Source of the DNA: Corynebacterium yudongzhengii
Lineage (GTDB): Bacteria; Actinomycetota; Actinomycetes; Mycobacteriales; Mycobacteriaceae
Direction of reading: 5' to 3'
Assembly (NCBI RefSeq): GCF_003065405.1
Contig: NZ_CP026947.1
Location: 620,001-684,000 of the forward strand
Length of the DNA: 64,000 bases
Both the position numbers and the translations under genes were made by a program. The notes beneath the pieces were generated by a model. It had not been told where the DNA came from. It worked only from the letters and a program-made list of their open reading frames with translations, and ran no database searches. Shown piece after piece: positions 1 to 64,000 of the stretch (position 1 is the stretch's first letter; each line of letters starts with the position of its first letter).

Positions 1-2
1 CC

Positions 3-2537
3 TTCACCCTGCCGGTACTGCAAATCGTTGCCTCCACCCTCGGGCTTTTGCTGATCATCGCGTTCCTCATCGCACTGGTCGGCCACTACCTGCTCGGCTC
101 GATCCGCATCGGCAACCGCGCTGCGGGTGTGCAGGGCAACGTCTCGAAGCCGGCACGCATTCAGCTCGCCGTCACCGCGGGCCTGTGGATGCTCGTGCAG
201 GTCTTTACCTACTGGCTCGAGCGCTACGGCCTGCTCTACACGGAGCACGACATCTTCACCGGTGGTGGCTACACCGACATCAACGCGGTGCTGCCCGCCA
301 AGATCATTCTCATGGTCATCGCGGTCGTTGTTGCCGCGGCGTTCTTCTTCTCCATCGTCTACAAGGACCTGCGCGTGCCGGGGCTTGCCGTGGTGCTGCT
401 CGTGCTGTCCGCCGTGGTGCTGGGGACGGTCTGGCCGCTGATCGTCGAGCAGTTCTCCGTCCAGCCGAACCGCCAGGCCAAGGAGGCCGAGTACATCGGC
501 CGCAACATCGAGGCCACCCGCTACGCCTACGGCGTGACGGACGAAGAGGTCACCTACCTCGAGGACTGGGGTGCGGGCCCGGTGGACGACGACGTCGTCG
601 CCAACGACGAGAACACCATCAACAACCTGCGCCTTCTGGACCCGGACATCCTGTCGCCGACGTTTACCCAGATGCAGCAGCTGCGTAACTTCTACGGCTT
701 CCCGGAGCAGCTGCAGATGGACCGCTACGAGGTCGACGGCGAGATGCGTGACTACGTCGTCGCCGCGCGTGAGCTCGACCCGAACTCCCTGCGCGAAAAC
801 CAGCTCGACTGGATTAACCGCCACACCGTCTACACCCACGGCAACGGCATCGTCGCCGCGCAGGCCAACACCGTCGACGAGGCGCCGCAGGACGCCGGCT
901 CCACCCGTGGCGGCTTCCCGGTGTTCACCGTCTCGGACCTGCAGTCGCAGGAGAACGAAGAGGCCGAGGAGCTCGGCATCGTCGTCGACGAGCCGCGCGT
1001 CTACTTCGGCCCCGTGATCGCCTCGGCGACGGACGGCAACGACTACGCCGTCGTCGGCGACGTCGGACTTGGCCCCGTCGAGTACGACACCGACACCTCC
1101 ACCTACACCTACAACGGTGAAGGCGGCGTTGATATCGGCAACTGGATCAACCGCATCGCCTACGCGCTGAAGTACCAGGAGATCAACCTGATTCTCTCCG
1201 ATCGTGTCGGCGGCGAGTCGAAGATACTCTACGACCGTGACCCACGCGAGCGTGTCGAGCGCGTCGCCCCGTGGCTGACCGCCGACTCCGAGACCTACCC
1301 GGCGGTGATCGACGGCCGCATCAAGTGGATCGTCGATGGCTACACCACCTTGAGCGAGCTGCCGTACTCCGAGCAGACCTCGCTGTCGGATACCACCCAG
1401 GACACCCTGAACCCGGACGGCACCACCCAGCGCCTCATCAACGACCAGGTCGGCTACATCCGCAACTCGGTGAAGGCCACCGTCGACGCCTACGACGGCA
1501 CCGTCGAGCTCTACGAGTTCGATACCGAAGACCCGGTCCTAGACGCCTGGATGGGCGTGTTCCCGGACACCGTGAACCCGGAGAGCGAGATCTCCGACGA
1601 GCTGCGCGAGCACTTCCGCTACCCGATGGATCTCTACCGTGTCCAGCGCGAGATCCTGGCGCGCTACCACGTCGATGACCCGCAGGTCTTCTTCAGCAAC
1701 GACGCCTTCTGGTCCGTTCCGGGAGATCCGACCGCTGCCGGCGATCAGCAGGACCTACCGCAGCCGCCGCACTATGTCGTGGCCGCGGACCCGCAGAACC
1801 CGGAGGAGACCTCCTTCCAGCTAGTCACCCCGTACCGGGGTCTGCAGCGTGAGTTCCTCTCCGCGCACATGACGGTGACCTCCGACCCGCACAACTACGG
1901 CGACATTACCGTGCGCGTCTTGCCGACGAACACCCAGACCCAGGGCCCGCGCCAGGCACAGGACGCCATGCTCTCGTCTGACCAGGTCGCCCGCGACCGC
2001 ACCCTGTGGGAGGGCACCAACGACCTGTTCTACGGCAACCTGCTGACCCTGCCGGTCGGCGGCGGTGAGATTCTCTACGTCGAGCCGATCTACTCGCAGC
2101 GTTCCGACCAGGACTCCGCCTTCCCGAAGCTGCTGCGCATGCTGGTCTCCTACAAGGGCCGCGTGGGCTACGCGCCGACGATCGGCGAGGCCCTCGAGCA
2201 GGTGGGCATCGACTCCGCGGCCGCCCAGGAGGTCGTCGGCGAGCCGACCACCGCCGGCAGCGCCACCGACCCGTCGAATATCGACGCCGACGTCCCCGAG
2301 GGCGACGAGGCCCCGCTGGAGGACGAGGAAGCCACGGGTGACGACGACGCCGAGACCACCGGCCCGACGCCGCCAGCAGGTGGCAGCGGCGCTGAGGGCG
2401 AGGCCATCGAGAACATCAACGAGGCTCTGCGCGGCCTCGAGGAAGCCCAGAACGGTAGCTTCGAGGAGTACGGCCGAGCACTCGATGAGCTCGACGACGC
2501 TGTCGCCGAGTATCAGAACATGGTGGGCAACAACTAG
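3..2537 (+). CDS. UPF0182 family membrane protein, 5' end outside window
   Basis: The frame is open from the first bases of the window, so the true start lies upstream. 844 residues are visible; family members are usually about 950-1000. Four hydrophobic helices lie near visible residues 1-30, 51-72, 99-120 and 127-147. They are followed by a long soluble, presumably extracytoplasmic, domain and an acidic, Pro/Gly-rich tail ending in a short helical segment. This is the architecture of the actinobacterial UPF0182 family, whose function is not established. A strong hairpin terminator follows the stop. Family assignment is confident; no biochemical role is claimed. Confidence 0.9.
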   Translation, partial: FTLPVLQIVASTLGLLLIIAFLIALVGHYLLGSIRIGNRAAGVQGNVSKPARIQLAVTAGLWMLVQVFTYWLERYGLLYTEHDIFTGGGYTDINAVLPAKIILMVIAVVVAAAFFFSIVYKDLRVPGLAVVLLVLSAVVLGTVWPLIVEQFSVQPNRQAKEAEYIGRNIEATRYAYGVTDEEVTYLEDWGAGPVDDDVVANDENTINNLRLLDPDILSPTFTQMQQLRNFYGFPEQLQMDRYEVDGEMRDYVVAARELDPNSLRENQLDWINRHTVYTHGNGIVAAQANTVDEAPQDAGSTRGGFPVFTVSDLQSQENEEAEELGIVVDEPRVYFGPVIASATDGNDYAVVGDVGLGPVEYDTDTSTYTYNGEGGVDIGNWINRIAYALKYQEINLILSDRVGGESKILYDRDPRERVERVAPWLTADSETYPAVIDGRIKWIVDGYTTLSELPYSEQTSLSDTTQDTLNPDGTTQRLINDQVGYIRNSVKATVDAYDGTVELYEFDTEDPVLDAWMGVFPDTVNPESEISDELREHFRYPMDLYRVQREILARYHVDDPQVFFSNDAFWSVPGDPTAAGDQQDLPQPPHYVVAADPQNPEETSFQLVTPYRGLQREFLSAHMTVTSDPHNYGDITVRVLPTNTQTQGPRQAQDAMLSSDQVARDRTLWEGTNDLFYGNLLTLPVGGGEILYVEPIYSQRSDQDSAFPKLLRMLVSYKGRVGYAPTIGEALEQVGIDSAAAQEVVGEPTTAGSATDPSNIDADVPEGDEAPLEDEEATGDDDAETTGPTPPAGGSGAEGEAIENINEALRGLEEAQNGSFEEYGRALDELDDAVAEYQNMVGNN

Positions 2538-2563
2538 GCGCTAGCATCTGAGTGCTCCATGAG

Positions 2564-2605
2564 AAAGCGGTGCGGGAAAGTGATCTTCCCGCACCGCTTT
2601 TTGCG
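2564..2605 (+). terminator. Rho-independent terminator after the UPF0182 gene
   Basis: A perfect 15-bp inverted repeat (arms 2564-2578 and 2586-2600, 7-nt loop) is followed by a short T run. It lies 27 bp after the UPF0182 stop codon and should end that transcript. Confidence 0.9.
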
Positions 2606-2646
2606 GTACGCTCTGTCGGAAATTGGAAGAACATTCAAGGGCCGAC

Positions 2647-4072
2647 ATGACAGAGATGCATTCCGCCGTTCAACGTAACTGGCGGTTGGTGTTTGCCGGC
2701 CCGATGCCGTCGCTGGCATCGCGTTGTGGATGGCTACGTGGTGGATGGCCGATCCCGGTGACCTCGCTCTTGCCTCTGGTCCTCTTCCCCCCTGGTGGGC
2801 GCCGGCACGATGGAGGAGGTAGCCTCACCGTACGCGAACTCGGTCGTTTTCCTCGTGATGGGTGGTGTCATCTTCGGCCTGGCTACCGAGAAGTCGCGGC
2901 TGCATCTGCGAGTCGCGCTACTGACCGTGCGGTTGGTGGGTACCAAGCCGTCGCAAATTGTTCTGGGGCTGATGATCGCCTCGGCGTTTATCTCTGCGTG
3001 GGTCTCCAATACCGCGACCGCAGTGATCATGGTGCCCATCGCCTCGTCCATCATCCAGCTAGTGCGCAGCGTGGACGCACAGGCGGCGGGAAAGAAGTTC
3101 TCGGCAGCGATGCTTCTAGGCGTGGCCTACGGCGTGACGATCGGCTCGACGGCCACCGTGATCGGCCAGACGCCGATGGCGTTGATGAAGGCTTACCTGC
3201 TGGAATCCCAAGACTTCGATCTCGGGTTCGGCCAGTGGATGGTTATCGGTGTTCCCTGGGCGATCGTCATGCTGGCAATCGCCTGGTTGGTGCTCACGAA
3301 GCTTGTCTTCCGGCCCGAGATCGACGAGATCCCGAGAGGCCGCGGCATGATCGACGCCGAGTACGCGGAACTCGGCCAGATGACGCCGCCGGAAAAGCGC
3401 GTTGGTGTGATCTTCCTCGTCGCGATCTTCTTCTGGGTGGTCATGCCCTTCGTGGCTGACATCGAGAAGGTCCAGAACAGTCTGCCGTTTTTGGCGAACA
3501 TTAGCGACGCACAGGTGGCCATCGCCGCAGCCGTGGCGTGTTTCATCGTGCCGGCTGGCGGCCCGGAGGATCGCCATAGTGGGGGTGCGTTGTTGAGCTG
3601 GTCCGCTTCTCGCGAGATTCCTTGGGGTCTCCTGTTGCTCTTCGGCGGTGGGCTCTCGCTGTCAGCGATGTTCACCGCGACGGGACTGTCGGACTGGATC
3701 GGCGAGCAGGTCTCTGCCCTCGATACGATGCCGAACTGGGTGATCGTTGTGGTGGTGATTGTGGTGGGCCTAGCGCTCACCGAACTCACCTCGAGCACAG
3801 CGACGGCAGCCGCGTTCTTCCCGATCTTCGGGGCTGTGGCGATCGGCGTCGGGATGGATCCGCTGTTCATGACTATCGCCGTCACACTGGCCGTCTGCTC
3901 TGCGTACATGCTCCCGGTGGCGACGCCTTCTAACGCCGTTGCCTTCGGATCTGGTGAGATCTCGATCAAGCAGATGGTTCGGGTAGGCCGGTGGCTCAAC
4001 GGAATCTCTTTAGTGCTGGTAATGGTTGCGCTCTACACAGTCGTTCCTATGGTGTTCGGAGTATCGATGTAG
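2647..4072 (+). pseudogene. DASS-family (SLC13-like) anion/sodium symporter, frameshifted and internally deleted
   Basis: The intact reading frame from 2795 encodes about 425 residues of a divalent anion:sodium symporter. It has many membrane helices, an SNTATAVIM motif near residue 70 and a TSSTATAAAFFP motif near residue 332, both typical of the family. The N-terminal part is broken. A start with the peptide MTEMHSAVQRNW at 2647 runs into fragments of the expected leader in different frames. The last shift falls in a run of six C at 2787-2792, where five would join TSLLPLVLFP to the main frame. Part of the first helix also seems deleted. The substrate (dicarboxylate, sulfate or similar) cannot be told. 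A sequencing error could explain the C run but not the missing segment. Confidence 0.75.
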
Positions 4073-4217
4073 AACTATGCGGAAAACGCACTGTAAAAAG
4101 CCGTGTGCCCTGGCGATTTGGTGCCTCATGGTGTCATCTGTAAAGTATCTCCATGTCGCCGGGACATGATGAATGAACATCAGGTTGCGGCACGGTGAAT
4201 TGAAGAAGGTCACCCGA

Positions 4218-4294
4218 CGCGGGGTGGAGCAGCTCGGTAGCTCGCTGGGCTCATAACCCAGAGGTCGTAGGTTCGAATCCTGCCCCCGCTACCA
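4218..4294 (+). tRNA. Initiator tRNA-fMet (CAT anticodon)
   Basis: The 77-nt cloverleaf folds with a 7-bp acceptor stem except for an unpaired first position (C1 against T72), the hallmark of initiator tRNA. The anticodon stem is CTGGG/CCCAG around a CAT anticodon, the T-loop is TTCGAAT, and CCA is encoded. The 3' 39 bases are duplicated at 12386-12424, so this gene is the insertion site of an integrative element. The left copy keeps the complete tRNA. Confidence 0.97.
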
Positions 4295-4580
4295 TCTTCT
4301 TCGAATCCCCCTCTTCGGAGGGGGATTCTTCATTTTCCACCGGGGTATCGACTCGACGGGGAAGAAGATCGGCGACTTCCAGGCCGAAGAAGTCAGCCGT
4401 GGCGAAGAGTTCCTCAACTGACCATTTCGAGTTTCCATAAACCTTATTGCTCACCGAAGCGCCGGTAACACCCAACACCTCACCTAGCTCCTTGCGGGTC
4501 TTTCGGTGCATGAACATCAGTTGGTCCACTTTTGCCCCAATTGCGGCGTCTGCGCTCATCGTTGTGCGTAAAACTTTCAT
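4251..4580 (-). CDS. XRE-family repressor whose 3' end runs through the attachment site
   Basis: 109 residues starting at the ATG at 4580. A lambda-repressor-type helix-turn-helix lies at about residues 27-60 (KTRKELGEVLGVTGASVS region), followed by a linker with many acidic residues. The last dozen residues (VAGAGFEPTTSGL) are the antisense of the tRNA 3' end, and the stop TGA lies in the tRNA anticodon loop, that is, in host DNA. In the circular form the frame would not stop there and would gain about 20 other residues. It is divergent from the excisionase-like gene, the usual layout of an immunity/excision switch. The start is chosen by the HTH position; the ribosome site is weak, and 4559 is an alternative. 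Confidence 0.75.
   Translation of the reverse strand: MKVLRTTMSADAAIGAKVDQLMFMHRKTRKELGEVLGVTGASVSNKVYGNSKWSVEELFATADFFGLEVADLLPRRVDTPVENEESPSEEGDSKKMVAGAGFEPTTSGL
4256..4294 (+). repeat. Attachment-site core, left copy (attL)
   Basis: 39 bp, identical to 12386-12424, running from the anticodon stem of the initiator tRNA to its CCA end. Direct repeats of a tRNA 3' end that flank a segment with an integrase gene at one end define the element boundaries. The core also encodes, on the minus strand, the last residues of the XRE repressor. Confidence 0.93.
4303..4328. terminator. Hairpin just inside the left end of the element
   Basis: A perfect 11-bp stem (4303-4313 and 4318-4328) with a TTCG loop, 8 bp after the tRNA CCA. 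It could end tRNA transcription in the integrated state. It also lies inside the repressor coding region on the other strand. Confidence 0.6.
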
Positions 4581-4630
4581 GCCTGAAGAATATCCAAAGA
4601 GCCGATATAACGCAATGAATGCAAGGAACG

Positions 4631-4668
4631 CTTGCAAATCGCGGTTTTGCAAACTATAGATAGTTGCA
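4631..4668. promoter_or_regulatory. Candidate operator between repressor and excisionase genes
   Basis: The 87-bp divergent gap contains two overlapping dyads. One is GCAAA-7 nt-TTTGC, and the other is the near-palindrome at 4648-4668 with arms TGCAA/TTGCA and ACTAT/ATAGT, ending at the excisionase start codon. The position fits binding by the XRE repressor. Function is inferred. Confidence 0.4.
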
Positions 4669-4874
4669 TGGATGTAAGAAAAACTAACGAACGACGAGGA
4701 AATTGGCTTTCTCCTCGGGAGTTCGGCGAGCAGCTGCCGGGCTCCCCCTCGGCTCAGACTATTCGAGACTGGTGCACTAAGGGGCTGATTCCAGGCGCTG
4801 TCCGGACACCTACAGGACGATGGCAAATTCCATCGTCGGCACGAGAGTCTCTAGTGGAGGGGATCGGGGCCTGA
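4668..4874 (+). CDS. MerR/AlpA-type excisionase-like DNA-binding protein
   Basis: 68 residues from the ATG at 4668. The protein has a short winged-helix pattern: WLSPREFGEQL, then TIRDWCTKGLIPGA, then GRWQIP. This is the HTH_17/excisionase signature in which the recognition helix is followed by an arginine-bearing wing. It is divergent from the XRE repressor and sits at the left end of the integrated element, so a role in excision or early transcription is likely. A longer start at 4632 is possible but would overlap the operator dyads. Confidence 0.65.
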   Translation: MDVRKTNERRGNWLSPREFGEQLPGSPSAQTIRDWCTKGLIPGAVRTPTGRWQIPSSARESLVEGIGA

Positions 4875-4893
4875 TGGAAAAGAGAATAAGTAA

Positions 4894-4916
4894 TGCCCCT
4901 GCGGCTAACAGGGGCA
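4894..4916. terminator. Hairpin after the excisionase-like gene
   Basis: An 8-bp stem (TGCCCCTG/CAGGGGCA) with a 7-nt loop, 20 bp after the stop codon. No T run follows, so it may only be an attenuator or weak terminator. Confidence 0.35.
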
Positions 4917-5021
4917 CTGAAAGCAACTCAACTGGCTGGTTGATGTTGACGTGGTCATCATCCCAAATGTGTCTCGTCTCGTCAACCCCTTTTCATTCGA
5001 GAAGCGTGGGGAGGCTTGGGG

Positions 5022-5745
5022 ATGAGCGTTAAGGCCGTTTCTTGGGTCCTTGACGACCTTCAAGGGTTGAAGCAAGGCCCATCGTTGGTGATGTTGGCTC
5101 TGGCGGATTTTGCAGATGAACGCAACTCCTGCTTTCCGGGCCAGGACAGGATTGCTGCGCGTGCGCGGTGTTCGAAGCGTTCGGTCATTTCGCATTTGAA
5201 GGAGTTGGAGGAGCTCGGCCTGATCTCAGTGGAGCGTCGAACCTATAGCAACGGCACGGGCTCCATCCGGCGGACGTCGAATCGCTATGTTTTGTATCTG
5301 GACAAGGCATATTCTGTCGAAGATGCAAAATCTGCACCTACGAGGAAACGTGCTGGTCACGCCGAACGTGCAGAATTTGCACCTACGAGTCTCGAAGGTG
5401 CAAAAAACCCTACCTCGAAGGTGCAACCCGTTGCACTTAATGAACCCCCAGTTATAGAACCACCAGCCCTCCCCCCAACCCCCCAAGTGGCCGAGGGGAC
5501 GGCTGCGCCGTCTGGGGCCGAGCCTGCCGGCTCGGCAGGGGAGGGGGGTTCTCTCCAGTGGACGAATCGGCTTGCCGCGATTTCGCTTGCGCTCATCGGG
5601 CAAGGCCGCCTGCCGGAGGGGGTGACCGACGACGAGTTGGTTCAGGTTCGCGCTCTCCAGGCGGCGACGTCGGATGAAAACGCTGATGGCGTGGGTTTTT
5701 CTGTGTCTGACGAGGATGTAATTACGCCGGTGGAGTCTTCTGGAG
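5022..5745 (+). pseudogene. Replication-initiator-like HTH protein, 5' part (split by IS256-family element)
   Basis: The ATG at 5022 has a GGGGAGG ribosome site. The N-terminal 100 residues form a winged helix-turn-helix (SLVMLALADFADERN, then QDRIAARARCSKRSVISHLKELEELGLI), as in HTH_36 proteins of plasmids and phage replication modules. A Pro/Ala-rich linker follows. The gene is cut after codon 241 by the insertion at 5746. Removing the IS and one 8-bp target copy joins this part in frame to 7221-7690, giving a 397-residue ancestor. The reading frame now runs 13 codons into the IS and stops at 5783. The truncated product may still bind DNA. Confidence 0.7.
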
Positions 5746-7212
5746 GGTCAAGTCCGCGGGAGTGGTGTATCTGTCCTTCCTGAATCATTGGAATCTAGTG
5801 GAGGGGGTGTCGGGGACCGGCGCGGGCTGGGTTGCTGTGCATTAGGCCGCTCCCTCGGTCGTGACGGTGTTGCTCGCGTCGACGGTGTTGGCGACGATAA
5901 GCTTTCGGGTTTGTTCCAGGCTTGCCAGTGACATGTAGCGCTTTTGTTGAATCCAATCATCATGCTGCTCGGCGAGCACTGCCCCGACGAGTCGTACTAC
6001 CGCGGCCCGATTGGGGAAGATGCCGACAACGTCAGTACGCCGGCGGATTTCCCGGTTGAGTCGTTCCGTCGGGTTATTCGACCACACCTTCGTCCACACA
6101 GCTTTCGGCGTGTTCGTGAACGCTAAGATCTCATCCAACGACTCTTCCACGTATCCGGCTACTTCTGGGAAACGCTGGTGACAGAACTCTACTACTTCCC
6201 GGGCTTGGTCCCACGTGGACCTGGCGTCGGCTTGCTGAAAAATGGAATGAAACATCCCCGACAACGTCGTCCACCCGCGCTTGGAAACTTTCGAGGAAAG
6301 GTTCTTGGCAAAATGCGTTCGGCACCGCTGCCAACCGGCAGTAGGAAGAACTTGGCCGACAGCGGCCTGGATACCCAGGTGGGCATCACTAGTGACGAGG
6401 TAGACTTCACCAAGTCCGCGGGCTTTTAAGTCCTGGAAGAACCCGGTCCAAGATTCCACGGACTCTGATGTTGCTACTTGCATGCCCAAAAGCTCCCGGT
6501 AGCCGTCGTTATTGACACCGGTGGCAATAAGCACGCTGGTCGTGACTACCCGTCCGCCTTCACGAACTTTCATGGTCACCGCATCACAGGACAGGTAGTA
6601 GTACGGGCCCTGATCAAGCGGGCGGGTTCGAAACTCCTCGACCATGATGTCGAGTTCTTTGGCCATGTCAGAGACCTGGGACTTCGACAGGTTGGTGATC
6701 CCCAGTGTTGCGACCAGGTCGTTCATCCTGCGGGTGGAGACACCCTTTAAGTAGCAGGTGGCGATCACTGTGGTCAGGGCCCGTTCGGTTCTGCTGCGTC
6801 GTTCCACAAGCCAATCAGGAAAGAAGCTCCCGGTGCGTAGTTTTGGGATAGCGACGTCAATGGAGCCGACACGGGTGTCGAGTTGGCGGTGACGGTAGCC
6901 ATTGCGGGTGTTGGTGCGCTGCGGAGAAACAGTGGCGTAGTCAGCACCGCAGACGCTGTCGGCCTGAGCCGAGAGGATTTGGTTGATGAAGTCCGAGAGC
7001 ATTTGGCGCATCAAATCTGGGGACGCTTGAGTCAGTAGCTCTTCGAGATACGCGGTCGGATCGATATGATGAGGGTCAGCGGCCATCGCAGGGTACTTCC
7101 TTTCGAGGATAGGTAGAAGTTGATTCGAAAGGTACCCGCGATGGTCGCCTTCATGCACACCGGCACAAGACTTACCGCGGGCTACAGATACACCACGCTA
7201 ACGGACGCAACC
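5746..7212. mobile_element. IS256-family insertion sequence (copy 1)
   Basis: 1467 bp with 29-bp imperfect terminal inverted repeats (22 of 29 match, including GTGGTGTATCTGT) and an 8-bp target duplication TTCTGGAG at 5738-5745 and 7213-7220. It contains one transposase gene on the minus strand. The intact target duplication and exact gene interruption suggest a fairly recent event. Confidence 0.93.
5842..7086 (-). CDS. IS256-family (mutator type) transposase
   Basis: 414 residues from the ATG at 7086, which has a GAAAGGAAG ribosome site; an in-frame start at 7158 lacks one. The mutator-type DDE fold is clear: the first catalytic Asp in SCDAVTMKV, the second in LVTSDAHLGI, and the Glu in NPTERLNREI. 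The length is normal for the family. It catalyses cut-and-paste or copy transposition of the surrounding element. It is related to, but clearly diverged from, the second copy at 32123-33376. Confidence 0.95.
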   Translation of the reverse strand: MAADPHHIDPTAYLEELLTQASPDLMRQMLSDFINQILSAQADSVCGADYATVSPQRTNTRNGYRHRQLDTRVGSIDVAIPKLRTGSFFPDWLVERRSRTERALTTVIATCYLKGVSTRRMNDLVATLGITNLSKSQVSDMAKELDIMVEEFRTRPLDQGPYYYLSCDAVTMKVREGGRVVTTSVLIATGVNNDGYRELLGMQVATSESVESWTGFFQDLKARGLGEVYLVTSDAHLGIQAAVGQVLPTAGWQRCRTHFAKNLSSKVSKRGWTTLSGMFHSIFQQADARSTWDQAREVVEFCHQRFPEVAGYVEESLDEILAFTNTPKAVWTKVWSNNPTERLNREIRRRTDVVGIFPNRAAVVRLVGAVLAEQHDDWIQQKRYMSLASLEQTRKLIVANTVDASNTVTTEGAA

Positions 7213-7690
7213 TTCTGGAGACGTCGCTGCTGCTGAGGCGGATGCCCAGGTGGAGCTGTCTCGGCAGGTGCTTCCCGCTCCCATGCAGGCCATGGGGCCG
7301 ACTCACCTGGCCAAGGTGGGCGGTGAGCTTGCGAAACGGCTGGAAGCTGGGTGGCTGCCAGAGCAAATTACCGCGATTCTGGCTTCTCGCCAGCTGCCCA
7401 GCCAAGTCCGCAACCTGGTGGCGCTGGTTCTTGCTCGACTGCGTGACGATGTGCCGGTTGACCAGCCCCCTCCGGCAGGTACCGACTGGTCAGCCGAGCC
7501 GTCAGATAGTCCGTCGTCGCAGCGGTGGTCGTACACCTTGCCGGATGGTCACGTGATCACCCGCAAGGACTTGGATTGCGGCTTGCTGGCCATCGACTTC
7601 AACCATGCTCGCCAGTCCGGTAACTGGTCAGGCGATGACCGTATGGATTTCGCTGTCGCCGTCGGTATCGAGCGCTACCTCTCGTCCTAA
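7213..7690 (+). pseudogene. Replication-initiator-like HTH protein, 3' part
   Basis: This is the C-terminal 155 codons of the gene interrupted at 5746. The frame is continuous with the 5' part once the IS and one target repeat are removed. It contains a helical segment (LAKRLEAGWLPEQITAILASRQLP) and a C-terminal stretch with no recognised motif. A GTG at 7250 could give an internal start, but no ribosome site supports separate expression. Confidence 0.65.
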
Positions 7691-7763
7691 CCCCAACACA
7701 CCCCGTGTGCGCGGCATTCTCGTCGGCGCATATCAACGACTCAACGAAAGGATTGGTGCAGTC

Positions 7764-8096
7764 ATGAGTGCAGGTCATGATCGCCACTCAGGTCCCTACT
7801 ACTTCCCACCCGAACCCCTCCCGCGACCTTTGATTGAGGAGGGACTGTGCTCCGTCGACGGCGTGTGGCCAGACGGTCTGTGGGACTTCTCCGTCGCCAA
7901 CGAATCGCTGCGTCAGCGTAAGGAACGCCGAGCCTTAGCGGTGACGGTGTGCAAGCAGTGCTCCGTGCAACAACTGTGCGCTGACTACGCGGCACGCAAT
8001 CGCCAGTGCGGCGTGTGGGGTGGCACGGTTTTTCACCCCTCTCGGACGGAGGGAGGTGAAGACAAGTGGGAAAACGCGGACGCTCCCGCCGCATAG
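7764..8096 (+). CDS. WhiB-like iron-sulfur transcription factor
   Basis: 110 residues. The four cluster cysteines are C29, C63, C66 and C72 in the C-x(n)-CxxC-x5-C pattern, followed by the GVWGG turn at residues 83-87 and a short basic tail region, all hallmarks of the Wbl family. Wbl proteins bind a [4Fe-4S] cluster and regulate transcription, often with the sigma factor. It is carried by the mobile element, as in several actinophages and plasmids. It could act on element or host genes. The start at 7764 has an AAAGG site upstream; longer in-frame starts begin outside the homologous region. Confidence 0.88.
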   Translation: MSAGHDRHSGPYYFPPEPLPRPLIEEGLCSVDGVWPDGLWDFSVANESLRQRKERRALAVTVCKQCSVQQLCADYAARNRQCGVWGGTVFHPSRTEGGEDKWENADAPAA

Positions 8097-8105
8097 CGAG
8101 AGCGC

Positions 8106-8132
8106 CCGGGGCACCGTGCAGGGGTGCCCCGG
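8106..8132. terminator. Hairpin after the WhiB-like gene
   Basis: A 10-bp GC-rich stem (8106-8115 and 8123-8132, 7-nt loop) starts 10 bp after the whiB-like stop. No T tract follows, so termination is plausible but not certain. Confidence 0.5.
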
Positions 8133-8289
8133 CAAGCATATCGCACTTCGTTTCTTCCCCGGGAACGGCGTATTTGCGCAGCTTGTTTGGGGGTTGACTG
8201 TGATTTTCCATCCACGCACTCTAAGAGACGTGTTGATCTGACATGTGTCGACATGCCCGGGTTTTGTTGAACTCAAGGAGATAGAAAGA

Positions 8290-8553
8290 ATGCACTCATA
8301 CAAGAGGGTCCGAGCCGCCATGGCGGTCGCCGTCGCGTCATCGCTGGCGCTGCCAGGCTTCGCGGTCGCTGATGAAAAACCAGCCGAGGAAGCGAGCGCT
8401 GCGGTCTGTGGGCTGTTCGCCGTCGATGCGTTTGCGGAAGACGAGGATGTCGGTGCCGACATCTGTTCCAGCGACATCGCGGAAGGCTCCGGCCGGCAGA
8501 CGTGTAGCAGTGACGAGATCGGCGCGGGCGATCATGTCTTGGCGCGCATCTGA
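8290..8553 (+). pseudogene. 5' fragment of a secreted-protein gene
   Basis: The ATG at 8290 is preceded by a good AAGGAG ribosome site. It begins a classical signal peptide (basic MHSYKRVR, hydrophobic core, then a cleavage site near AVA-DE). After about 32 codons the frame enters the antisense of the methylase-like gene and ends at 8553 with composition unlike a protein. The true gene was therefore joined to foreign DNA near 8385 and lost its body. A short chimeric secreted peptide could still be made. Confidence 0.6.
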
Positions 8554-9891
8554 ACTGAGTGAATCCGAGGTGAAAGAGCTGGTAACGACGGCGACGTAGC
8601 CACCAGGTTGAACGAGGTTGAGGGATTTGACGATGAAGTGATTGTGGATGGAGTGGGATTCAGGATTGTGTTGGGGGTCGTGGAGGCGGAAGTCGCCGAA
8701 GGGCACGTTACCTATGGCGGCGACGAAACTTTCATCTATCGGTTGAAACCGCTCGAAACCGCTGTTGACAATGTGGGCATCGGGGTAGAGCTGTCGGGAA
8801 ATGCTGGCTGCGATGGGGTCGATTTCGACACCGACGACGTCGGCTGTGTGTGGCGCGTGGGCGAGGAAGTTGCCCGTGCCGGACCCGGGTTCTAGGACTG
8901 GGCCGTCGGTATATCCAGCGGTGGTTAGCGCACTCCACAGCGGGCGGATGATCTCGTCACTTGTGAAAAAAGCGGTTAGGGTGGCTGCTTCCATGCGGCG
9001 GTATTCGTCTGGGGTCGTTACCGCTGCCAGTCGCTCACGGAGGTCAGTGTAGGAGGTGTCCGCGCGGTTGAATATGGCCGACGCTGCGCCCCAGCTGGTG
9101 TAACCGGCCAGAACCTGCTGTTCGTCGGCGGTTGCCCAGCGCTGGTCAGTTTCGAGCTGGCGGAGTAGCTCGATTGCAGCGATATTTGCTTCAGCGCGAC
9201 CTCTGACTCCTTGCGGGATGGGTAGACGGTTCTGAGGGTCAAAAGTAACCGGATCAGGGTGAGGAGTGGATTCGGTCGAGGTATCAAGGTCGGCAGTATC
9301 CTCTGTCAGAGGATCGATCTCACCTGGCGATAGAGTGATCGCACCTCTTTCGGCTTCATACCGGTGTCGGGCTTCTTCTTGGGTCAGGCCTAGCTGCTTG
9401 ATCAGCAGGGTTTGGTAGTCCTGGGCGAGAGAGTCTACGACTGCTTGGACGGTGCCGGTGGGGTCGAGTTCGAGGTGGGCCAGGTGGTATTGCTCTGGTC
9501 CTGTTCCCCAGGGGACAATACTGAGGGGCTGGCCTTCGCGTGGAGCAATGGGTTCGAGCCCCCGGGGTTGGGTTCGTACGAGGCGACGGCGCGAGAGTTC
9601 TGCAAGGTAGGCATTGTGAATGAGGTGACTGCGATCGCTTCCCTCCAGCCCAGCTTCCTCGAAGTCTCTGACGGCCTGGAAATAGGCGTCAGCGAGTTCT
9701 TCGTTGCCGAGGGTTTTAGCATGATCGTTGAGTCTGTCTTTGCCTTCGTCCGAGATGAAGATGCCCGCTCCTCCGCCAATGTCGGTGAGAGTGAGGGCTA
9801 GGCGCTTTTCGGGCTGAGATTCTGCGGTGCCCTGCAGGATGTCGAACAGGGAAAGTTGGTTCTCGTTCGTGCGGGGTTGACGCCTCGCCAT
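8338..9891 (-). pseudogene. Plasmid-type DNA methylase/helicase protein, truncated after the methylase domain
   Basis: The ATG at 9891 has an AGGAG ribosome site. About 500 residues remain. The C-terminal half is an adenine-methylase domain with motif I (VLEPGSGTGNFL, near residue 340) and motif IV in the NVPFG variant typical of the very large methylase-helicase proteins of plasmids and integrative elements. Those proteins normally continue with a helicase domain. Here the homologous part ends near 8385, and the last 14 codons are the antisense of the signal-peptide fragment. The truncation makes anti-restriction or methylation activity doubtful. Confidence 0.7.
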
Positions 9892-9993
9892 GCTCGATCT
9901 CCTGTCTGGTTACGCGGTGGGTGTGGGATTAGCGTAACCAATGAAGTGGCGCGTGTTGGGCGGTCGATGCCGGTATTAAGTCCCAGCTAAATA

Positions 9994-10019
9994 GCCCTTT
10001 CTGATGTTTCAGAAAGGGC
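9994..10019 (-). terminator. Terminator downstream of the small gene at 10086
   Basis: A perfect 11-bp stem (GCCCTTTCTGA and its complement) with a 4-nt loop. Read on the minus strand, it is followed by an A/T-rich tail. It lies 67 bp beyond the stop of the minus-strand gene at 10086 and should insulate the partition operon from the methylase gene. Confidence 0.75.
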
Positions 10020-10036
10020 CTGGGTAGAGCGTTAGA

Positions 10037-10081
10037 TACGGCTTGCCGGGAAACTGGTTTTACGGCAATGCGGTTTGCCGG
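10037..10081. repeat. Partition/iteron-like repeats, cluster 1
   Basis: It contains TACGGCTTGCCGG at 10037-10049 and the 18-bp dyad GGCAATGCGGTTTGCCGG at 10064-10081. The second differs at only two positions from a repeat at 12290-12307. The site lies between the terminator and the stop of the minus-strand gene at 10086. Confidence 0.5.
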
Positions 10082-10085
10082 TTAG

Positions 10086-10397
10086 TTACCAGCCGTCCTC
10101 GCCTGCTTCGACCTTGCGGGCAGTCAGTTCGCGGATTGGGGCATTGAACCGTTCTTCCATTTCTTCTTCAGCGCGGATTTGGGCCTGCTGCCACAACTCG
10201 CCCGTCACTTCGCCTGGTCGGATTCCTTGGGCTTCCGGGTGCTCGTTGTGCCATTGGTTGGTGAGGTGGGTGAAGTGGATGTCGATTCGCTCGCCTATGG
10301 CATCGACAGTGTCGTGGTAAGCGTTGTCGATTGCGGCGTCGTCGGTGGGCAGCCCAAGTTCTTTGTGAGCGGCTCGGATGGTGCCTCGGTCAATCAT
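10086..10397 (-). CDS. Hypothetical protein of the integrative element
   Basis: 103 residues from an ATG with an AAAGGA ribosome site. It is mostly helical and acidic, with no signal peptide or membrane segment and no motif I recognise. It follows the parA/RHH genes on the same strand after a 133-bp gap that contains repeats. It may be part of the same maintenance unit, but no function can be assigned. Confidence 0.65.
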   Translation of the reverse strand: MIDRGTIRAAHKELGLPTDDAAIDNAYHDTVDAIGERIDIHFTHLTNQWHNEHPEAQGIRPGEVTGELWQQAQIRAEEEMEERFNAPIRELTARKVEAGEDGW

Positions 10398-10479
10398 GGT
10401 GGTGTCCTTTCCTGTCGGCGGTTACAAGTATCGCAGTTTGAGCGGAAGTGGTTCCCTTAAATCAATGCCCGGGTTTCTG

Positions 10480-10536
10480 GTAATACGCAAAGCCGGGTTG
10501 CTGGCTTTACGGGTTGCCGGGTTTACGGTTTTACGG
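10480..10536. repeat. Partition/iteron-like repeats, cluster 2
   Basis: The stretch between the RHH stop and the next gene has closely spaced variants of the same word: GTAATACGCAAAGCCGG, GGCTTTACGGGTTGCCGG and TTTACGGTTTTACGGC. The right end overlaps the 3' end of the RHH gene. Confidence 0.45.
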
Positions 10537-10740
10537 CCGCTTGGTTGTGTAGTCTTCGATGAACTCGTTGATGACTTCAGTCATGGTTCGCCCTTTGGCG
10601 ATCGTAGCCAGCTGGAACTTTCGGTGGAGGTCGGCGTCGACGAGAATGGTGAGCTTCTTCGTATTAGCGACCGGGGTTTGCAAGACTTCCTTTGCGCTGG
10701 TGGGGCGTGGGCGGTTGTGACGTCGCATGGAGTTAGTCAT
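10531..10740 (-). CDS. Ribbon-helix-helix (CopG/ParG-like) partition partner
   Basis: 69 residues. A basic flexible N-terminus is followed by TKKLTILVDADLHRKFQLATIAKGRTMTEVI..., split here as a beta strand (KLTILVD), helix A and helix B, the fold of CopG/Arc-type dimers. The start overlaps the parA stop by 8 bp, showing translational coupling. In class Ib partition systems such a protein binds the centromere and stimulates ParA, and often represses the operon. This role is inferred from position and fold. Confidence 0.75.
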   Translation of the reverse strand: MTNSMRRHNRPRPTSAKEVLQTPVANTKKLTILVDADLHRKFQLATIAKGRTMTEVINEFIEDYTTKRP

Positions 10741-11320
10741 GGCGGGCTTCCTTGATCTGTTGAGCGATTGATTCGTAGCCGTGAAGTTGTCCGTGTGGTG
10801 AGTGGCCGTACCAGTGGCGAATTTCTTCTCGGCGGGGGATTGCTCCTCGGAAGACGCGCACGCCTTCTTCGGCGAGAGCATCGGAGAGTGCGGTTGTCGA
10901 TTTGGCTTGGATGAGGACACTTGTGAGCAGCACGATGGCTTTGTCTTTGCCAGCGATGTCTACTGTGTCCCACATCCTTTCGGTCTCTATCCCGGAGGGT
11001 TGGACTGGGACGACGACCAGGTCGGCGACGCCGATAGCGGCGTCAATGAGTCTGGGGTCACCGGGTGGGCAGTCCAGGATGGTGTAGTCCGTGTTCTCTT
11101 TGATGTTCTTGGTGGTTCTGACGTTGCCGAGTGTGACTGGGAAGGGGAGCGGTTGCCCTGCTTTTTCCGCCATCTGGGCCCATTCTGTTGCGCTGCCTTG
11201 GGGGTCGAGGTCGACGACGGTGACGGAGTTTCCGGCACGATAGAACGCGGTGGCGAGCAATACCGCGCTAGTCGTTTTGCCGGTCCCTCCTTTGAGGTTG
11301 GATATTGCGATGATCGTCAT
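10733..11320 (-). CDS. ParA-family partition ATPase
   Basis: 195 residues, the short form without an N-terminal HTH. The deviant Walker A motif is KGGTGKTT at residues 10-17, followed by VVDLDPQGS and the Walker B region TILDCPPGDP. An AAAGGA ribosome site precedes the ATG. Together with the overlapping ribbon-helix-helix gene it forms a typical small plasmid partition module. Its presence implies that the element replicates or once replicated outside the chromosome. Confidence 0.92.
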   Translation of the reverse strand: MTIIAISNLKGGTGKTTSAVLLATAFYRAGNSVTVVDLDPQGSATEWAQMAEKAGQPLPFPVTLGNVRTTKNIKENTDYTILDCPPGDPRLIDAAIGVADLVVVPVQPSGIETERMWDTVDIAGKDKAIVLLTSVLIQAKSTTALSDALAEEGVRVFRGAIPRREEIRHWYGHSPHGQLHGYESIAQQIKEARHD

Positions 11321-11383
11321 GTCTGGTGTCCTTTCTGTGGTTTGCTGCAGGGCTGGTCGGGTGTGAGCTGGTCCGCAACTTTC

Positions 11384-12241
11384 TTAGAGTTTGGTGGTTG
11401 TCATCAGGTCTTTGAGGTCGAGTGAGGTTTGGGTGTAGCGCTGTGTGGTTGTGATTGACTTGTGGCCTAGTGCGTGTTGAACGGCGACAAGATCTTTAGT
11501 GCCGGCGTTGTATGCAACGGTGGCGAATCTGTGGCGAAGGGTGTGCAGCGTCCACGGCTCTGGGAGAACCTTTGTGGCTAGGGTTCCAACCCAGCGTGGC
11601 GAAAGGTGCCCGTTGATGTTGCCGGGGAAGACCCATCCATTCGGTCCTTGCTGGCGCCGTATCTGGGCCGTTAAGGCGGGAGAGACCGGCAGCACCCGGA
11701 TTTGCCCGCCCTTGCCCTCAACAGTGAGAGTTGTCCAACCGTCGCCTGTGTCGGTGAGATTGGTGGTGTTGAGGGTGGCGATTTCACCAGCGCGCAGACC
11801 AAGTTCGGCGGCGAGCTCCAGGATGAGGCGAGTTCGTGGGTGAGCTTTCGCGATCGCTTCTGAGATGGCGGAGTCGGGTGCCGGGCGCGGTGGGGGTATC
11901 GGCCTGTGAATTGAGGGCAGCCATTGCGATGGGTCTTCTTCCGGATTCTCGCGATAGAGCCACCTAAAGAAGGTTCGCAGTGACGAATAGTAGGCATGTC
12001 GCGTTTCGGGAGCCCATTGAGCTGATCCGCACCACACTTCCAAGTCTTCACTGGTCACCTCACTTGGGGATGCTGTGCCGAGTGCTCGTGCGGCGGTTGC
12101 CAGGTGTGTGAGCCTCGTGGTGATCGTGCGGTGGGATCTATTGAGAGCTGCGAGATGGAGTTCGAATCTTCGCAGGGCCCCGCCATCCGGGAGGGGTTGG
12201 TAAGGCATTGGGTCGATCTGAGTGGAGCATGATCGAGTCAT
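11384..12241 (-). CDS. int: Tyrosine recombinase (integrase)
   Basis: 285 residues from the ATG at 12241, which has a GGAAAG site; 12208 is an alternative. The N-terminal SAM-like core-binding domain covers roughly residues 10-95. The catalytic domain shows the family residues: Arg in GLRAGEI, HxxR in HTLRHR, His in ALGHKS and the nucleophile Tyr in TQRYTQ. It lies next to attR, as expected for the enzyme that integrates into the tRNA-fMet gene. In the circular form it would follow the repressor gene in the same orientation. Confidence 0.95.
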   Translation of the reverse strand: MTRSCSTQIDPMPYQPLPDGGALRRFELHLAALNRSHRTITTRLTHLATAARALGTASPSEVTSEDLEVWCGSAQWAPETRHAYYSSLRTFFRWLYRENPEEDPSQWLPSIHRPIPPPRPAPDSAISEAIAKAHPRTRLILELAAELGLRAGEIATLNTTNLTDTGDGWTTLTVEGKGGQIRVLPVSPALTAQIRRQQGPNGWVFPGNINGHLSPRWVGTLATKVLPEPWTLHTLRHRFATVAYNAGTKDLVAVQHALGHKSITTTQRYTQTSLDLKDLMTTTKL

Positions 12242-12281
12242 ACCCAACTTTCCATGCGGGGAACCGTATGCATGGCAACCC

Positions 12282-12326
12282 GGCAATACGGCAATACGGT
12301 TAGCCGGAGAGCCAGCAATACGGTTA
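12282..12326. repeat. Partition/iteron-like repeats, cluster 3 near attR
   Basis: Three copies of GCAATACGG in 45 bp: GGCAATACGG at 12282, GGCAATACGGTTAGCCGG at 12290-12307 and GCAATACGGTTA at 12315. They lie between the integrase start and attR. They may be integrase arm sites, partition sites or origin iterons. Confidence 0.5.
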
Positions 12327-12385
12327 AAGTGGTAAAAAAAAATTTCGGCGGAGCTTCCAACCCATGAGGGTTATGGAGGCTAATG

Positions 12386-12424
12386 ACCCAGAGGTCGTAG
12401 GTTCGAATCCTGCCCCCGCTACCA
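12386..12424 (+). repeat. Attachment-site core, right copy (attR)
   Basis: 39 bp identical to the 3' part of the tRNA-fMet gene at 4256-4294. The sequence upstream of it does not complete a tRNA, so only the left copy is functional. Confidence 0.93.
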
Positions 12425-12430
12425 ACTTCC

Positions 12431-12464
12431 AAGCCCCTACCAGTGCAAACGCTGGTAGGGGCTT
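12431..12464 (+). terminator. Original tRNA terminator, now beyond attR
   Basis: A perfect 13-bp stem (12431-12443 and 12452-12464, 8-nt loop) starts 6 bp after the attR CCA. This was presumably the tRNA terminator before the element inserted. It also faces the stop of the minus-strand gene at 12578. Confidence 0.7.
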
Positions 12465-12577
12465 AAGTTATTCCTCTTAAGGCGCACGCCCTGGGACTTA
12501 AAATGGGACTTTAGCATTTTGATATTGCAGCTGTAACTGTGTTGCAGCCCGACACGCCCCAGACGGCATCCGCCCGC

Positions 12578-13753
12578 CTAAGCGTTGCCCTTCGCGCGGT
12601 TGTGGGACCTACACAACAGCTCGCAGTTGCTTTCGTCGGTGGCACCACCCTTCGACCACGCCGTGACATGGTCGGCATCCATCTCAGATTGCGGCCAAAT
12701 CTTGGCCTTCTTCGCGTCATGCCCGATTGCGCAGTAGGAGCAGTTCGAGACCCCTTCGGCCTTAGCCTTGTCGGTCTGCTTCTTGTAAACCCGCTTTTTG
12801 ACGGCCTGGGTGAACACCCGGACGTTAAGAAGCCTCGTATCCGTCTTACCGCCTAGCAGGTACTCGTAAATACCCTTCTTCGACTGGACCTGTGAGTCTG
12901 ACAACAATTCCCGAGCCTCCGACGTCATTTCCGTGGCGTTGTAACCCTGGGAGCTGTACTTCTCGTACAGCTCGTTCCAGGCGATACCGCGCATGGAGTT
13001 GTCTGTCATCTTGAACACGCTCGCGGCCCAATCGATGACAGAGGTGAAGTACGTCTCCAGCTCGTTGCAGTCCTTGTCCTCACGATGCTTAGCCATATAG
13101 GTATCGATGGTCGCACCATCGCGCTGAGCAATCCAACTCAAGGCGACTTCCAAAACCTCTTGGCGTGTCGGCTCGCCACGTACAAAGTTCTGCCATTTCG
13201 ACATCACAGCCGTGCCAGAATTCGAGAACACCTTCTTGGCGGCAGTGACGAACGGACCTGAGTACACCGCGTTACGCAGCTCTTGAGGCGTGAGCGGAGC
13301 ACCTGCAATGTTGATCGTCTTGAACCACTGCTTGATTTCATCCTCGCTGCCCGAGCACTCGTAGATGAGTAGTTCAGTGTCGAGGATCAGGTTTCGCTGG
13401 TGCTCGCTCAGAGAGGAGAAATATTGCTCGTTACCATCACGGTCCTTCACCACGAACAAGTCTTTGCAGAAGCGTCCGATGGAGGTGATGCGCTGCTGAC
13501 CGTCGAGAATCTCGTACCTGTCTTCATCAGGGTCAGGCTGGTTGAAGTAGATCAAGCCCAGCGGGTACTGCTTCAACAACGAATCGATGACTGCGACGTC
13601 CTTCTTGCCGTCGTTGTAGATGTAGTTGCGCTGGTACTCGGGCTGAATGGTGAGGTCGCCGGCCAGACCGTACAGACCCTTCCCCTCAAGCTCGTTGTAA
13701 TGAAACCCATCGATAATGTCGCGGATGGTGCGTGGGTTGAGTTTCGCTTGCAA
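12578..13753 (-). CDS. DUF262 (GmrS-type) and HNH endonuclease fusion
   Basis: 391 residues. The N-terminal DUF262 domain has [10 protein letters not shown] near residue 37 and the signature DGQQRITSI near residue 83. The C-terminus (about 338-391) is an HNH nuclease: a CxxC pair (NCSYC), DADH, then [12 protein letters not shown]. The gene starts 3 bp after the methylase-like gene on the same strand, so the two are co-transcribed. DUF262 proteins with HNH partners act in type IV restriction (GmrSD) and other phage defence. Here the adjacent EcoRI-type methylase suggests a restriction-modification-like pairing. The gene is complete, although its methylase partner is truncated. Confidence 0.85.
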
Positions 13754-13756
13754 GGT

Positions 13757-14476
13757 CTAGGCCTCCTTTGCGTCTGGGCGACGGTGACGGATAAGGACGC
13801 GGAAATAAGGTGTCTTAGTGCCCCCATCGGCAAGGGGGTAAGACAAATCCTTACCATCATCACCGTGCCTAAATTTGACGATTTCAAATTGCTCAGGGTT
13901 ATATTTTCCAAGAAATGTAATTGGCACACCCATGACTCCGTCGTAATCCGATGGAATGCCGAGTACCTTCGGAACCTCTATCGCGTCGTAGTTGTCGTAC
14001 TTTGGGTATCCGATGTCTTTCACGGCCTTCAACCCGTAAACTAAGTTGTCTTCCATAGTCATGAGTACCAACGGTTCATGACGGCGTCCGTGTTCGATAT
14101 TAGTGAACCAGGCACTACTACCGATCGTCTGCCATCGGGTGCCGTCAGGGTCGATGCGTTGACCGGACTTTTTCACTGGGGCATTGTCTGGAATACGGAA
14201 CCACATGGCACCTCCGCCATTACGTGTCGCACCGAGCCACAAGCGGTTCTCCTTGATAAGCGGGTAAACCTCTTTGTAGGTAACTGCGTTCATATTGCCG
14301 ATGATCGCGAATTCAACGCCACCCTCAAATAGCCACGGAAGAAACTCTCTGAAAAGTGAGAACGGCGGGTTAGTAACAACGATGTCGGCTTCATCGCGAA
14401 GTTTCGTGACCTCCTCGGAACGGAAATCACCGTCACCTTCAAGGTAATCCCACCGCATGTCCTCTTTGTTGAGTTG
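13757..14476 (-). pseudogene. EcoRI-type adenine-specific DNA methylase, N-terminus removed by IS3 element
   Basis: About 239 codons remain. The catalytic motif IV is intact (VTNPPFSLFREF), and the following IIGNMNAVTYKE and RLWLGATRNGG regions match the M.EcoRI family. The frame is open up to the IS3 end at 14477, and an internal ATG at 14458 gives a 233-residue product. Relatives have roughly 80-110 more residues upstream that carry the SAM-binding region, so the remnant should be inactive. It is the first gene of a two-gene unit with the DUF262-HNH nuclease. Loss of the methylase while the nuclease is kept is notable. Confidence 0.78.
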
Positions 14477-14515
14477 GGGCTGATGCAGGAACGGGTGACA
14501 GGTTGGGTTTTCTGT

Positions 14516-15412
14516 TCAGGCCGCTAGAGTCAGGGCCTGGGTCAGTAGTTTCTCCTCGAACTTGACCGGGGTCAATTTCCCGAGTTCCTTCTGCTTCCTT
14601 CTTCGGTGATAAGTCCTCTCGATCCACCGGACTATAGAGCTCCGAAGTTCCTCGCGGGTGGCCCAGGGCTTCGCGTCGAGGACGTTGTTCTGCAGCAGGC
14701 TGAAGAAGCTCTCCATCGCGGCATTGTCTCCGGCAGCACCGACTCTGCCCATCGAGCCGACCAGGCTGTGATGCTCCAGAGCCCGGAGGAACTTCTTTGC
14801 TCGAAATTGAGACCCGCGGTCGCTGTGGACTATGCATCCGCCCACCTCAGCGCCAGATCGAGCCCTGTTCGCCACGGCGTTATTCAGGGCCCGCACCGCC
14901 AATGAGGACTTCATCCTGGTGTCGATGGAATAGCCGATGATCCGCCTGGAGCAGGCGTCTTTGATCGCGCACAGATACAGCTTGCCCTCACCGGTGTGGT
15001 GTTCGGTGATATCGGTGAACCACACTTCGTTGACTTTCTTCACGGTGCTGAACTGCCGCTGCACCAAATCATCGTGGACCGGTGGCCCGGGGCGGGTTCC
15101 CTTGCCCTTCTTACGCTTGCTGATCACCGAGAACACGCCCTGAGAGGCGCAGAGCCGCCAGGCGGTGCGGTGGGCCATGTGGACCCCGGCGACCTCCTCC
15201 ACGGTGTCGGCCAGGTATCGGTACCCGAACTCAGGATCATCACGGTGAGCATCGATCAGGGCATTGAGCCGGTGGGCCTCTTCCCATTCGGCGTCGGTGA
15301 TGGGGTTGGCCAGCCACCGGTAATAGGGCTGGCGGGTGATCTTCAGCACCCGGCACGTCACCGCCACAGGGATTCCTGAAGCGGCGAGATCGCGGACGAG
15401 CGGGTACTTCAT
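14516..15412 (-). CDS. IS3-family transposase OrfB (integrase domain)
   Basis: 298 residues. It has the HTH_21 region followed by the rve-type DDE domain: Asp in WFTDITEH, Asp in VHSDRGSQF and Glu in NAAMESFF. Its ATG overlaps the orfA stop as ATGA, so coupling by re-initiation is likely. A frameshifted OrfAB fusion, common in the family, is not needed for a complete OrfB here. Confidence 0.93.
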   Translation of the reverse strand: MKYPLVRDLAASGIPVAVTCRVLKITRQPYYRWLANPITDAEWEEAHRLNALIDAHRDDPEFGYRYLADTVEEVAGVHMAHRTAWRLCASQGVFSVISKRKKGKGTRPGPPVHDDLVQRQFSTVKKVNEVWFTDITEHHTGEGKLYLCAIKDACSRRIIGYSIDTRMKSSLAVRALNNAVANRARSGAEVGGCIVHSDRGSQFRAKKFLRALEHHSLVGSMGRVGAAGDNAAMESFFSLLQNNVLDAKPWATREELRSSIVRWIERTYHRRRKQKELGKLTPVKFEEKLLTQALTLAA

Positions 15413-15714
15413 TTTGACGGGATCTGAGCTTGGCCGAAGTAGGCAGCAGCCCGTCGCATCACCTCCAGCTCCTGCTCCAGGGTGCGGTTGCGGCGGCGCA
15501 GGGCGCGCAGCTCGTCCCTCTCCTCAGTGGTCAGGCCAGGTTTGCGGTCATTGGGGTTTCCGGCGTCCAGTTCGGCCTGGCGGACCCATTTGCGGATGGT
15601 CCCTTCATGCAGACCGAAATCAGCAGCTACTTCGGCCAGCGTGGTGTTCTCGTCCCTGTTCTGGGCAACGCGGACCACATCGTCGCGGAACTCTTTGGGA
15701 TACGGCTTGGGCAT
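15409..15714 (-). CDS. IS3-family transposase OrfA (HTH)
   Basis: 101 residues. A helix-turn-helix (LAEVAADFGLHEGTIRKWVRQ) is followed by a leucine-zipper-like helix (RALRRRNRTLEQELEVMRR). This is the DNA-binding subunit of the IS3 transposase. It overlaps orfB by 4 bp. Confidence 0.93.
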   Translation of the reverse strand: MPKPYPKEFRDDVVRVAQNRDENTTLAEVAADFGLHEGTIRKWVRQAELDAGNPNDRKPGLTTEERDELRALRRRNRTLEQELEVMRRAAAYFGQAQIPSK

Positions 15715-15774
15715 GATGACAATCCTTCCAGGCCCGGGGTAACCGAGCCAGATCAGTTGTCACCTATCCCTGCA

Positions 15775-16419
15775 TCAGCCCCTCAGTGCACAGTTCGCAA
15801 GCAAGCCGAACGAGATAGGTCCGGCACTTAGCGTCCGGAGCTGATCCCGGAGGAGTGGCACCTCCCGTTCGCCATCTTCACGCGGTAGCGTAGGCAAGAG
15901 TGCAAGAAGGACTATCAGTCCTGCGACGGCCATGGTGGCAAAGCATGCACGCCATCCAAGATGTCCGCCGATCCACGTCCCGATCGGGACACCCGCAGCA
16001 ATAGAACCGGTCACCGCCAGGGATACAATAGCGATATAGCGGCCGGTCTTATCCGCAGGAGCCCGCTCCGCGGCGAAGGCGAACACGGCAGGAGTCATCG
16101 AAGCTGCAGCCACAGCGGCTACCACCCTCAACACCAGAAGGACAGGGTATGACGGCACGATTACAGCCAGACCATTTGCGAGAATGAATAAGCATAGACC
16201 GACGGTAAATAATTGTCGCCGTGGAATTTTTGCCAGGACGACTGCAGCCAAAGGCGCCACTATGGCTACGGTCAGCGAAAATGCGGTAATGAGCTGTCCC
16301 GCATGAGATTCACTCACCCCCAGATCAGCGGCGAGTTCCGGTAGAATTCCGGCGATGACATAGTCATCCGTATATAGTACGAATCCTGCGGCGAGCAGGG
16401 CGAGGAGCCATGCAGGCAT
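15775..16419 (-). pseudogene. MFS drug:proton antiporter, C-terminal half lost to IS3
   Basis: 214 residues remain of a protein that should have about 390-410. The N-terminal six-helix bundle is present, including the GRYIAIVSL and GTWIGGHLGWRACF segments typical of DHA1-type efflux proteins (Cmx/AraJ-like). The frame runs into the IS end and stops at 15775. The start at 16419 lies 4 bp after the TetR stop, with AGAAAGG in the TetR 3' end as ribosome site. Half an MFS protein cannot transport. Confidence 0.85.
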
Positions 16420-16423
16420 CAGG

Positions 16424-17023
16424 CTACCTTTCTGTACTAAGAAGATTACGCAACGCATCTCGTAGCGTCGAACGCAGTTGATACACTGTGAGGGCCCCAT
16501 GAGGTGTGACGGTGTCAAGTGTCAGCCCACCAACAAGGGCCGAGACCTGCCGGGCTGCCGCGCTTGGGTTGGGCACTTCGAGGCAAGCTAGTGCCGCAGC
16601 AATAATGTCATGGAGATCGCTCGCCATCTGTGCAGCGGACGATGCAAATACCGTCTGTGTTCTTGAGGCACGTATTAGCTCAAGGACTACGATGGCTTCC
16701 ATCCTCCGCGCCTCATCGACAGGGAGAACTTGTTCCAGAAGATCTTGCAAAGCAGTTAGTGCCTCTTCGCCGTCGAGGCCCCTTAATTGCTCGACCGGAT
16801 GGTGCATGAGTCGCTGTCCCATTCGGTTACCGGCTTCGTGAGCTGCAGCGGTCAGTAGGTCTTCATGTCCATCAAAAAAGTGCCGTACCGAACCTATATT
16901 GAGGTCCGCTTCAGCAGCCACCTTCCTTAAGGTAAGTCCTTCAAGGCCCTCTGCTACGATCAAACGAAATGCAGCATCGATGACATACTGGCGACGTTCC
17001 TCTGCGTCTATGCGTGCAGGCAT
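16424..17023 (-). CDS. TetR-family transcriptional repressor
   Basis: 199 residues. The N-terminal HTH (about residues 10-55: RQYVIDAAFRLIVAEG, then LTLRKVAAEADLNIGSVRHFF) is typical of TetR. The C-terminal ligand domain is generic (TetR_C_6-like). The gene lies between the ABC-F gene (12-bp gap) and the truncated MFS gene (4-bp gap), so it is in their operon. It most likely controls the operon through the two TATCAC-N4-GTGATA palindromes upstream of the ABC-F gene. The ligand is unknown, probably a drug. Confidence 0.92.
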   Translation of the reverse strand: MPARIDAEERRQYVIDAAFRLIVAEGLEGLTLRKVAAEADLNIGSVRHFFDGHEDLLTAAAHEAGNRMGQRLMHHPVEQLRGLDGEEALTALQDLLEQVLPVDEARRMEAIVVLELIRASRTQTVFASSAAQMASDLHDIIAAALACLEVPNPSAAARQVSALVGGLTLDTVTPHGALTVYQLRSTLRDALRNLLSTER

Positions 17024-17035
17024 GTGTTTTCATCC

Positions 17036-18700
17036 TCATTTTCTTTTGACAGATTCGTCCCATACAGGATGGTTGGTTTCGTACGTCTGTCCGTCCTTGG
17101 CGAATACCAAGAAGCGATCGAAATCTCGGGCAAACCAACGGTCGTGGGTCACGGCAAGAACTGTCCCGTCATAGGCTCCGAGCGCTCGTTGGAGGGCCTC
17201 CGCTGACTCCAAGTCGAGATTGTCAGTCGGCTCGTCGAGAAGCAACATTGTCGCACCGCCAAGTTCGAGCAAAAGGATCTGGAAGCGAGCTTGTTGCCCC
17301 CCAGACAGGGAATCGAAGTTCTGCTCGGCGGAATGGGCGAGCTCGTAACGAGCTAGCACTCGGGATGACTCTTCACGCGGCATTCCACGTCGGTGCTCGT
17401 TACCACGATGCAGTATCGAGAGCAGACTACGGCCGCGAAGGTCGGGGCGTCCATGTGTTTGAGCGAACCAACCCGGACGGACTCGGGCGCCTAGACGCGC
17501 GGTACCGTCGTGCGTCACTGGATCAATGTGCATATCGGCTACAGGTTCGTGTTCAGGGGTGGGGTCATCGCCGCCGGCTGCCAGCAGGCGAAGGAAGTGC
17601 GACTTTCCAGATCCGTTCCCGCCGAGAACGGCAATGCGGTCACCGTACCAAGCTTGGAAGTCGAAGGGCCGGACGAGTCCGGTGAGTTCGAGTTGGTCAC
17701 AAGTCAGAGCCTTCTTGCCCGTCCTGCCTCCATGTAGACGTATCGCAAGTTTTTGCTCCCGTGGTTGCGCCTCAGGCGGACTAGCCTGTTCGAACCTGGC
17801 CAACCGAGTCTGCGCCGCCCTGTACCGCGAGGTCATATCTGAGTTATAGGCCGCCTTCTGCTTATACATCTGAACAAGCGAACGCAACTTTGCGTGCTCG
17901 TCATCCCATCGGCGTCGCAGTTCGTCCAGCCTTTCAAACCGCTGCGTGCGTGCCTTCTGATATCCGCTGAAGCCACCAGAGTGAACCCATGCGGTATTAC
18001 CTGCACTGCCCAGCTCGAGAGTGACGATACTCGTGGCGGTGTTTGCGAGAAGTTCGCGGTCATGGCTGATATAGAGCACGCTCTTATTACATTCAACCAG
18101 CTGGTTTTCAAGCCAGCGTTTGCCTGGGACGTCGAGAAAGTTATCTGGTTCATCGAGAAGAAGAATCTCATCAGGGCCACGAAGAAGCGCGTTAAGTATG
18201 AGGCGCTTCTGCTCACCGCCCGATAACGTCGTCACCGGACGGTCCCGACACTTCTCGAATGGCAAGCCCAGGGAATCTGTGGCGCACGCATCCCAAAGAA
18301 CTTCTAGATCGTAACCGCCCTTCTCGCCCCAAGAAGCCAGAGCGGATGCGTATTCCATCTGCCGATCAGTATCGTCTGTAGCGGCAACCGCTTGTTCGGC
18401 ACGGCGTAATTCTGCAGCGGCTTCCTGCAAGGGCGGAGGAGCCACCGACAGTAGCAATTCTTGGACCGTCCCGGAATCGACGAACTGGCGCATCACTCCA
18501 ATCGACCCCTTGCGGGAGACTGCCCCCGCCTCGGGAGTGATCTCGCCTGTGATGATGCGTAACAGTGTCGTTTTGCCTGCTCCATTCGCTCCAATCACCG
18601 CCACCCTCTCCCGAGGGCCGACACGGAACGAGACGTCGCGGAGCAGGGGCCGGCCGTTGGCCAGCGTGTAGCTCACCGACTGTGCTTCGAGGTAGCTCAT
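17036..18700 (-). CDS. ABC-F subfamily ATPase (ribosome-protection type candidate)
   Basis: 554 residues, two ABC cassettes and no membrane segment. Cassette 1 has GANGAGKT, LSGGEQKR and LLLDEPDNFLD. Cassette 2 has GGNGSGKS, LSGGQQARFQ and LLLDEPTDNLD. A long charged linker (about residues 225-300) joins them, as in ABC-F proteins that act on the ribosome. Many such proteins give antibiotic resistance, while others are housekeeping translation factors. The TetR gene and MFS remnant downstream favour a drug-responsive role. The start at 18700 gives the family-typical N-terminus; the ribosome site is weak. Confidence 0.85.
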   Translation of the reverse strand: MSYLEAQSVSYTLANGRPLLRDVSFRVGPRERVAVIGANGAGKTTLLRIITGEITPEAGAVSRKGSIGVMRQFVDSGTVQELLLSVAPPPLQEAAAELRRAEQAVAATDDTDRQMEYASALASWGEKGGYDLEVLWDACATDSLGLPFEKCRDRPVTTLSGGEQKRLILNALLRGPDEILLLDEPDNFLDVPGKRWLENQLVECNKSVLYISHDRELLANTATSIVTLELGSAGNTAWVHSGGFSGYQKARTQRFERLDELRRRWDDEHAKLRSLVQMYKQKAAYNSDMTSRYRAAQTRLARFEQASPPEAQPREQKLAIRLHGGRTGKKALTCDQLELTGLVRPFDFQAWYGDRIAVLGGNGSGKSHFLRLLAAGGDDPTPEHEPVADMHIDPVTHDGTARLGARVRPGWFAQTHGRPDLRGRSLLSILHRGNEHRRGMPREESSRVLARYELAHSAEQNFDSLSGGQQARFQILLLELGGATMLLLDEPTDNLDLESAEALQRALGAYDGTVLAVTHDRWFARDFDRFLVFAKDGQTYETNHPVWDESVKRK

Positions 18701-18712
18701 GGGCGACCACTG

Positions 18713-18728
18713 TATCACGGTCGTGATA
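18713..18728. promoter_or_regulatory. Operator palindrome 1, upstream of the ABC-F gene
   Basis: The perfect 16-bp palindrome TATCACGGTCGTGATA lies 12 bp before the ABC-F start codon, where a bound repressor would block transcription or initiation. The same TATCAC-N4-GTGATA pattern recurs 140 bp further upstream. Confidence 0.7.
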
Positions 18729-18867
18729 AATGATGGAACCCAGACCTTGGTAGCGGCGTTGAGCCCGAGCGTCGGCCGAGCCGATCCCCCGCGCCAAGGT
18801 CGTAGCCACGGGGCAGGGTGGCGATGACTTGGGTCCAGGCGGTATGGTGTGTCACATTCATGTCATA

Positions 18868-18883
18868 TATCACGCCTGTGATA
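18868..18883. promoter_or_regulatory. Operator palindrome 2
   Basis: TATCACGCCTGTGATA is the second copy of the TATCAC-N4-GTGATA dyad. It lies 93 bp upstream of the acetyltransferase fragment and 168 bp from the ABC-F start. It may serve the divergent gene or a distal promoter of the ABC-F operon. Confidence 0.65.
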
Positions 18884-18975
18884 GTTTCGGTCCGAGTACA
18901 ACACATAGAAGCGCTGAGCGATGGCTCGTCAGCACCGCAGTCGCCTACCGGTCAGCGCAGGAAGGTGCCAAGGTC

Positions 18976-19271
18976 ATGACCGATGACTTCATCGTCGAAC
19001 AGCCTCAGGAGAGTGACTTTGACGCTCTCCGTGGCCTGTTCGTCAGCACTCTGGAACCTCACTACGACGGCGATCACGACGCGCATCTCACTCGCCTGAT
19101 CAACGCCCACCGCGCAAATGGACAAGACGCCAACGGCTTCAACTCTCTCGCCCAACTGGGATATGTCGCCAGACAAGAGCCTGGAGGCCGCCCGGTCGGC
19201 TACATCAACCTCGCGGTCAAGCGTCACGGCACTGCCAAGATCAGCCCACTGATCGTCGACCCGTCAGCTAG
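18976..19271 (+). pseudogene. GNAT-family acetyltransferase, 5' fragment cut by IS481
   Basis: About 98 codons from an ATG with a GGAAGG site. The start (IVEQPQESDFDALRGLF) and the strand KISPLIVDPSAR match the N-terminal half of a GNAT domain, just before the acetyl-CoA-binding loop. The loop and the rest are lost at the IS481 border, and the frame ends at 19293 inside the IS. The DNA on the far side of the IS is the dinG gene in the opposite orientation, so a deletion accompanied the insertion. Confidence 0.6.
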
Positions 19272-20254
19272 GTGTACTGACCGGGGAGGTTAGTTAACCG
19301 GGACACCGGTGGAAGACCCCCACACGCGGAATGGGGCCGGTGGTGATTGTAATCATGCAGCCACCGGCCCAGCGCCTGTCTGCGTTCCTGCTCCGACATG
19401 TAATGCCGGGCATAGGCCCACCCATCGGCGAGTGTGCGGTGGAACCGCTCGATTTTGCCGTTGGTCTGCGGCCGGTACGGCCTGGTCCACTTCGGCACAA
19501 TCCCCATCTCGTTGCAGGTCTCGGCCCACAACCTAGACCTGTACGCCGACCCATTGTCACTGATGACTCGCTCGACGGTGATCCCACGTGCACCGAACCA
19601 GGCCACCGCCCGCCGCAGTACGCCGCTTGCCGTCACCGCCTTTTCATCGTCGTGGATTTCGGCGTACGCCACCCGGGAGTAGTCGTCGACGACGGTGTGG
19701 ACGAAGCAGTGGCCCATCTTCGGGTTGTAGTGGGCATTTTTCGGTTTCCCCGGGGTGGAGGCGCGATGGCGTCGTCCCCGTGTCCTGCCGACGAAGCGCC
19801 ATCCACCGCCGTCGGGGATGTTTCCGAACTTGGTGACGTCGACATGGATGAGGTCACCCGGTTGCGGGTGTTCATAGCGGCGCACCGGTTCGCCGGTGGC
19901 CCGATCGGTGTAGGACAGGCGGTTGAGACGGCACCTGACGAGCACTCGGTGGGCGGTTGAGGGGGCAATGCTGCACAGTGCGGTCAGTTGCAGCGGCCCA
20001 AAGCGCTTGCGCAACCGCAGCGACACCACTCGTTTGACCACCGCCTGGGGTGTTTTGTTTGGGCTGGAGGCCGGCCGTGAGGATCGGTTGGTCATCGGTT
20101 CGCCGGCGCGGTAGCGGTCGGCCCAGCGTTTGACGGTGGGCCAGGAGCACTGGAACCGGGCGGCGACTTCGGAGATGGGGTAGCCGTCGTCGACGACGAG
20201 GCGGGCTACTTGAAGTCGGTGTCGGGGCGTGAGTGCTGCCTTAGGGTGAACCAC
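19268..20254 (-). CDS. IS481-family transposase
   Basis: 328 residues from the GTG at 20254, chosen because AGGAGG lies just upstream; an ATG at 20305 lacks such a site. An N-terminal HTH (YPISEVAARFQCSWPTVKRW) is followed by the rve DDE core with Asp in HVDVTKFG, Asp in ISDNGSAY and Glu in NGKIERFHR. The stop TAG uses bases of the CTAG target, so the gene is completed only on insertion at such a site. Confidence 0.93.
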   Translation of the reverse strand: MVHPKAALTPRHRLQVARLVVDDGYPISEVAARFQCSWPTVKRWADRYRAGEPMTNRSSRPASSPNKTPQAVVKRVVSLRLRKRFGPLQLTALCSIAPSTAHRVLVRCRLNRLSYTDRATGEPVRRYEHPQPGDLIHVDVTKFGNIPDGGGWRFVGRTRGRRHRASTPGKPKNAHYNPKMGHCFVHTVVDDYSRVAYAEIHDDEKAVTASGVLRRAVAWFGARGITVERVISDNGSAYRSRLWAETCNEMGIVPKWTRPYRPQTNGKIERFHRTLADGWAYARHYMSEQERRQALGRWLHDYNHHRPHSACGGLPPVSRLTNLPGQYT

Positions 20255-20366
20255 AGAAGACCTCCTGTGTGGCTGGGTTGGATTAAGGCACTTCCCATTC
20301 CACATTGGAGGTCTTCGTCATGTGGTCGGATCGCATAGATTCGACCAACGTCTCCGGTCAGTACAC
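19272..20366. mobile_element. IS481-family insertion sequence
   Basis: 1095 bp. The ends begin GTGTACTGACCGG in inverted orientation and are flanked on both sides by CTAG, the target preferred by IS481-type elements. One transposase gene lies on the minus strand. CTAG provides the stop codon TAG of the transposase on one side and of the dinG reading frame on the other. Confidence 0.9.
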
Positions 20367-22305
20367 CTAGCCCCGGCTGACCAGCCGGCGCAGGGCCGCG
20401 CGCACCACCGCGGGGTCGGTGGTGTCCCAGAATCCGGGCATCGAGGCGCGCAGGTATGCTCCGTAGCGCTTGGTCACCAGGCGGTTGTCGAGCACCGCCA
20501 CCACGCCGCGGTCGCTCGTCGATCGCAGTAGCCGGCCCGCCCCCTGGGCCAGAAGCAGCGCGGCGTGGGCAGCGGAGACCTCCATGAACCCGGAGCGGCC
20601 GGCCGCAGTGGCGGCTTCGCTGCGCGCCTGCAGCAGTGGATCGTCCGGCCGCGGGAAGGGGATGCGGTCGATGATCACCAAAGACAGGGAACGGCCGGGC
20701 ACGTCGACTCCCTGCCAGAGGCTCAGCGTGCCGAAGAGGCAGGTGTTCTCGTTTTTGGCGAACTTCTCCACCAGGGCGCCCGTGGAATCCTCGCCTTGCA
20801 GCAATATGTCGAAGGGCAGGCGCAGACGCGCCGCCTCGGCCGCTTGGGCGGCGGCCCGCCGCGAGGAAAACAGCCCTAGGGTGCGTCCGCCCGCCGCGGT
20901 GATAAGCTCGGCGATCTCGTCCAGCGTCTGGCCCGCCAGCCCGTCGCGCCCGGGGGAGGGGAGGTGTCGCGCCGTGTAGAGGATCCCCGCCTTGGCGGGG
21001 TCGAAGGGGGTTCCCGCGTCGAGTGCGTCCCAGCTGCCCTTCGGCAGCCCCCAGCTGCTGGCCAACACGTCGAACCTGCCGCCGATTACCAGGGTGGCCG
21101 AGGTGAGCACCACCGTCTGCTCCCCGAAGAGGCGCTCGCGCAAGAGCCCGGCCACCGACAGGGGCGCGACCGCGAGTGTTAAGCCTTCGGCCTCGAGCCA
21201 GACGACGTCGCGTTCGCTCGGCTGCTCGGAGGCGAAAACGTCGAGCATGCGCACCACGGCGTCGTGCAGGTCCTGCAGGTGGTTGGCGAGATTCGCGCGC
21301 TCGGCGGCGCGCTCTGCGTCCTCGCCGTCGTGAGGGCGAGCGATGCGATCGCGCAGCGACCACAGCCCGTCGCGCACGCCGTTGAGCGTGGCGCGGGAGG
21401 CGTCGTCGAGCGAGGTCCAGCGACCCGGCTCCCGGGTCTTGAGCATCGCGTCGAGGTCGTCGGCCAGGTCGAGAAGGTCGGCGTCCTTCCCGCCCGCGTC
21501 GAGTTTCGTGCCGCGCCTGGCGGCCAGGGTGATGATGCGCGGGGAGACCTCGCTTGTGGCTACCGAGGTGATGCGTCCGTCGAGCTCGTGGGCCTCGTCG
21601 ATGACGACCACGTCGTGGGCGGGCAGTATGTCCACGTCGGCCAGCGCGTCGATGGCCAGCATGGCGTGGTTGGTGACCACCACGTCGACGTCACGGGAGG
21701 TGCGCCGGGCCACTTCCGCGAAGCAGTCCTGTCCATGCGGGCACCGGCTCGCTCCGAGACACTCCGAGGCGGTCACAGAGACCTGCTTCCACGCCAAATC
21801 CGGCACCCCAGGCTCCAGGTGGTCGCGGTCGCCGGTCTCGGTGTCGTTCGCCCACTCGTGGATGCGCTTTACGTGGCGGCCCACCCAGGAGATGTCTTGC
21901 TCGTCGACGAGCGCCTCAGGCTCCTCCTCCGAGCGGGAGAGCTTGTTTTTGCACAGGTAGTTCGAGCGCCCCTTCACGATGGCGAAGGTGGGGCGGCGAT
22001 CCAGCACGGGCTCGAGGGCGTCGGCCAGGCGGGGGCAGGTCGCGCTCGACGAGCTGGTTTTGCAGTGCGATCGTGGCGGTGGAGACGATGACGGTGGTGT
22101 CTGTCACCTGCGCGTGGCGGATCGCAGGCACCAGGTAGGCCAGCGACTTGCCGGTGCCGGTGCCGGCCTGCACGGCGAGGTGGCGCTCGGAATCGATCGC
22201 CTTGGTGACGGCCTGCGCCATGGCGACCTGCCCGGGTCGGCGCGAGCCGTCGATGGCTGAGACCGCGGCGTCGAGAAGCTCTTCGGTGCTGTGGCTTATG
22301 GGCAT
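20367..22305 (-). pseudogene. dinG: DinG/XPD-like ATP-dependent helicase, frameshifted
   Basis: The ATG at 22305 opens a frame with Walker A (AGTGTGKSLAYL) that shifts in a C run (G run 22031-22035 on the plus strand). One base fewer would join it to the downstream frame. That frame carries the Fe-S cysteines (LCK, then CLGASRCPHGQDC), the DEAH-type box VIDEAHEL and motif VI QGAGRLLRS. The total would be about 646 residues, normal for the actinobacterial protein. The stop TAG comes from the CTAG at the IS481 border, close to the usual end. It starts 5 bp after the YhgE/Pip gene. It is either a true one-base frameshift or a sequencing error. Confidence 0.78.
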
Positions 22306-22309
22306 AGTT

Positions 22310-24514
22310 TTAGGTCGCCATCACCTTAGTCTCTTCAATGGCGTGCTTTACCTTGTCGAGGTAGCCGTCCACGACCGGTCTAAGCCAGATCCCCACCGCG
22401 AGCGTGGGCAGCGCGAACAACAGAAGGATACCCACCTCGCGGGCGAAGTCGCCCTGGTAGGTGCCCGTGATAGCCGCGCGGAATGCCTCGACGGAGTGGG
22501 TGGCCGGAAGCCACGGGCTGACGTTTTGGAACCACTCGGGAAGAAGCGGCAGGGGGTAGGCGCCGCTGGATCCAGAGATCTGCACGACAAGCAACAAGAC
22601 GCTTAGGGCTTTTCCGGCGTTGTCCAGGGTGATGACCAGCGTGTAGATGATGAGCAAGAAAACCGCGGAGCTCGCCCAGGCCGCGCACATCAACAAGAAT
22701 GGGTGTTGCGGCTGAAGGTCGATGAAGAAGATTAGCCCCAAGGCAGCGAGGGTCGCCTGGGCGAGGCCGACGAGAAGCAGCGTGAAGAAGCGGCCGAAGA
22801 AAATGCTGGTGCGCGTGAACTCGGGTTCTTTCTCGCCTTCTGCCTGCGGGCGCCGACGCAGATAGTCTGGCTCCGCGTTGACCTTGAGCAGGACGCACGC
22901 CAATAGCGCGCCGATCCATAGCGCCAGCGTGAAGTAGAGCGGGGTCATGCCCGCGCCGAAGCTGGTGACGGGGAAGACGGCGGTGCGCTCGACCGTCACG
23001 GGGGAGGCGACCTGGGAGGCGAAGACCTCCGGATCGTCGCCGATCACCTCGGCGATCTGGGAGAAGTCGCCGCTCTCGCGCGCCTCTTGTACTGCCTGGC
23101 TGGCCTCCCTGAGCCGCTGGGCCTGGGCGGACAGGCGGTCGCCGAGGGCGAAGGCGCCCTCGCGGACCTCGCCTAGGGTCGTGGCGGCAGAGCCGGGGTC
23201 CGAAGAGATGGTCGCCCGCAGATCGCCGATGCTTTGGCGGACGAAGCCCAGGTCGTCGATGACGGTATCGACGCTTCCGCGCAAGGCATCGATTTGTGGC
23301 TTGAGGTCGTTGTCGTAGGCCGCGCGCGCGGTGCTAATAGCGCCGATTGCCGAGTCGACGGCCTCGCGTGCGGCGCGTTGCGAATCGTCGGAGGAGGCCC
23401 GGTCGGACTCGATGTCGTCCGCGGCCCTTGTCAGATTCTGCTGTAGTCGATCGCTGCGGGCGATGAGGGAATCGACCTCCGCGAGGGTGGAGTTGAGCGC
23501 GGGCTGCGCCTGCGGCGGCAGCAGCGGGCTGAGCCCGGTTTCCAACCCGTCGCGCGCCTGGGAGAAGCCCTCCGACTGGCTGGCTACCTGCTGGGCCATG
23601 GAGCGCAGCACCTCGGCGCTGTCCCCGCGGGCTGCATCGCCGGCAGCCACGGTCTCGTCGAGGCGCTGGCGCACCTGCGCGTAGCTGTCGGCGGTCGCGT
23701 CCAAGGCGACCGACACCGACTCTGTCGAGCGCTGGAGCGTCTCGCGCAGGTCCACCGCCTGCTCGTCGCTCGGCGCGCCGGGCCCGGAGCTTTCTCCGGC
23801 CGCCTGCGTGATGCGGTCGGCGGACTCCACCAGAGGGATGGTCGAGTCCGCGAGGCTGGCCAGGGATCGCGCCGTCTGGCCCCCGGCGTCGAGGCGGTTG
23901 CCGGCGTCATCGAGGCGTCCGATCACCGCCTCCAAGGAGTTTTGGGTGTCCTCCTCGTTGAGGAACTCGTCGAGGGATTCGATGGCCCCCGCCCCGACGC
24001 CGGCGACGATCTCGCTGAAGGACGTGTCGATCTGGTTGATGACCCCCAGCGCCCCCTGCGAGGTGATCATGGGGGACAAGGCGTTGATCTTTTCGTTGGT
24101 ATAAAGGTCCAGCTGGACCGGGTCGGTGTCCTCCAGGTAGAAGGTGAGGAGATCGTCGCTAAATGACGGCGGCAAGATGATCGCCGCATAGTAGTCGCCG
24201 GACTTGGCCCCTTCTAGGGCCTCCTCCTTGCTCTTGATCTGCCAGTTGATGTCTTCATTGCGGCTGAGCTGCGAGAGCACCTGGTCTCCCAGGTTGATAT
24301 CCAAGGCGGTCAGGTCGCTCTTGCGCCCCTCGTCGGTGCTGGCCACCGCCACCTCGAGATCGTCGGTGTTGCCGAAGGGATCCCAGCTCGCCAGCACGTT
24401 GAAACACGTAAACGCCAGGGGGATGACCACCAGGGCGAAGACGAGCAGCGCCGACATGACGTTGGTGCGCATCGTGCGCAGATCGTTGCGCGTGATAGTT
24501 AACGCTTTTCTCAT
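22310..24514 (-). CDS. YhgE/Pip-family membrane protein (second of pair)
   Basis: 734 residues. One N-terminal helix (about 17-40) is followed by the conserved FNVLASWDPFGNTDDLEVAV region. A long extracytoplasmic coiled-coil-rich segment covers about residues 150-480, and five or six C-terminal helices resemble ABC-2 permeases. Its start overlaps the stop of the preceding family member as ATGA. Homologues include the lactococcal phage infection protein Pip and type VII secretion accessory proteins, but the corynebacterial function is not known to me. Confidence 0.88.
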   Translation of the reverse strand: MRKALTITRNDLRTMRTNVMSALLVFALVVIPLAFTCFNVLASWDPFGNTDDLEVAVASTDEGRKSDLTALDINLGDQVLSQLSRNEDINWQIKSKEEALEGAKSGDYYAAIILPPSFSDDLLTFYLEDTDPVQLDLYTNEKINALSPMITSQGALGVINQIDTSFSEIVAGVGAGAIESLDEFLNEEDTQNSLEAVIGRLDDAGNRLDAGGQTARSLASLADSTIPLVESADRITQAAGESSGPGAPSDEQAVDLRETLQRSTESVSVALDATADSYAQVRQRLDETVAAGDAARGDSAEVLRSMAQQVASQSEGFSQARDGLETGLSPLLPPQAQPALNSTLAEVDSLIARSDRLQQNLTRAADDIESDRASSDDSQRAAREAVDSAIGAISTARAAYDNDLKPQIDALRGSVDTVIDDLGFVRQSIGDLRATISSDPGSAATTLGEVREGAFALGDRLSAQAQRLREASQAVQEARESGDFSQIAEVIGDDPEVFASQVASPVTVERTAVFPVTSFGAGMTPLYFTLALWIGALLACVLLKVNAEPDYLRRRPQAEGEKEPEFTRTSIFFGRFFTLLLVGLAQATLAALGLIFFIDLQPQHPFLLMCAAWASSAVFLLIIYTLVITLDNAGKALSVLLLVVQISGSSGAYPLPLLPEWFQNVSPWLPATHSVEAFRAAITGTYQGDFAREVGILLLFALPTLAVGIWLRPVVDGYLDKVKHAIEETKVMAT

Positions 24515-27114
24515 CGGCGCGCTCTCCTTCCGGCGTCTGCATCCTCCCGCTCGGCGGCGACGGCGGGGTCATCGCCGAGGTGATAGCCGAAGGGGTCGTA
24601 GCTTTGCGCGGCGAGCTCTCTCTTGATCTCCGCGTCGCTGAGCTCGGTCAAGCCTTGGGCGTGCTCAAGCTGCTTCTTGCGGAATTCCATAAGGCAGATC
24701 GTGGCCACCGCCAGCAGGGTCACCAGGCAGCCTAGGCCGAAGATCAGCGCCTTTTCTGCGGGGAAGAAGCGCGAGGCGATCATCAGTCCCGCCAGCACCG
24801 CCAGTCCGACCACGGCGGTAATGGCCATGGTCCGGTTGTATCCTTGCACAAGGTGGCGATGCCGCGCGGCGATGTTGTCCTCGTAGCGATCGCGGTCGAG
24901 CCACGCGGCCACCAAGTCCTCCGCCCGGTACTTGCTTCCGACGGTGTGGACCTCCTCGTTGACCGCCAGCCCGCCGCGGTCGAGCTCCTGGTTGACCACC
25001 ATGTTGATCCCCGACAGCCTGCGCCGCGCCGCGATGCTGATCGCGTAGGCCACCGCCGCCATTCCGAAGAGCACGGCCATGTCGGTGACGTACTGGTTCG
25101 AGTAGAAGCCTCCCACGGTCTCGCGCATGGCGCTGATTCCGTAGGTGAATGGCAAGAACGGATAGAGCGCGCGGAAGAAGTCCGGCGTCATTTCTATCGG
25201 GTACAGGCCCGAGGCGCCGGGGATCTGGATGAAGACGAGGACGACGGCGATGACCCTGCCCACGTGCCCCAGGGTCGAGACCAATCCGTAGATGATGCTG
25301 AGGTAGCACAGGCTGATGAGTACGCAGGTGGTGATGAACGCCGCCGCATTGACCGTCTGCACGCCGATGGCCAGGTTGCCTATGGAAACGATCAGGGCCT
25401 GCCCGATTGCCATCGTCGCCAGCAGCAAAAAGCGCCCCGTATACGCGCCGGAGACGGATACATGCTCCAAGCCCTTGGTGTCCACCTCCGCGCGGAAGGT
25501 GATCAGCAGGATGAATGCACCGACCCACAGCGACAGGTTGGTAAAAAGTGAGGACATGCCGGAGCCGTAGCTGTTGACGGGGTATACCTGGTGCGACTCG
25601 ATGGACACCGGGGCGGACAGGAACGTGGAGACCTTCTCGGTATCGAGGCTCTGCAGCGTGTTGAGCGCCTGATTGTCGTTGGCGGCCCGGCCCAAGGCGA
25701 GGATGTCGCCGCGCGCGACCTCGATGCTGTCGCTCACCGAGACGAGATTGTCCTGCACCTGCGCGACCACGTCCTCCACGCGGTCGAGCTGGGGATAGAC
25801 GTCGTCGAGCAGAGAGCGCGCCTGGGCAAGAAGGGTCTTCTGGCTCTCGAGGGATCCGGCGAGCTGACCCGCCGAGCTGCCCATGCGGTTGATGGCGTCC
25901 GTGATGGCCGGCGTGGAGGTAGAAAGCGCATCGCCGAGGGTCGACGTCGCCTGGGAGGTCTGCTCGGTGGCGTTGCGCAGCGCGGCGGCGGTCTGGTCCG
26001 CCGAGTCGAGTGTCTGGTTGGAGTCCGCTGTGAGCGCGGTGAGGTCGTCGAGGGTCTCGCGAAGCAGCGCGCTTTGTTCCTTGAGCGCGTCGAGACCGCC
26101 GACCGGCGCCCCGGCCGCGGTCGCCGCCTGCTCTAGCTGCGCGATTCGTGCGTCGCCCTCGTCGAGCAGCTGGGTGGCGCCCGACACCGCCCCATCGACC
26201 TGGCCGAGCGCGGAGCGCAGGGTCTCGGTCGCCGCGGCGGCGGAGGAGTCGGCAGAGGCCACGCCGGTCGACAACGCCCTAGAGGCCTGCGCGAGCGCAT
26301 CGGAGGAGGAGGCGGTGAACGTGCTCAAAGTCCCGCTCAGGTCGGTGGTGAGCTGCTGCACCTGCCTCAGGGCGGTCTGTGCGTCGTCGATGGTGGTGCC
26401 CACCGCGTCGAGGGTGCTTTGGGCCTGACCGACCGCCGCGCGGGTGGTGTCTGTCTCCTCTCCCATCCCGTCGAGCTCTCGGGCGGCCTGCTCGATGGCG
26501 TCGGCGGTGGTGGCGAAGGAGTCGGCGGCGCCGGTCGAGGCGTCGCCAAGGCGCTGAGCCATCTCTCCGCCGCCCTCCTTGAGCTGCGTGGTCACGGCGT
26601 TGGCGACCTGCTGCTTGAAGGCGGTGCTGATCGTGGATTCGATTGCGGAAGAACCCTGGTCGGTGATCTTCGGGGAGATGGCGCTGAGCTTCTCGTTCAC
26701 GAGATAGTCGACCTTTGGTTCGGAGTAGGTGGCAGAGAAGATGTCGACGAAGCTCTGGGAGAAGTCCTCGGGCAGGCGTAGCGACGCGAAGACGTCGCCG
26801 CGCCGCACGGCCTCCTCGGCGTCCTCCTTGTCCATGAACTGCCACCCCAGCTGGTCGTTGTCCTTCAGCTGGGTCATCACCTGCTCACCGATGTCGAGCT
26901 CGCCAGTGAGCTCCGACTCGGCGCCCTCGTCCTCGTTGACGACGGCGACGGCAATGTTGGAGACATTGCCGTAGGGGTCCCAGAGCGCGGCAATGTTGAC
27001 CCATGAGTACAGGGCAGGGGTGATCATTACGCCGATGATGATGATCCATACCGCCCGTTGGGTCACAAGACGCGAAAGGTCCCTTTTGAATACCCGCCAG
27101 CTCGATTTCACCAC
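24511..27114 (-). CDS. YhgE/Pip-family membrane protein (first of pair)
   Basis: 867 residues. It has an N-terminal helix at about 20-42, then WVNIAALWDPYGNVSNIAVAVV, the start of the YhgE/Pip domain. A long helical, Ser/Thr/Ala-rich repeat-like segment covers about residues 190-470. Five helices follow (about 535-750), then another helix pair near 780-820 and a charged tail. It heads an operon with the second YhgE/Pip protein and dinG. The pair may form a heteromeric export or cell-surface complex; this is inference. Confidence 0.88.
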   Translation of the reverse strand: MVKSSWRVFKRDLSRLVTQRAVWIIIIGVMITPALYSWVNIAALWDPYGNVSNIAVAVVNEDEGAESELTGELDIGEQVMTQLKDNDQLGWQFMDKEDAEEAVRRGDVFASLRLPEDFSQSFVDIFSATYSEPKVDYLVNEKLSAISPKITDQGSSAIESTISTAFKQQVANAVTTQLKEGGGEMAQRLGDASTGAADSFATTADAIEQAARELDGMGEETDTTRAAVGQAQSTLDAVGTTIDDAQTALRQVQQLTTDLSGTLSTFTASSSDALAQASRALSTGVASADSSAAAATETLRSALGQVDGAVSGATQLLDEGDARIAQLEQAATAAGAPVGGLDALKEQSALLRETLDDLTALTADSNQTLDSADQTAAALRNATEQTSQATSTLGDALSTSTPAITDAINRMGSSAGQLAGSLESQKTLLAQARSLLDDVYPQLDRVEDVVAQVQDNLVSVSDSIEVARGDILALGRAANDNQALNTLQSLDTEKVSTFLSAPVSIESHQVYPVNSYGSGMSSLFTNLSLWVGAFILLITFRAEVDTKGLEHVSVSGAYTGRFLLLATMAIGQALIVSIGNLAIGVQTVNAAAFITTCVLISLCYLSIIYGLVSTLGHVGRVIAVVLVFIQIPGASGLYPIEMTPDFFRALYPFLPFTYGISAMRETVGGFYSNQYVTDMAVLFGMAAVAYAISIAARRRLSGINMVVNQELDRGGLAVNEEVHTVGSKYRAEDLVAAWLDRDRYEDNIAARHRHLVQGYNRTMAITAVVGLAVLAGLMIASRFFPAEKALIFGLGCLVTLLAVATICLMEFRKKQLEHAQGLTELSDAEIKRELAAQSYDPFGYHLGDDPAVAAEREDADAGRRARR

Positions 27115-27144
27115 CGATAGACTAGTTCTTATGGGCAGGTATGG

Positions 27145-28453
27145 CTAATATTCGCGCGCGGCTTCGGGAAAGCCCATAAAGCGGGTAGAAATGGCGGGCT
27201 CGTTGCGCGACAGGGCCAGCCCCTCCCACGGCAGCGTGAGCAGTTGCCGGGCCAGGTGCTCACGCGAGGCCTCCAGCCCCGGCAGGTCCTCGAGGATCTG
27301 CCCGTCGCGCATCAACGGCACGGTCAGCTGCTCCGCGGTGGCCTCGCCGGTGTTCGGGGTCTGCGCGGCGAAGGGGTAGACCACCTCCTCCAGCGCCACT
27401 CCGGTGGAGCGATGGGTGCGCAGGGCCCGCTTGGCGCCGCCGGTCATCGCCTTACCGCTCGATCGCTTGGCGACGGGGTGCCCATCGACTTCCACCAGCT
27501 TATACACCAGCCCCGCGGTCGGCGCTCCGGCGCCACTGACCACCGAGGTGCCCACCCCGAAACCGTCGACGGGATCTCCTCGCAACCCGGCGATAGCGAA
27601 CTCGTCGAGGTCGGAGGAGACGATGATCTTGGTGTTGACGGCGCCCAGGTCGTCGAGCTGGCGACGCACCCGGCGGGTCAGGGCGCCGAGGTCGCCGGAG
27701 TCGATGCGCACGCCGCCGAGATCCGTGCCGGCGACCTCGACGGCGGTGCGCACCCCCTGGGCGATGTCGTAGGTGTCGACTAAGAGCGTGGTGTCGACGC
27801 CTAGGGCATCAACCTGCGAACGGAAGGCGGCCGCCTCGTTAGGGGAGCCGTCGTCGTTGATATGCAGAAGGGTCCACGCGTGCGCCGCCGTCCCGGAAGC
27901 CGGAATGCCGTAGCGGTGGGCGGCCTCTAGGTTCGAGGTAGCGGAAAACCCCGCGAGATACGCCGCCCGGGCGGCCGTGACCGCCGAGTACTCGTGGGTG
28001 CGCCGCGAGCCCATTTCTATGATGGGGCGGCCGACGCGACCGCGGAGTCGGCGTTCATGATCGACAGGATGACCGTCTCGAGGATCACGCATTCCGCGAA
28101 TGTACCGCGTACCGTGATGATGGGAGAGTAGGGGAAGTACAGCTCGCCTTCGCGGTAGCCGTCGATCTGGCCGCGAAAGCGGAAGTCGCGGAGGTACTCG
28201 CGCGTCTGGGTATTAAGGAAGTCGAGGCTGTCGAGCTGTTCCTCCGTGAAGACGAAGTCTCGCAGGCGGCGAGCAAGCGTTCGGTGCCGGCCACCACCCC
28301 GTAGCGTCGTTCGATGGGCAGGCGGCGGGTAAAGACCTCGAATGCGCACTGGCGCTCGGCGGTGCCGTCGGCGAGCGCTGCCTGGAGCATCGTCAGCTCG
28401 TACTTGTCGGTCAGAAGCGACGTGGAGGGCAGTTGGGGATGATGGGTATTCAT
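27145..28453 (-). pseudogene. pncB: Nicotinate phosphoribosyltransferase, frameshift plus deletion
   Basis: The sequence is in three frames. Codons from 28453 give LLTDKYELTMLQAAL and run to RLLAA; a missing base near 28265 shifts to RDFVFTEEQLDSL; and near 28030 a second break, which also removes about ten residues, shifts to GRPIIEMGSRRTHE. The rest is intact, including the phosphoribosyl-binding region (RIDSGDLGAL). The enzyme makes nicotinate mononucleotide in the Preiss-Handler NAD salvage route. The deletion makes real inactivation more likely than sequencing error, so the cell would depend on de novo NAD synthesis or other salvage. Confidence 0.85.
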
Positions 28454-28568
28454 CCTTCAAACTCTAGTACCAATGTGATGTGACGGCGCTAACTTCCGGG
28501 GAAGGGCCAAGCCCGAGACCTTTGCGCGGCCAGACCTGAAAACGTGGTGGCGACTAGGGTAGGGGAAT

Positions 28569-29253
28569 ATGAAAGTCCGCGCAGCCGATATCAACGTGCA
28601 CGACCGGAATCCGGCACCCATAAACATGGGATCACCCCCGAATCAGCGACACTTACTATCGCATCTTGATTAAATCCCCGTGTCCACTTTCCGGGGTTCG
28701 GGCCCGTTTGTGGGTGACCAGATTCGACCGGGTGAGTACCAATGGGTCCTTCACAAAGCTAGCGATGGAGGATGGCGCTCAGGTCGTGGGTGTTCTCCCT
28801 GGGAGAAAATACAATCTAGACACTGAGACTGTGGTCAACGCTCTGGCGCAGCACTGCGCGTCGCCTCTGGTTGCGGCCCGGAACCTTTACCTACAATTTC
28901 TTTTCGCGTGGCTGTCCGGCAATGGTGACCTCCATGCAAAGAACATTTCGATTCTGCGTGACCTGCAGGGCCGATGGAACGTTGCCCCGATATACGACAT
29001 CCCGTGCACGGTGCTCTACCGCGACATGTCGATAGCCCTGCCAATTGCAGGCAGAGACAAAGGTCTATCCCGAAGGCACTGGTTGGAACTAGCTGACTCG
29101 ATCGACTTGCCTCAGGCGGTTGCCAGCAGCGCGATCAAGCAGGCGTTACGGGCCGCGTCTGCGGTCGATCTCGGCACGTTGCCGTTTGCGGGATCCCCGC
29201 TCACAGGGGCCGAACGGGAGCTGCGCATCCGCCGTTCGAAGATCGAAGGCTAG
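28569..29253 (+). pseudogene. HipA-like kinase with a repeat scar replacing its middle
   Basis: A short HipA-like start (MKVRAADINVHD) at 28569 is followed by a 69-bp repeat unit (28638-28706). After it come about 180 codons of the HipA C-terminal domain. These carry WVTRFDR, the catalytic loop GNGDLHAKN and YDIPCTVLY (the metal-binding position). HipA proteins phosphorylate glutamyl-tRNA synthetase or other targets and are neutralised by HipB. Most of the N-terminal subdomain and the P-loop-like region are gone, so the 195-residue frame from 28666 is very likely inactive. No hipB is visible next to it. Confidence 0.7.
28638..28706. repeat. 69-bp inverted repeat, left copy
   Basis: It is perfectly complementary in orientation to 31802-31870. 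It includes CCCCGTGTCCACTTTCCGGG, which resembles an IS end. It interrupts the hipA-like gene. No transposase lies in or next to either copy. Confidence 0.9.
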
Positions 29254-30458
29254 GCATTGTTGCTTTGCGACGCCACCACGCGCGCCAACAGGGGAAATAT
29301 GGCCACGGTCAGTGCACCTCCGGCGACGAAGATGGAGGCGGTCTCCTGGTCGAGTAGGCCCGCGGACTGTGCCAGTGAGGTCACCGCGACAATGATCGGC
29401 AGCCCGGTGGCGGCGTACAGTGCGATCTGGAGGCGCTCGCGGACCGGGAGTTTATCGCCGTCGCGGCGGCTGTTCTCCCGCAGAAAAACCGGCAGACCGC
29501 GTGTGATCAGGATGATCAGCGGAACGGCAACGGCCGCAAGCGTGTTGTCGCGGATGACGTGCCAGTCGATCTCCATGCCTGAGGCGACGAAGAAGACCGG
29601 GATGAGGATGGAGTAGAACAGCACGTTGAGTGCTTTTTCAAGGTCGTCGTGGATGTCGTCGGGGGCAACGGCGTTGAGAATGAAACCGGCGGCAAAGGCA
29701 CCGAGCACGACGTCGAGTTCGAAGACGGCGGTAACGGCCATCAGCACCGCGAGGATGAGCACGATCAGACGCAGGACGGTCTGATTGGTCGCCCCGTAGC
29801 CGGCGAGGAAAGCCTTGTGCACCCACGGCATCAGCCTCGCGATGGCCTGTGGCATGATTCCCACGAGTACCGCGATGACCACGAAAATGAGCAGGATGAT
29901 GGCTGTAGCCAAGGTCGAGCGGGCGCTGAGCAGCAGCGCCATCGCGGCAATTGGGGCGACCTCGCCAACCGCACCGTGGATCATCACGGACTGGCCAATT
30001 TTCGTCTCCTCCAGACCCTGTTGTTTGAGCACTGGCATGACAGTGCCCAGGGCGGTTGAGGTCAGCGCGATGCCGATAACGAGGGCGAGGGGAGCGTCGC
30101 GAAGCAGAAGCCATGCCCCGGCGGTGCTGAGTGTGAGACAGATGAGCCAGGTGATCAGCGAGCTGCCCGCTTGGCGCGAGCGCAGACTCGAGCGGTCGAT
30201 TTCGAAGCCGGCGAGCAGGAACAGCGCGCCGACGCCGAGCTCTTTGAGCATGGTGATTCCACCGTCAAACCCGGCCAGTCCCCACACCGAGGGACCGATG
30301 AGCATGCCGAAAAGCAGCAAGAGCGCAACGGACGGTATGTATCCGCGCGTGAGTTGGGAGGCAATCGGCGCGAGCAGGGCGGCCGCCATAATCCAGGCGA
30401 AGCTGACCAGCGCGGAGGTCTGGTCGAACTCACCTGCGGCGAGGACGAGCGTTTCCAT
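29250..30458 (-). CDS. CPA2-family monovalent cation:proton antiporter
   Basis: 402 residues and about 12 membrane helices with the Na_H_Exchanger fold. The features are GVGALFLLAGFEIDRSSL (helix 3-4 region), IGIALTSTALGTVMPVLKQ, and GAFAAGFILNAV. There is no C-terminal TrkA-N domain, so it is the short form. It probably exchanges Na+ or K+ for H+ at the cytoplasmic membrane. The ATG at 30458 is preferred over the TTG at 30467. The 3' end overlaps the convergent hipA-like fragment by 4 bp. Confidence 0.88.
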   Translation of the reverse strand: METLVLAAGEFDQTSALVSFAWIMAAALLAPIASQLTRGYIPSVALLLLFGMLIGPSVWGLAGFDGGITMLKELGVGALFLLAGFEIDRSSLRSRQAGSSLITWLICLTLSTAGAWLLLRDAPLALVIGIALTSTALGTVMPVLKQQGLEETKIGQSVMIHGAVGEVAPIAAMALLLSARSTLATAIILLIFVVIAVLVGIMPQAIARLMPWVHKAFLAGYGATNQTVLRLIVLILAVLMAVTAVFELDVVLGAFAAGFILNAVAPDDIHDDLEKALNVLFYSILIPVFFVASGMEIDWHVIRDNTLAAVAVPLIILITRGLPVFLRENSRRDGDKLPVRERLQIALYAATGLPIIVAVTSLAQSAGLLDQETASIFVAGGALTVAIFPLLARVVASQSNNA

Positions 30459-30503
30459 AAGACTCAAGGGTACGCCCGGGCCAGCGGGGGTGTGCGGTAA
30501 GCG

Positions 30504-30892
30504 TTAGTGAGACCGTCGGCCGTCCTGCGATCTCGACTGAGCCCACGCGGCAGCCACACCCGCGACCCCGAGGAGCACACCCGCCGGTACCAGCAGAATT
30601 CCGAGGTTGATAATGGGCAGCTCCGTGTTGGCGCGAAACTCTTCAATCCACCCGGCGATGCCGAAACCCCACCTCACGGCGGTGAGTAGGACAGAGGTAG
30701 CAAAGATGAGTGCGGAGCCGCTGCTGCGCTCCTCTGAACGCACCGCGGTGGCGACGAACCAGATGCTGGCCAGGCAGGCAATGATGCCTAGTCCGATTGC
30801 CAGGGTGAGCCAGCCTCGCAGGGGGGGAGGGACGTGGCGGCGAGGAACGGGGATACGATGTAGGCGCCCAGGCACGCAAGATGAATGAGCAC
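30504..30892 (-). pseudogene. Small membrane protein, frameshifted in a G7 run
   Basis: From a GTG at 30892 the frame encodes a helix (LIHLACLGAYIVSPFLAA) and then hits seven G (plus strand 30821-30827). Eight would continue into the downstream frame RGWLTLAIGLGIIACLASIW, which has three further helices and stops at 30504. The restored product would be about 130 residues with four membrane segments. I do not recognise the family. A sequencing error, a real mutation or phase variation could each explain the break. Confidence 0.55.
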
Positions 30893-31053
30893 GAGTCTGA
30901 TTCCGCTGCGGTCCAAGGCGTTCCTGGTGATACGCTACATCGGCTGACGTGCTCATTGTGGCAGCCTAAGCGCGTGCGCGACCCGCGGAGGATCCGTGAC
31001 CGGTCTTCGGCTCAAGCAAGAGGGAATCGGATGCATCCCCGAAAGGAGTCGAT

Positions 31054-31782
31054 GTGGACAATAGTGTTCGGTTCAGGTTGCCCGTGTGTCTGATTAATGC
31101 TGTGGGAGCTGAATCGGAGACAGCTGAAACCTTACTCCGGCGCTACTACAGTTCTCGGCTAGAAGGCGATGCTGGTGATCCGAACTCGACGGGATGATTC
31201 TCCGGCGCATACTACGATGAGTGGACGCAAAGCCCCCATCCCGCACAACCCGAGGAGTTCACCGCAGAGGACATTCTCGCGGCTTCGTACCTGAGCGCGC
31301 CGATCAAAGGGCGGGCCGCGGCGGTGATTTTGTATCGGCGGCGAGAAGAGTTTAATTACTTCCTGGCGAAGGCGGTGCAGGCGTGCAGCGGGTACGCGTC
31401 GCTCAGCCAGGTGCCGTTGGAGAAAACCTCCTACACCGGAAGAATCAAATTACTACCAGACACTGCCTGGGCTCCGTTTGTGCTGGAAAAGAGGCTGCGC
31501 GAGGTAGATGGCATTGGCGCGGTGAGGGCGTCGAAGCTGATTGCTCGGAAATTGCCGCATATTTACCCGATTTACGACGAGCGAGTTACGGCGCTAACTG
31601 GCGCAGGTGAACAGTACCTGCGCCCGCTTCACATCGCGCTGGTGGAAGATCCTGGCATCGAGCAGACGCTGAAAGCTCTGCGTGAGGCTGTGGGTCTGCG
31701 CGAGAGCATTTCCGCACTCCGGGTCTTTGATGTTCTCGCGTGGATGGAACAGACCGATCTGCTGCGCGGGTCTGAGAGATAG
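31054..31782 (+). pseudogene. DUF6308-type protein with an in-frame TGA
   Basis: The GTG at 31054 follows an AAAGGAG ribosome site. The frame reads ETLLRRYYSSRLEGDAG, then TGA at 31195-31197, then continues without shift as FSGAYYDEW and DILAASYLSAPIKGRAA up to 31782. The second half holds the family's conserved VRASKLIARKLPHIYPIYD near codon 160. The total is 242 codons, normal for the family, whose function is unknown. Restart at the GTG at 31324 would give 152 residues. The stop looks like a single base change from CGA or TGG. Confidence 0.7.
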
Positions 31783-31801
31783 AAGCTTGCCACTTCGAAG
31801 G

Positions 31802-31870
31802 CGGGCCCGAACCCCGGAAAGTGGACACGGGGATTTAATCAAGATGCGATAGTAAGTGTCGCTGATTCGG
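31802..31870. repeat. 69-bp inverted repeat, right copy
   Basis: It is perfectly inverted relative to 28638-28706. The two copies bracket 3.1 kb that holds the hipA fragment, the antiporter, a small membrane gene and the DUF6308 gene. Recombination between them could invert this segment. Confidence 0.9.
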
Positions 31871-31926
31871 CGGCTTCAAAGGCGTTCGGCGAGCGGTAGC
31901 CACTACCTCTAGGTAACTTGGGTCAT

Positions 31927-31994
31927 ATGCACTCACGATCACGTTTCACACCAAAACCATTGCTCACAGTGGCTGCTCTCCTCGCAGCAGTAGT
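31927..31994 (+). pseudogene. Signal-peptide fragment cut by IS256-family copy 2
   Basis: The ATG at 31927 starts a plausible Sec signal peptide (MHSRSRFTPKPLLTVAALLA) that runs straight into the left end of the IS at 31995. No continuation is seen on the right side. Ribosome-site support is poor, so this is a weak call. Confidence 0.35.
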
Positions 31995-33420
31995 GCCCCA
32001 TAGAGTGGTGTAACTCGGTGGCCGAGATCGTCTGCAGATTCGTGTTGTGCACGGATGTAGAGCGGCCACCGTGTGATCCTTCGAGTCAACCGTCTAAAGA
32101 ATCCTCGAATGGAGTCATCACGATGACCGCACCTCATATTGTCGACCCTGCCGGCCTTCTTGGCCAAGCCCTCGCCGAGGCGTCGCCGGATCTGATGCGC
32201 GAGCTGCTGCAGACCATGATCAACGCCTTGCTGTCCGCCGATGCCGACGCCGTCTGCGGGGCGGAGTGGAACGCCCGCTCTGCCGAGCGCACCAACTACC
32301 GAAACGGCTACCGCCACCGCCCGCTCGATACGCGGGTTGGCACCGTCGACGTGGCGGTGCCCAAGCTGCGGTCGGGGTCCTACTTTCCCGAGTGGCTGCT
32401 CGAGCGCCGCAAGCGTGCTGAGTCCGCGCTGATCACCGTCGTGGCGGATTGCTATCTGGCCGGAGTGTCCACCCGCCGCATGGACAAGCTGGTCAAGACC
32501 CTGGGCATTGACTCACTGTCGAAGTCGCAGGTCTCCCGCATGGCCGCCGACCTGGATGAGCAGGTCGCCGCGTTCCGGCACCGGCGCCTGGATGAGGCAG
32601 GGCCGTTGACTTTCGTCACCGCCGATGCGTTGACGATCAAGGTTCGGGAAAACAAGCAGGTCGTCAAGGCCTCGGTGCTGCTGGCCACCGGGGTCAACGG
32701 CGACGGGCACCGCGAGGTGCTGGGCATGCAAGTGGCGACCAGTGAGACCAAGGCCTCGTGGAACACCTTCTTCGCCGACCTGGTCGCCCGCGGCCTGGGC
32801 GGCATGCGGCTGGTGACCTCTGATGCGCACGCCGGCCTCGTGGATGCGATCTCGGCGAATCTGCCCGGAGCCGCCTGGCAGCGCTGCCGCACCCACTACG
32901 CGGCGAACCTCATGGCGGTGTGCCCGAAGTCCATGTGGCCGGCCGTGAAGGCCATGCTGCACAGCGTCTATGACCAGCCCACCGCAGACGCCGTCAACGC
33001 CCAGTTCGACCGACTATTGGACTACACCGAGCACCGGCTGCCCGAGGTCGCCGACCACCTCGGTGACGCTCGAGAGGACCTGCTCGCCTTCACCACGTTC
33101 CCCGACGACGTGTGGCGGAAGATCTGGTCCAACAACCCCACCGAGCGGCTCAACCGCGAGATCCGCCGCCGCACCGACGTTGTAGGGATCTTCTCCAACC
33201 GGGATGCCATCGTCCGCCTCATCGGCGCCGTCCTGGCCGAGCAGACCGACGAATGGGCCGAAGGACGTCGCTGCCTCGGCCTCGAAGTCCTGAGCCGATG
33301 CCGACTCGCCCTGACCACCGACACCAGCTCGCAGACGGAGGTGAACACCGACCCACTGATGCAACTACCCGCCTGAGCACCAACGAAGGATCAAAAACCA
33401 GTTACACCACTACCAGGGGC
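31995..33420. mobile_element. IS256-family insertion sequence (copy 2)
   Basis: About 1426 bp with terminal inverted repeats sharing GCCCC, four variable bases and then AGTGGTGTAACT. One transposase gene lies on the plus strand. I find no 8-bp target duplication at the borders, so the right or left flank was probably rearranged after insertion. Confidence 0.87.
32123..33376 (+). CDS. IS256-family (mutator type) transposase
   Basis: 417 residues from the ATG at 32123, where the N-terminus aligns with the other copy's start; a longer frame from 32018 lies in the IS leader. The catalytic residues are Asp in VTADALTIKV, Asp in LVTSDAHAGL and Glu in NPTERLNREIRRR. The RTNYRNGYR-like region near residue 55 is typical. 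It is diverged from the copy at 5842-7086 and is therefore a different IS. Confidence 0.95.
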   Translation: MTAPHIVDPAGLLGQALAEASPDLMRELLQTMINALLSADADAVCGAEWNARSAERTNYRNGYRHRPLDTRVGTVDVAVPKLRSGSYFPEWLLERRKRAESALITVVADCYLAGVSTRRMDKLVKTLGIDSLSKSQVSRMAADLDEQVAAFRHRRLDEAGPLTFVTADALTIKVRENKQVVKASVLLATGVNGDGHREVLGMQVATSETKASWNTFFADLVARGLGGMRLVTSDAHAGLVDAISANLPGAAWQRCRTHYAANLMAVCPKSMWPAVKAMLHSVYDQPTADAVNAQFDRLLDYTEHRLPEVADHLGDAREDLLAFTTFPDDVWRKIWSNNPTERLNREIRRRTDVVGIFSNRDAIVRLIGAVLAEQTDEWAEGRRCLGLEVLSRCRLALTTDTSSQTEVNTDPLMQLPA

Positions 33421-33429
33421 TTGACCTTC

Positions 33430-34210
33430 CAGGGAATTCATAGGCGCCCGAGGCGCGCTGTCAGCTGCGGCCTCTGGTTTTACGCACGTGCGTAAAACAG
33501 GACCGGCCTCCTCGCCCTTCGACCCAACAGGGGCACCGCAATGCTTCCGCAAGCAGAACAGCCCCAGAATCCCTATGCCGCGGCATAGTGTGGAGCGGGT
33601 TTCTACGCACGTGCGTAATCGGAAATCGATAAAACCCGAGTAACTCATAGGCACAGGAGACACGCTGTCGCCTGAGGCCAGCCCCAGAATCCCTATGCCG
33701 CGGCATAGCGCGGACCGGGTTTTACGCGCATGCGTAATCGGAAATGAATGAATCTCGGAGAATTCATAGGTACGCGGGGCACATTGTCACCTGCGCCGTG
33801 CGGTGAACACTGATGCCGCCGCGTTCGGGGATGCTGAGAGCCGAGGAGTCTGCGCGCCGCCGAGGCTGGGACGTGACGGCCAAAGCCGGATGGCTTTTAC
33901 CAACTACCCGAAAAAGTCGATACCGTCTTGCCAGAGAAGCTCTAACAACAAACCACATCTGACAACGAATCTGGGAAAGCGCGGCGCCGCGATGAAGTAG
34001 GAACCCAAGATGTAATGCGTAAAGAATAATGCTTGGCTCGCAGGCGGTCGCGCCCCTGGGTCTCGCTATGCGGCAGCGTAGTGGATGCCTCGATTCCGCA
34101 CGTGCGCAATCGGAGTTCTGCTCGCCGCAAACATGTTTTCGACCCCGAGTCACTCCGCGGCCGCATAGTTCTCTAGCGGGCATGGGGGCTGAACTATGCC
34201 ATGGCATAGA
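33430..34210. repeat. Intergenic palindrome-rich repeat region
   Basis: The 0.9 kb between IS256 copy 2 and malQ has no gene I can support. It contains a 120-bp tandem unit: a shared 30-bp block at 33559-33588 and again at 33679-33708. Each ends in the 16-bp palindrome CTATGCCGCGGCATAG (variant CTATGCCATGGCATAG at 34194-34209). A second palindrome family is TTTTACGCACGTGCGTAAAA at 33478-33497, TACGCACGTGCGTA at 33604-33617 and TTACGCGCATGCGTAA at 33722-33737. A third word (AATTCATAGG and variants) recurs at about 33434, 33643 and 33760. Function is unknown. Confidence 0.8.
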
Positions 34211-34349
34211 CCCCGCGTGCCCCGTCGGGGAACCTCTTTTCGGCCCGAAACCCCGAAAAACGTCAGCGGTTACTCAAAAACGGTGAGCCGCGCCCGTCGC
34301 TAAGCAACCGGCAAGCAACCGCCAAGCAACAAGACCAACAACAACCACC

Positions 34350-36581
34350 CTAAGAACGCCGCGAAGCGTCGCCGACGCGGTGGAAAAGCTCGATGTCCGG
34401 CAGGTCCTCGATGACCACTGGGGTGCCGTCGCCGGTGCACAGCGGGATGCACCAGTTGGGGTACTGCTCGGCGTTGGTGCCGGGCTGGTTCTGGACGCGG
34501 ACGTCGCCGACGAGGTCGACGAGGTTGGTGACGGTGAGCGCCGAGGGCGTCGCCGCGATCCAGCGGTGCAGGCCGACAAGCAGGTCAGCGGTGGAGCCGC
34601 GCTCGTCGCGTCCGCGGCCGGCAAAGCGCTGGCCGTCGAGGGGCGTGCCGGCGAAGAAGCCGAGCTCGGAGACGGCGTCGAGGATCTCGGCCTGCCAGTC
34701 GAGGTCTTGGCGTTCTTCGGTGGCGGCGTCGGTTTCGAGAAGCCCGAGGCGTTCGCGCAGCCGGATGTGTTCGCCTTCGAGGTAGCCGGCGGTCGGGGGC
34801 AGATCATGCGTGCCGACGGACGACAATGCCAGCCGACGGTAGTCCGCCGGGCGGCGGGGTCCGTCGCCGGTGGGGGAGGACTCGAACCAGAGCACGGAGG
34901 TGCCGAGGACACCGCGGTCGGCGAGTACGTCCTGGACCCAGGGCTCGAAGGTACCGAGGTCCTCGCCGATGACGACGGCGCCGGCCCGCTCGGCCTCGAG
35001 CGCGAGCACGCCGACCATGGCGTCGTGGTGGTACTGGACGTAGGTGCCGGTACTGGGCGGCTGCATGCGGGGCATCCAGAAGAGACGGAAGAGCCCGAGG
35101 ATGTGGTCGACGCGGATGCCACCAGAGTGGCGCAGCACGGTGGACATCATCTCGCGCCAAGGCTGGTAGCCGGCTTCGGCGAGGGCTTCGGGGTCGAAAG
35201 GCGGCTGCGACCAGTCCTGGCCCTGCTGGTTGTAGGGATCCGGCGGCGCCCCGACGGAAGCCTCCGGGGCCATCCACTCGCCCATGGTGGCGGCGTCCGC
35301 GCCGCCGGGGTGCACGCCGACGGCCAAGTCGGTGACGATGCCGATCGCCATGCCGGCATCCACGGCGCGCTTCTGGGCGGCGGCGAGTTGTTCGTCGCAA
35401 AGGAATTGCAGCCACATGTGGAACTCTGCGAGCTCGTCGAGATCCTCGGCGATGGCATGCCTGCCGCTGCCGGTGAGCTGTTCGTTTTCGCGGGCGGCGC
35501 ACCAGAGGCCGAAGTCGCGCAGGCCGGAACCTTCGTTCTCGCAGTAGTCGCGGAAGGCGGCGCGGTGCTGTTCAGTGAGGCCGAAGTGGAACATCTCGCG
35601 CAGCACGTCGAGCTTGGCGGCGTAGATCGGGTTGCGATCGATCGCCTCGGCGGAGCGGTTCGTCTCAGCCAGCGAGGCGCCGAGCTCGGCGATTTCGGCG
35701 CGGGTGTCGGAATCGAGGTTTCCTAGCTCCTCGACGTCCTCGATGCGCAGGTAGATGGGGTTGGTGAAGCGCCGCGAGGTGGGCAGATACGGCGAGTTTT
35801 CCACCGGCGGGACGGGTTCGGCCGCGTGCAGCGGGTTGATGAGCAAAAAGTCCGCCCCGATCTCGCGGTGCAGTAACGCGGCGAGCTCGCCTAGGTCGTG
35901 GAAGTCACCGATGCCCCAGGAGGCTTCGCTGCGCACAGAGTAGAGCTGTGCCATGACGCCGAAGCGGCGGTCCTCGAGGTAGGTGTCGGTGGAATCGAGG
36001 CGCTGCGGGGTGATGATCAGCGCCGTCTCCGCCGTGCACCCCTCGGATTCCAGGTGCAGGCGGTGATAGCCCCGCGGCAGGTCAGGTGGGGTGTGGAAGC
36101 TGGCCTCGCCCCAGTCGATGCCGTCGTGGTGGAACGGGGGATTCCAGTTTTCGTCCTGGTAGACCTCGCGGGTGCCGCCGTCTTCGAGTTCGATCCAGAC
36201 GTTGGCGGGCGCGCCGTCGTGCACATGGACGATGAAAGCGGCCTCGGTGTTTTCGACGGCCACGACCGACTGGGGCAGCGGGCGAGTGGCCCGCTGGATG
36301 CGCCGCTCGTTCAAGGCGGCGGTGAGTTCGTGGTCGGTGGGGTCGTCGGAAAGCGCGGCGCCCATGGCCTTCAGCAGGGTGACCAGGGTGCGGTCCGAGG
36401 CGGTGATGCGCTCGCCGGCGCTGGATGTATAGGACGTGGCGATCCCGTAGTCCGCGGCGAGTTCTTTGAGGGTCTCCTGGTTAGTCACAATCCACAATCG
36501 TGCCAAATGTGCGTGGTTTGTGCCGTGCGTATCGCCCCCGTCAGGTGGGGGAGACGTATAGAATCGTGAGAAATCCGTCAT
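34350..36581 (-). CDS. malQ: 4-alpha-glucanotransferase (amylomaltase, GH77)
   Basis: 743 residues, the long actinobacterial form with an N-terminal beta-rich extension (about 1-200) before the GH77 barrel. The catalytic residues are visible: the nucleophile Asp in GIRVDHILGLFR, the acid/base Glu in VVIGEDLGTFEP and the transition-state Asp in SVGTHDLPP. It transfers maltooligosaccharyl units between glucan chains and works with glycogen and maltodextrin enzymes in the cytoplasm. It is transcribed divergently from the acyl-CoA ligase gene. Short CAAGCAACCG direct repeats lie just beyond its stop. Confidence 0.95.
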   Translation of the reverse strand: MTDFSRFYTSPPPDGGDTHGTNHAHLARLWIVTNQETLKELAADYGIATSYTSSAGERITASDRTLVTLLKAMGAALSDDPTDHELTAALNERRIQRATRPLPQSVVAVENTEAAFIVHVHDGAPANVWIELEDGGTREVYQDENWNPPFHHDGIDWGEASFHTPPDLPRGYHRLHLESEGCTAETALIITPQRLDSTDTYLEDRRFGVMAQLYSVRSEASWGIGDFHDLGELAALLHREIGADFLLINPLHAAEPVPPVENSPYLPTSRRFTNPIYLRIEDVEELGNLDSDTRAEIAELGASLAETNRSAEAIDRNPIYAAKLDVLREMFHFGLTEQHRAAFRDYCENEGSGLRDFGLWCAARENEQLTGSGRHAIAEDLDELAEFHMWLQFLCDEQLAAAQKRAVDAGMAIGIVTDLAVGVHPGGADAATMGEWMAPEASVGAPPDPYNQQGQDWSQPPFDPEALAEAGYQPWREMMSTVLRHSGGIRVDHILGLFRLFWMPRMQPPSTGTYVQYHHDAMVGVLALEAERAGAVVIGEDLGTFEPWVQDVLADRGVLGTSVLWFESSPTGDGPRRPADYRRLALSSVGTHDLPPTAGYLEGEHIRLRERLGLLETDAATEERQDLDWQAEILDAVSELGFFAGTPLDGQRFAGRGRDERGSTADLLVGLHRWIAATPSALTVTNLVDLVGDVRVQNQPGTNAEQYPNWCIPLCTGDGTPVVIEDLPDIELFHRVGDASRRS

Positions 36582-36647
36582 ATTTTAATCCAGTTTTGAT
36601 CCGAACACCGCGCCTTTTCACAGCGTGCAGAAAGGATGAGCCCACCC

Positions 36648-38540
36648 GTGACTGAAGCTCAGCAGGCCAGCGGCACGACGGTGCCGATTACCGTCGAGGA
36701 CTACCAGGGCGCGCCCGCCTACTTCGCGCCCGCCCGCTTTGAACTTGCCGAAGATGAGAACTGCCTGTCCGCGATTCGGGCGTTGGCGAAGGCGAGCCCG
36801 CATCTGGTGCTCTTCAACCGCCCGGCGAACTACGAGTGGATCAACGTCACCGCGCGTGAGTTCGTCGAGGAGGTCGACGAGGTCGCGCGCGGGCTCGTCG
36901 CCCAGGGCGTCAAGCCGGGCGATCGCGTGATCCTCATCTCGGGCACGCGCTACGAGTGGACGCTGATGGACTTCGCCATCTGGGCGGCCGGCGGCGTGGT
37001 GGTGCCGATCTACCCGTCGTCGTCAGCCTCCCAGGTCCAGTGGATCGTCGAGGATTCCGGCGCGGTGCTCGCCGTCACCGAGACCCGTGAGCACACCGAC
37101 CTCCTCGAGCACTTGGTGCTGCAATCCGACGGCACCCCGCAGCTGTCGGGCTCGCCCTCGCAGCTGCGCCGCGTGTTTGAGATCAACTCCGCGGGCGTCG
37201 ACACCTTGCGCTTCGAGGGCCGCGGCGTCGAGGAAGAGGAGATCACCCGCCGGGGCGAGAACCTGCGCCAGGACGACATCGCGTCGATCAACTACACCTC
37301 GGGGACCACGGGCAAGCCGAAGGGCTGCATGCTCACGCATTACAACTGGATCTTCGAGGTCCGCGCGATCCTCAACGACGGCATCGGCGCCCTCGGCCGC
37401 CCCGGCACCCGCATCGTGACCTACCTGCCGCTGGCGCACGTGCTCTCGCGCGCGGTCTCGCTGGCGGTCGCGATCGCGGGCTGCACCCAGGCGCATTGGT
37501 CGGACACGTCGACTCTGACCACCGCCCTGGAGCGTTTCCGCCCGCAGCTGGTGCTGGGCGTGCCGCGCGTCTACGAGAAGGTCCGCGCCGGCGCCTACCG
37601 CAAGGCCGCTGACGGCGGCCCGATCAAGGAGGCCCTGTTCAAGCGCGCCGAGGCCACCGCGATCGAGTACTCCAAGGCCTTGGATAACCCGGATGGCCCG
37701 TCGAAGCTGCTGCAGGCCCGCCACCGGGTTTACGACAGGCTGGTCTACAAGAAGCTGCGCGCCGTTTTCGGCGGCCAGGTCGAGGTCGCCATCACCGGCG
37801 GCTCGGCGATGAGCTCCGAGGTCAGCCACTTCTTCCGCGGCCTCGGCGTGCCCGTCTACGAGGGTTACGGCCTCACCGAGACCACGGCGGCGTGCGCGAT
37901 CGGCTTCGAGCACCAGGTGGTTGGCAGCGTCGGCCAGCCGATGAACGGCTTCGGCGCCCGCATCAACGACGCCGGCGAGATCTGCATCACCGGAGGCGGC
38001 GTCTTCACGGGGTACTGGAACAACGAGAAGGCGACGTCCGAGGAGCTTATCGACGGCTGGTTCACCACCGGCGACCTCGGAGAAATCTCGGAAACCGGTC
38101 ACATCAAGATCACGGGCCGGAAGAAGGACTTGATCGTCACCGCCGGTGGCAAGAACATCTCCCCGGGCCCGATGGAGGAGATCATCCGCGAGCACCCGCT
38201 CGTCTCCCAGGCGCTCATGGTCGGCGACGGCAAGCCCTTCCCGGCCGTTTTGGTCACGCTCGACGAGGAGCAGCTGACCCGCTGGAAGCTGGATCGCAAC
38301 ATTCCGGCGTCGCGTTCGATCGCGGAGCTGGCCACCGACCGTGCCCTGCAGGGTGAGATCCAGGATGCGATCAACCTGGCGAACTCGACGGTCTCGCGCG
38401 CGGAGCAGATCAAGAAGTTCCGGATCTTGGACCGCGACCTCACCGAGGAGGACAACGAGCTGACCCCGACCATGAAGGTCAAGCGCAATGTTGTCTTCGA
38501 GCGTTTCGCTGAGGATATCGACAAGATTTACACCCGCTAA
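36648..38540 (+). CDS. Long-chain acyl-CoA synthetase (FadD15-like)
   Basis: 630 residues from the GTG at 36648, which has AAAGGA about 11 bp upstream; an ATG at 36636 sits too close to that site. This is an AMP-forming ligase: the P-loop YTSGTTGKPKGCML, the YGLTETTAAC motif, GWFTTGDLGEI, and the hinge GRKKDLIVTAGGKNISP. The C-terminal Lys region ends in LTPTMKVKRN. It activates fatty acids with ATP and CoA for lipid or mycolate metabolism. The length and motifs match the FadD15 group of mycolic-acid bacteria. Confidence 0.92.
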   Translation: MTEAQQASGTTVPITVEDYQGAPAYFAPARFELAEDENCLSAIRALAKASPHLVLFNRPANYEWINVTAREFVEEVDEVARGLVAQGVKPGDRVILISGTRYEWTLMDFAIWAAGGVVVPIYPSSSASQVQWIVEDSGAVLAVTETREHTDLLEHLVLQSDGTPQLSGSPSQLRRVFEINSAGVDTLRFEGRGVEEEEITRRGENLRQDDIASINYTSGTTGKPKGCMLTHYNWIFEVRAILNDGIGALGRPGTRIVTYLPLAHVLSRAVSLAVAIAGCTQAHWSDTSTLTTALERFRPQLVLGVPRVYEKVRAGAYRKAADGGPIKEALFKRAEATAIEYSKALDNPDGPSKLLQARHRVYDRLVYKKLRAVFGGQVEVAITGGSAMSSEVSHFFRGLGVPVYEGYGLTETTAACAIGFEHQVVGSVGQPMNGFGARINDAGEICITGGGVFTGYWNNEKATSEELIDGWFTTGDLGEISETGHIKITGRKKDLIVTAGGKNISPGPMEEIIREHPLVSQALMVGDGKPFPAVLVTLDEEQLTRWKLDRNIPASRSIAELATDRALQGEIQDAINLANSTVSRAEQIKKFRILDRDLTEEDNELTPTMKVKRNVVFERFAEDIDKIYTR

Positions 38541-38670
38541 TGCAGCCGGCGGGCCGGTTGTCGGCGCGTCGAGCAGACTCTGGGAAAACTCTGCCATAGA
38601 GTTGCGAATCGTTGGGACGCAAACCCTTGAGTGCCACTTGAGGGTTGCTCTTGGGAGAAAGGAGCTTGAG

Positions 38671-39354
38671 GTGCACAAACTGGCCGCTGAGCTGCGTCAC
38701 CGCGAGCTCACCCAGGAGATCTACAACATCGGTGACGAAGTCGCCGAGTATATCGAGCACCTGCAAGAGGCGATCCGTGACTACGACGGAGAGCTCACCA
38801 CCGACTGCCTCGCCGAGTTCGAGGAAATCATCTCGGACGCCCGCGTCGATGCCCGCCGCATCATCGGCGAGCTCATCGGCCTGCGCCAGGCGCTGACCTC
38901 CGGGGTGCGCGCCGGCATCCTCTCGGCCGCGGCGCCGGAGGATCTGCGCCTGCCGGAGCCCGAGCTTCTCGACGGCCCCGGCCTCAACGAACTCCACCCC
39001 ACCGAGGGGGCGCCGATCTCGATGACGGACATGGCCGCCGCCTTAAACGACCGCACCGAGTTGGTCACCGAGCACCTAGGCGAGCTGGTCGAGTTCGTCC
39101 TAGAACAGACCGACAAGGTCGCCCGCGATTTAGGCGCCGTCTCCCTGCCGCACCTGTATGCCCGTACCGGCGTGCTCGTCGGCGCCGCCGCCCAAGGCTG
39201 GCTGGAGTCGGTCGCCTTCGCCCACCCGGCGTTCACCCGCTCCATGCGCGGGAACAACCCGCCGCAGTTTCTCGCGGAGCGGGCGCGTATCGACGCCGTC
39301 GTCGCCCGCGTCGCCGCCAAGAAGGCGGCGCGCAACCGCAACTTCGCCTCCTAG
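38671..39354 (+). CDS. Conserved hypothetical helical protein
   Basis: 227 residues from the GTG at 38671, which has AAAGGAG 8 bp upstream. It is almost entirely helical, with repeated acidic helices (ELTQEIYNIGDEVAEYIEHLQEA and similar, cut here) in the first half. The basic C-terminal end is rich in Arg/Lys. It has no signal peptide or membrane segment. It follows the acyl-CoA ligase on the same strand after 130 bp. I do not recognise the family. Confidence 0.75.
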   Translation: MHKLAAELRHRELTQEIYNIGDEVAEYIEHLQEAIRDYDGELTTDCLAEFEEIISDARVDARRIIGELIGLRQALTSGVRAGILSAAAPEDLRLPEPELLDGPGLNELHPTEGAPISMTDMAAALNDRTELVTEHLGELVEFVLEQTDKVARDLGAVSLPHLYARTGVLVGAAAQGWLESVAFAHPAFTRSMRGNNPPQFLAERARIDAVVARVAAKKAARNRNFAS

Positions 39355-39372
39355 GCGCTTCGGGCTTCTGCG

Positions 39373-40413
39373 CTAGTTCTTCGCCTTATCGAGGCGATCC
39401 TCGATCTCCGGCCACAGCTGGTTCATAATGTCATCCCAGGTGATGGTGCCGAGCGGGGTGTCGTCGTCATGCAACACCACGACCAGCTGCTCCTGGGTTT
39501 CGCGCATGATGTCGAGCACGTCCTGAATCGACGTCGAGGCGTACGTGCGCTGCGGTGAGTGGGCGTAGGTGGAGGCGGGCTCGTCGGGATCTGCCATCGT
39601 GGTATCGCGGATCGCGACGATGTTGGGGATCGGCGAGTTCGGGTCGGTGAGCAGGATGCGCAGCTGCGAGTCCTGGCGGGCGGCTTCCTGGACGTCGGCG
39701 ACGGTGGCGTCGGCGTCGAGAAGCCTTGCCGGGGAGCCGTACTCCGCCACCGCGTGGCCGATGTTCTCCGATTCCAGGGCGATCACGCCCTCGAGGTTTT
39801 CCGCCGAATCCTTATCGAGCGTGCCGCTTTCCGCCGAGTGCAGCACCAGGTGGTGGAGCATCTCGGTGTCGTAGCCCTTCGCCGCGGCCCGGTCGACCGG
39901 GGTTTCGCCGGCCTTTTGCACGAGCTTGTTCGCCACGTGGTTGATCCAGAGCAGGAGGGGGCGGAAGGCCGTCGCCAGCCCGCGCGCCGGCAGCGCGATG
40001 AGCTGCAGCGCCTTTTCTGGGTGCGCGATCGCCCAGGACTTCGGCGCCATCTCTCCGACCACCAGGTGCAAAAAGGTAACGACGAACAGCGACAGGATGA
40101 ACGAGATCGTGTAGGAGAGACCGTCGCCCAGGCCGGTGGCGATAAGAAGCGGCTGCAAGAGCTCGTGCACCCACGGCTTCGTGATCGCACCGAGCGCGAA
40201 CGTCGCCGCCGTAATGCCCAGCTGGGCGGCGGCCAGCATGACCGTCAGCTCGTTGAGGCTGCGCAGGCCCGCGCGGGCGGTGCGCGAGGTCTCCGCCTCC
40301 TCCTCGAGGCGGTGGCGGCGTGCCGAGAGCATCGAGAACTCGATCACCACGAAGAACGCGGAGGCGACGATGATGAGAATCGTCAGGGGCAAAGCTACAT
40401 ACCACTGGGTCAT
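39373..40413 (-). CDS. CNNM/CorC-type membrane protein with CBS domains (short form)
   Basis: 346 residues. An N-terminal DUF21/CNNM domain with three or four helices (GEMAPKSWAIAHPEKA is the family signature) covers about residues 1-180, followed by a CBS pair at about 205-335. It lacks the C-terminal CorC_HlyC domain that its neighbour has. It starts directly after the neighbour's stop, so the two are co-transcribed and may work as a pair. The family is linked to Mg2+/Co2+ efflux or sensing. Confidence 0.88.
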   Translation of the reverse strand: MTQWYVALPLTILIIVASAFFVVIEFSMLSARRHRLEEEAETSRTARAGLRSLNELTVMLAAAQLGITAATFALGAITKPWVHELLQPLLIATGLGDGLSYTISFILSLFVVTFLHLVVGEMAPKSWAIAHPEKALQLIALPARGLATAFRPLLLWINHVANKLVQKAGETPVDRAAAKGYDTEMLHHLVLHSAESGTLDKDSAENLEGVIALESENIGHAVAEYGSPARLLDADATVADVQEAARQDSQLRILLTDPNSPIPNIVAIRDTTMADPDEPASTYAHSPQRTYASTSIQDVLDIMRETQEQLVVVLHDDDTPLGTITWDDIMNQLWPEIEDRLDKAKN

Positions 40414-41886
40414 TTAGTTCTCCTCCCCATTCTCAGCGTCCTTGCGCAGGCGCTTGTTTTCGCGGATACGGGTATGGGAGGTCGACCCGCCTTCCTCGGT
40501 GTGCTCGTGGGTGATCTCGTGGTGATCGGCCTCTGGGTCGACGAGCTTCAGGCGGATCTCGCTGGGCACGTTGCGCTCGACCTCCAGGACCTCGGCGCGC
40601 AAGGAACGCTCCGGGAGGTCGTCGGCGTCCTCGATGTAGTCATCGGGCAGCGCCTCGAGGTCGACGACGACGGTCTCGCCGGCTTCGATGAGCCCGCCGT
40701 GCTTGGAGAGCAGCAGGCCGGAAAGCGTTTCGTAGTCGCCCTCGGGCAGCTCGTAGCCGACGGCGCGGATGACTTCGTCGACCGGCGTATCGCCGTCGGC
40801 GATCCAGATGTCCTCGCCGCGCGCTTCGATCTCCTCGGTGTCGGTCTCCTCATGCTCGTCGGAGATGTCGCCGAGCACCTCCTCGCCCAAGTCCTCGAGG
40901 GTGATCACGCCGACGAACCCGCCGTACTCATCGATCACGCAGGCGATCTTGTCGTCCTCGGCGCGGATGGCGGCGACTGCGTCGGGCAGCGCCATGAGCT
41001 CGTGGACGATCACCGGATCGCGCATGACCTGCGTGACCGGCATCTCCGGATCGAGCGAGGGATCGAGCACGTCGAGCACGTGCGCGACGCCGATGGGCTC
41101 GTGTTCGTCGTCGATGATGGGGAAGCGGGTGTGCGACTGATACATCTCCGCCCGCGCCTCGGCGATGGTCGTCTCGGGCGTGAGCACGTCCACGCGCGAG
41201 CGGGGGATCATGGCGTGATCGACGTCCTGCTCCGGGAACTCGAGCATGCGGTCGAGCACGAGGTAGGTGCGGTCGTCGAGTTCGCCGGATTCGCGTGAGC
41301 TGTCGAGCACGTGCTCCAAATCTTCGCGCGAGGCGGTGGAGTCCACGTCGTCGACCGGCTCGATGTGCAGCAGGCGCAACAGGGAGTTCGACGACCAGTC
41401 GAAGAAGCGAATCAGCCAGCCGAACAGCGTAAGGTACACGTTGGTCGGCCGGGCGAGGGCGAGCGCGGATTTCATCGGCGCGGCGATGGTGTAGTTCTTC
41501 GGGAAGAGCTCACCGAAGATCATCTGCACCACCGTGGTGATCATCAGCGCGACCACCGTGCCGATGCCGATCGCCACGCCCACCGGCACCCCGAAATCGC
41601 CGAAGATGTCGCCGATGGCGTTACCGATCAAAGGCTCGGCCACGAAGCCGGCGAGCAGGCCGGTGACGGTGATGCCGAGCTGCGCGCCCGAGAGCATGAA
41701 CGACGTGCGCTGCGTGACCTGCAGCGCCGACTGCGCGCGGCCGTCGCCTTTCGACGCCAACGTCCGCAGCTCCTGACGATCCACCGACATGTAGGCGAAC
41801 TCCTGCGCGACATGGAAGCCATTCCACGCGATGATCAGCAGAATGACCACGATGCCGAGTACCAGCAGACCCAGCGCGCTCAGCAT
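40414..41886 (-). CDS. CNNM/CorC-type membrane protein with CBS and CorC_HlyC domains
   Basis: 490 residues from the ATG at 41886, which has GAAGGGGG upstream. The order is a DUF21 domain with helices at about 5-25, 60-85 and 95-120 and the GELFPKNYTIAAP motif, a CBS pair at about 210-335 (IDEYGGFVGVITLEDL), a CorC_HlyC domain at about 360-440, and a charged tail. These proteins are associated with magnesium homeostasis. It is the first gene of a two-gene operon and divergent from hemW. Confidence 0.9.
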   Translation of the reverse strand: MLSALGLLVLGIVVILLIIAWNGFHVAQEFAYMSVDRQELRTLASKGDGRAQSALQVTQRTSFMLSGAQLGITVTGLLAGFVAEPLIGNAIGDIFGDFGVPVGVAIGIGTVVALMITTVVQMIFGELFPKNYTIAAPMKSALALARPTNVYLTLFGWLIRFFDWSSNSLLRLLHIEPVDDVDSTASREDLEHVLDSSRESGELDDRTYLVLDRMLEFPEQDVDHAMIPRSRVDVLTPETTIAEARAEMYQSHTRFPIIDDEHEPIGVAHVLDVLDPSLDPEMPVTQVMRDPVIVHELMALPDAVAAIRAEDDKIACVIDEYGGFVGVITLEDLGEEVLGDISDEHEETDTEEIEARGEDIWIADGDTPVDEVIRAVGYELPEGDYETLSGLLLSKHGGLIEAGETVVVDLEALPDDYIEDADDLPERSLRAEVLEVERNVPSEIRLKLVDPEADHHEITHEHTEEGGSTSHTRIRENKRLRKDAENGEEN

Positions 41887-42047
41887 GATGTTTCCCCCTT
41901 CCACCGGATGACGGCAAGGGGGTAACAACTATCAGGGTCGGGCACGGACGTTCCTTCCACTCGGGGCGGGGTCAGCTTTCGCTCAGCAAGAGCAGATAGC
42001 AATACGCTACACGGTCAGCATGAACAACCGCTGGATAACCTAGGGTC

Positions 42048-43175
42048 ATGTTCGGTCTCTATCTCCATGTCCCGTTTTGTGCCTCGCGCTGCGGGTACTG
42101 CGACTTCAACACCTACACCCCCGGCGAGCTCGGCACCTCCGCCAGCCAGGCGTCCTACTTCGAGGCGCTGCGCAAAGAACTGGAGATGGCCGCCAGCCAG
42201 GTCAATCGCCCCGCGCAGACGGTGTTTTTCGGAGGCGGCACCCCGTCGTTACTCGGTGCCGAGGCACTCGCCGGCATCCTGGACGTCGTCCGCGGGACCA
42301 TCGGGCTGAGCGATAATGCCGAGATCACCACCGAATCCAACCCGGAATCCACCTCGCCGGAGTTTTTCGCCACGCTTCTCGACGCCGGTTTCAACCGCAT
42401 CTCCCTCGGCATGCAATCCGCCTCCCCGCAGGTGCTGAAGGTCCTCGAACGCCGCCACACCCCGGGGCGCGCCGTCGCCGCCGCCCGCGAGGCCCGCGCC
42501 GCCGGTTTCACCCACGTCAACCTCGACATGATCTACGGCACCCCCACCGAAACCGACGACGATGTCCGCCGCACCCTCGACGCCATCCTCGACACCGGCG
42601 TCGACCACGTCTCCGCCTACTCGCTCATCGTCGAAGACGGCACCGCCATGGCCCGCAAAGTCCGCCGCGGAGAGCTGCCCGCCCCAGACGAGGACACCTA
42701 CGCCGACCGCTACGCGCTCATCGATAAAGCCCTCACCGACGCCGGCTTCCGCTGGTACGAGGTCTCCAACTGGGCCCATGACGGCGGCGAGTGCGAGCAC
42801 AACCTCATCTACTGGCGCGGCGGCCACTGGTGGGGCGCAGGCCCGGGCGCCCACTCCAGCGTCGACGGCCGCCGCTTCTACAACGTCAAACACCCCGCCC
42901 GCTACCACGCGCTTCTCGACGAAGGCCACCTCCCCATCGCCGACTCCGAGGACTTGACCGACGCCGATCTCCACACCGAGGCCCTCATGCTCGGACTCCG
43001 CCTCCGCGAGGGCGTGCCCCTGTCGTGGATTGGGGAGGGGGCGCGGGAGGTCGTCGATAAGCACGTGCGCGCCGGGCTCATGCGGGTAACCGACGGGCGA
43101 CTGGCGGTCACCGAAGCCGGTCGGCTGCTTGCCGACGGACTCATCGCCGACCTGCTTGTCGCCGAAGAACGCTAA
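42048..43175 (+). CDS. hemW: Radical SAM heme chaperone HemW
   Basis: 375 residues. The CxxxCxxC cluster motif is in PFCASRCGYCDF near residue 10, and FFGGGTPSLL near residue 60 is the HemN/HemW GGGTP loop. It lacks the HemN-specific N-terminal extension, so it is HemW (heme delivery) rather than coproporphyrinogen dehydrogenase. The C-terminal HemN_C domain is present. In many bacteria the gene sits just before hrcA-dnaJ; here only one gene and a repeat region intervene. Confidence 0.92.
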   Translation: MFGLYLHVPFCASRCGYCDFNTYTPGELGTSASQASYFEALRKELEMAASQVNRPAQTVFFGGGTPSLLGAEALAGILDVVRGTIGLSDNAEITTESNPESTSPEFFATLLDAGFNRISLGMQSASPQVLKVLERRHTPGRAVAAAREARAAGFTHVNLDMIYGTPTETDDDVRRTLDAILDTGVDHVSAYSLIVEDGTAMARKVRRGELPAPDEDTYADRYALIDKALTDAGFRWYEVSNWAHDGGECEHNLIYWRGGHWWGAGPGAHSSVDGRRFYNVKHPARYHALLDEGHLPIADSEDLTDADLHTEALMLGLRLREGVPLSWIGEGAREVVDKHVRAGLMRVTDGRLAVTEAGRLLADGLIADLLVAEER

Positions 43176-43187
43176 CCTTGCGGAGGT

Positions 43188-44141
43188 ATGGGGGAACTAT
43201 TAACGACGGGGGACCTGCTCGCCGACGGGTACACACACCACACCATCAAGCGGGCGATCGAACGTGGGCTTTTGCACTGGGTGATGCGCGGGGTCTACAC
43301 GACACAGCCGGCGGAGCGCCTCGACCCACTCGCAGCGCTGGCGCTACGCCATCCGCGGATCGTCTTTTCCGGGCGCACCGCCTGCGAGCTTTTCATCGGG
43401 CGACGCGAGATCCGCACACCATATTCCGCCCGCATCGACCGGTGTTTCGGCCGCGGTTTCGAGATCCCCGGTGTCGTGGTGGTCAAGCCGGGGCGGCGCC
43501 TCGCGAGGGAGCATGTCAACGGCCTGCCCGTCACCTCGGCGCTGCGCGCGGCCGTCGACGCCCACCAGGATTACCCCTGGCTGGCTCTCGACGTGCTCGA
43601 ACAGAAATACGCCGGGCCCGAGGGGGCACAAAAACTTGCCGACGACCTCGCCACCTACCCCCGCGTCCCCGCCACATTCCGGGAACTCGTAGAAGGCGCC
43701 GCCGTCGGTGGCGACAGCAACACCGAACGCCGCCTCTTCCGCAGCCTGCGCAGCGCCGGACTGCAGGTAGAACAAAACGCCAAGATCGGGCCCTACCGCT
43801 TCGACGGACTCATCCGCCGCGCCCGCCTCATCATCGAGGTCGACTCCTTCGATTACCACGGGGTCGACATCGAGACCCGCCACTCGGTACTCGGGCGGGA
43901 AGAAGTCATCAAGAACTTCACGAAAGACCGGTGGAAACAAAACCTCGCCGTCCGCTCCGGCTACAAGGTGCTCCGCTACACCGTGAACTGCGTCGACGAC
44001 CAGCACGAAGAGGTCGTCACCCAGATACTCGCGGAAGTGCACGGCGAAGTCATCGCCGAATACGAACGCACCGGGGTCTGGATCTGGCACGAGGTCTACA
44101 CCGACGAAAGATTCTGGCGCGAGCGGGGAGGGAGGCCGTGA
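43188..44141 (+). CDS. AbiEi-like N-terminal domain fused to a DUF559/Vsr-like nuclease-fold domain
   Basis: 317 residues. The N-terminus (GELLTTGDLLADGYTHHTIKRAI, split at 20 here: winged helix) followed by RGLLHWVMRGVY matches the AbiEi antitoxin DNA-binding domain. The C-terminus contains NTERRLFRSLRSAGL and RFDGLIRRARLIIEVDSFDY, the DUF559-like restriction-endonuclease fold with the core Glu-x-Asp. It is not beside a toxin such as AbiEii. Such proteins are common in Actinobacteria and of unknown role. GGAGG lies very close to the ATG. Confidence 0.75.
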   Translation: MGELLTTGDLLADGYTHHTIKRAIERGLLHWVMRGVYTTQPAERLDPLAALALRHPRIVFSGRTACELFIGRREIRTPYSARIDRCFGRGFEIPGVVVVKPGRRLAREHVNGLPVTSALRAAVDAHQDYPWLALDVLEQKYAGPEGAQKLADDLATYPRVPATFRELVEGAAVGGDSNTERRLFRSLRSAGLQVEQNAKIGPYRFDGLIRRARLIIEVDSFDYHGVDIETRHSVLGREEVIKNFTKDRWKQNLAVRSGYKVLRYTVNCVDDQHEEVVTQILAEVHGEVIAEYERTGVWIWHEVYTDERFWRERGGRP

Positions 44142-44159
44142 GCTGGTTTTGAGTTTCTG

Positions 44160-44410
44160 TTTCGGTCTTGGATCCGGTGGATCGTCGGTAGTTGCTTGAA
44201 TTTTGGGCCCGTTTCGGCCTTGATTGCCTGGGATTTTTAAGTAACTACCGACGTTAAGGTCCGTTTCGGCCTTGAATTTGCCGGATCGTCGGTCGTTACT
44301 CGAATCTTGGGTCGGTTTCGGTCGGTTTTACCCGGGAAATTTAAGTAACTACCGACGTTAACTCCCTTTTCGGCCTTGAAATCGCCGGATCGTCGGTAGT
44401 TACTCAAATC
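44160..44410. repeat. 104-bp tandem repeat upstream of hrcA
   Basis: The 400-bp gap holds about 2.5 copies of a 104-bp unit. CGTCGGTAGTTRCT occurs at 44183, 44287 (one change) and 44391, and its inverse TTAAGTAACTACCGACG at 44237 and 44341, both spaced exactly 104 bp. A CGTTTCGGCCTTGA-like block recurs with the same period. Each unit can thus form a long-range dyad. No open reading frame of note is present. Confidence 0.88.
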
Positions 44411-44544
44411 CAGCCCCCACGAATCTCAGCCCCCAGAACCCCCACGAAACCAAGAAACCAAGAACCCCAACCCCGCCATATTTCCGAATCTCGCTTAAGC
44501 CACTAGACTGGCCAATTAGCAATCGAAGGAGGTGAGTGCCAGCC

Positions 44545-45573
44545 ATGGCGACGGGGACGGACAAGCGTAGGCGTGAGGTTTTGCGGGCGATCGTGGCGGA
44601 TTACATCGCCTCCCAGGAGCCGGTCGGCTCGAAGTCTTTGTTGGAGCGGCACCGCTTGAATGTGTCGTCGGCGACGATTCGTAACGATATGGGTGTGTTG
44701 GAGTCGGAGGGCTACATCACGCAGCAGCACGCGAGCTCGGGGCGCATCCCCACGGAGAAGGGGTATCGGGCGTTCGTGGATTCTCTGCATGACGTGAAGC
44801 CGATGTCGCCGGCGGAGAAGCGCGCGATCGTGGGCTTCCTCGAGGAGGGCGTCGACTTGGAGGATGTGCTGCGGCGTTCGGTGCAGTTGCTGGCGCAGTT
44901 CACTCGTCAGGCGGCGGTGATTCAGGTGCCTACACTGCACGCCTCCCGCGTCAAGCATTGCGAGGTCGTCGCACTCACCCCGACCCGGCTGTTGCTGGTG
45001 CTCATCACGGATACGGGCCGGGTGGATCAGCGTAACGTGGACCTCGGGGAGGCGGTCGATGACGATCAGGTCCAGCGCCTTAGGCAACTACTGAACAACT
45101 CTTTGCAGTCAAAGACACTTCGCGACGCCAGCGTCTCCCTCGCCGACCTCGCACAAACGGCGCCGCCGGACATCGCGCCCCATGTGCTCAGTGCCGCGAC
45201 GGTGCTCATCGAGACGCTGGTGGAGCAGCCTTCGGAGCGTTTGATCATGGCGGGCGCGTCGAATCTGACGCGTTTCGCCGGGAAGTCGACGCTGCGTCTG
45301 CCGGGCATCATTGAGGCTTTGGAGGAGCAGGTCGTTGTGTTGAAGCTGATGGCGAACCTGCCGGAGTTAGGCAATGTGGCCGTGCGCATCGGCGAGGAGA
45401 ATGAGGACGAGGAGTTGCAGTCGACGTCCATCGTGACCACCGCGTATGGCGGGGAGGGGGCGCCTTTGGGCGGCCTCGGCGTGGTGGGGCCGACGTATAT
45501 GGATTATCCGGGGACTATTTCGAAGGTGTCTGCGGTTGCCAGGTATGTTGGCAGAATCCTGGCCGGAGAATAA
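44545..45573 (+). CDS. hrcA: Heat-inducible transcriptional repressor HrcA
   Basis: 342 residues. The N-terminal winged helix ([21 protein letters not shown], then [10 protein letters not shown]) and the GAF-like core with the [10 protein letters not shown] signature are diagnostic. HrcA represses groE/dnaJ-type heat-shock genes by binding CIRCE in Gram-positive bacteria. The ATG at 44545 has GAAGGAGG about 12 bp upstream; a GTG at 44536 is nearer but too close to the site. I see no CIRCE element in this window. It is followed by dnaJ. Confidence 0.95.
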
Positions 45574-45638
45574 CCCCGTCGGCCAACATATAAACGCACA
45601 ACACACTTAAACAGATTTGAGTAAGGACAGCTTAAACA

Positions 45639-46790
45639 GTGGCTCGTGACTATTACGGCATTCTCGGCGTGGATAAGGGTGCCTCGGACGCGGAGATCAA
45701 GAAGGCGTACCGCAAGATGGCCCGTAAGTACCACCCGGACGTCAATGACTCGGATGAGGCCGCGGAGAAGTTCCGTGAGGCCCAGGTCGCGCATGAGGTG
45801 CTGACGGATCCGCAGAAGCGGCGCATCGTCGATATGGGCGGCGACCCGATGGAGCAGGGTGGCGCGGGTGGCCCCGGCGGCGCGGGTGGTTTCGGCGGCT
45901 CGGGCGGCCTCGGCGACATCTTTGAGGCGTTCTTCGGCGGGGCCGCCGGCGGCGCGTCTCGCGGGCCGCGCTCGCGTGTGCAGCCGGGTAACGATGCCCT
46001 CCTGCGCACCCGCATCACCCTCGAGGAGGCGTTTAAGGGCCTGCGCAAGGACATCCGCGTCGATACCGCCGTTTTGTGTGACCACTGCGGCGGCACCGGT
46101 TCGGAGTCGAAGTCGAAGCCGGTGACCTGTTCGGATTGCCAGGGCACCGGCGAGGTCCAGGAGGTACAGCGTTCTTTCCTCGGCAACGTCATGACCACCC
46201 GCCCGTGCAGTACGTGCCACGGTTTCGGGGAGGTCATCAAGGATCCGTGCTCGCGGTGTGATGGCGAGGGCCGCGTCCGCAAGAACCGCGACCTGACGGT
46301 CAGCATCCCCGCCGGTATCGCGGATGGCATGCGCATCCGCATGGCGGATCAGGGCGAGGTCGGCCACGGCGGCGGGCCGGCGGGTGATCTCTATGTGGAG
46401 ATTTCGGTGGATCGGCACCCGATCTTCCAGCGCGAAGGCGATGATCTGCACCTGCGCGTGCGTGTCCCGGCGGTGGAGGCGGCGCTCGGCACGCAGTTCG
46501 ACGTCACCGGCTTAGACGGCGAGACGCTGACCGTCGAGGTCCCGGAGGGTACCCAGCCGGGCCAGGTGCTCACCACCGAGGGCGCGGGCATGCCGCGCCT
46601 GCGCAGGGAGGGTTTCGGCAACCTGCTGGCGCACGTCGATGTCGTCGTGCCCACCGACCTGGACGACCGCACCCGGGAGCTTTTGGAGCAGATTCGGGAT
46701 CGTCGCGAAGAACCGGCCGCCGTTGACGATGAGGACGAAGGCCACCACTCCGGGTTCTTCTCCCGCTTCCGTGACCGTTTCCGCCGATGA
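45639..46790 (+). CDS. dnaJ: Chaperone DnaJ (DnaJ2 type)
   Basis: 383 residues from a GTG. It has a J domain at residues 1-70 with the HPD motif (KYHPDVND), a Gly-rich linker (about 72-110) and four CxxCxGxG-type zinc repeats ([32 protein letters not shown]) at about 145-215. C-terminal substrate domains complete it. It is the hrcA-linked paralogue that stimulates DnaK. It overlaps rsmE by 4 bp (ATGA). Confidence 0.96.
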
Positions 46791-47509
46791 GCCTGCCGGT
46801 TTTCGTCCACGACGACCTTGCCGCCGACATCGGCGAGACGCTCACGCTGCGCGGGCCGGAAGGCCGCCACGCGGTGACGGTGACCCGCACGGCGGTCGGC
46901 GATGAGGTGCAGCTTATCGACGGCCGCGGCACCCGCATCACCGGCACGGTCACGCAGACTGCGGGCAAGGACGTGCTCACCGTCGAGGTCTCAGCCCGTG
47001 AGGTCGAGCCGCCCCCGCGCCCGGAGGTCACGATCGTGCAGGCGCTGCCGAAGTCGGAACGCTCCGAGCTCGCCGTCGATCTGGCCACCCAGGCGGGCGC
47101 GGATACGATCGTCGCCTGGCAGGCGCGCCGCTGCGTGGCGAAGTGGAGGGGGGCGAAAATCGACAAGCACCTGCGCAAGTGGGAAGATGCCGCCTACGCC
47201 GCCGCGAAGCAGTCGCGCCGCTCGCGCATCCCGCGGATCGAGGGCCCGCTGAGCACCGCGGAGCTCGCCGAGTATCTGGCGGGCCAGAACGCTTATGTGC
47301 TGCACGAGGATGCGCAGGTGGGTATCGGAGAGGTGGATCTTGACGTCGATAAGCTCGTGGTGATCGTGGGACCCGAAGGCGGCATCGGCGCCGAGGAGCT
47401 CGCCGAGCTGGGCGCCACCCCGGTGCGTTTGGGCCCGGAGGTCTATCGCACGGCGTCGGCGGCGATGGTGACGCTAGCGGCGATCGGGGCGCTGACGAAG
47501 CGCTGGTAA
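46787..47509 (+). CDS. rsmE: 16S rRNA (uracil1498-N3)-methyltransferase
   Basis: 240 residues. It is a SPOUT methyltransferase with a PUA-like N-terminal domain and a C-terminal knot region: [17 protein letters not shown] and [15 protein letters not shown], the SAM-binding motifs. It methylates U1498 of 16S rRNA. It is translationally coupled to dnaJ and lies upstream of phoH, a common actinobacterial order. Confidence 0.95.
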
Positions 47510-47535
47510 GTTCGTAGGCAATCGAGAGAAAGGCC

Positions 47536-48546
47536 GTGCGGTTGGCGGGGAAGACTGACGTGGTGACCCTGAAGGTCGAGCTGGACGCGCAGTACGCGAA
47601 TTCGGTGTTCGGGATCAACGACGACAACATCCGGGTCCTGGATAACCTCCTCGACTGCGACATCCACGTCCGCGGTGACAGGGTGCGCCTGCGCGGGCCC
47701 CAGCACGAGGTCGCGCGGGCGAAGAAGGTCTTCGCGGAGCTGGAATCCATCGCTCGCCGGGGACATCAGATCTCGCCGGAGACGGTGCGGCACGCGGTGA
47801 ACATCGTCACCGTCGAGGCCCCGCAGTCGGTCACGGAGATCATGGGCGCGGATATCGTCTCGCGCCGGGGAAAGGCGATCCGCCCGAAGACGCTGGGGCA
47901 GAAGCAGTACGTCGACGCGATCGACAACAACACCATCGTCTTCGGCATCGGCCCGGCCGGCTCCGGTAAGACGTATTTGGCGGTGGCGAAGGCCGTGCAG
48001 GCGCTGCAGCTCAAGCACGTCTCGCGGATCATCCTCACCCGCCCGGCCGTCGAGGCGGGAGAGAAGCTGGGATTTCTGCCCGGCACCTTGGGCGAGAAGA
48101 TCGACCCTTATCTGCGCCCGTTGTACGACGCCCTGCGCGACATGCTTGATCCGGAGATGATCCCGCAGCTCATGGAGGCCGGCGTCATCGAGGTCGCCCC
48201 GCTGGCGTACATGCGCGGGCGCACGCTCAGTGACTCTTTCGTCATCCTCGACGAGGCCCAAAACACCACCCCGGAGCAGATGAAGATGTTTTTGACCCGG
48301 CTGGGCTTCGGCTCGAAGATCGTGGTCACAGGCGATATCTCCCAGGTGGATCTGCCGCGCGGGCAGCACTCCGGGCTGAGGGTGGTGCGCGGCATCCTCG
48401 AGGGCGTCGACGACCTCGAGTTCTGCGATCTCTCCTCCGGCGATGTCGTGCGCCACCAGCTGGTCGGACGCATCGTCGAAGCCTACGATCGGTGGGAAGA
48501 CCGCGGCCAGCGCCCAGACCGTGACAAAAGGAAGGACACCCAGTGA
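47536..48546 (+). CDS. PhoH-family ATPase (PhoH-like/YbeZ)
   Basis: 336 residues from the GTG at 47536. GTG at 47560, preceded by GGGGAAG, is an alternative start. An N-terminal KH-like region (about 10-80) is followed by Walker A GPAGSGKTYLA and Walker B SFVILDEAQNTT. PhoH-like/YbeZ proteins are thought to act with YbeY in RNA metabolism and ribosome quality control. The stop overlaps the ybeY start (GTGA), which fits that partnership. Confidence 0.93.
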   Translation: MRLAGKTDVVTLKVELDAQYANSVFGINDDNIRVLDNLLDCDIHVRGDRVRLRGPQHEVARAKKVFAELESIARRGHQISPETVRHAVNIVTVEAPQSVTEIMGADIVSRRGKAIRPKTLGQKQYVDAIDNNTIVFGIGPAGSGKTYLAVAKAVQALQLKHVSRIILTRPAVEAGEKLGFLPGTLGEKIDPYLRPLYDALRDMLDPEMIPQLMEAGVIEVAPLAYMRGRTLSDSFVILDEAQNTTPEQMKMFLTRLGFGSKIVVTGDISQVDLPRGQHSGLRVVRGILEGVDDLEFCDLSSGDVVRHQLVGRIVEAYDRWEDRGQRPDRDKRKDTQ

Positions 48547-49166
48547 GCATCGAGGTCTTGAACGAATCCGGCTACGGCGGGGTCAACGAGGAGATGCTCA
48601 TCTCGGTGGCCGCGCATGCGCTGTCCGCCCTCGACGTCCACCCGGACGCCGAGCTGACCATCACCCTGGTCGACGAACCCACCATCGAAGACCTCCACGT
48701 CCGCTGGCTGGATCTCGAAGGCCCGACCGATGTCATGAGCTTCCCGATGGACGACTTCGCCACCACCTCCTCGCAGCGACCGGACGCCCCCGCGCCGGGG
48801 CCGACGATGCTCGGCGACATCGTGCTCTGCCCGTCTTTCGCCGCCCGCCAGGCCGACGCCGCCGGCCACGGCCTGCCACACGAGCTCGCCCTGCTCACCG
48901 TCCACGGCTGCCTGCACGTGCTCGGCTACGATCACGCCACCGCCACCCAGGAGCGGGAGATGTTTGGCCTGCAGAACGAGATCCTCGCCGACTGGTACGA
49001 CCAGCTGTCCATCCAGGGCACCGAGTTCCACCCCAAGCCGAGCGGTCCGCAGGCCTTCCCCTCGGCGGCGGATCGCGAGCTTCTCGACGAGAAGACCGCC
49101 GACGGCTCCGTGCCCGCCATCGCCGAGCCGCGCCCGGAGGAAGGCAGCGAGGCCGATGACGCTTAA
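48543..49166 (+). CDS. ybeY: Endoribonuclease YbeY (rRNA maturation factor)
   Basis: 207 residues, longer than the usual 150-180 because of a C-terminal acidic extension after about residue 165. The zinc site is HGCLHVLGYDH, and LGDIVLCP lies upstream. It takes part in 16S rRNA 3' maturation. It overlaps the PhoH gene by 4 bp. Confidence 0.95.
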   Translation: MSIEVLNESGYGGVNEEMLISVAAHALSALDVHPDAELTITLVDEPTIEDLHVRWLDLEGPTDVMSFPMDDFATTSSQRPDAPAPGPTMLGDIVLCPSFAARQADAAGHGLPHELALLTVHGCLHVLGYDHATATQEREMFGLQNEILADWYDQLSIQGTEFHPKPSGPQAFPSAADRELLDEKTADGSVPAIAEPRPEEGSEADDA

Positions 49167-49205
49167 CCGGGGGTAATGTCGCCGCCGAAGAAAAGAGAGT
49201 GCACC

Positions 49206-50066
49206 ATGGAAGCCATGAACATTCTCTCCATCCAGTCCGCGGTGGCCTACGGCCATGTCGGCAACTCGGCGGCGGTCTTCCCGCTGCAGCGCATCGGCCA
49301 CTCCGTGTGGCCCGTGGCCACGGTCAACTACTCGAATCACACCGGCTACGGGCAGTGGCGCGGGCCCATGATCCCCGCCGAGCAGGTGCGTGAGGTTATC
49401 ACGGGTATCGACGAGCTCGGCAAGCTCGGCGAGGTCAACGCCGTACTCTCCGGCTACCAGGGCGGGTCGGACATCGCCGACGTGATCGTCGAGACCGTCG
49501 CCCGCGTCAAGGAGCAAAACCCCAAGGCGCTCTATGCTTGCGACCCGGTGATGGGTAACGCGAAGTCCGGCTGCCACGTCTCCGATGAGATCCCGCCGCT
49601 GCTCAAAGAGCGCGTCGTGCCGGTCGCCGATATCATCACCCCGAACCAGTTCGAGCTCGGCTACCTCACTGACCGCACCGCTGACGATCTCGACTCCACC
49701 ATCGCCGCCGCCCACGCCGCCCGCGAGATGGGCCCGGAGACCGTGCTGGTCACCTCGGTGTTGCGCCCGGATCGTGAGGAGGACACCATCGAGATGATGG
49801 TGGTCAACGGCTCCGGCGTGTGGCTGGTGCGCACCCCGTATCTGCCTTTCAAGCGCAACGGCTCCGGGGATGTGACCGCCGCTTTGTTTACCGGCCACTA
49901 CGTCTCCACCGGCGATGCGGAACAGGCGCTGGGCAAGACCGCCTCCAGCATCTACGAGCTGCTCAAGGTCACCTTCGACGCCGATACCCGCGAGCTGCAG
50001 CTGGTGCAAGCACAGAACGCTTTCGTCGCCCCGGAGCAGACCTTCGAGGTCGTCCGCGTCTCCTAG
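49206..50066 (+). CDS. pdxY: Pyridoxal kinase
   Basis: 286 residues from the ATG at 49206 (49215 is also possible). The PfkB-like fold has the PdxY signatures NILSIQSAVAYGHVGNSAA near the N-terminus, VLSGYQGGSD, YACDPVMGN and the catalytic GSGDVTAALF near residue 220. It phosphorylates pyridoxal to PLP in vitamin B6 salvage. It sits between ybeY and era, a position often held by a CorC-like gene in relatives. Confidence 0.92.
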   Translation: MEAMNILSIQSAVAYGHVGNSAAVFPLQRIGHSVWPVATVNYSNHTGYGQWRGPMIPAEQVREVITGIDELGKLGEVNAVLSGYQGGSDIADVIVETVARVKEQNPKALYACDPVMGNAKSGCHVSDEIPPLLKERVVPVADIITPNQFELGYLTDRTADDLDSTIAAAHAAREMGPETVLVTSVLRPDREEDTIEMMVVNGSGVWLVRTPYLPFKRNGSGDVTAALFTGHYVSTGDAEQALGKTASSIYELLKVTFDADTRELQLVQAQNAFVAPEQTFEVVRVS

Positions 50067-50119
50067 ACGGTGTATCCTGAGGTATCCCTTAAAAACTTCG
50101 GATTGCTGCAAGGAGCCAG

Positions 50120-51052
50120 GTGCTCGATTTCACCGATACCCCGGAGGGTTTTCGTTCCGGTTTCGTCAGCTTCGTCGGCCGGCCCAATACCGGTAAGTCG
50201 ACGCTGACGAACGCCCTCGTAGGCGAGAAGATCGCGATCACCGCCGATCAGCCGGAGACCACCCGGCACCCGATCCGCGGGCTGGTGCACCGAGAGGATG
50301 CGCAGATGGTGGTCGTCGATACGCCGGGCCTGCACCGCCCGCGCACCCTGCTGGGTGAGCGTCTCAACGACACCGTCCGCGATACCTATGCGGACGTCGA
50401 CGTCATTGGCCTGACCATCCCGGCCGACGAGAAGATCGGCCCCGGCGATCGCTGGATCCTCAACAACGTCCGAGAGATCGCGCCGCGGGTGCCGATTGTC
50501 GGCATCGTCACCAAGATCGACACCGTGAGCAAGGACAAGCTGGGCGAGCAGCTGTTGGCCGTCTATGACCTGCTCGGCGGCGATGAGGTCGGCCCCGAGG
50601 TGGTACCCGTATCGGCGACCGAAAAGCGCCAGATCGACGTGCTCACCGACGTCTTGGTCGGCCAGCTGCCGGAGGGCCCGAAGTTCTACCCGGACGACCA
50701 CACCACGGATGATGACACCGAGACCCGCATCTCCGAGCTCATCCGCGAAGCCGCGCTGTCGGGGCTGCGCGATGAGCTGCCGCACTCCGTGGCCGTCGAG
50801 GTCGACGAGATCATCGACGACCCCGATGACAACCGCGACCGCGCCCTCGTTTACGCCGTCATCTACGTCGAACGCCCCGGCCAGCGCAAGATCCTCGAGG
50901 GCCGCGACGGCCGGCGCCTGAAGTCGATCACCGCGCGGGCGCGCAAGGAGATCATCGAGCTCATCGGGCGCAACGTGTATCTGGATCTGCGCCTCAAGGT
51001 GCTCAAGAACTGGCAGTCCGACCCTAAGCAGCTCGGACGCCTGGGGTTTTAA
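50120..51052 (+). CDS. era: GTPase Era
   Basis: 310 residues from a GTG. The G motifs are GRPNTGKST (G1, near residue 24), VVDTPGLH (G3) and TKID (G4). A C-terminal KH domain is present (ARKEIIELIGRNVYLDLRLKV, cut here). Era binds the 3' end of 16S rRNA in 30S assembly. It is followed by recO after 3 bp, so the two are co-transcribed. Confidence 0.95.
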   Translation: MLDFTDTPEGFRSGFVSFVGRPNTGKSTLTNALVGEKIAITADQPETTRHPIRGLVHREDAQMVVVDTPGLHRPRTLLGERLNDTVRDTYADVDVIGLTIPADEKIGPGDRWILNNVREIAPRVPIVGIVTKIDTVSKDKLGEQLLAVYDLLGGDEVGPEVVPVSATEKRQIDVLTDVLVGQLPEGPKFYPDDHTTDDDTETRISELIREAALSGLRDELPHSVAVEVDEIIDDPDDNRDRALVYAVIYVERPGQRKILEGRDGRRLKSITARARKEIIELIGRNVYLDLRLKVLKNWQSDPKQLGRLGF

Positions 51053-51055
51053 ACC

Positions 51056-51802
51056 GTGCGCCGCGGCTCCTTCCGGGAGAAGGCCGTGGTGGTGCGCACC
51101 CACGATTTCGGCGAGGCCGATCGCATCATCGTGCTGCTCACGCGCGGATCGGGGTTGGTGCGCGCCGTCGCCAAGGGGGTGCGGCGGGCGAAGTCCCGTT
51201 TCGGTTCCCGGTTGCAGCCCTTCGTGCTTCTCGACGTCACCATGTACGCCGGCAAGAACCTCGCCACCATCACCACCGCCGATACGGTGCGCTACTTCGC
51301 GGGCCCGCTCATCGACGATTGGGATCGCTACTCCGCGGCCGCGGTGATCCTGGAGACGGCCGAGCAGTTCACCCGGCACGTCGACACTAATGAGGAGCTT
51401 TTCGACGCCGTCGTCGACGCCCTCGACTGGCTCGGCGAGACTCCTTATCCCACCGCGACCCTCGATGGTTTCCTCCTTCAGGCCATGGAGCTGGAGGGCT
51501 TCGCGCCGAGCCTTTTCGACTGCGCGGCCTGCCAGAAACCGGGGCCGCACCACGCCTTTAACCCGGCGGTGGGTGGGGCGGTGTGTTATGAGTGCCGGCC
51601 GTCGCAAAGCTATTCTGTGCCGGAGGAAACCCTGCACCTGATGTGGTTGCTGCTCAAAAGCCACCGGGCGGCCGCGGCGGAGCTGCTGTTGAGCCCCGAG
51701 GGGCCGGTGCTCGCGGAGCGGGCGCACCGACTGGTCACCGCACACCTGCAGTGGCACCTGGATTCTGGGATTCGTTCGCTGCGGATCATGGACCAGCATT
51801 AG
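51056..51802 (+). CDS. recO: DNA repair protein RecO
   Basis: 248 residues from a GTG. The N-terminal OB fold starts KAVVVRTHDFGEADRIIVLL (cut at 20). A zinc-binding cluster lies near residues 144-182: CAACQKPGPHH, then CYEC. RecO loads RecA onto SSB-coated DNA with RecR. It lies between era and uppS, as in other Corynebacteriales. Confidence 0.93.
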   Translation: MRRGSFREKAVVVRTHDFGEADRIIVLLTRGSGLVRAVAKGVRRAKSRFGSRLQPFVLLDVTMYAGKNLATITTADTVRYFAGPLIDDWDRYSAAAVILETAEQFTRHVDTNEELFDAVVDALDWLGETPYPTATLDGFLLQAMELEGFAPSLFDCAACQKPGPHHAFNPAVGGAVCYECRPSQSYSVPEETLHLMWLLLKSHRAAAAELLLSPEGPVLAERAHRLVTAHLQWHLDSGIRSLRIMDQH

Positions 51803-51829
51803 GAACTGTTGTATTAAGAGGTTGTGAGG

Positions 51830-52582
51830 ATGAAAGAAAACCCGCAGAAGGAAGCGCTGCGCCCTCCGGAGATCCCGGAGAAGTTCCTGCCGCGCCATAT
51901 TGCGCTGGTTATGGACGGCAACGGGCGCTGGGCCACCGAGCGCGGCCTGGAACGCACCGAAGGCCACAAGCGCGGTGAGAAGGTGCTCATGGACGTCGTC
52001 GACGCCTGCCTGGCTCTAGGCATCGAGTATCTGTCAGCCTACGCCTTCTCCACGGAGAACTGGCGCCGCTCGCGCGACGAGGTTCGCTTCCTCATGGGCT
52101 TCAACCGCGACGTGTTGCGCCGCCAGCGCGACGTGCTGCACGAGAAAGGAGTGCGCGTCGTCTGGGCGGGCAGGCGGCCGAGGCTGTGGCGCAGCGTCAT
52201 CCGCGAACTCGAAGCCGCCGAGGAGCTCACCCGGCACAACACCCGCATGACGCTGGTGATGTGCGTGAATTACGGTGGTCGGGCGGAGCTTATCGACGGC
52301 ATTTCCACCCTCATCGACAAAGCTAACCGCGGTGAGATCACCCGCAGGGACGTGACGGAGAAGAACCTCCAGCGCTACCTCTACGACCCGGGCATGCCCG
52401 AGGTCGATCTGTTCCTGCGCCCGTCGGGGGAGAAGCGCACCTCGAACTTCCTGCTCTGGCAGTCGGCGTATGCCGAGCACGTCTACCAGGATGTTTTATT
52501 TCCCGATTACACCCCGCAGCACCTCTTCGACGCCGTGACCGAATACGCCCACCGCGACCGACGCTTCGGAGGCACCAAATGA
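51830..52582 (+). CDS. uppS: Isoprenyl (decaprenyl/undecaprenyl) diphosphate synthase
   Basis: 250 residues from the ATG at 51830, which has AGAGG 8 bp upstream; a GTG six bases earlier is less likely. The cis-prenyltransferase signatures are [15 protein letters not shown] (catalytic Asp), the EGHK helix, [13 protein letters not shown] and [19 protein letters not shown]. It makes the long-chain polyprenyl carrier for cell-wall synthesis. It overlaps the next gene by 4 bp. Confidence 0.95.
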
Positions 52583-53673
52583 GTGACGAGGAGCACCGGT
52601 CGAAGAAGCCGTCGAATAAGCAGATCAGCCGGTGGCGCCGCTATCTGGCCAACGAGCGTGCGGAGGCCGCCGTCTACCGCAGCTTGGCGGAAAAGCGCAC
52701 CGGCTCCGAGCGCGAGATCCTCCTCGAGCTCGCCGACGCCGAATCCCGCCACGAGCAGTACTGGCGCGAGCGGCTCGGCGATTATGTGGGCATGCCGCGC
52801 AGCCCGGATCTCGGCACGCGCTTTCTGGGCTTTTTGGCCAAGCACTTCGGTTCGGTCTTCGCGCTGGCGCTAATCCAGTCGGCGGAGTCGCGCAACCCCT
52901 ATGTGCATGACGACGACGCCCCCGACAGCATCGCCGCCGACGAGCGCATGCACGCCGAGGTCGTGCGCGGGCTGGCGACGCGTTCGCGCGAGAAGATGTC
53001 GGGTGGTTTCCGCGCCGCCGTCTTCGGCGCCAACGACGGGCTCATCTCGAACGCGGCCCTGGTGCTCGGCGTGCTGGGCTCCGGCATGTCGTCCTCGGCG
53101 ATCCTGGTCACCGGCATCTCCGGGCTTCTGGCCGGCGCGTTTTCCATGGGCGCCGGCGAGTACATCTCGGTGCGCAGCCAGAACGAGCTTATCGACGCCT
53201 CCGTGCCCCATCCGAAGTCCTACCGCCTCATCGGCCAGGTGGACGTGGACGCCAACGAGCTCGCGCTCGTCTACCGCGCCCGCGGGATGAGCGAGGACGA
53301 GGCTCGCCAGCGCGCCGCGCAGGTCTTCGCCGATCAGGCCCGTGGCATCGAGACCGAGGAGTTCTCGCAGGGGGCGCCGGTAAAATCGGAGGGCAGCTCG
53401 GGGGCGTGGACGGCGGCGGCGTCGTCGTTCATCGCGTTCTCGATCGGCGCGTTCATCCCGATCATTCCTTATCTTCTCGGCATGACGGCGATGCCCGCAG
53501 GCATCTCCGCAGTCGTGCTCGTTTCGATCGCGCTGTTGTTTACCGGCGGGGTGACCGGCATTCTTTCCGGCAAGCCGCCGGCGCCGCGTGCGGCGCGGCA
53601 GCTGCTGGTGGGCTTAGGCGCCGCGCTGGTGACGTTTGTGCTGGGCGCGGCGTTTGGAAGTGTGATCGGTTAG
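52579..53673 (+). CDS. Ferritin-like domain fused to a VIT1/CCC1-type iron/manganese transporter
   Basis: 364 residues. Residues about 20-140 form a rubrerythrin-like four-helix segment with Glu/His pairs ([23 protein letters not shown]). Residues about 150-364 are the VIT domain with its hallmark [29 protein letters not shown] and four to five helices. Such MbfA-like fusions move Fe2+ or Mn2+ out of the cytoplasm, with the ferritin-like domain sensing metal. It is coupled to uppS by ATGA and convergent with zur, 2 bp apart. Confidence 0.9.
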
Positions 53674-53675
53674 CG

Positions 53676-54146
53676 CTACTTCGCCGCCGCGCCGCGGTTT
53701 TTCGCCTGGGCCTCGGCGCGGGCCTGGTGGGCCGCGCAGTCCTGGCAGACGCCGAAGATCTCCGCGTCGTGGCCGGTGAGCCGGAAGCCGTGGGACTTGG
53801 CCACGTCTTTCGCCCACTTCTCTACGGGGCCGCCGTCAATCTCCTCCGTGCGCCCGCACTCGGTGCAGACGAGGTGGTGGTGATGATCGTCGGTGTGGCA
53901 GGCGCGGTAGAGCGATTCGCCGGAGGCCATGTGCAGCACGTCGACGGCGTCGATCTCCGCCAGGGACTGCAGGGTGCGGTACACGGTGGTGAGGCCGACG
54001 CGGGCGTCGCGTTCTTCCAGCTCCCGGTGGATTTCCTTCGCGGAGGCGAAGTTATCGAGCTCGGAGAGGAGGTCGACGACCGCCGTGCGTTGCCGGGTGT
54101 TGCGCACGCCGACCTTGGGCTTAGACGAGGACACAGACAAAGGCAT
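53676..54146 (-). CDS. zur: Fur-family regulator, zinc type (Zur/FurB)
   Basis: 156 residues from the ATG at 54146, which has GAAAGAAAG upstream. The N-terminal winged helix (TRQRTAVVDLLSELDNFASA and on) and the metal sites DDHHHHLVCTECG and CQDC are those of the Fur family. The linkage to the upstream ArsR gene and to glyS identifies the zinc-responsive paralogue. It represses zinc-uptake genes when zinc is plentiful. It is downstream of the ArsR-type gene by 87 bp on the same strand. Confidence 0.9.
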   Translation of the reverse strand: MPLSVSSSKPKVGVRNTRQRTAVVDLLSELDNFASAKEIHRELEERDARVGLTTVYRTLQSLAEIDAVDVLHMASGESLYRACHTDDHHHHLVCTECGRTEEIDGGPVEKWAKDVAKSHGFRLTGHDAEIFGVCQDCAAHQARAEAQAKNRGAAAK

Positions 54147-54233
54147 ACCAGATACTTTCTTTCGCCTCGGGGTGTAGTGAAACCTTGTAAATCTCCAGTC
54201 TAGCGCTACGTTCCTCGGCGAAATAGTTCGCAC

Positions 54234-54695
54234 TTAAGGCAGCCCCGGAGTTGGGGAGGCGGGAAGGTCCGGGACCAGCCCGGGCATCTTCGTATCGGGG
54301 TCCTTGGGGGTATCGGGGTGGCCTACAACGGCAGTTTGCCCGAGCTGCGCGGAATCCGAGGCGTCCGCCTCGCCGAGACCGCCGGAGCCGTCCTCCGAGG
54401 TGAGCGCGCCGACGCGCTGGGCGAGGTGGATGACCTCTGCGACCTTGGGGGAGTTCAACGTGTAGACCACCTCGCGGCCGGCGCGGGCTGAGGTCACCAG
54501 GCCGGAGCGTTTGAGCACACGCAAGTGCTGGCTGATCAACGGCTGGGATTTTCCTAGCGACTCCACCAACTCGTGGACGACATGGTCACGCTCGGCCAAT
54601 TTAAGAACAATTTGGAGGCGCTGCTGAGAATCGAGTGCACTAATGACTCTAGCGGCGTGGTCGAAAAGCGTGGGGCGCTCGTTCGTTCTCGCCAT
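54234..54695 (-). CDS. znr: ArsR/SmtB-family metal-responsive repressor (Znr-like)
   Basis: 153 residues from the ATG at 54695, which has AGAGGAG upstream. The winged helix DSQQRLQIVLKLAERDHVV...KSQPLISQHLRVLK carries the ArsR recognition helix. The C-terminal 50 residues are a Pro/Asp-rich tail. Corynebacterium glutamicum has a Znr-Zur pair beside glyS in this order, which supports the name. It is divergent from glyS. Confidence 0.83.
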   Translation of the reverse strand: MARTNERPTLFDHAARVISALDSQQRLQIVLKLAERDHVVHELVESLGKSQPLISQHLRVLKRSGLVTSARAGREVVYTLNSPKVAEVIHLAQRVGALTSEDGSGGLGEADASDSAQLGQTAVVGHPDTPKDPDTKMPGLVPDLPASPTPGLP

Positions 54696-54973
54696 CTTCG
54701 CATTCTCCTCTTTCGGGGGCATCACCTGGCGCTACGGTGTTGAGGGTGTAACTGTCACGCTTCGTGGCGAGGCTCTCTTCGTGCGACCAAAATCGCCATC
54801 GTCTCATTTATTATACAGGTGTCCCAATATTGTTGGTAGGTATCGGGGTCAAAAACTTCGGGTTTATGCATCGATCAGGGGGAGGGGCGACGTGGACGTG
54901 GCGTAAAGACCCGTTAGACTGGTGCGGACTAACCGTTGAATACCCTGGTGAAAACAAGGAGTCCACCACCGCC

Positions 54974-56356
54974 ATGGCCGCGTCTGTGATCGATACCGTC
55001 GTCAACCTCTGCAAGCGTCGAGGACTGGTCTACCCGGCCGGTGAAATCTACGGCGGAACCCGTTCCGCGTGGGACTACGGCCCGCTGGGTGTGGAGCTCA
55101 AGGAGAACATCAAGCGCCAGTGGTGGCGCCACATGGTCACCTCGCGCGCCGACGTCGTGGGCGTGGACACCTCCATCATCCTCCCGCGCCAGGTGTGGGT
55201 CGCCTCCGGGCACGTCGAGGTCTTCACCGACCCGCTGGTCGAATCCCTGCATACTCACAAGCGCTACCGCGCCGACCACCTGCTCGAGGCCTACGAGGAG
55301 AAGCACGGCCACCCGCCGGTCAACGGGCTGGCCGACATCAACGACCCCGAGACCGGGCAGCCCGGCAACTGGACCGAGCCGAAGGCATTCTCCGGCTTGA
55401 TGAAGACCTTCCTGGGGCCGGTCGACGATGAGGAGGGCCTGCACTACATGCGCCCGGAGACGGCGCAGGGCATCTTCGTGAACTTCAAGAACGTCATGAC
55501 CTCCGCGCGCATGAAGCCGCCCTTCGGCATCGCGAACATCGGCAAGTCCTTCCGCAACGAAATCACTCCGGGCAACTTCATCTTCCGCACCCGCGAGTTC
55601 GAGCAGATGGAGATGGAGTTCTTCGTCAAGCCGGGTACCGATGAAGAGTGGCACCAGTACTGGATCGACGACCGCCACCAGTGGTACATCGACTTGGGCA
55701 TCAACCCGGAGAACCTGCGTCTCTACGAGCACCCGCAGGAAAAGCTCAGCCACTACTCCAAGCGCACCGTCGACGTCGAATACGCCTATGGCTTCTCCGG
55801 CTCCAAGTGGGGCGAGCTCGAGGGCGTGGCCAACCGAACCGACTATGACCTGCGCGTGCACGCCGAGGCCTCCGGCGAGGACCTGTCCTTCTACGAGCAG
55901 GAAACCGAGGAGCGCTGGATCCCGTACACCATCGAGCCCGCCGCCGGTCTGGGTCGCGCTCTGATGGCCTTCCTCATTGACGCCTACACCGAGGATGAGG
56001 CGCCGAACGCGAAGGGTGGCGTCGATAAGCGTGTCGTGCTCAAGCTCGACCGTCGCCTGGCGCCGGTGAAGGTCGCCGTGCTGCCGCTGTCCAAGAAGCC
56101 GGAACTGTCCGAGCCCGCCGCTGAGCTCGCCCAGAAGCTGCGCGGCTACTGGAACGTCGACTTCGACACCTCCGGTGCTATCGGTCGGCGCTACCGTCGC
56201 CAGGATGAGATCGGTACGCCTTTCTGCGTCACCTACGACTTCGACACGCTCGAGGACAACGCCGTGACCGTCCGCGAGCGCGACACCATGGAACAGGAGC
56301 GCGTGCCGATCGCCGAGCTCGAGGCCTACCTCGCCGAGCGACTGATCGGCTGCTAA
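54974..56356 (+). CDS. glyS: Glycyl-tRNA synthetase (dimeric type)
   Basis: 460 residues from the ATG at 54974, which has AAGGAG about 12 bp upstream; the frame is open much further upstream, but the family N-terminus starts here ([20 protein letters not shown], cut). It is a class II synthetase with motif 2 [24 protein letters not shown] (split at FRTREF) and motif 3 [14 protein letters not shown]. It is the alpha-2 bacterial/eukaryal type. No T-box leader is visible in the 278-bp divergent region. The stop overlaps the next start by one base. Confidence 0.95.
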
Positions 56357-56862
56357 TGCACTACACCAGCTGGGACCGCAGCGACACCGATCGCCCCGCG
56401 CTCGTCGAAGAAGACGGTGTGCGCACACTCGCCGTCTTCCACGGTGATCACGCCGACGTCGGCGAAGAGCAGTGGAAGGTCGACACCGACAAGCAACACG
56501 GCATCTCGCTGCGCCGCCCCGACGGCCGCGAGTACCTCCTCCACGGCGATGTCACCTCCGACAAGGAGCTCAAGGCGTTTCTCGACGGCCGCAGCTTCCT
56601 CTTGGTCGCCGAAAGCTCCAAGGACTGGATCATCGACGACGTCGACGGCAACAAGGTCGGCCAGTTCACCGCCGCCCAGCGCGGGGTGCGCAAGGCGATC
56701 GTCGAATACGACGGCGACGTCGAGATTGACGATGCAGAAGCCGTGGCCCTCGGCTACTTCTCCCGCATGATCCTGGAGCACCGCCTCCAGCGCACGGGCA
56801 CGGCGCTGATCGCGGTGCTCGTGCTGCTCACGATCATCGCGCTGCTGGCGTTCATCTTCTAG
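56356..56862 (+). CDS. Hypothetical protein with a C-terminal membrane anchor
   Basis: 168 residues. It is translationally coupled to glyS (TAATG). Residues 1-145 are soluble and acidic, with a beta-rich pattern (WIIDDVDGNKVGQFTAAQRG, LURP/scramblase-like in feel but not assignable). The last 20 residues form one helix (TALIAVLVLLTIIALLAFIF), giving a tail-anchored topology. Its family is unknown to me. Confidence 0.75.
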   Translation: MHYTSWDRSDTDRPALVEEDGVRTLAVFHGDHADVGEEQWKVDTDKQHGISLRRPDGREYLLHGDVTSDKELKAFLDGRSFLLVAESSKDWIIDDVDGNKVGQFTAAQRGVRKAIVEYDGDVEIDDAEAVALGYFSRMILEHRLQRTGTALIAVLVLLTIIALLAFIF

Positions 56863-56887
56863 GATGGTTGCCGACCGAGGAAGGTGA

Positions 56888-57355
56888 GTGGTGAAGAAGG
56901 CGAACGACCGCGACGAAGGCAAGTGGACCTGGGACGGGCCCGAACTCCTCGACCGCCAAGGCGTCACCCTCGCCTACGTCACCGCGGACGTCCTCACCAT
57001 CGGCCAGACCCGCCTGCTTCTCGAGCACACCATCGGCTCCATGCGCTTCCGCATGCGCGCCACCGGCCCAGACGGCACCTTCGGCACGATCGCCCAGTCC
57101 GGCTTCACGCTCGCCCGGCTCAACGCCCAGTGCGAGGACCGGTGCTACCGGCTCGAGCGCGTAGGGCCGCTGCGGCGGGAGCGGCGGATCGTGCTTGCCG
57201 ACGGCTCCGTCGCCGTCACCCTCCGCCCCAGCGGCCCCGGCGTCCTCGAAGTCTACGACGGACCCGCCTCCGACGGGCTCCCGCTGCTCGACTCTGTGTT
57301 TCTGACCTACGGCTGCGCCCAAGTCGACGCCCCGCGAAGGAACCTGCGGGTGTAG
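56888..57355 (+). CDS. Hypothetical protein
   Basis: 155 residues from GTG codons behind GAGGAAGG. It looks like a soluble beta-rich protein with two cysteines close together (CEDRC) and no signal peptide. It follows the tail-anchored protein by 25 bp and shares features with it (a short domain with RHxxG-like strands), so it may be a related paralogue. No function is assigned. Confidence 0.65.
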   Translation: MVKKANDRDEGKWTWDGPELLDRQGVTLAYVTADVLTIGQTRLLLEHTIGSMRFRMRATGPDGTFGTIAQSGFTLARLNAQCEDRCYRLERVGPLRRERRIVLADGSVAVTLRPSGPGVLEVYDGPASDGLPLLDSVFLTYGCAQVDAPRRNLRV

Positions 57356-57420
57356 GGGGTTTGGGGTTTTGGGTGCTTTGGCGGGTGCTTCTGGTGTGCT
57401 GGTCGTTCGTGTTGCGTTAT

Positions 57421-58275
57421 CGCTGGTCGAAAGCATCCTCATCTAAAGGGGGTGCGCGGTCGAAAGGGCGCTTCCTTTCGACCGGCTGCTTTCGACCAGC
57501 GTGGGCACATCATGGGTGCATGGCCGGGCAGGCGCGAGACCCTACCGGCCGGTCGTCCCACCGGTCTCATCAGTCCATCCTGTGGGGCCGGCAGTCTCTC
57601 CGGGCTCACCCTGCTATGCCACGCTAGCGCTGGTCGAAAGTACCCCCATATAAACTCACGAGTCCCGCGCGGTCGAAACCAGCACTCCTTTAGGGGTGGC
57701 CCCTTTCGACCAGCGGTAGCGCGGCATTCGGATGTGGGAAGACTTAATCCCGACCGCGGTCGGTTCCGTGGGGCCTGCGTGGCATTCGAACACAAATGCT
57801 TGAAGGGAGAACCTTGAAGGACACAAAATCGGGCCATTTTCTCGCACAAACCCTTAAAGGAAGCGCCCCTCAAGCATCTTCCTTTAAGGGTTTGTGCAGC
57901 AGCAACGCCACCACACTCCAAAAGCGGACCCACAGTACGCCAGGCACCTTAGCAGACATGAGGCTGTATCGCGTTCGCGCGCCTGGTCGAAAGGAGGTGC
58001 CCCTAAAGGAGTTCCGTGGGGTCGAAACGAGTAGTCTTTTCTGTGAGGGTGAATTCGACCAGCGTTATCGCTGTATGACAGCGGTAGGCGCGCCGACAGT
58101 GGGGGCCTTACGGAAGGGGCTACGGGGAAGGATGGGACGACTGGCCGGCAACACTAACCGCCAACCCCCTCCGGACCCCCATGTTGCGCTTACGCTGGTC
58201 GAAAGCACCCTCATCTAAACGAGTCTCGCGCGGTCGAAAGGACGCTTCCTTTCGACCGGCTCCTTTCGACAAGCG
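57421..58275. repeat. Four hairpin repeats of the CGCTGGTCGAAAG family
   Basis: The 990-bp gap before the TPM gene has no convincing gene. It has four elements of 80-95 bp, each closed by CGCTGGTCGAAAG and its complement. They lie at 57421-57501 (14-bp perfect arms), 57628-57715 (13 bp), 57983-58064 (arms shorter) and 58193-58275 (one mismatch). A nested inner inverted repeat GGTCGAAAGG/CCTTTCGACC is clear in the first and last. The first and fourth are nearly identical throughout. The repeats could form cruciforms or structured RNA. Confidence 0.88.
57844..57897. repeat. Long perfect hairpin inside the repeat region
   Basis: Arms of 20 bp (57844-57863 and 57878-57897, GCACAAACCCTTAAAGGAAG and its exact complement) surround a 14-nt loop. 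This is unrelated to the GGTCGAAAG family around it. No T run follows, so it is not an ordinary terminator. Confidence 0.9.
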
Positions 58276-58345
58276 TAAACGCACCATACGTTGACCACGC
58301 CGTCACCCAGCCCCAGCCAACGCAACCCAGCCAACCCCACCAAAC

Positions 58346-60352
58346 TCAGAACCCGCCGCCGCGGAAGCCGCCGCCTCCGCCACCACCACCGAAGCCGCCG
58401 CCCCCGCCGAAGCCTCCGCCGAAGCCGCCGCGTCCGCCGCCGGAGAGCAGGGAGCCGATCACCATGCCGGCGATCATACCGCCGGTACCGTTTCCGTTGT
58501 CGCGGCGGTGTTGTTGCTGGTAGCGCTGGAGGTCGGCGCGCACGCTGGAGACGGACTTCTGGGCGGCGACGCCCGCGCCGCGGGCGAAGCGGTTGGCGGC
58601 GTGGGTGTCTTTGGTGCGCAAATGCTGGGCCTGGGCGAACATGCGCTTGGCCTCGGCGAGGTGGGTGCGCGCTTCGGAGCCGACCACGCGTCCGCGCGAG
58701 GAGATGAGGTCTTCGGCGCCTTCGATCTGGGAGGCCACGGTCGCCAGTTGTTGGTCGACCACGGCGAGTTTGCGCTTCTGGTCCTGGTGGCCTCGGCGGG
58801 CGGAGTCGAGGGCGTCGTCAAGTTCGGAGTCCGCAGACATGAGCTGCTGATAAGCGCTCAACGGGTCGGTGGCGCCCTCGGTGCGGGCGTATTCGAGCTC
58901 CGTGCGGGCCTGGTCGACGGCTTTCTCCAAAGCCTCCCAGTCGACCTGCGAGCCGGCGGAGCGTCCGGCCTTTTTGAGTTCGCCGGCCTCGCCGATTTCG
59001 TCTTCGACCTCGGCGATGAGATCGGGCAGGCCGTTCTTCGCGGTGGCGATGTTGGTCTCGGCGTGCTCGATGCCGCCGAGCAGGTCGTCGGCTAGGTTGA
59101 CGGCGCGCTCGGAGTCGCGGATGGCGTCGATAAGCCCGCCCTGCTGCCCGGCCGGCCGCTGCTGCAGGTGACGTGCCTGGGAGAGGGCCTTCTCGCCTTC
59201 GTCGAGGGCGACGCGGGCCATCTCGTCGTTGTCGTTGATGCTGTCGATAACTTCGGCTGGGTACTCGGCGCGCAAGGACTCCAGGGTCGCGGTGGCAGGC
59301 TCTAAGCGGGCGCGCAGGTCCACGGTCTTCTGCGTGAGCTCGTCCAGCTTGGACGAGGCGTTGATGAGCAGGTTGCGCAGCTCGCGGAACTTGTCGGACT
59401 GCTCGTCGAGCGCTTGGTCCGCCTGGCCGCACGAGGAGATGACCTCGGTGTAGAGCGCGCGCTTTTCCTGCTCGGATTCTGGGATGGAGTCGTTGAGCTG
59501 CGCGCGGATCTGGTAAGCGCGCTGGAGTGCGGAGTTCGCCTGGTTGACCGCGCGCAAGAATGGGCGGGTGCGCTCGGGGCCGAACTCGCCGGAGGCGATC
59601 TTCAGCTCCTCCTGGGCGTTGCGCACGGATTCGTCGGTGGCGACGATGACCTCCTCCGCACGCTCCTCCAACGCCGAGAGCGGCAGCGCCGCGATCGCCC
59701 GGGTATCCGCGTGATCCAGCTCGCGGGACTGCTTGAGGGCGTCGCCGAGCTGCTTCGACTTGTTCCGGCGCGTCAGCCACCACGCGCCGCCACCTACGGC
59801 CACCACGCCGGCGCCGCCGGCGATCAGCCAGCCGGCACCGCTGCCGTCGCCCCCCTCGCCGGCGGCGGAACCTGTCACCTCGTCGACGCCCGCGATGGGG
59901 GCGCCCGCGAAGTCACGGTTCTGCAGGGCGGTGAGCGCGCCGGAGTTGAAGTTGTCGAGCTGCTGGTCGCTCCACGCCTCGCCGCCGTAGAAGCCGTACT
60001 GGCTCGTATCGACGGCCACCGCGAACACCCCGACGTTGCCCCCACCGGAGGCCTCGACGGCGGCGCCCGTGAACTCCTGCGGGGACTGGGAGCCGAAGTC
60101 GTTGGCAAAAATCACGCGCAGGGTCAGCCGCTCTTCGTCCTGCAGCCGCCGGGCGGCGTCCTCGATCTCGGCGACCTCGTCGGCAGACAGGATGCCGGCC
60201 TCATCGGTGACGGCCTCCGTGAGCATCGCCTGTGCGACTACTTCCGTGGAGCCGGGGGCCGCGAGGGCGGGGGATGCGGGCAAGAAAACAACCGCGCCCG
60301 CGGCGGTGGCGGCCAGCAGGCGGGGGAAAAGACGTGCGCGCGAGTGTTTCAT
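58346..60352 (-). CDS. Secreted/membrane TPM-domain protein with long coiled-coil region
   Basis: 668 residues from the ATG at 60352. A Sec signal peptide (about 1-32, ending ALA-AP) is followed by a TPM domain (YgcG/Psb32 type, about 45-170: VTDEAGILSADEVAEIEDAA, cut). A membrane helix lies near 195-215. A long helical, coiled-coil-like region follows (about 225-610), ending in a Gly/Phe-rich tail GGGFGGGG. In M. tuberculosis and corynebacteria such proteins sit in the envelope with unknown function. The Gly-rich tail is typical. Confidence 0.85.
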   Translation of the reverse strand: MKHSRARLFPRLLAATAAGAVVFLPASPALAAPGSTEVVAQAMLTEAVTDEAGILSADEVAEIEDAARRLQDEERLTLRVIFANDFGSQSPQEFTGAAVEASGGGNVGVFAVAVDTSQYGFYGGEAWSDQQLDNFNSGALTALQNRDFAGAPIAGVDEVTGSAAGEGGDGSGAGWLIAGGAGVVAVGGGAWWLTRRNKSKQLGDALKQSRELDHADTRAIAALPLSALEERAEEVIVATDESVRNAQEELKIASGEFGPERTRPFLRAVNQANSALQRAYQIRAQLNDSIPESEQEKRALYTEVISSCGQADQALDEQSDKFRELRNLLINASSKLDELTQKTVDLRARLEPATATLESLRAEYPAEVIDSINDNDEMARVALDEGEKALSQARHLQQRPAGQQGGLIDAIRDSERAVNLADDLLGGIEHAETNIATAKNGLPDLIAEVEDEIGEAGELKKAGRSAGSQVDWEALEKAVDQARTELEYARTEGATDPLSAYQQLMSADSELDDALDSARRGHQDQKRKLAVVDQQLATVASQIEGAEDLISSRGRVVGSEARTHLAEAKRMFAQAQHLRTKDTHAANRFARGAGVAAQKSVSSVRADLQRYQQQHRRDNGNGTGGMIAGMVIGSLLSGGGRGGFGGGFGGGGGFGGGGGGGGFRGGGF

Positions 60353-60392
60353 GCCCACAACCTTACCGCCGTTTTGGGCATACTTGCGTGAT

Positions 60393-61073
60393 GTGAAAGC
60401 TTTCCGGATCCTCGCCCTGGCGCTGCCTGTCGTCGGGGCTCTCGCCGCTCCGGTGCGCATAATCGCCCACCAGTTTCTGCCTCGCGGCCTCGATAACCCG
60501 GACTCGATCGCCGTTTTAGGCACCGCGCAGTACGACGGCCGGCCTTCTCGCCATCTGCGCGCCCGCATCGACCACGCCCGCGATCTCGCGCGAAAATACC
60601 CGCGTACGCAGGTCTACACCTTGGGCGCCAACCTGCCCGGCGACCGTTTTACCGAAGCTGCGGTTTCGGCACGCGAGCTGCGTGACGACGGCATCCCAGA
60701 TCAGCGCATCACCGAGGTGCCCGTCGGCTGCTGCACCCGCGATTCCATGGAGGAGCTGCTCGGCTACCGCCCGGGGTCCACCCTCGTGGTCACCGACCCG
60801 AACCACGCGCTGCGCGCCCAGATCATCTCGCGCTTGGCGGGCATCGACGCCTTCTCCGCGCCGACGCCTTATTGCCCATCGACGTTTCCGGCGAAGACGT
60901 GGTGGCTCACCCTCGCCCACGAGGTCGGCGGGCTCTACGTGCAAGACGTGCGCGCGCTCGCCGGCCCGCGCGCCGCCAGGCGCGTAGAGCAAGCTTTGCG
61001 TTACGTGGAGGGGTGGCTGCGTCCGTCGAGAAGAAAACGCCACCGTGAGTTGCGCAGGAAGGAGGGGCAGTGA
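60393..61073 (+). CDS. YdcF/SanA-like DUF218 protein
   Basis: 226 residues from the GTG at 60393. One N-terminal membrane helix (about 4-22) precedes the DUF218 core: SIAVLGTAQYDGRPS, YTLGANLPGDRFTEAA and VVTDPNHALRA. ElyC/SanA/YdcF proteins have roles in envelope integrity. The stop overlaps the dgt start (GTGA), so the two genes are co-expressed. Confidence 0.88.
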   Translation: MKAFRILALALPVVGALAAPVRIIAHQFLPRGLDNPDSIAVLGTAQYDGRPSRHLRARIDHARDLARKYPRTQVYTLGANLPGDRFTEAAVSARELRDDGIPDQRITEVPVGCCTRDSMEELLGYRPGSTLVVTDPNHALRAQIISRLAGIDAFSAPTPYCPSTFPAKTWWLTLAHEVGGLYVQDVRALAGPRAARRVEQALRYVEGWLRPSRRKRHRELRRKEGQ

Positions 61074-62347
61074 GCTACGACTACCAGCCGCAGGACACCG
61101 TGCGCCGCTTCTCAGAAAAGCCTAAGGCCAGCCAGTACGAAGGCGCGGAGGCCGACGCCCGGGACGACTTCGCCCGCGATCGCGCGCGCGTGCTGCACTC
61201 GGCGGCGCTGCGTCGGTTAGCGGATAAGACTCAGGTGGTCGGCCCGCGCGACGGCGATACCCCGCGCACCCGGCTGACGCATTCCCTGGAGGTCGCGCAG
61301 ATCGCCCGCGGCATCGGCACCGGCCTGGGGCTTTCGGGGGATCTCTGCGAGATGGCTGGGCTCACCCACGACTTGGGGCATCCGCCGTACGGGCACAACG
61401 GGGAGGTCGCGCTCAACGAGGTCGCCGCCGACTGCGGCGGATTCGAGGGCAACGCCCAGACCCTGCGGATTCTCACCCGCCTGGAGCCGAAGGTGCTAGA
61501 CGATGACGGCAACTCGCTCGGCCTCAACCTCACCCGCGCCTCGCTCGATGCGGCGTGCAAGTACCCCGTGACCCGCACGCGTGCCGATGGCACCACCAAC
61601 CGCAAGTACTCCGCCTATGACGAAGACGCCGCCATCTTGCAGTGGGTGCGCCGCGGCCATGAGACCGAGCTGCCGCCGGTCGAAGCCCAGGTCATGGACT
61701 GGTCCGACGATATCGCGTACTCCGTACACGACGTCGAAGACGGCATCGTCTCCGGGCGCATCTCGCTGCAGGTGTTGTGGGATCTCCTCGAGCTGGTCTC
61801 CTTGGCGGAGAAGGGCGCGCAGGCTTTCGGTGGCCACGTCGACGAGCTTCTCGACGCCGCCGCCCGCCTCCGCGAGCTCCCCGTCGTGGCGCAGGCTGCC
61901 GACTTCGATCACTCACTGCAGGGCTATGTCACCTTAAAGAAGATGACCTCGGAGCTGGTGGGGCGCTTCGTCGGCGCCGGGATCACCGCCACGCTGCAAG
62001 AGGCCGGCGACGAACCTCTCGGCCGCGGCCACGGGCGCCTGGTCATCCCACCGGATGCGGGCGCGGAGGTCACGCTGTTGAAGACCATCGCGGTGCTCTA
62101 CGTCATGGACATGCCCGCCCATAAGGCACGCCAGGACCGGCAGCGCGAGCGGATCTACCGGGTCTGGGATTACCTCACAGCTGCCGGGATCGGCGGGCTC
62201 GACCGGGTGTATCGCCACTGGTATGAGCGCGCGGAGACCCCTGCCGAGCGCGAGCGCGTGATCGTCGACCAGATCGCCTCCCTGACCGAGTCCCGCCTCG
62301 AGCGCCTCGCCCGCAACTCCGCGGACCTCAGCGGCTATCTGGGCTAG
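61070..62347 (+). CDS. dgt: Deoxyguanosinetriphosphate triphosphohydrolase-like protein
   Basis: 425 residues from a GTG. The HD-domain metal site is TRLTHSLEVAQIARG and GLTHDLGHPPYGHNGE (H...HD), and MDWSDDIAYSVHDVEDG supplies the later Asp. It hydrolyses dNTPs to nucleosides and triphosphate. It usually lies next to dnaG in Actinobacteria, as it does here apart from three inserted minus-strand genes. It overlaps the convergent gene at 62328 by 20 bp. Confidence 0.93.
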   Translation: MSYDYQPQDTVRRFSEKPKASQYEGAEADARDDFARDRARVLHSAALRRLADKTQVVGPRDGDTPRTRLTHSLEVAQIARGIGTGLGLSGDLCEMAGLTHDLGHPPYGHNGEVALNEVAADCGGFEGNAQTLRILTRLEPKVLDDDGNSLGLNLTRASLDAACKYPVTRTRADGTTNRKYSAYDEDAAILQWVRRGHETELPPVEAQVMDWSDDIAYSVHDVEDGIVSGRISLQVLWDLLELVSLAEKGAQAFGGHVDELLDAAARLRELPVVAQAADFDHSLQGYVTLKKMTSELVGRFVGAGITATLQEAGDEPLGRGHGRLVIPPDAGAEVTLLKTIAVLYVMDMPAHKARQDRQRERIYRVWDYLTAAGIGGLDRVYRHWYERAETPAERERVIVDQIASLTESRLERLARNSADLSGYLG

Positions 62348-62942
62348 CCGGCAGCTGGGCGATGAAGCCGTCGGTGACCTCTCGGCTATCGACGACCACG
62401 TGATGCGTCTTCGCCTCGCGGCGGATGCGCATCACGTCCTCGAGGCCCCCGGCGCGGACGTGCTCGAACTCCTCCGGTGTGATCGGGGTGAGCGGCACGT
62501 AGCGTATCCCTTCGTGGTGGGCGGGGCGGGAGGGGACGTGGACGTCGATAAGCACCGGCACGATGAGCCGGCCCTGCAGTTCGCCATAGAGGTTTAAAGG
62601 GGCGCTCGGCGGGGCGGGCAGCGCCGTGGCGGCCGGCAGGGGCAGCAGCGCGCCGGTGGCGATGCCGGAGGCGAAGCTGGATAGCAGGCTGAGATGCCAC
62701 TGGTGTTCGACCTGGCCGCGCAGGATGCCCTCGGCGTGGGGCAGTTCCAGATAGCACTCGAGCCCGCGGGGAAAGAGGCCCTCGGTGGCGATGATGAGCG
62801 ACTGCCAGGTGCGAATGATGCGGTAGCGCTCATACCCAGTGGGCCAGCTCGGCAGGCCGCGGGCGAAAGCAGAATCGGTGCGATCGATCAGCGGGTCATC
62901 CGAGACGCCGAGGCGATCCCAGTAGTCGTGAGCTGCGGGCAT
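62328..62942 (-). CDS. Unknown protein, third gene of the RNase-barstar operon
   Basis: 204 residues from the ATG at 62942, one base after the barstar-like stop. It has a soluble mixed alpha/beta composition, with a helical stretch ERYRIIRTWQSLIIATEG and a Pro/Ala-rich middle (ATALPAPPSAPLN). It has no signal peptide and no motif I recognise. The tight spacing suggests a role linked to the RNase/inhibitor pair. Its 3' end overlaps dgt. Confidence 0.7.
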   Translation of the reverse strand: MPAAHDYWDRLGVSDDPLIDRTDSAFARGLPSWPTGYERYRIIRTWQSLIIATEGLFPRGLECYLELPHAEGILRGQVEHQWHLSLLSSFASGIATGALLPLPAATALPAPPSAPLNLYGELQGRLIVPVLIDVHVPSRPAHHEGIRYVPLTPITPEEFEHVRAGGLEDVMRIRREAKTHHVVVDSREVTDGFIAQLPASPDSR

Positions 62943-62943
62943 C

Positions 62944-63243
62944 TCAGCGCACCAAGACGATGCCGAGGTCTTTAAAGACGGCGCGGATGGCGCGGTCATC
63001 GGCCTCGTTGAGCTGCCAGGCCGAGCAGATCACTTTCTTCACCTTCGCCTCCTTGAGCAGATCCGCCATCGCGTCGAGGTTCTTCGGCGCGGGGCGCTTG
63101 ACCTGCTTCGGCTGGCGCAGCGCCGAGGCGAGCTCGGAGAAGAACTCCTCCCGGGAGGTCAACGGGTGGGTGAGCAGCACCGGGGAACCGGAGTGGTCCG
63201 GGTAGGAGTAGACGAGGAAGTGGTTCGGGTTATGTTTCGGCAT
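62944..63243 (-). CDS. Barstar-family ribonuclease inhibitor
   Basis: 99 residues from the ATG at 63243. The core shows the barstar pattern: SREEFFSELASALRQP, then KNLDAMADLLKEA (compare the GxNLDALWD motif), then a final strand and helix. It overlaps the 3' end of the secreted RNase gene by 14 bp. The role would be to protect the cytoplasm from misdirected enzyme. The barstar motif is moderate rather than perfect. Confidence 0.78.
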   Translation of the reverse strand: MPKHNPNHFLVYSYPDHSGSPVLLTHPLTSREEFFSELASALRQPKQVKRPAPKNLDAMADLLKEAKVKKVICSAWQLNEADDRAIRAVFKDLGIVLVR

Positions 63244-63673
63244 CGGGAATCTCGCAGAAGGACTCGTAGTGGTCGTCCGTGTAGTACCAGACCTCAGGAT
63301 CCGTCTCGGTGCCGCCGCCGGTGACGATGCGGCGTTCACCCCGGTGATCCAGCCCTGGCGTGACAACCGTGTATTCACGGTAGTAGCCCAGTTCCTCATC
63401 AGGAAGGACGCCCTCGTAGTTGCCGAAGCGCGTGTTGTCGTTCTCCGGGAACTGATAAGGTCCGCCGGCCTGGATGTCCGCGGCCGTATCGTGCGCCTCG
63501 TCCGGCAGGGTCTCCATCGCGCAGGTGTCCGACCCGCTGGCCACGCCGCCGGAGCCACCGAAGCTATCGAAGCCGTAGAGTCCCAGGTACGCTGCCCCAG
63601 CGGCGAGCAGGAGCCCGGCGACCGAGGCCACAGCTGTCGGGCCCTTGCGCCCGCGCGATGAGGAATCTGTCAT
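63230..63673 (-). CDS. Exported guanyl-specific ribonuclease (RNase Sa/N1 type)
   Basis: 147 residues from the ATG at 63673. A signal-anchor helix lies at about residues 12-35. The mature domain aligns by eye with Streptomyces RNase Sa. The catalytic Glu is in GYYREYTV, the Arg pair in HRGERRI and the His in TDDHY, so all catalytic positions are kept. It cleaves RNA after guanosine, outside the cell or at the envelope. It is first in an operon with a barstar-like inhibitor and divergent from dnaG. Confidence 0.92.
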   Translation of the reverse strand: MTDSSSRGRKGPTAVASVAGLLLAAGAAYLGLYGFDSFGGSGGVASGSDTCAMETLPDEAHDTAADIQAGGPYQFPENDNTRFGNYEGVLPDEELGYYREYTVVTPGLDHRGERRIVTGGGTETDPEVWYYTDDHYESFCEIPDAET

Positions 63674-63775
63674 GGTCTTATCGTCGCACGGCTTTCCGAC
63701 GATTGCGAAACGCTCGTACAAGGAGCGCGAAAAGCGCGGCCGGCGGGTTTGGCCCCGCGCGCTAGAATCGTCCCC

Positions 63776-64000
63776 ATGGCGAAGGGCAGGATTCCGCAGA
63801 GCGATATCGAGGCGATTCGCGAGCGTGCCCCGATCGAGGAGATCGTGGGCGAATATGTCCAGCTCAAACCCGCCGGCCACGACTCACTCAAGGGCCTAAG
63901 CCCCTTCAAGGACGAGCGCACCCCGTCGTTCCACGTCCGTCCCGCGCGCGGCTACTACCACTGCTTCTCCACGGACAAGGGCGGTGACGTCTTCTCCTTC
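63776..64000 (+). CDS. dnaG: DNA primase DnaG, N-terminal 75 residues (continues beyond window)
   Basis: The start MAKGRIPQSDIEAIRERAPI (residues 1-20) and EEIVGEYVQLKPAG are those of DnaG. The zinc-ribbon region reads KGLSPFKDERTPSFHV and YYHCFSTDKGGDVFSF. The usual ligands in CPFH and HCFGC are replaced by Ser, Lys and Thr; only one Cys is left. The rest of the gene lies outside the window. Identification is certain; the zinc site is unusual. Confidence 0.95.
   Translation, partial: MAKGRIPQSDIEAIRERAPIEEIVGEYVQLKPAGHDSLKGLSPFKDERTPSFHVRPARGYYHCFSTDKGGDVFSF

Follow-up and report, generated by a model that had tools for sequence, protein, structure and literature searches.

Integration-dependent immunity operates in phage Brujita as it does in BPs, and systems of this class are not known to have a recombination directionality factor or arm sites. 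The accessible parts of the published accounts describe how, in such phages, integration exchanges the tail of the repressor for a stop codon of the host and parts the integrase gene from the repressor promoter (PMC4557955, PMC9262239, PMC8092301, PMC9934374, PMC4929511), the short form of the repressor being the active one (PMC4557955). In what these accounts report of the BPs-type systems (PMC4557955, PMC9262239), attP lies inside the repressor gene, the gene of a tyrosine integrase follows downstream on the same strand, attB is a tRNA gene, the stop is supplied at attL, and the repressor has a short prophage form and a longer form on the circle. The same arrangement, with an integrase of the same family, is predicted here for a locus of Corynebacterium yudongzhengii contained in the window, by which we mean the whole 64,000-nucleotide stretch of DNA that was analysed.

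The repressor gene and the attachment core in the window

Two 39-bp cores, both copies of the 3' end of tRNA-Met, enclose an element of 8.1 kb (Table 1). The first-pass annotation had held that the frame of the XRE repressor crosses the entire core and stops in the tRNA, and this was confirmed: the integrated product ends ...VAGAGFEPTTSGL, with its TGA at 4253-4251. When position 12385 was joined to the core by script, as on the predicted circle, the same frame continued to a stop at 12326-12324 and yielded TSG followed by SLASITLMGWKLRRNFFLPL, which reproduces both the tail and the 128 instead of 109 residues given in that annotation. The integrase gene also lies where it had been placed, downstream of the repressor and on the same strand of the circle, starting 40 nt past the first base of the circle-form stop. 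A run of nine A at 12334-12342 (nine T on the coding strand) is found within the circle-only tail, and slippage there would alter the tail. A terminator between attP and the integrase gene was considered from a T-run and dropped, since for the window's minus strand none was reported in that interval. The terminator of tRNA-Met itself may be provided by the DNA of the element, via the hairpin located in the linker codons of the repressor.

Table 1. Coordinates of the features of the element, in positions of the window
Feature	Position	Strand	Remarks
Host tRNA-Met(CAT), rebuilt at attL	4218..4294	+	ARAGORN
XRE/HTH repressor, integrated form, 109 aa	4251..4580	-	Stop TGA in tRNA
attL common core, 39 bp	4256..4294	.	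Exact match to 12386-12424
Terminator-like hairpin 3' of tRNA, inside repressor coding sequence (linker codons)	4303..4328	+	
Control region between divergent genes	4581..4667	.	Operator expected here (predicted)
Divergent small HTH gene, Cro/Xis-like	4632..4874	+	ATG at 4668
HTH_36 replication-initiator-like gene, IS-interrupted	5016..5783	+	Pfam 5.3e-14; PHROG 1032
Mutator/IS256-type insertion	5745..7211, ends approximate	-	PF00872, terminal repeats
WhiB-like gene	7605..8096	+	
DarB-like antirestriction fragment	8338..9891	-	Match of about 305 residues to a family of 4647 positions
Ribbon-helix-helix (RHH) ParG-like gene	10531..10920	-	Weak match, under cut-off
ParA-like partition ATPase	10733..11320	-	
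Tyrosine integrase	11384..12286	-	TTG start 12286; ATG alternative 12241
Short CGGCAATACGG repeats between core and integrase gene	12272..12334	.	
Circle-only repressor tail	12324..12385	-	Script join; apparent protein-level constraint against G520
attR common core, 39 bp	12386..12424	.	Exact match to 4256-4294

The repressor matches a PHROG family of transcriptional repressors (1.1e-8) and Pfam BetR, the latter at 6.7e-4 and under the family cut-off. Its AlphaFold model contains four helices in residues 10-65, predicted with high confidence, and a C-terminal part of low confidence, with block-mean pLDDT values of 46-52 from residue 81. The Foldseek matches of this model are XRE DNA-binding domains, including ClgR and P22 c2, one alone having E <0.001.

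Regarding the rest of the element, the product of the small divergent HTH gene could be either Xis or Cro by family match. An operator search confined to the control regions of relatives gave no common palindrome. The insertion that splits the HTH_36 gene is flanked by an 8-bp target duplication, with which it covers 5737-7219, and a possible remainder of that gene is found beyond it, at about 7250-7690. Short repeats related to those beside the core occur near the ParA and RHH genes, at 10037-10084 and 10484-10537, and several relatives have other short repeats at the same place beside the core; a role as centromere or as integrase arm sites is conceivable for these repeats, and we raise it as a question only.

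Related elements at tRNA-Met in the genus

An alignment search of 242 genomes of the genus with the repressor gave matches in 203 of them. Among the matches listed, the weaker ones mostly cover the antisense-tRNA tail alone, with a few restricted to the HTH part. Such a tail on its own belongs to the common background: many antisense tRNA frames are open and encode the familiar GAGFEPTTSGL tail, two of the three antisense frames of this tRNA-Met core being open. An open repressor homologue that reaches the core is present in 22 of the 242 genomes (those of G387 and G473 lack a clear start). Each of the 22 runs into the tRNA-Met core in frame, a consequence of LLP-motif-to-core distances of 108, 111, 114 or 117 nt, and all stop one codon past the TSG; pairwise identity among eight aligned homologues is 48-76%. 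Relatives ending before the core, a point raised by the first-pass annotation, are represented by G477, whose repressor is shifted, as against the 22 that reach it, and the copies of G503 and G496 contain internal stops. G021 (L024/L043) was rejected as a relative, its frame, judged by eye, not being an HTH repressor; G318, G383, G367 and G440, with integrase or core copies and no homologous repressor at the sites examined, were excluded from the counts. In genome and viral contig collections, single-protein searches found no match and alignment searches four weak loci each.

The core was then sought in 30 genomes with their flanks, which defined 12 elements, that of the window included, with attL, attR and an integrase of one clade (the G328 element is a near copy of that of G371). 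Three of 15 core pairs were dropped: G578, whose second core lies 0.87 kb away with 3 mismatches and no integrase seen, and G464 and G586, with repressor fragments and no integrase seen. For ten of the 22 genomes with the repressor the right end could not be used: G578, and nine in which no second core with 3 or fewer mismatches was found. Some of these ten are draft assemblies. The integrase clade was detected in 13 of the 242 genomes at E <1e-100, 12 with the repressor and G520 with none beside its tRNA; the right end of G520 was used in the pair tests alone. The integrase frame of G002 is shortened and followed by transposase-like frames, as judged by eye.

In all 12 elements the integrated repressor stops one codon past the common TSG, the predicted attP core lies within the repressor reading frame, and the next large gene in the same orientation is that of the integrase, which starts about 100-465 nt beyond the core. 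The expectation that relatives would keep the long frame across attP was borne out, as every predicted circle continues past the TSG, for 3-272 codons and for at least 20 codons in 11 of the 12: 20 in the window, only 3 in G475, 29 in G469, 30 in G371, 103 in G328, 104 in G002, 107 in G415, 132 in both G054 and G525, 133 in G544, 228 in G583 and 272 in G482. The common stretch is 3-5 bases longer in G054, G525, G544, G002, G482 and G583, so that there the first tail codon is also found at attL. The tails are often hydrophobic. Those of the window, G415 and G054 elements have L-[ER]-R-x-F-F at one common position, with looser versions in others; the far ends of the long tails may be accidental, because these overlap the integrase gene in another frame. 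None of the 12 circle tails has an AA end, and the circle form thus lacks the ssrA-like tag that is usual, if not universal, in integration-dependent immunity. An AA end on the integrase, a degradation signal usual in such systems, is likewise absent in the window, where the protein ends TTTKL, and in 10 relatives. The long open frames at attR had suggested a repressor-integrase fusion; in the elements checked, those whose integrase was the largest ORF, the integrase is in another frame and the fusion was rejected. G415 and G367 (L133, L047/L068) each have three or more successive core copies, which suggests stacked elements at one tRNA-Met.

A MOBF relaxase is encoded between the att sites of nine of the 12 elements (not in G371, G475 and the window) and a coupling protein in eight, G002 having the relaxase without it; integrase, att sites, relaxase and coupling protein occur together in eight. 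The G054 element carries a TrwC relaxase, a TraG coupling protein, an M23/SLT protein, a DNA methylase and a Fic gene. Terminase PF03354, the one terminase family searched, is absent from all 13 genomes, and a PHROG scan of nine window proteins found no virion family. By gene content the elements look like integrative and conjugative elements (ICEs). The window copy, which at 8.1 kb is shorter than the other 11 (28-65 kb) and lies in a genome where neither relaxase nor coupling protein was found, looks like a reduced, IS-interrupted ICE derivative. Its earlier description as a small, plasmid-like element falls short, as most of its relatives carry conjugation genes. Since the relatives have relaxase and coupling protein and the window copy is reduced, immunity of the phage type is probably not the main job of the window element.

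Coding constraint beyond the core

The DNA past the core was compared between pairs of right ends over the first 51 nt (17 codons) after the TSG, by site permutation of BLOSUM scores with 10,000 permutations. An earlier run with lengths picked by eye was repeated at this fixed length, and a column-shuffle statistic, significant in all three frames, was dropped in favour of site permutation. In the three pairs of the fixed test (G054/G525, G544/G002 and window/G520), substitutions by codon position numbered 18/12/34 (p = 0.0009), and the permutation p values in the repressor frame were 0/10,000, 0.0145 and 0.0104, while neither of the other frames gave a value below 0.287. A stretch of the integrase gene, taken as positive control, was positive; two spacer stretches gave 0.205 and 0.315 in the repressor frame, and one spacer gave 0.038 in another frame. 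The window/G520 pair was picked after its likeness had been noticed, G520 having no repressor at its tRNA, and the codon-position test without it gives p = 0.004.

Running every one of the 78 pairs among the 13 right ends, without selection, weakens the coding claim: at p<0.05 there were 8 pairs in the repressor frame and 3 and 7 in the two other frames, and at p<0.02 there were 6 versus 2 and 2. Six pairs reach an identity of 50% or more. Three of these are significant in the repressor frame, and no other frame is significant in any of the six; the remaining G371/G328 (2 differences in 51 nt), G002/G054 and G000/G415 have no significant constraint. In three lineages, therefore, the circle-only DNA seems to have evolved under protein-level constraint in the repressor frame, a moderate signal that does not extend everywhere. 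This constraint suggests that the long form of the repressor is made; a separate small ORF at attR could also account for it, with lower probability. Taken together, the 22 in-frame homologues and the partial coding evidence past the core exceed the background of open antisense frames.

A candidate switch, compared with phages, a plasmid and ICEs

Five phage records match the repressor, from Dogfish, Bunker, IdentityCrisis (two records) and WST1, all annotated as immunity repressors. Dogfish gp33 and Bunker gp38 (Gordonia) and IdentityCrisis gp36 (Mycobacterium) are homologous in the HTH part, with 32-42% identity, and resemble the window in having an antisense-tRNA core in the gene, the integrase gene downstream and a divergent HTH gene. 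They differ from it in residing on phage genomes, in using another tRNA core and in their ends, the antisense-tRNA-core stretch (APTRARTWDLRI) being followed by tails that terminate in AAA, AAA and EAA; in Bunker there is also an extra small gene in between. The integrase matches 165 phage records, the best ranked being GMA5 (40.8% over 83%) and the next-ranked group (46.8% over 71%) including Angel, which we take to be a close relative of BPs; pairwise identity to Angel gp32 is 46.4%. Angel gp33 contains the antisense-tRNA stretch but ends DKAS, not AA. The likeness to BPs and Brujita proposed in the first-pass annotation is upheld by these homologues. The same design was found in another genus, at tRNA-Lys in G358, with an RRAKNAA end; because endolysin genes lie near its right end, that element has the appearance of a prophage. 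In Corynebacterium, the circular phage phiCFREI45254 encodes, before its integrase, an HTH product with an antisense-tRNA-like stretch and an RAA end. This phage and phiDSM104638, small circular phages filed as plasmids (L175 and L174), both have an HTH frame with an antisense-tRNA-like end before the integrase gene.

The C. mustelae plasmid pCmus45274 (NZ_CP011543.1) shares with the window element a homologous repressor, a divergent small HTH gene and the HTH_36 block. It is, by contrast, a free plasmid, and its 103-aa repressor stops on its own without such a tail, which suggests that repression does not require the tail. No copy of the tRNA-Met core was found on G487 contig 2, which matches this plasmid where the hit lies, a match that points to Corynebacterium as the genus. 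CRISPR-like repeats lie directly behind the plasmid repressor gene (L176, about 5300-5420).

We favour an integration-dependent switch, with a probability of roughly 0.6, in which losing the tail would make the repressor active or stable, the long form on the circle being weak or unstable. The gene of the master repressor would contain the attachment core of the element, and on the excised circle its frame would cross the core and continue into a tail specific to the element, with repressor and integrase genes in one direction. Integration at tRNA-Met would replace this tail by the host stop one codon past the TSG and separate the integrase gene from the repressor promoter. The resulting tail-less protein would be active or stable, integration itself thereby silencing the divergent genes, that is, HTH_36 and, in the fuller relatives, the transfer genes. 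The weak or unstable long form on the circle would permit replication, transfer and reintegration. Both frames and the order repressor-attP-int are read directly from the 12 elements, as is the constraint past the core in some pairs; from there we infer co-transcription, the form that represses, its turnover and its target promoters. The three-codon tail of G475, the absence of AA ends from all 12 elements and the three of six comparable pairs without constraint count against such a switch.

Several other readings have to be weighed. The circle promoter of the repressor might simply drive the integrase gene, which integration would cut off, the change of C-terminus being a by-product; the integrase gene following about 100-465 nt past the core in 12 of 12, the widely varying tail lengths and endings with no common tag, and the half of comparable pairs that lack constraint would all fit. 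We nevertheless think it rather unlikely in view of the protein-level constraint in three pairs, the linker in frame in 22 of 22 and the AA ends beyond the core of related phage repressors. That the repressor merely has no stop before the tRNA and is read through by accident is improbable: although the antisense-tRNA tail is widespread in the genus and two of three antisense frames of the core are open, 22 of 22 homologues are in frame at 48-76% identity among eight aligned, some pairs are constrained past the core, and the same design recurs with an AA end at tRNA-Lys in G358 and in sequenced phages. It is also very unlikely that polarity is reversed, such that the long circle form actively regulates, say, copy number and is inactivated by integration. 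Conservation of part of the tail as protein in three pairs would agree with this, whereas the homologous repressor of the free plasmid has no such tail, and the short form is the active one in the phage systems as far as the available account describes them (PMC4557955).

Compatible with the favoured switch is a further reading, to which we give not quite an even chance, that it works in the relatives and is dead in this genome. The window copy may be a relic, considering its small size, the lack of relaxase and coupling protein in its genome, the IS in the HTH_36 gene and the truncated DarB-like gene; on the other hand, the repressor, both cores and the integrase are open.

For the family as a whole, we tentatively propose, as a claim somewhat less probable than its negation, that Corynebacterium ICEs use integration at tRNA-Met as a protein-editing switch, by which a non-ssrA tail would give way to a host stop, converting an unstable or inactive regulator to an active silencer of replication and conjugation while the integrase is turned off. 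If true, integration-dependent control would cover conjugative transfer as well as phage immunity, the tail signal being of a new type, and the transfer and replication programme of an ICE would be tied in a simple way to its chromosomal state without a separate sensor. The 12 related candidate switches and the tail-less plasmid homologue form a natural set for testing the tail.

The Corynebacterium elements differ from BPs in their conjugation genes, in having no AA end on repressor or integrase, in a ParA gene after the integrase gene (window, G371, G328 and G054) and in the repeats adjoining the core. The M. abscessus prophages MabC, MabH, MabN and MabO, unlike the putative ICEs described here, are phages; in the accessible part of their description they have the integration-dependent layout and repressors without ssrA-like tags (PMC8092301), so that the absence of AA is compatible with the mechanism. 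Actinobacterial T4SS-type ICEs share with these elements the MOBF/TrwC relaxase and the coupling protein that serve as ICE markers, and the portion of that survey available to us describes no attP-in-repressor arrangement (PMC3218068). No report of an integration-dependent switch in ICEs or in Corynebacterium was found in the literature searched, which included few subscription papers. The arrangement is known for phages and, as far as we found, had been described only for them; what is new here is its layout on relatives that carry conjugation genes.
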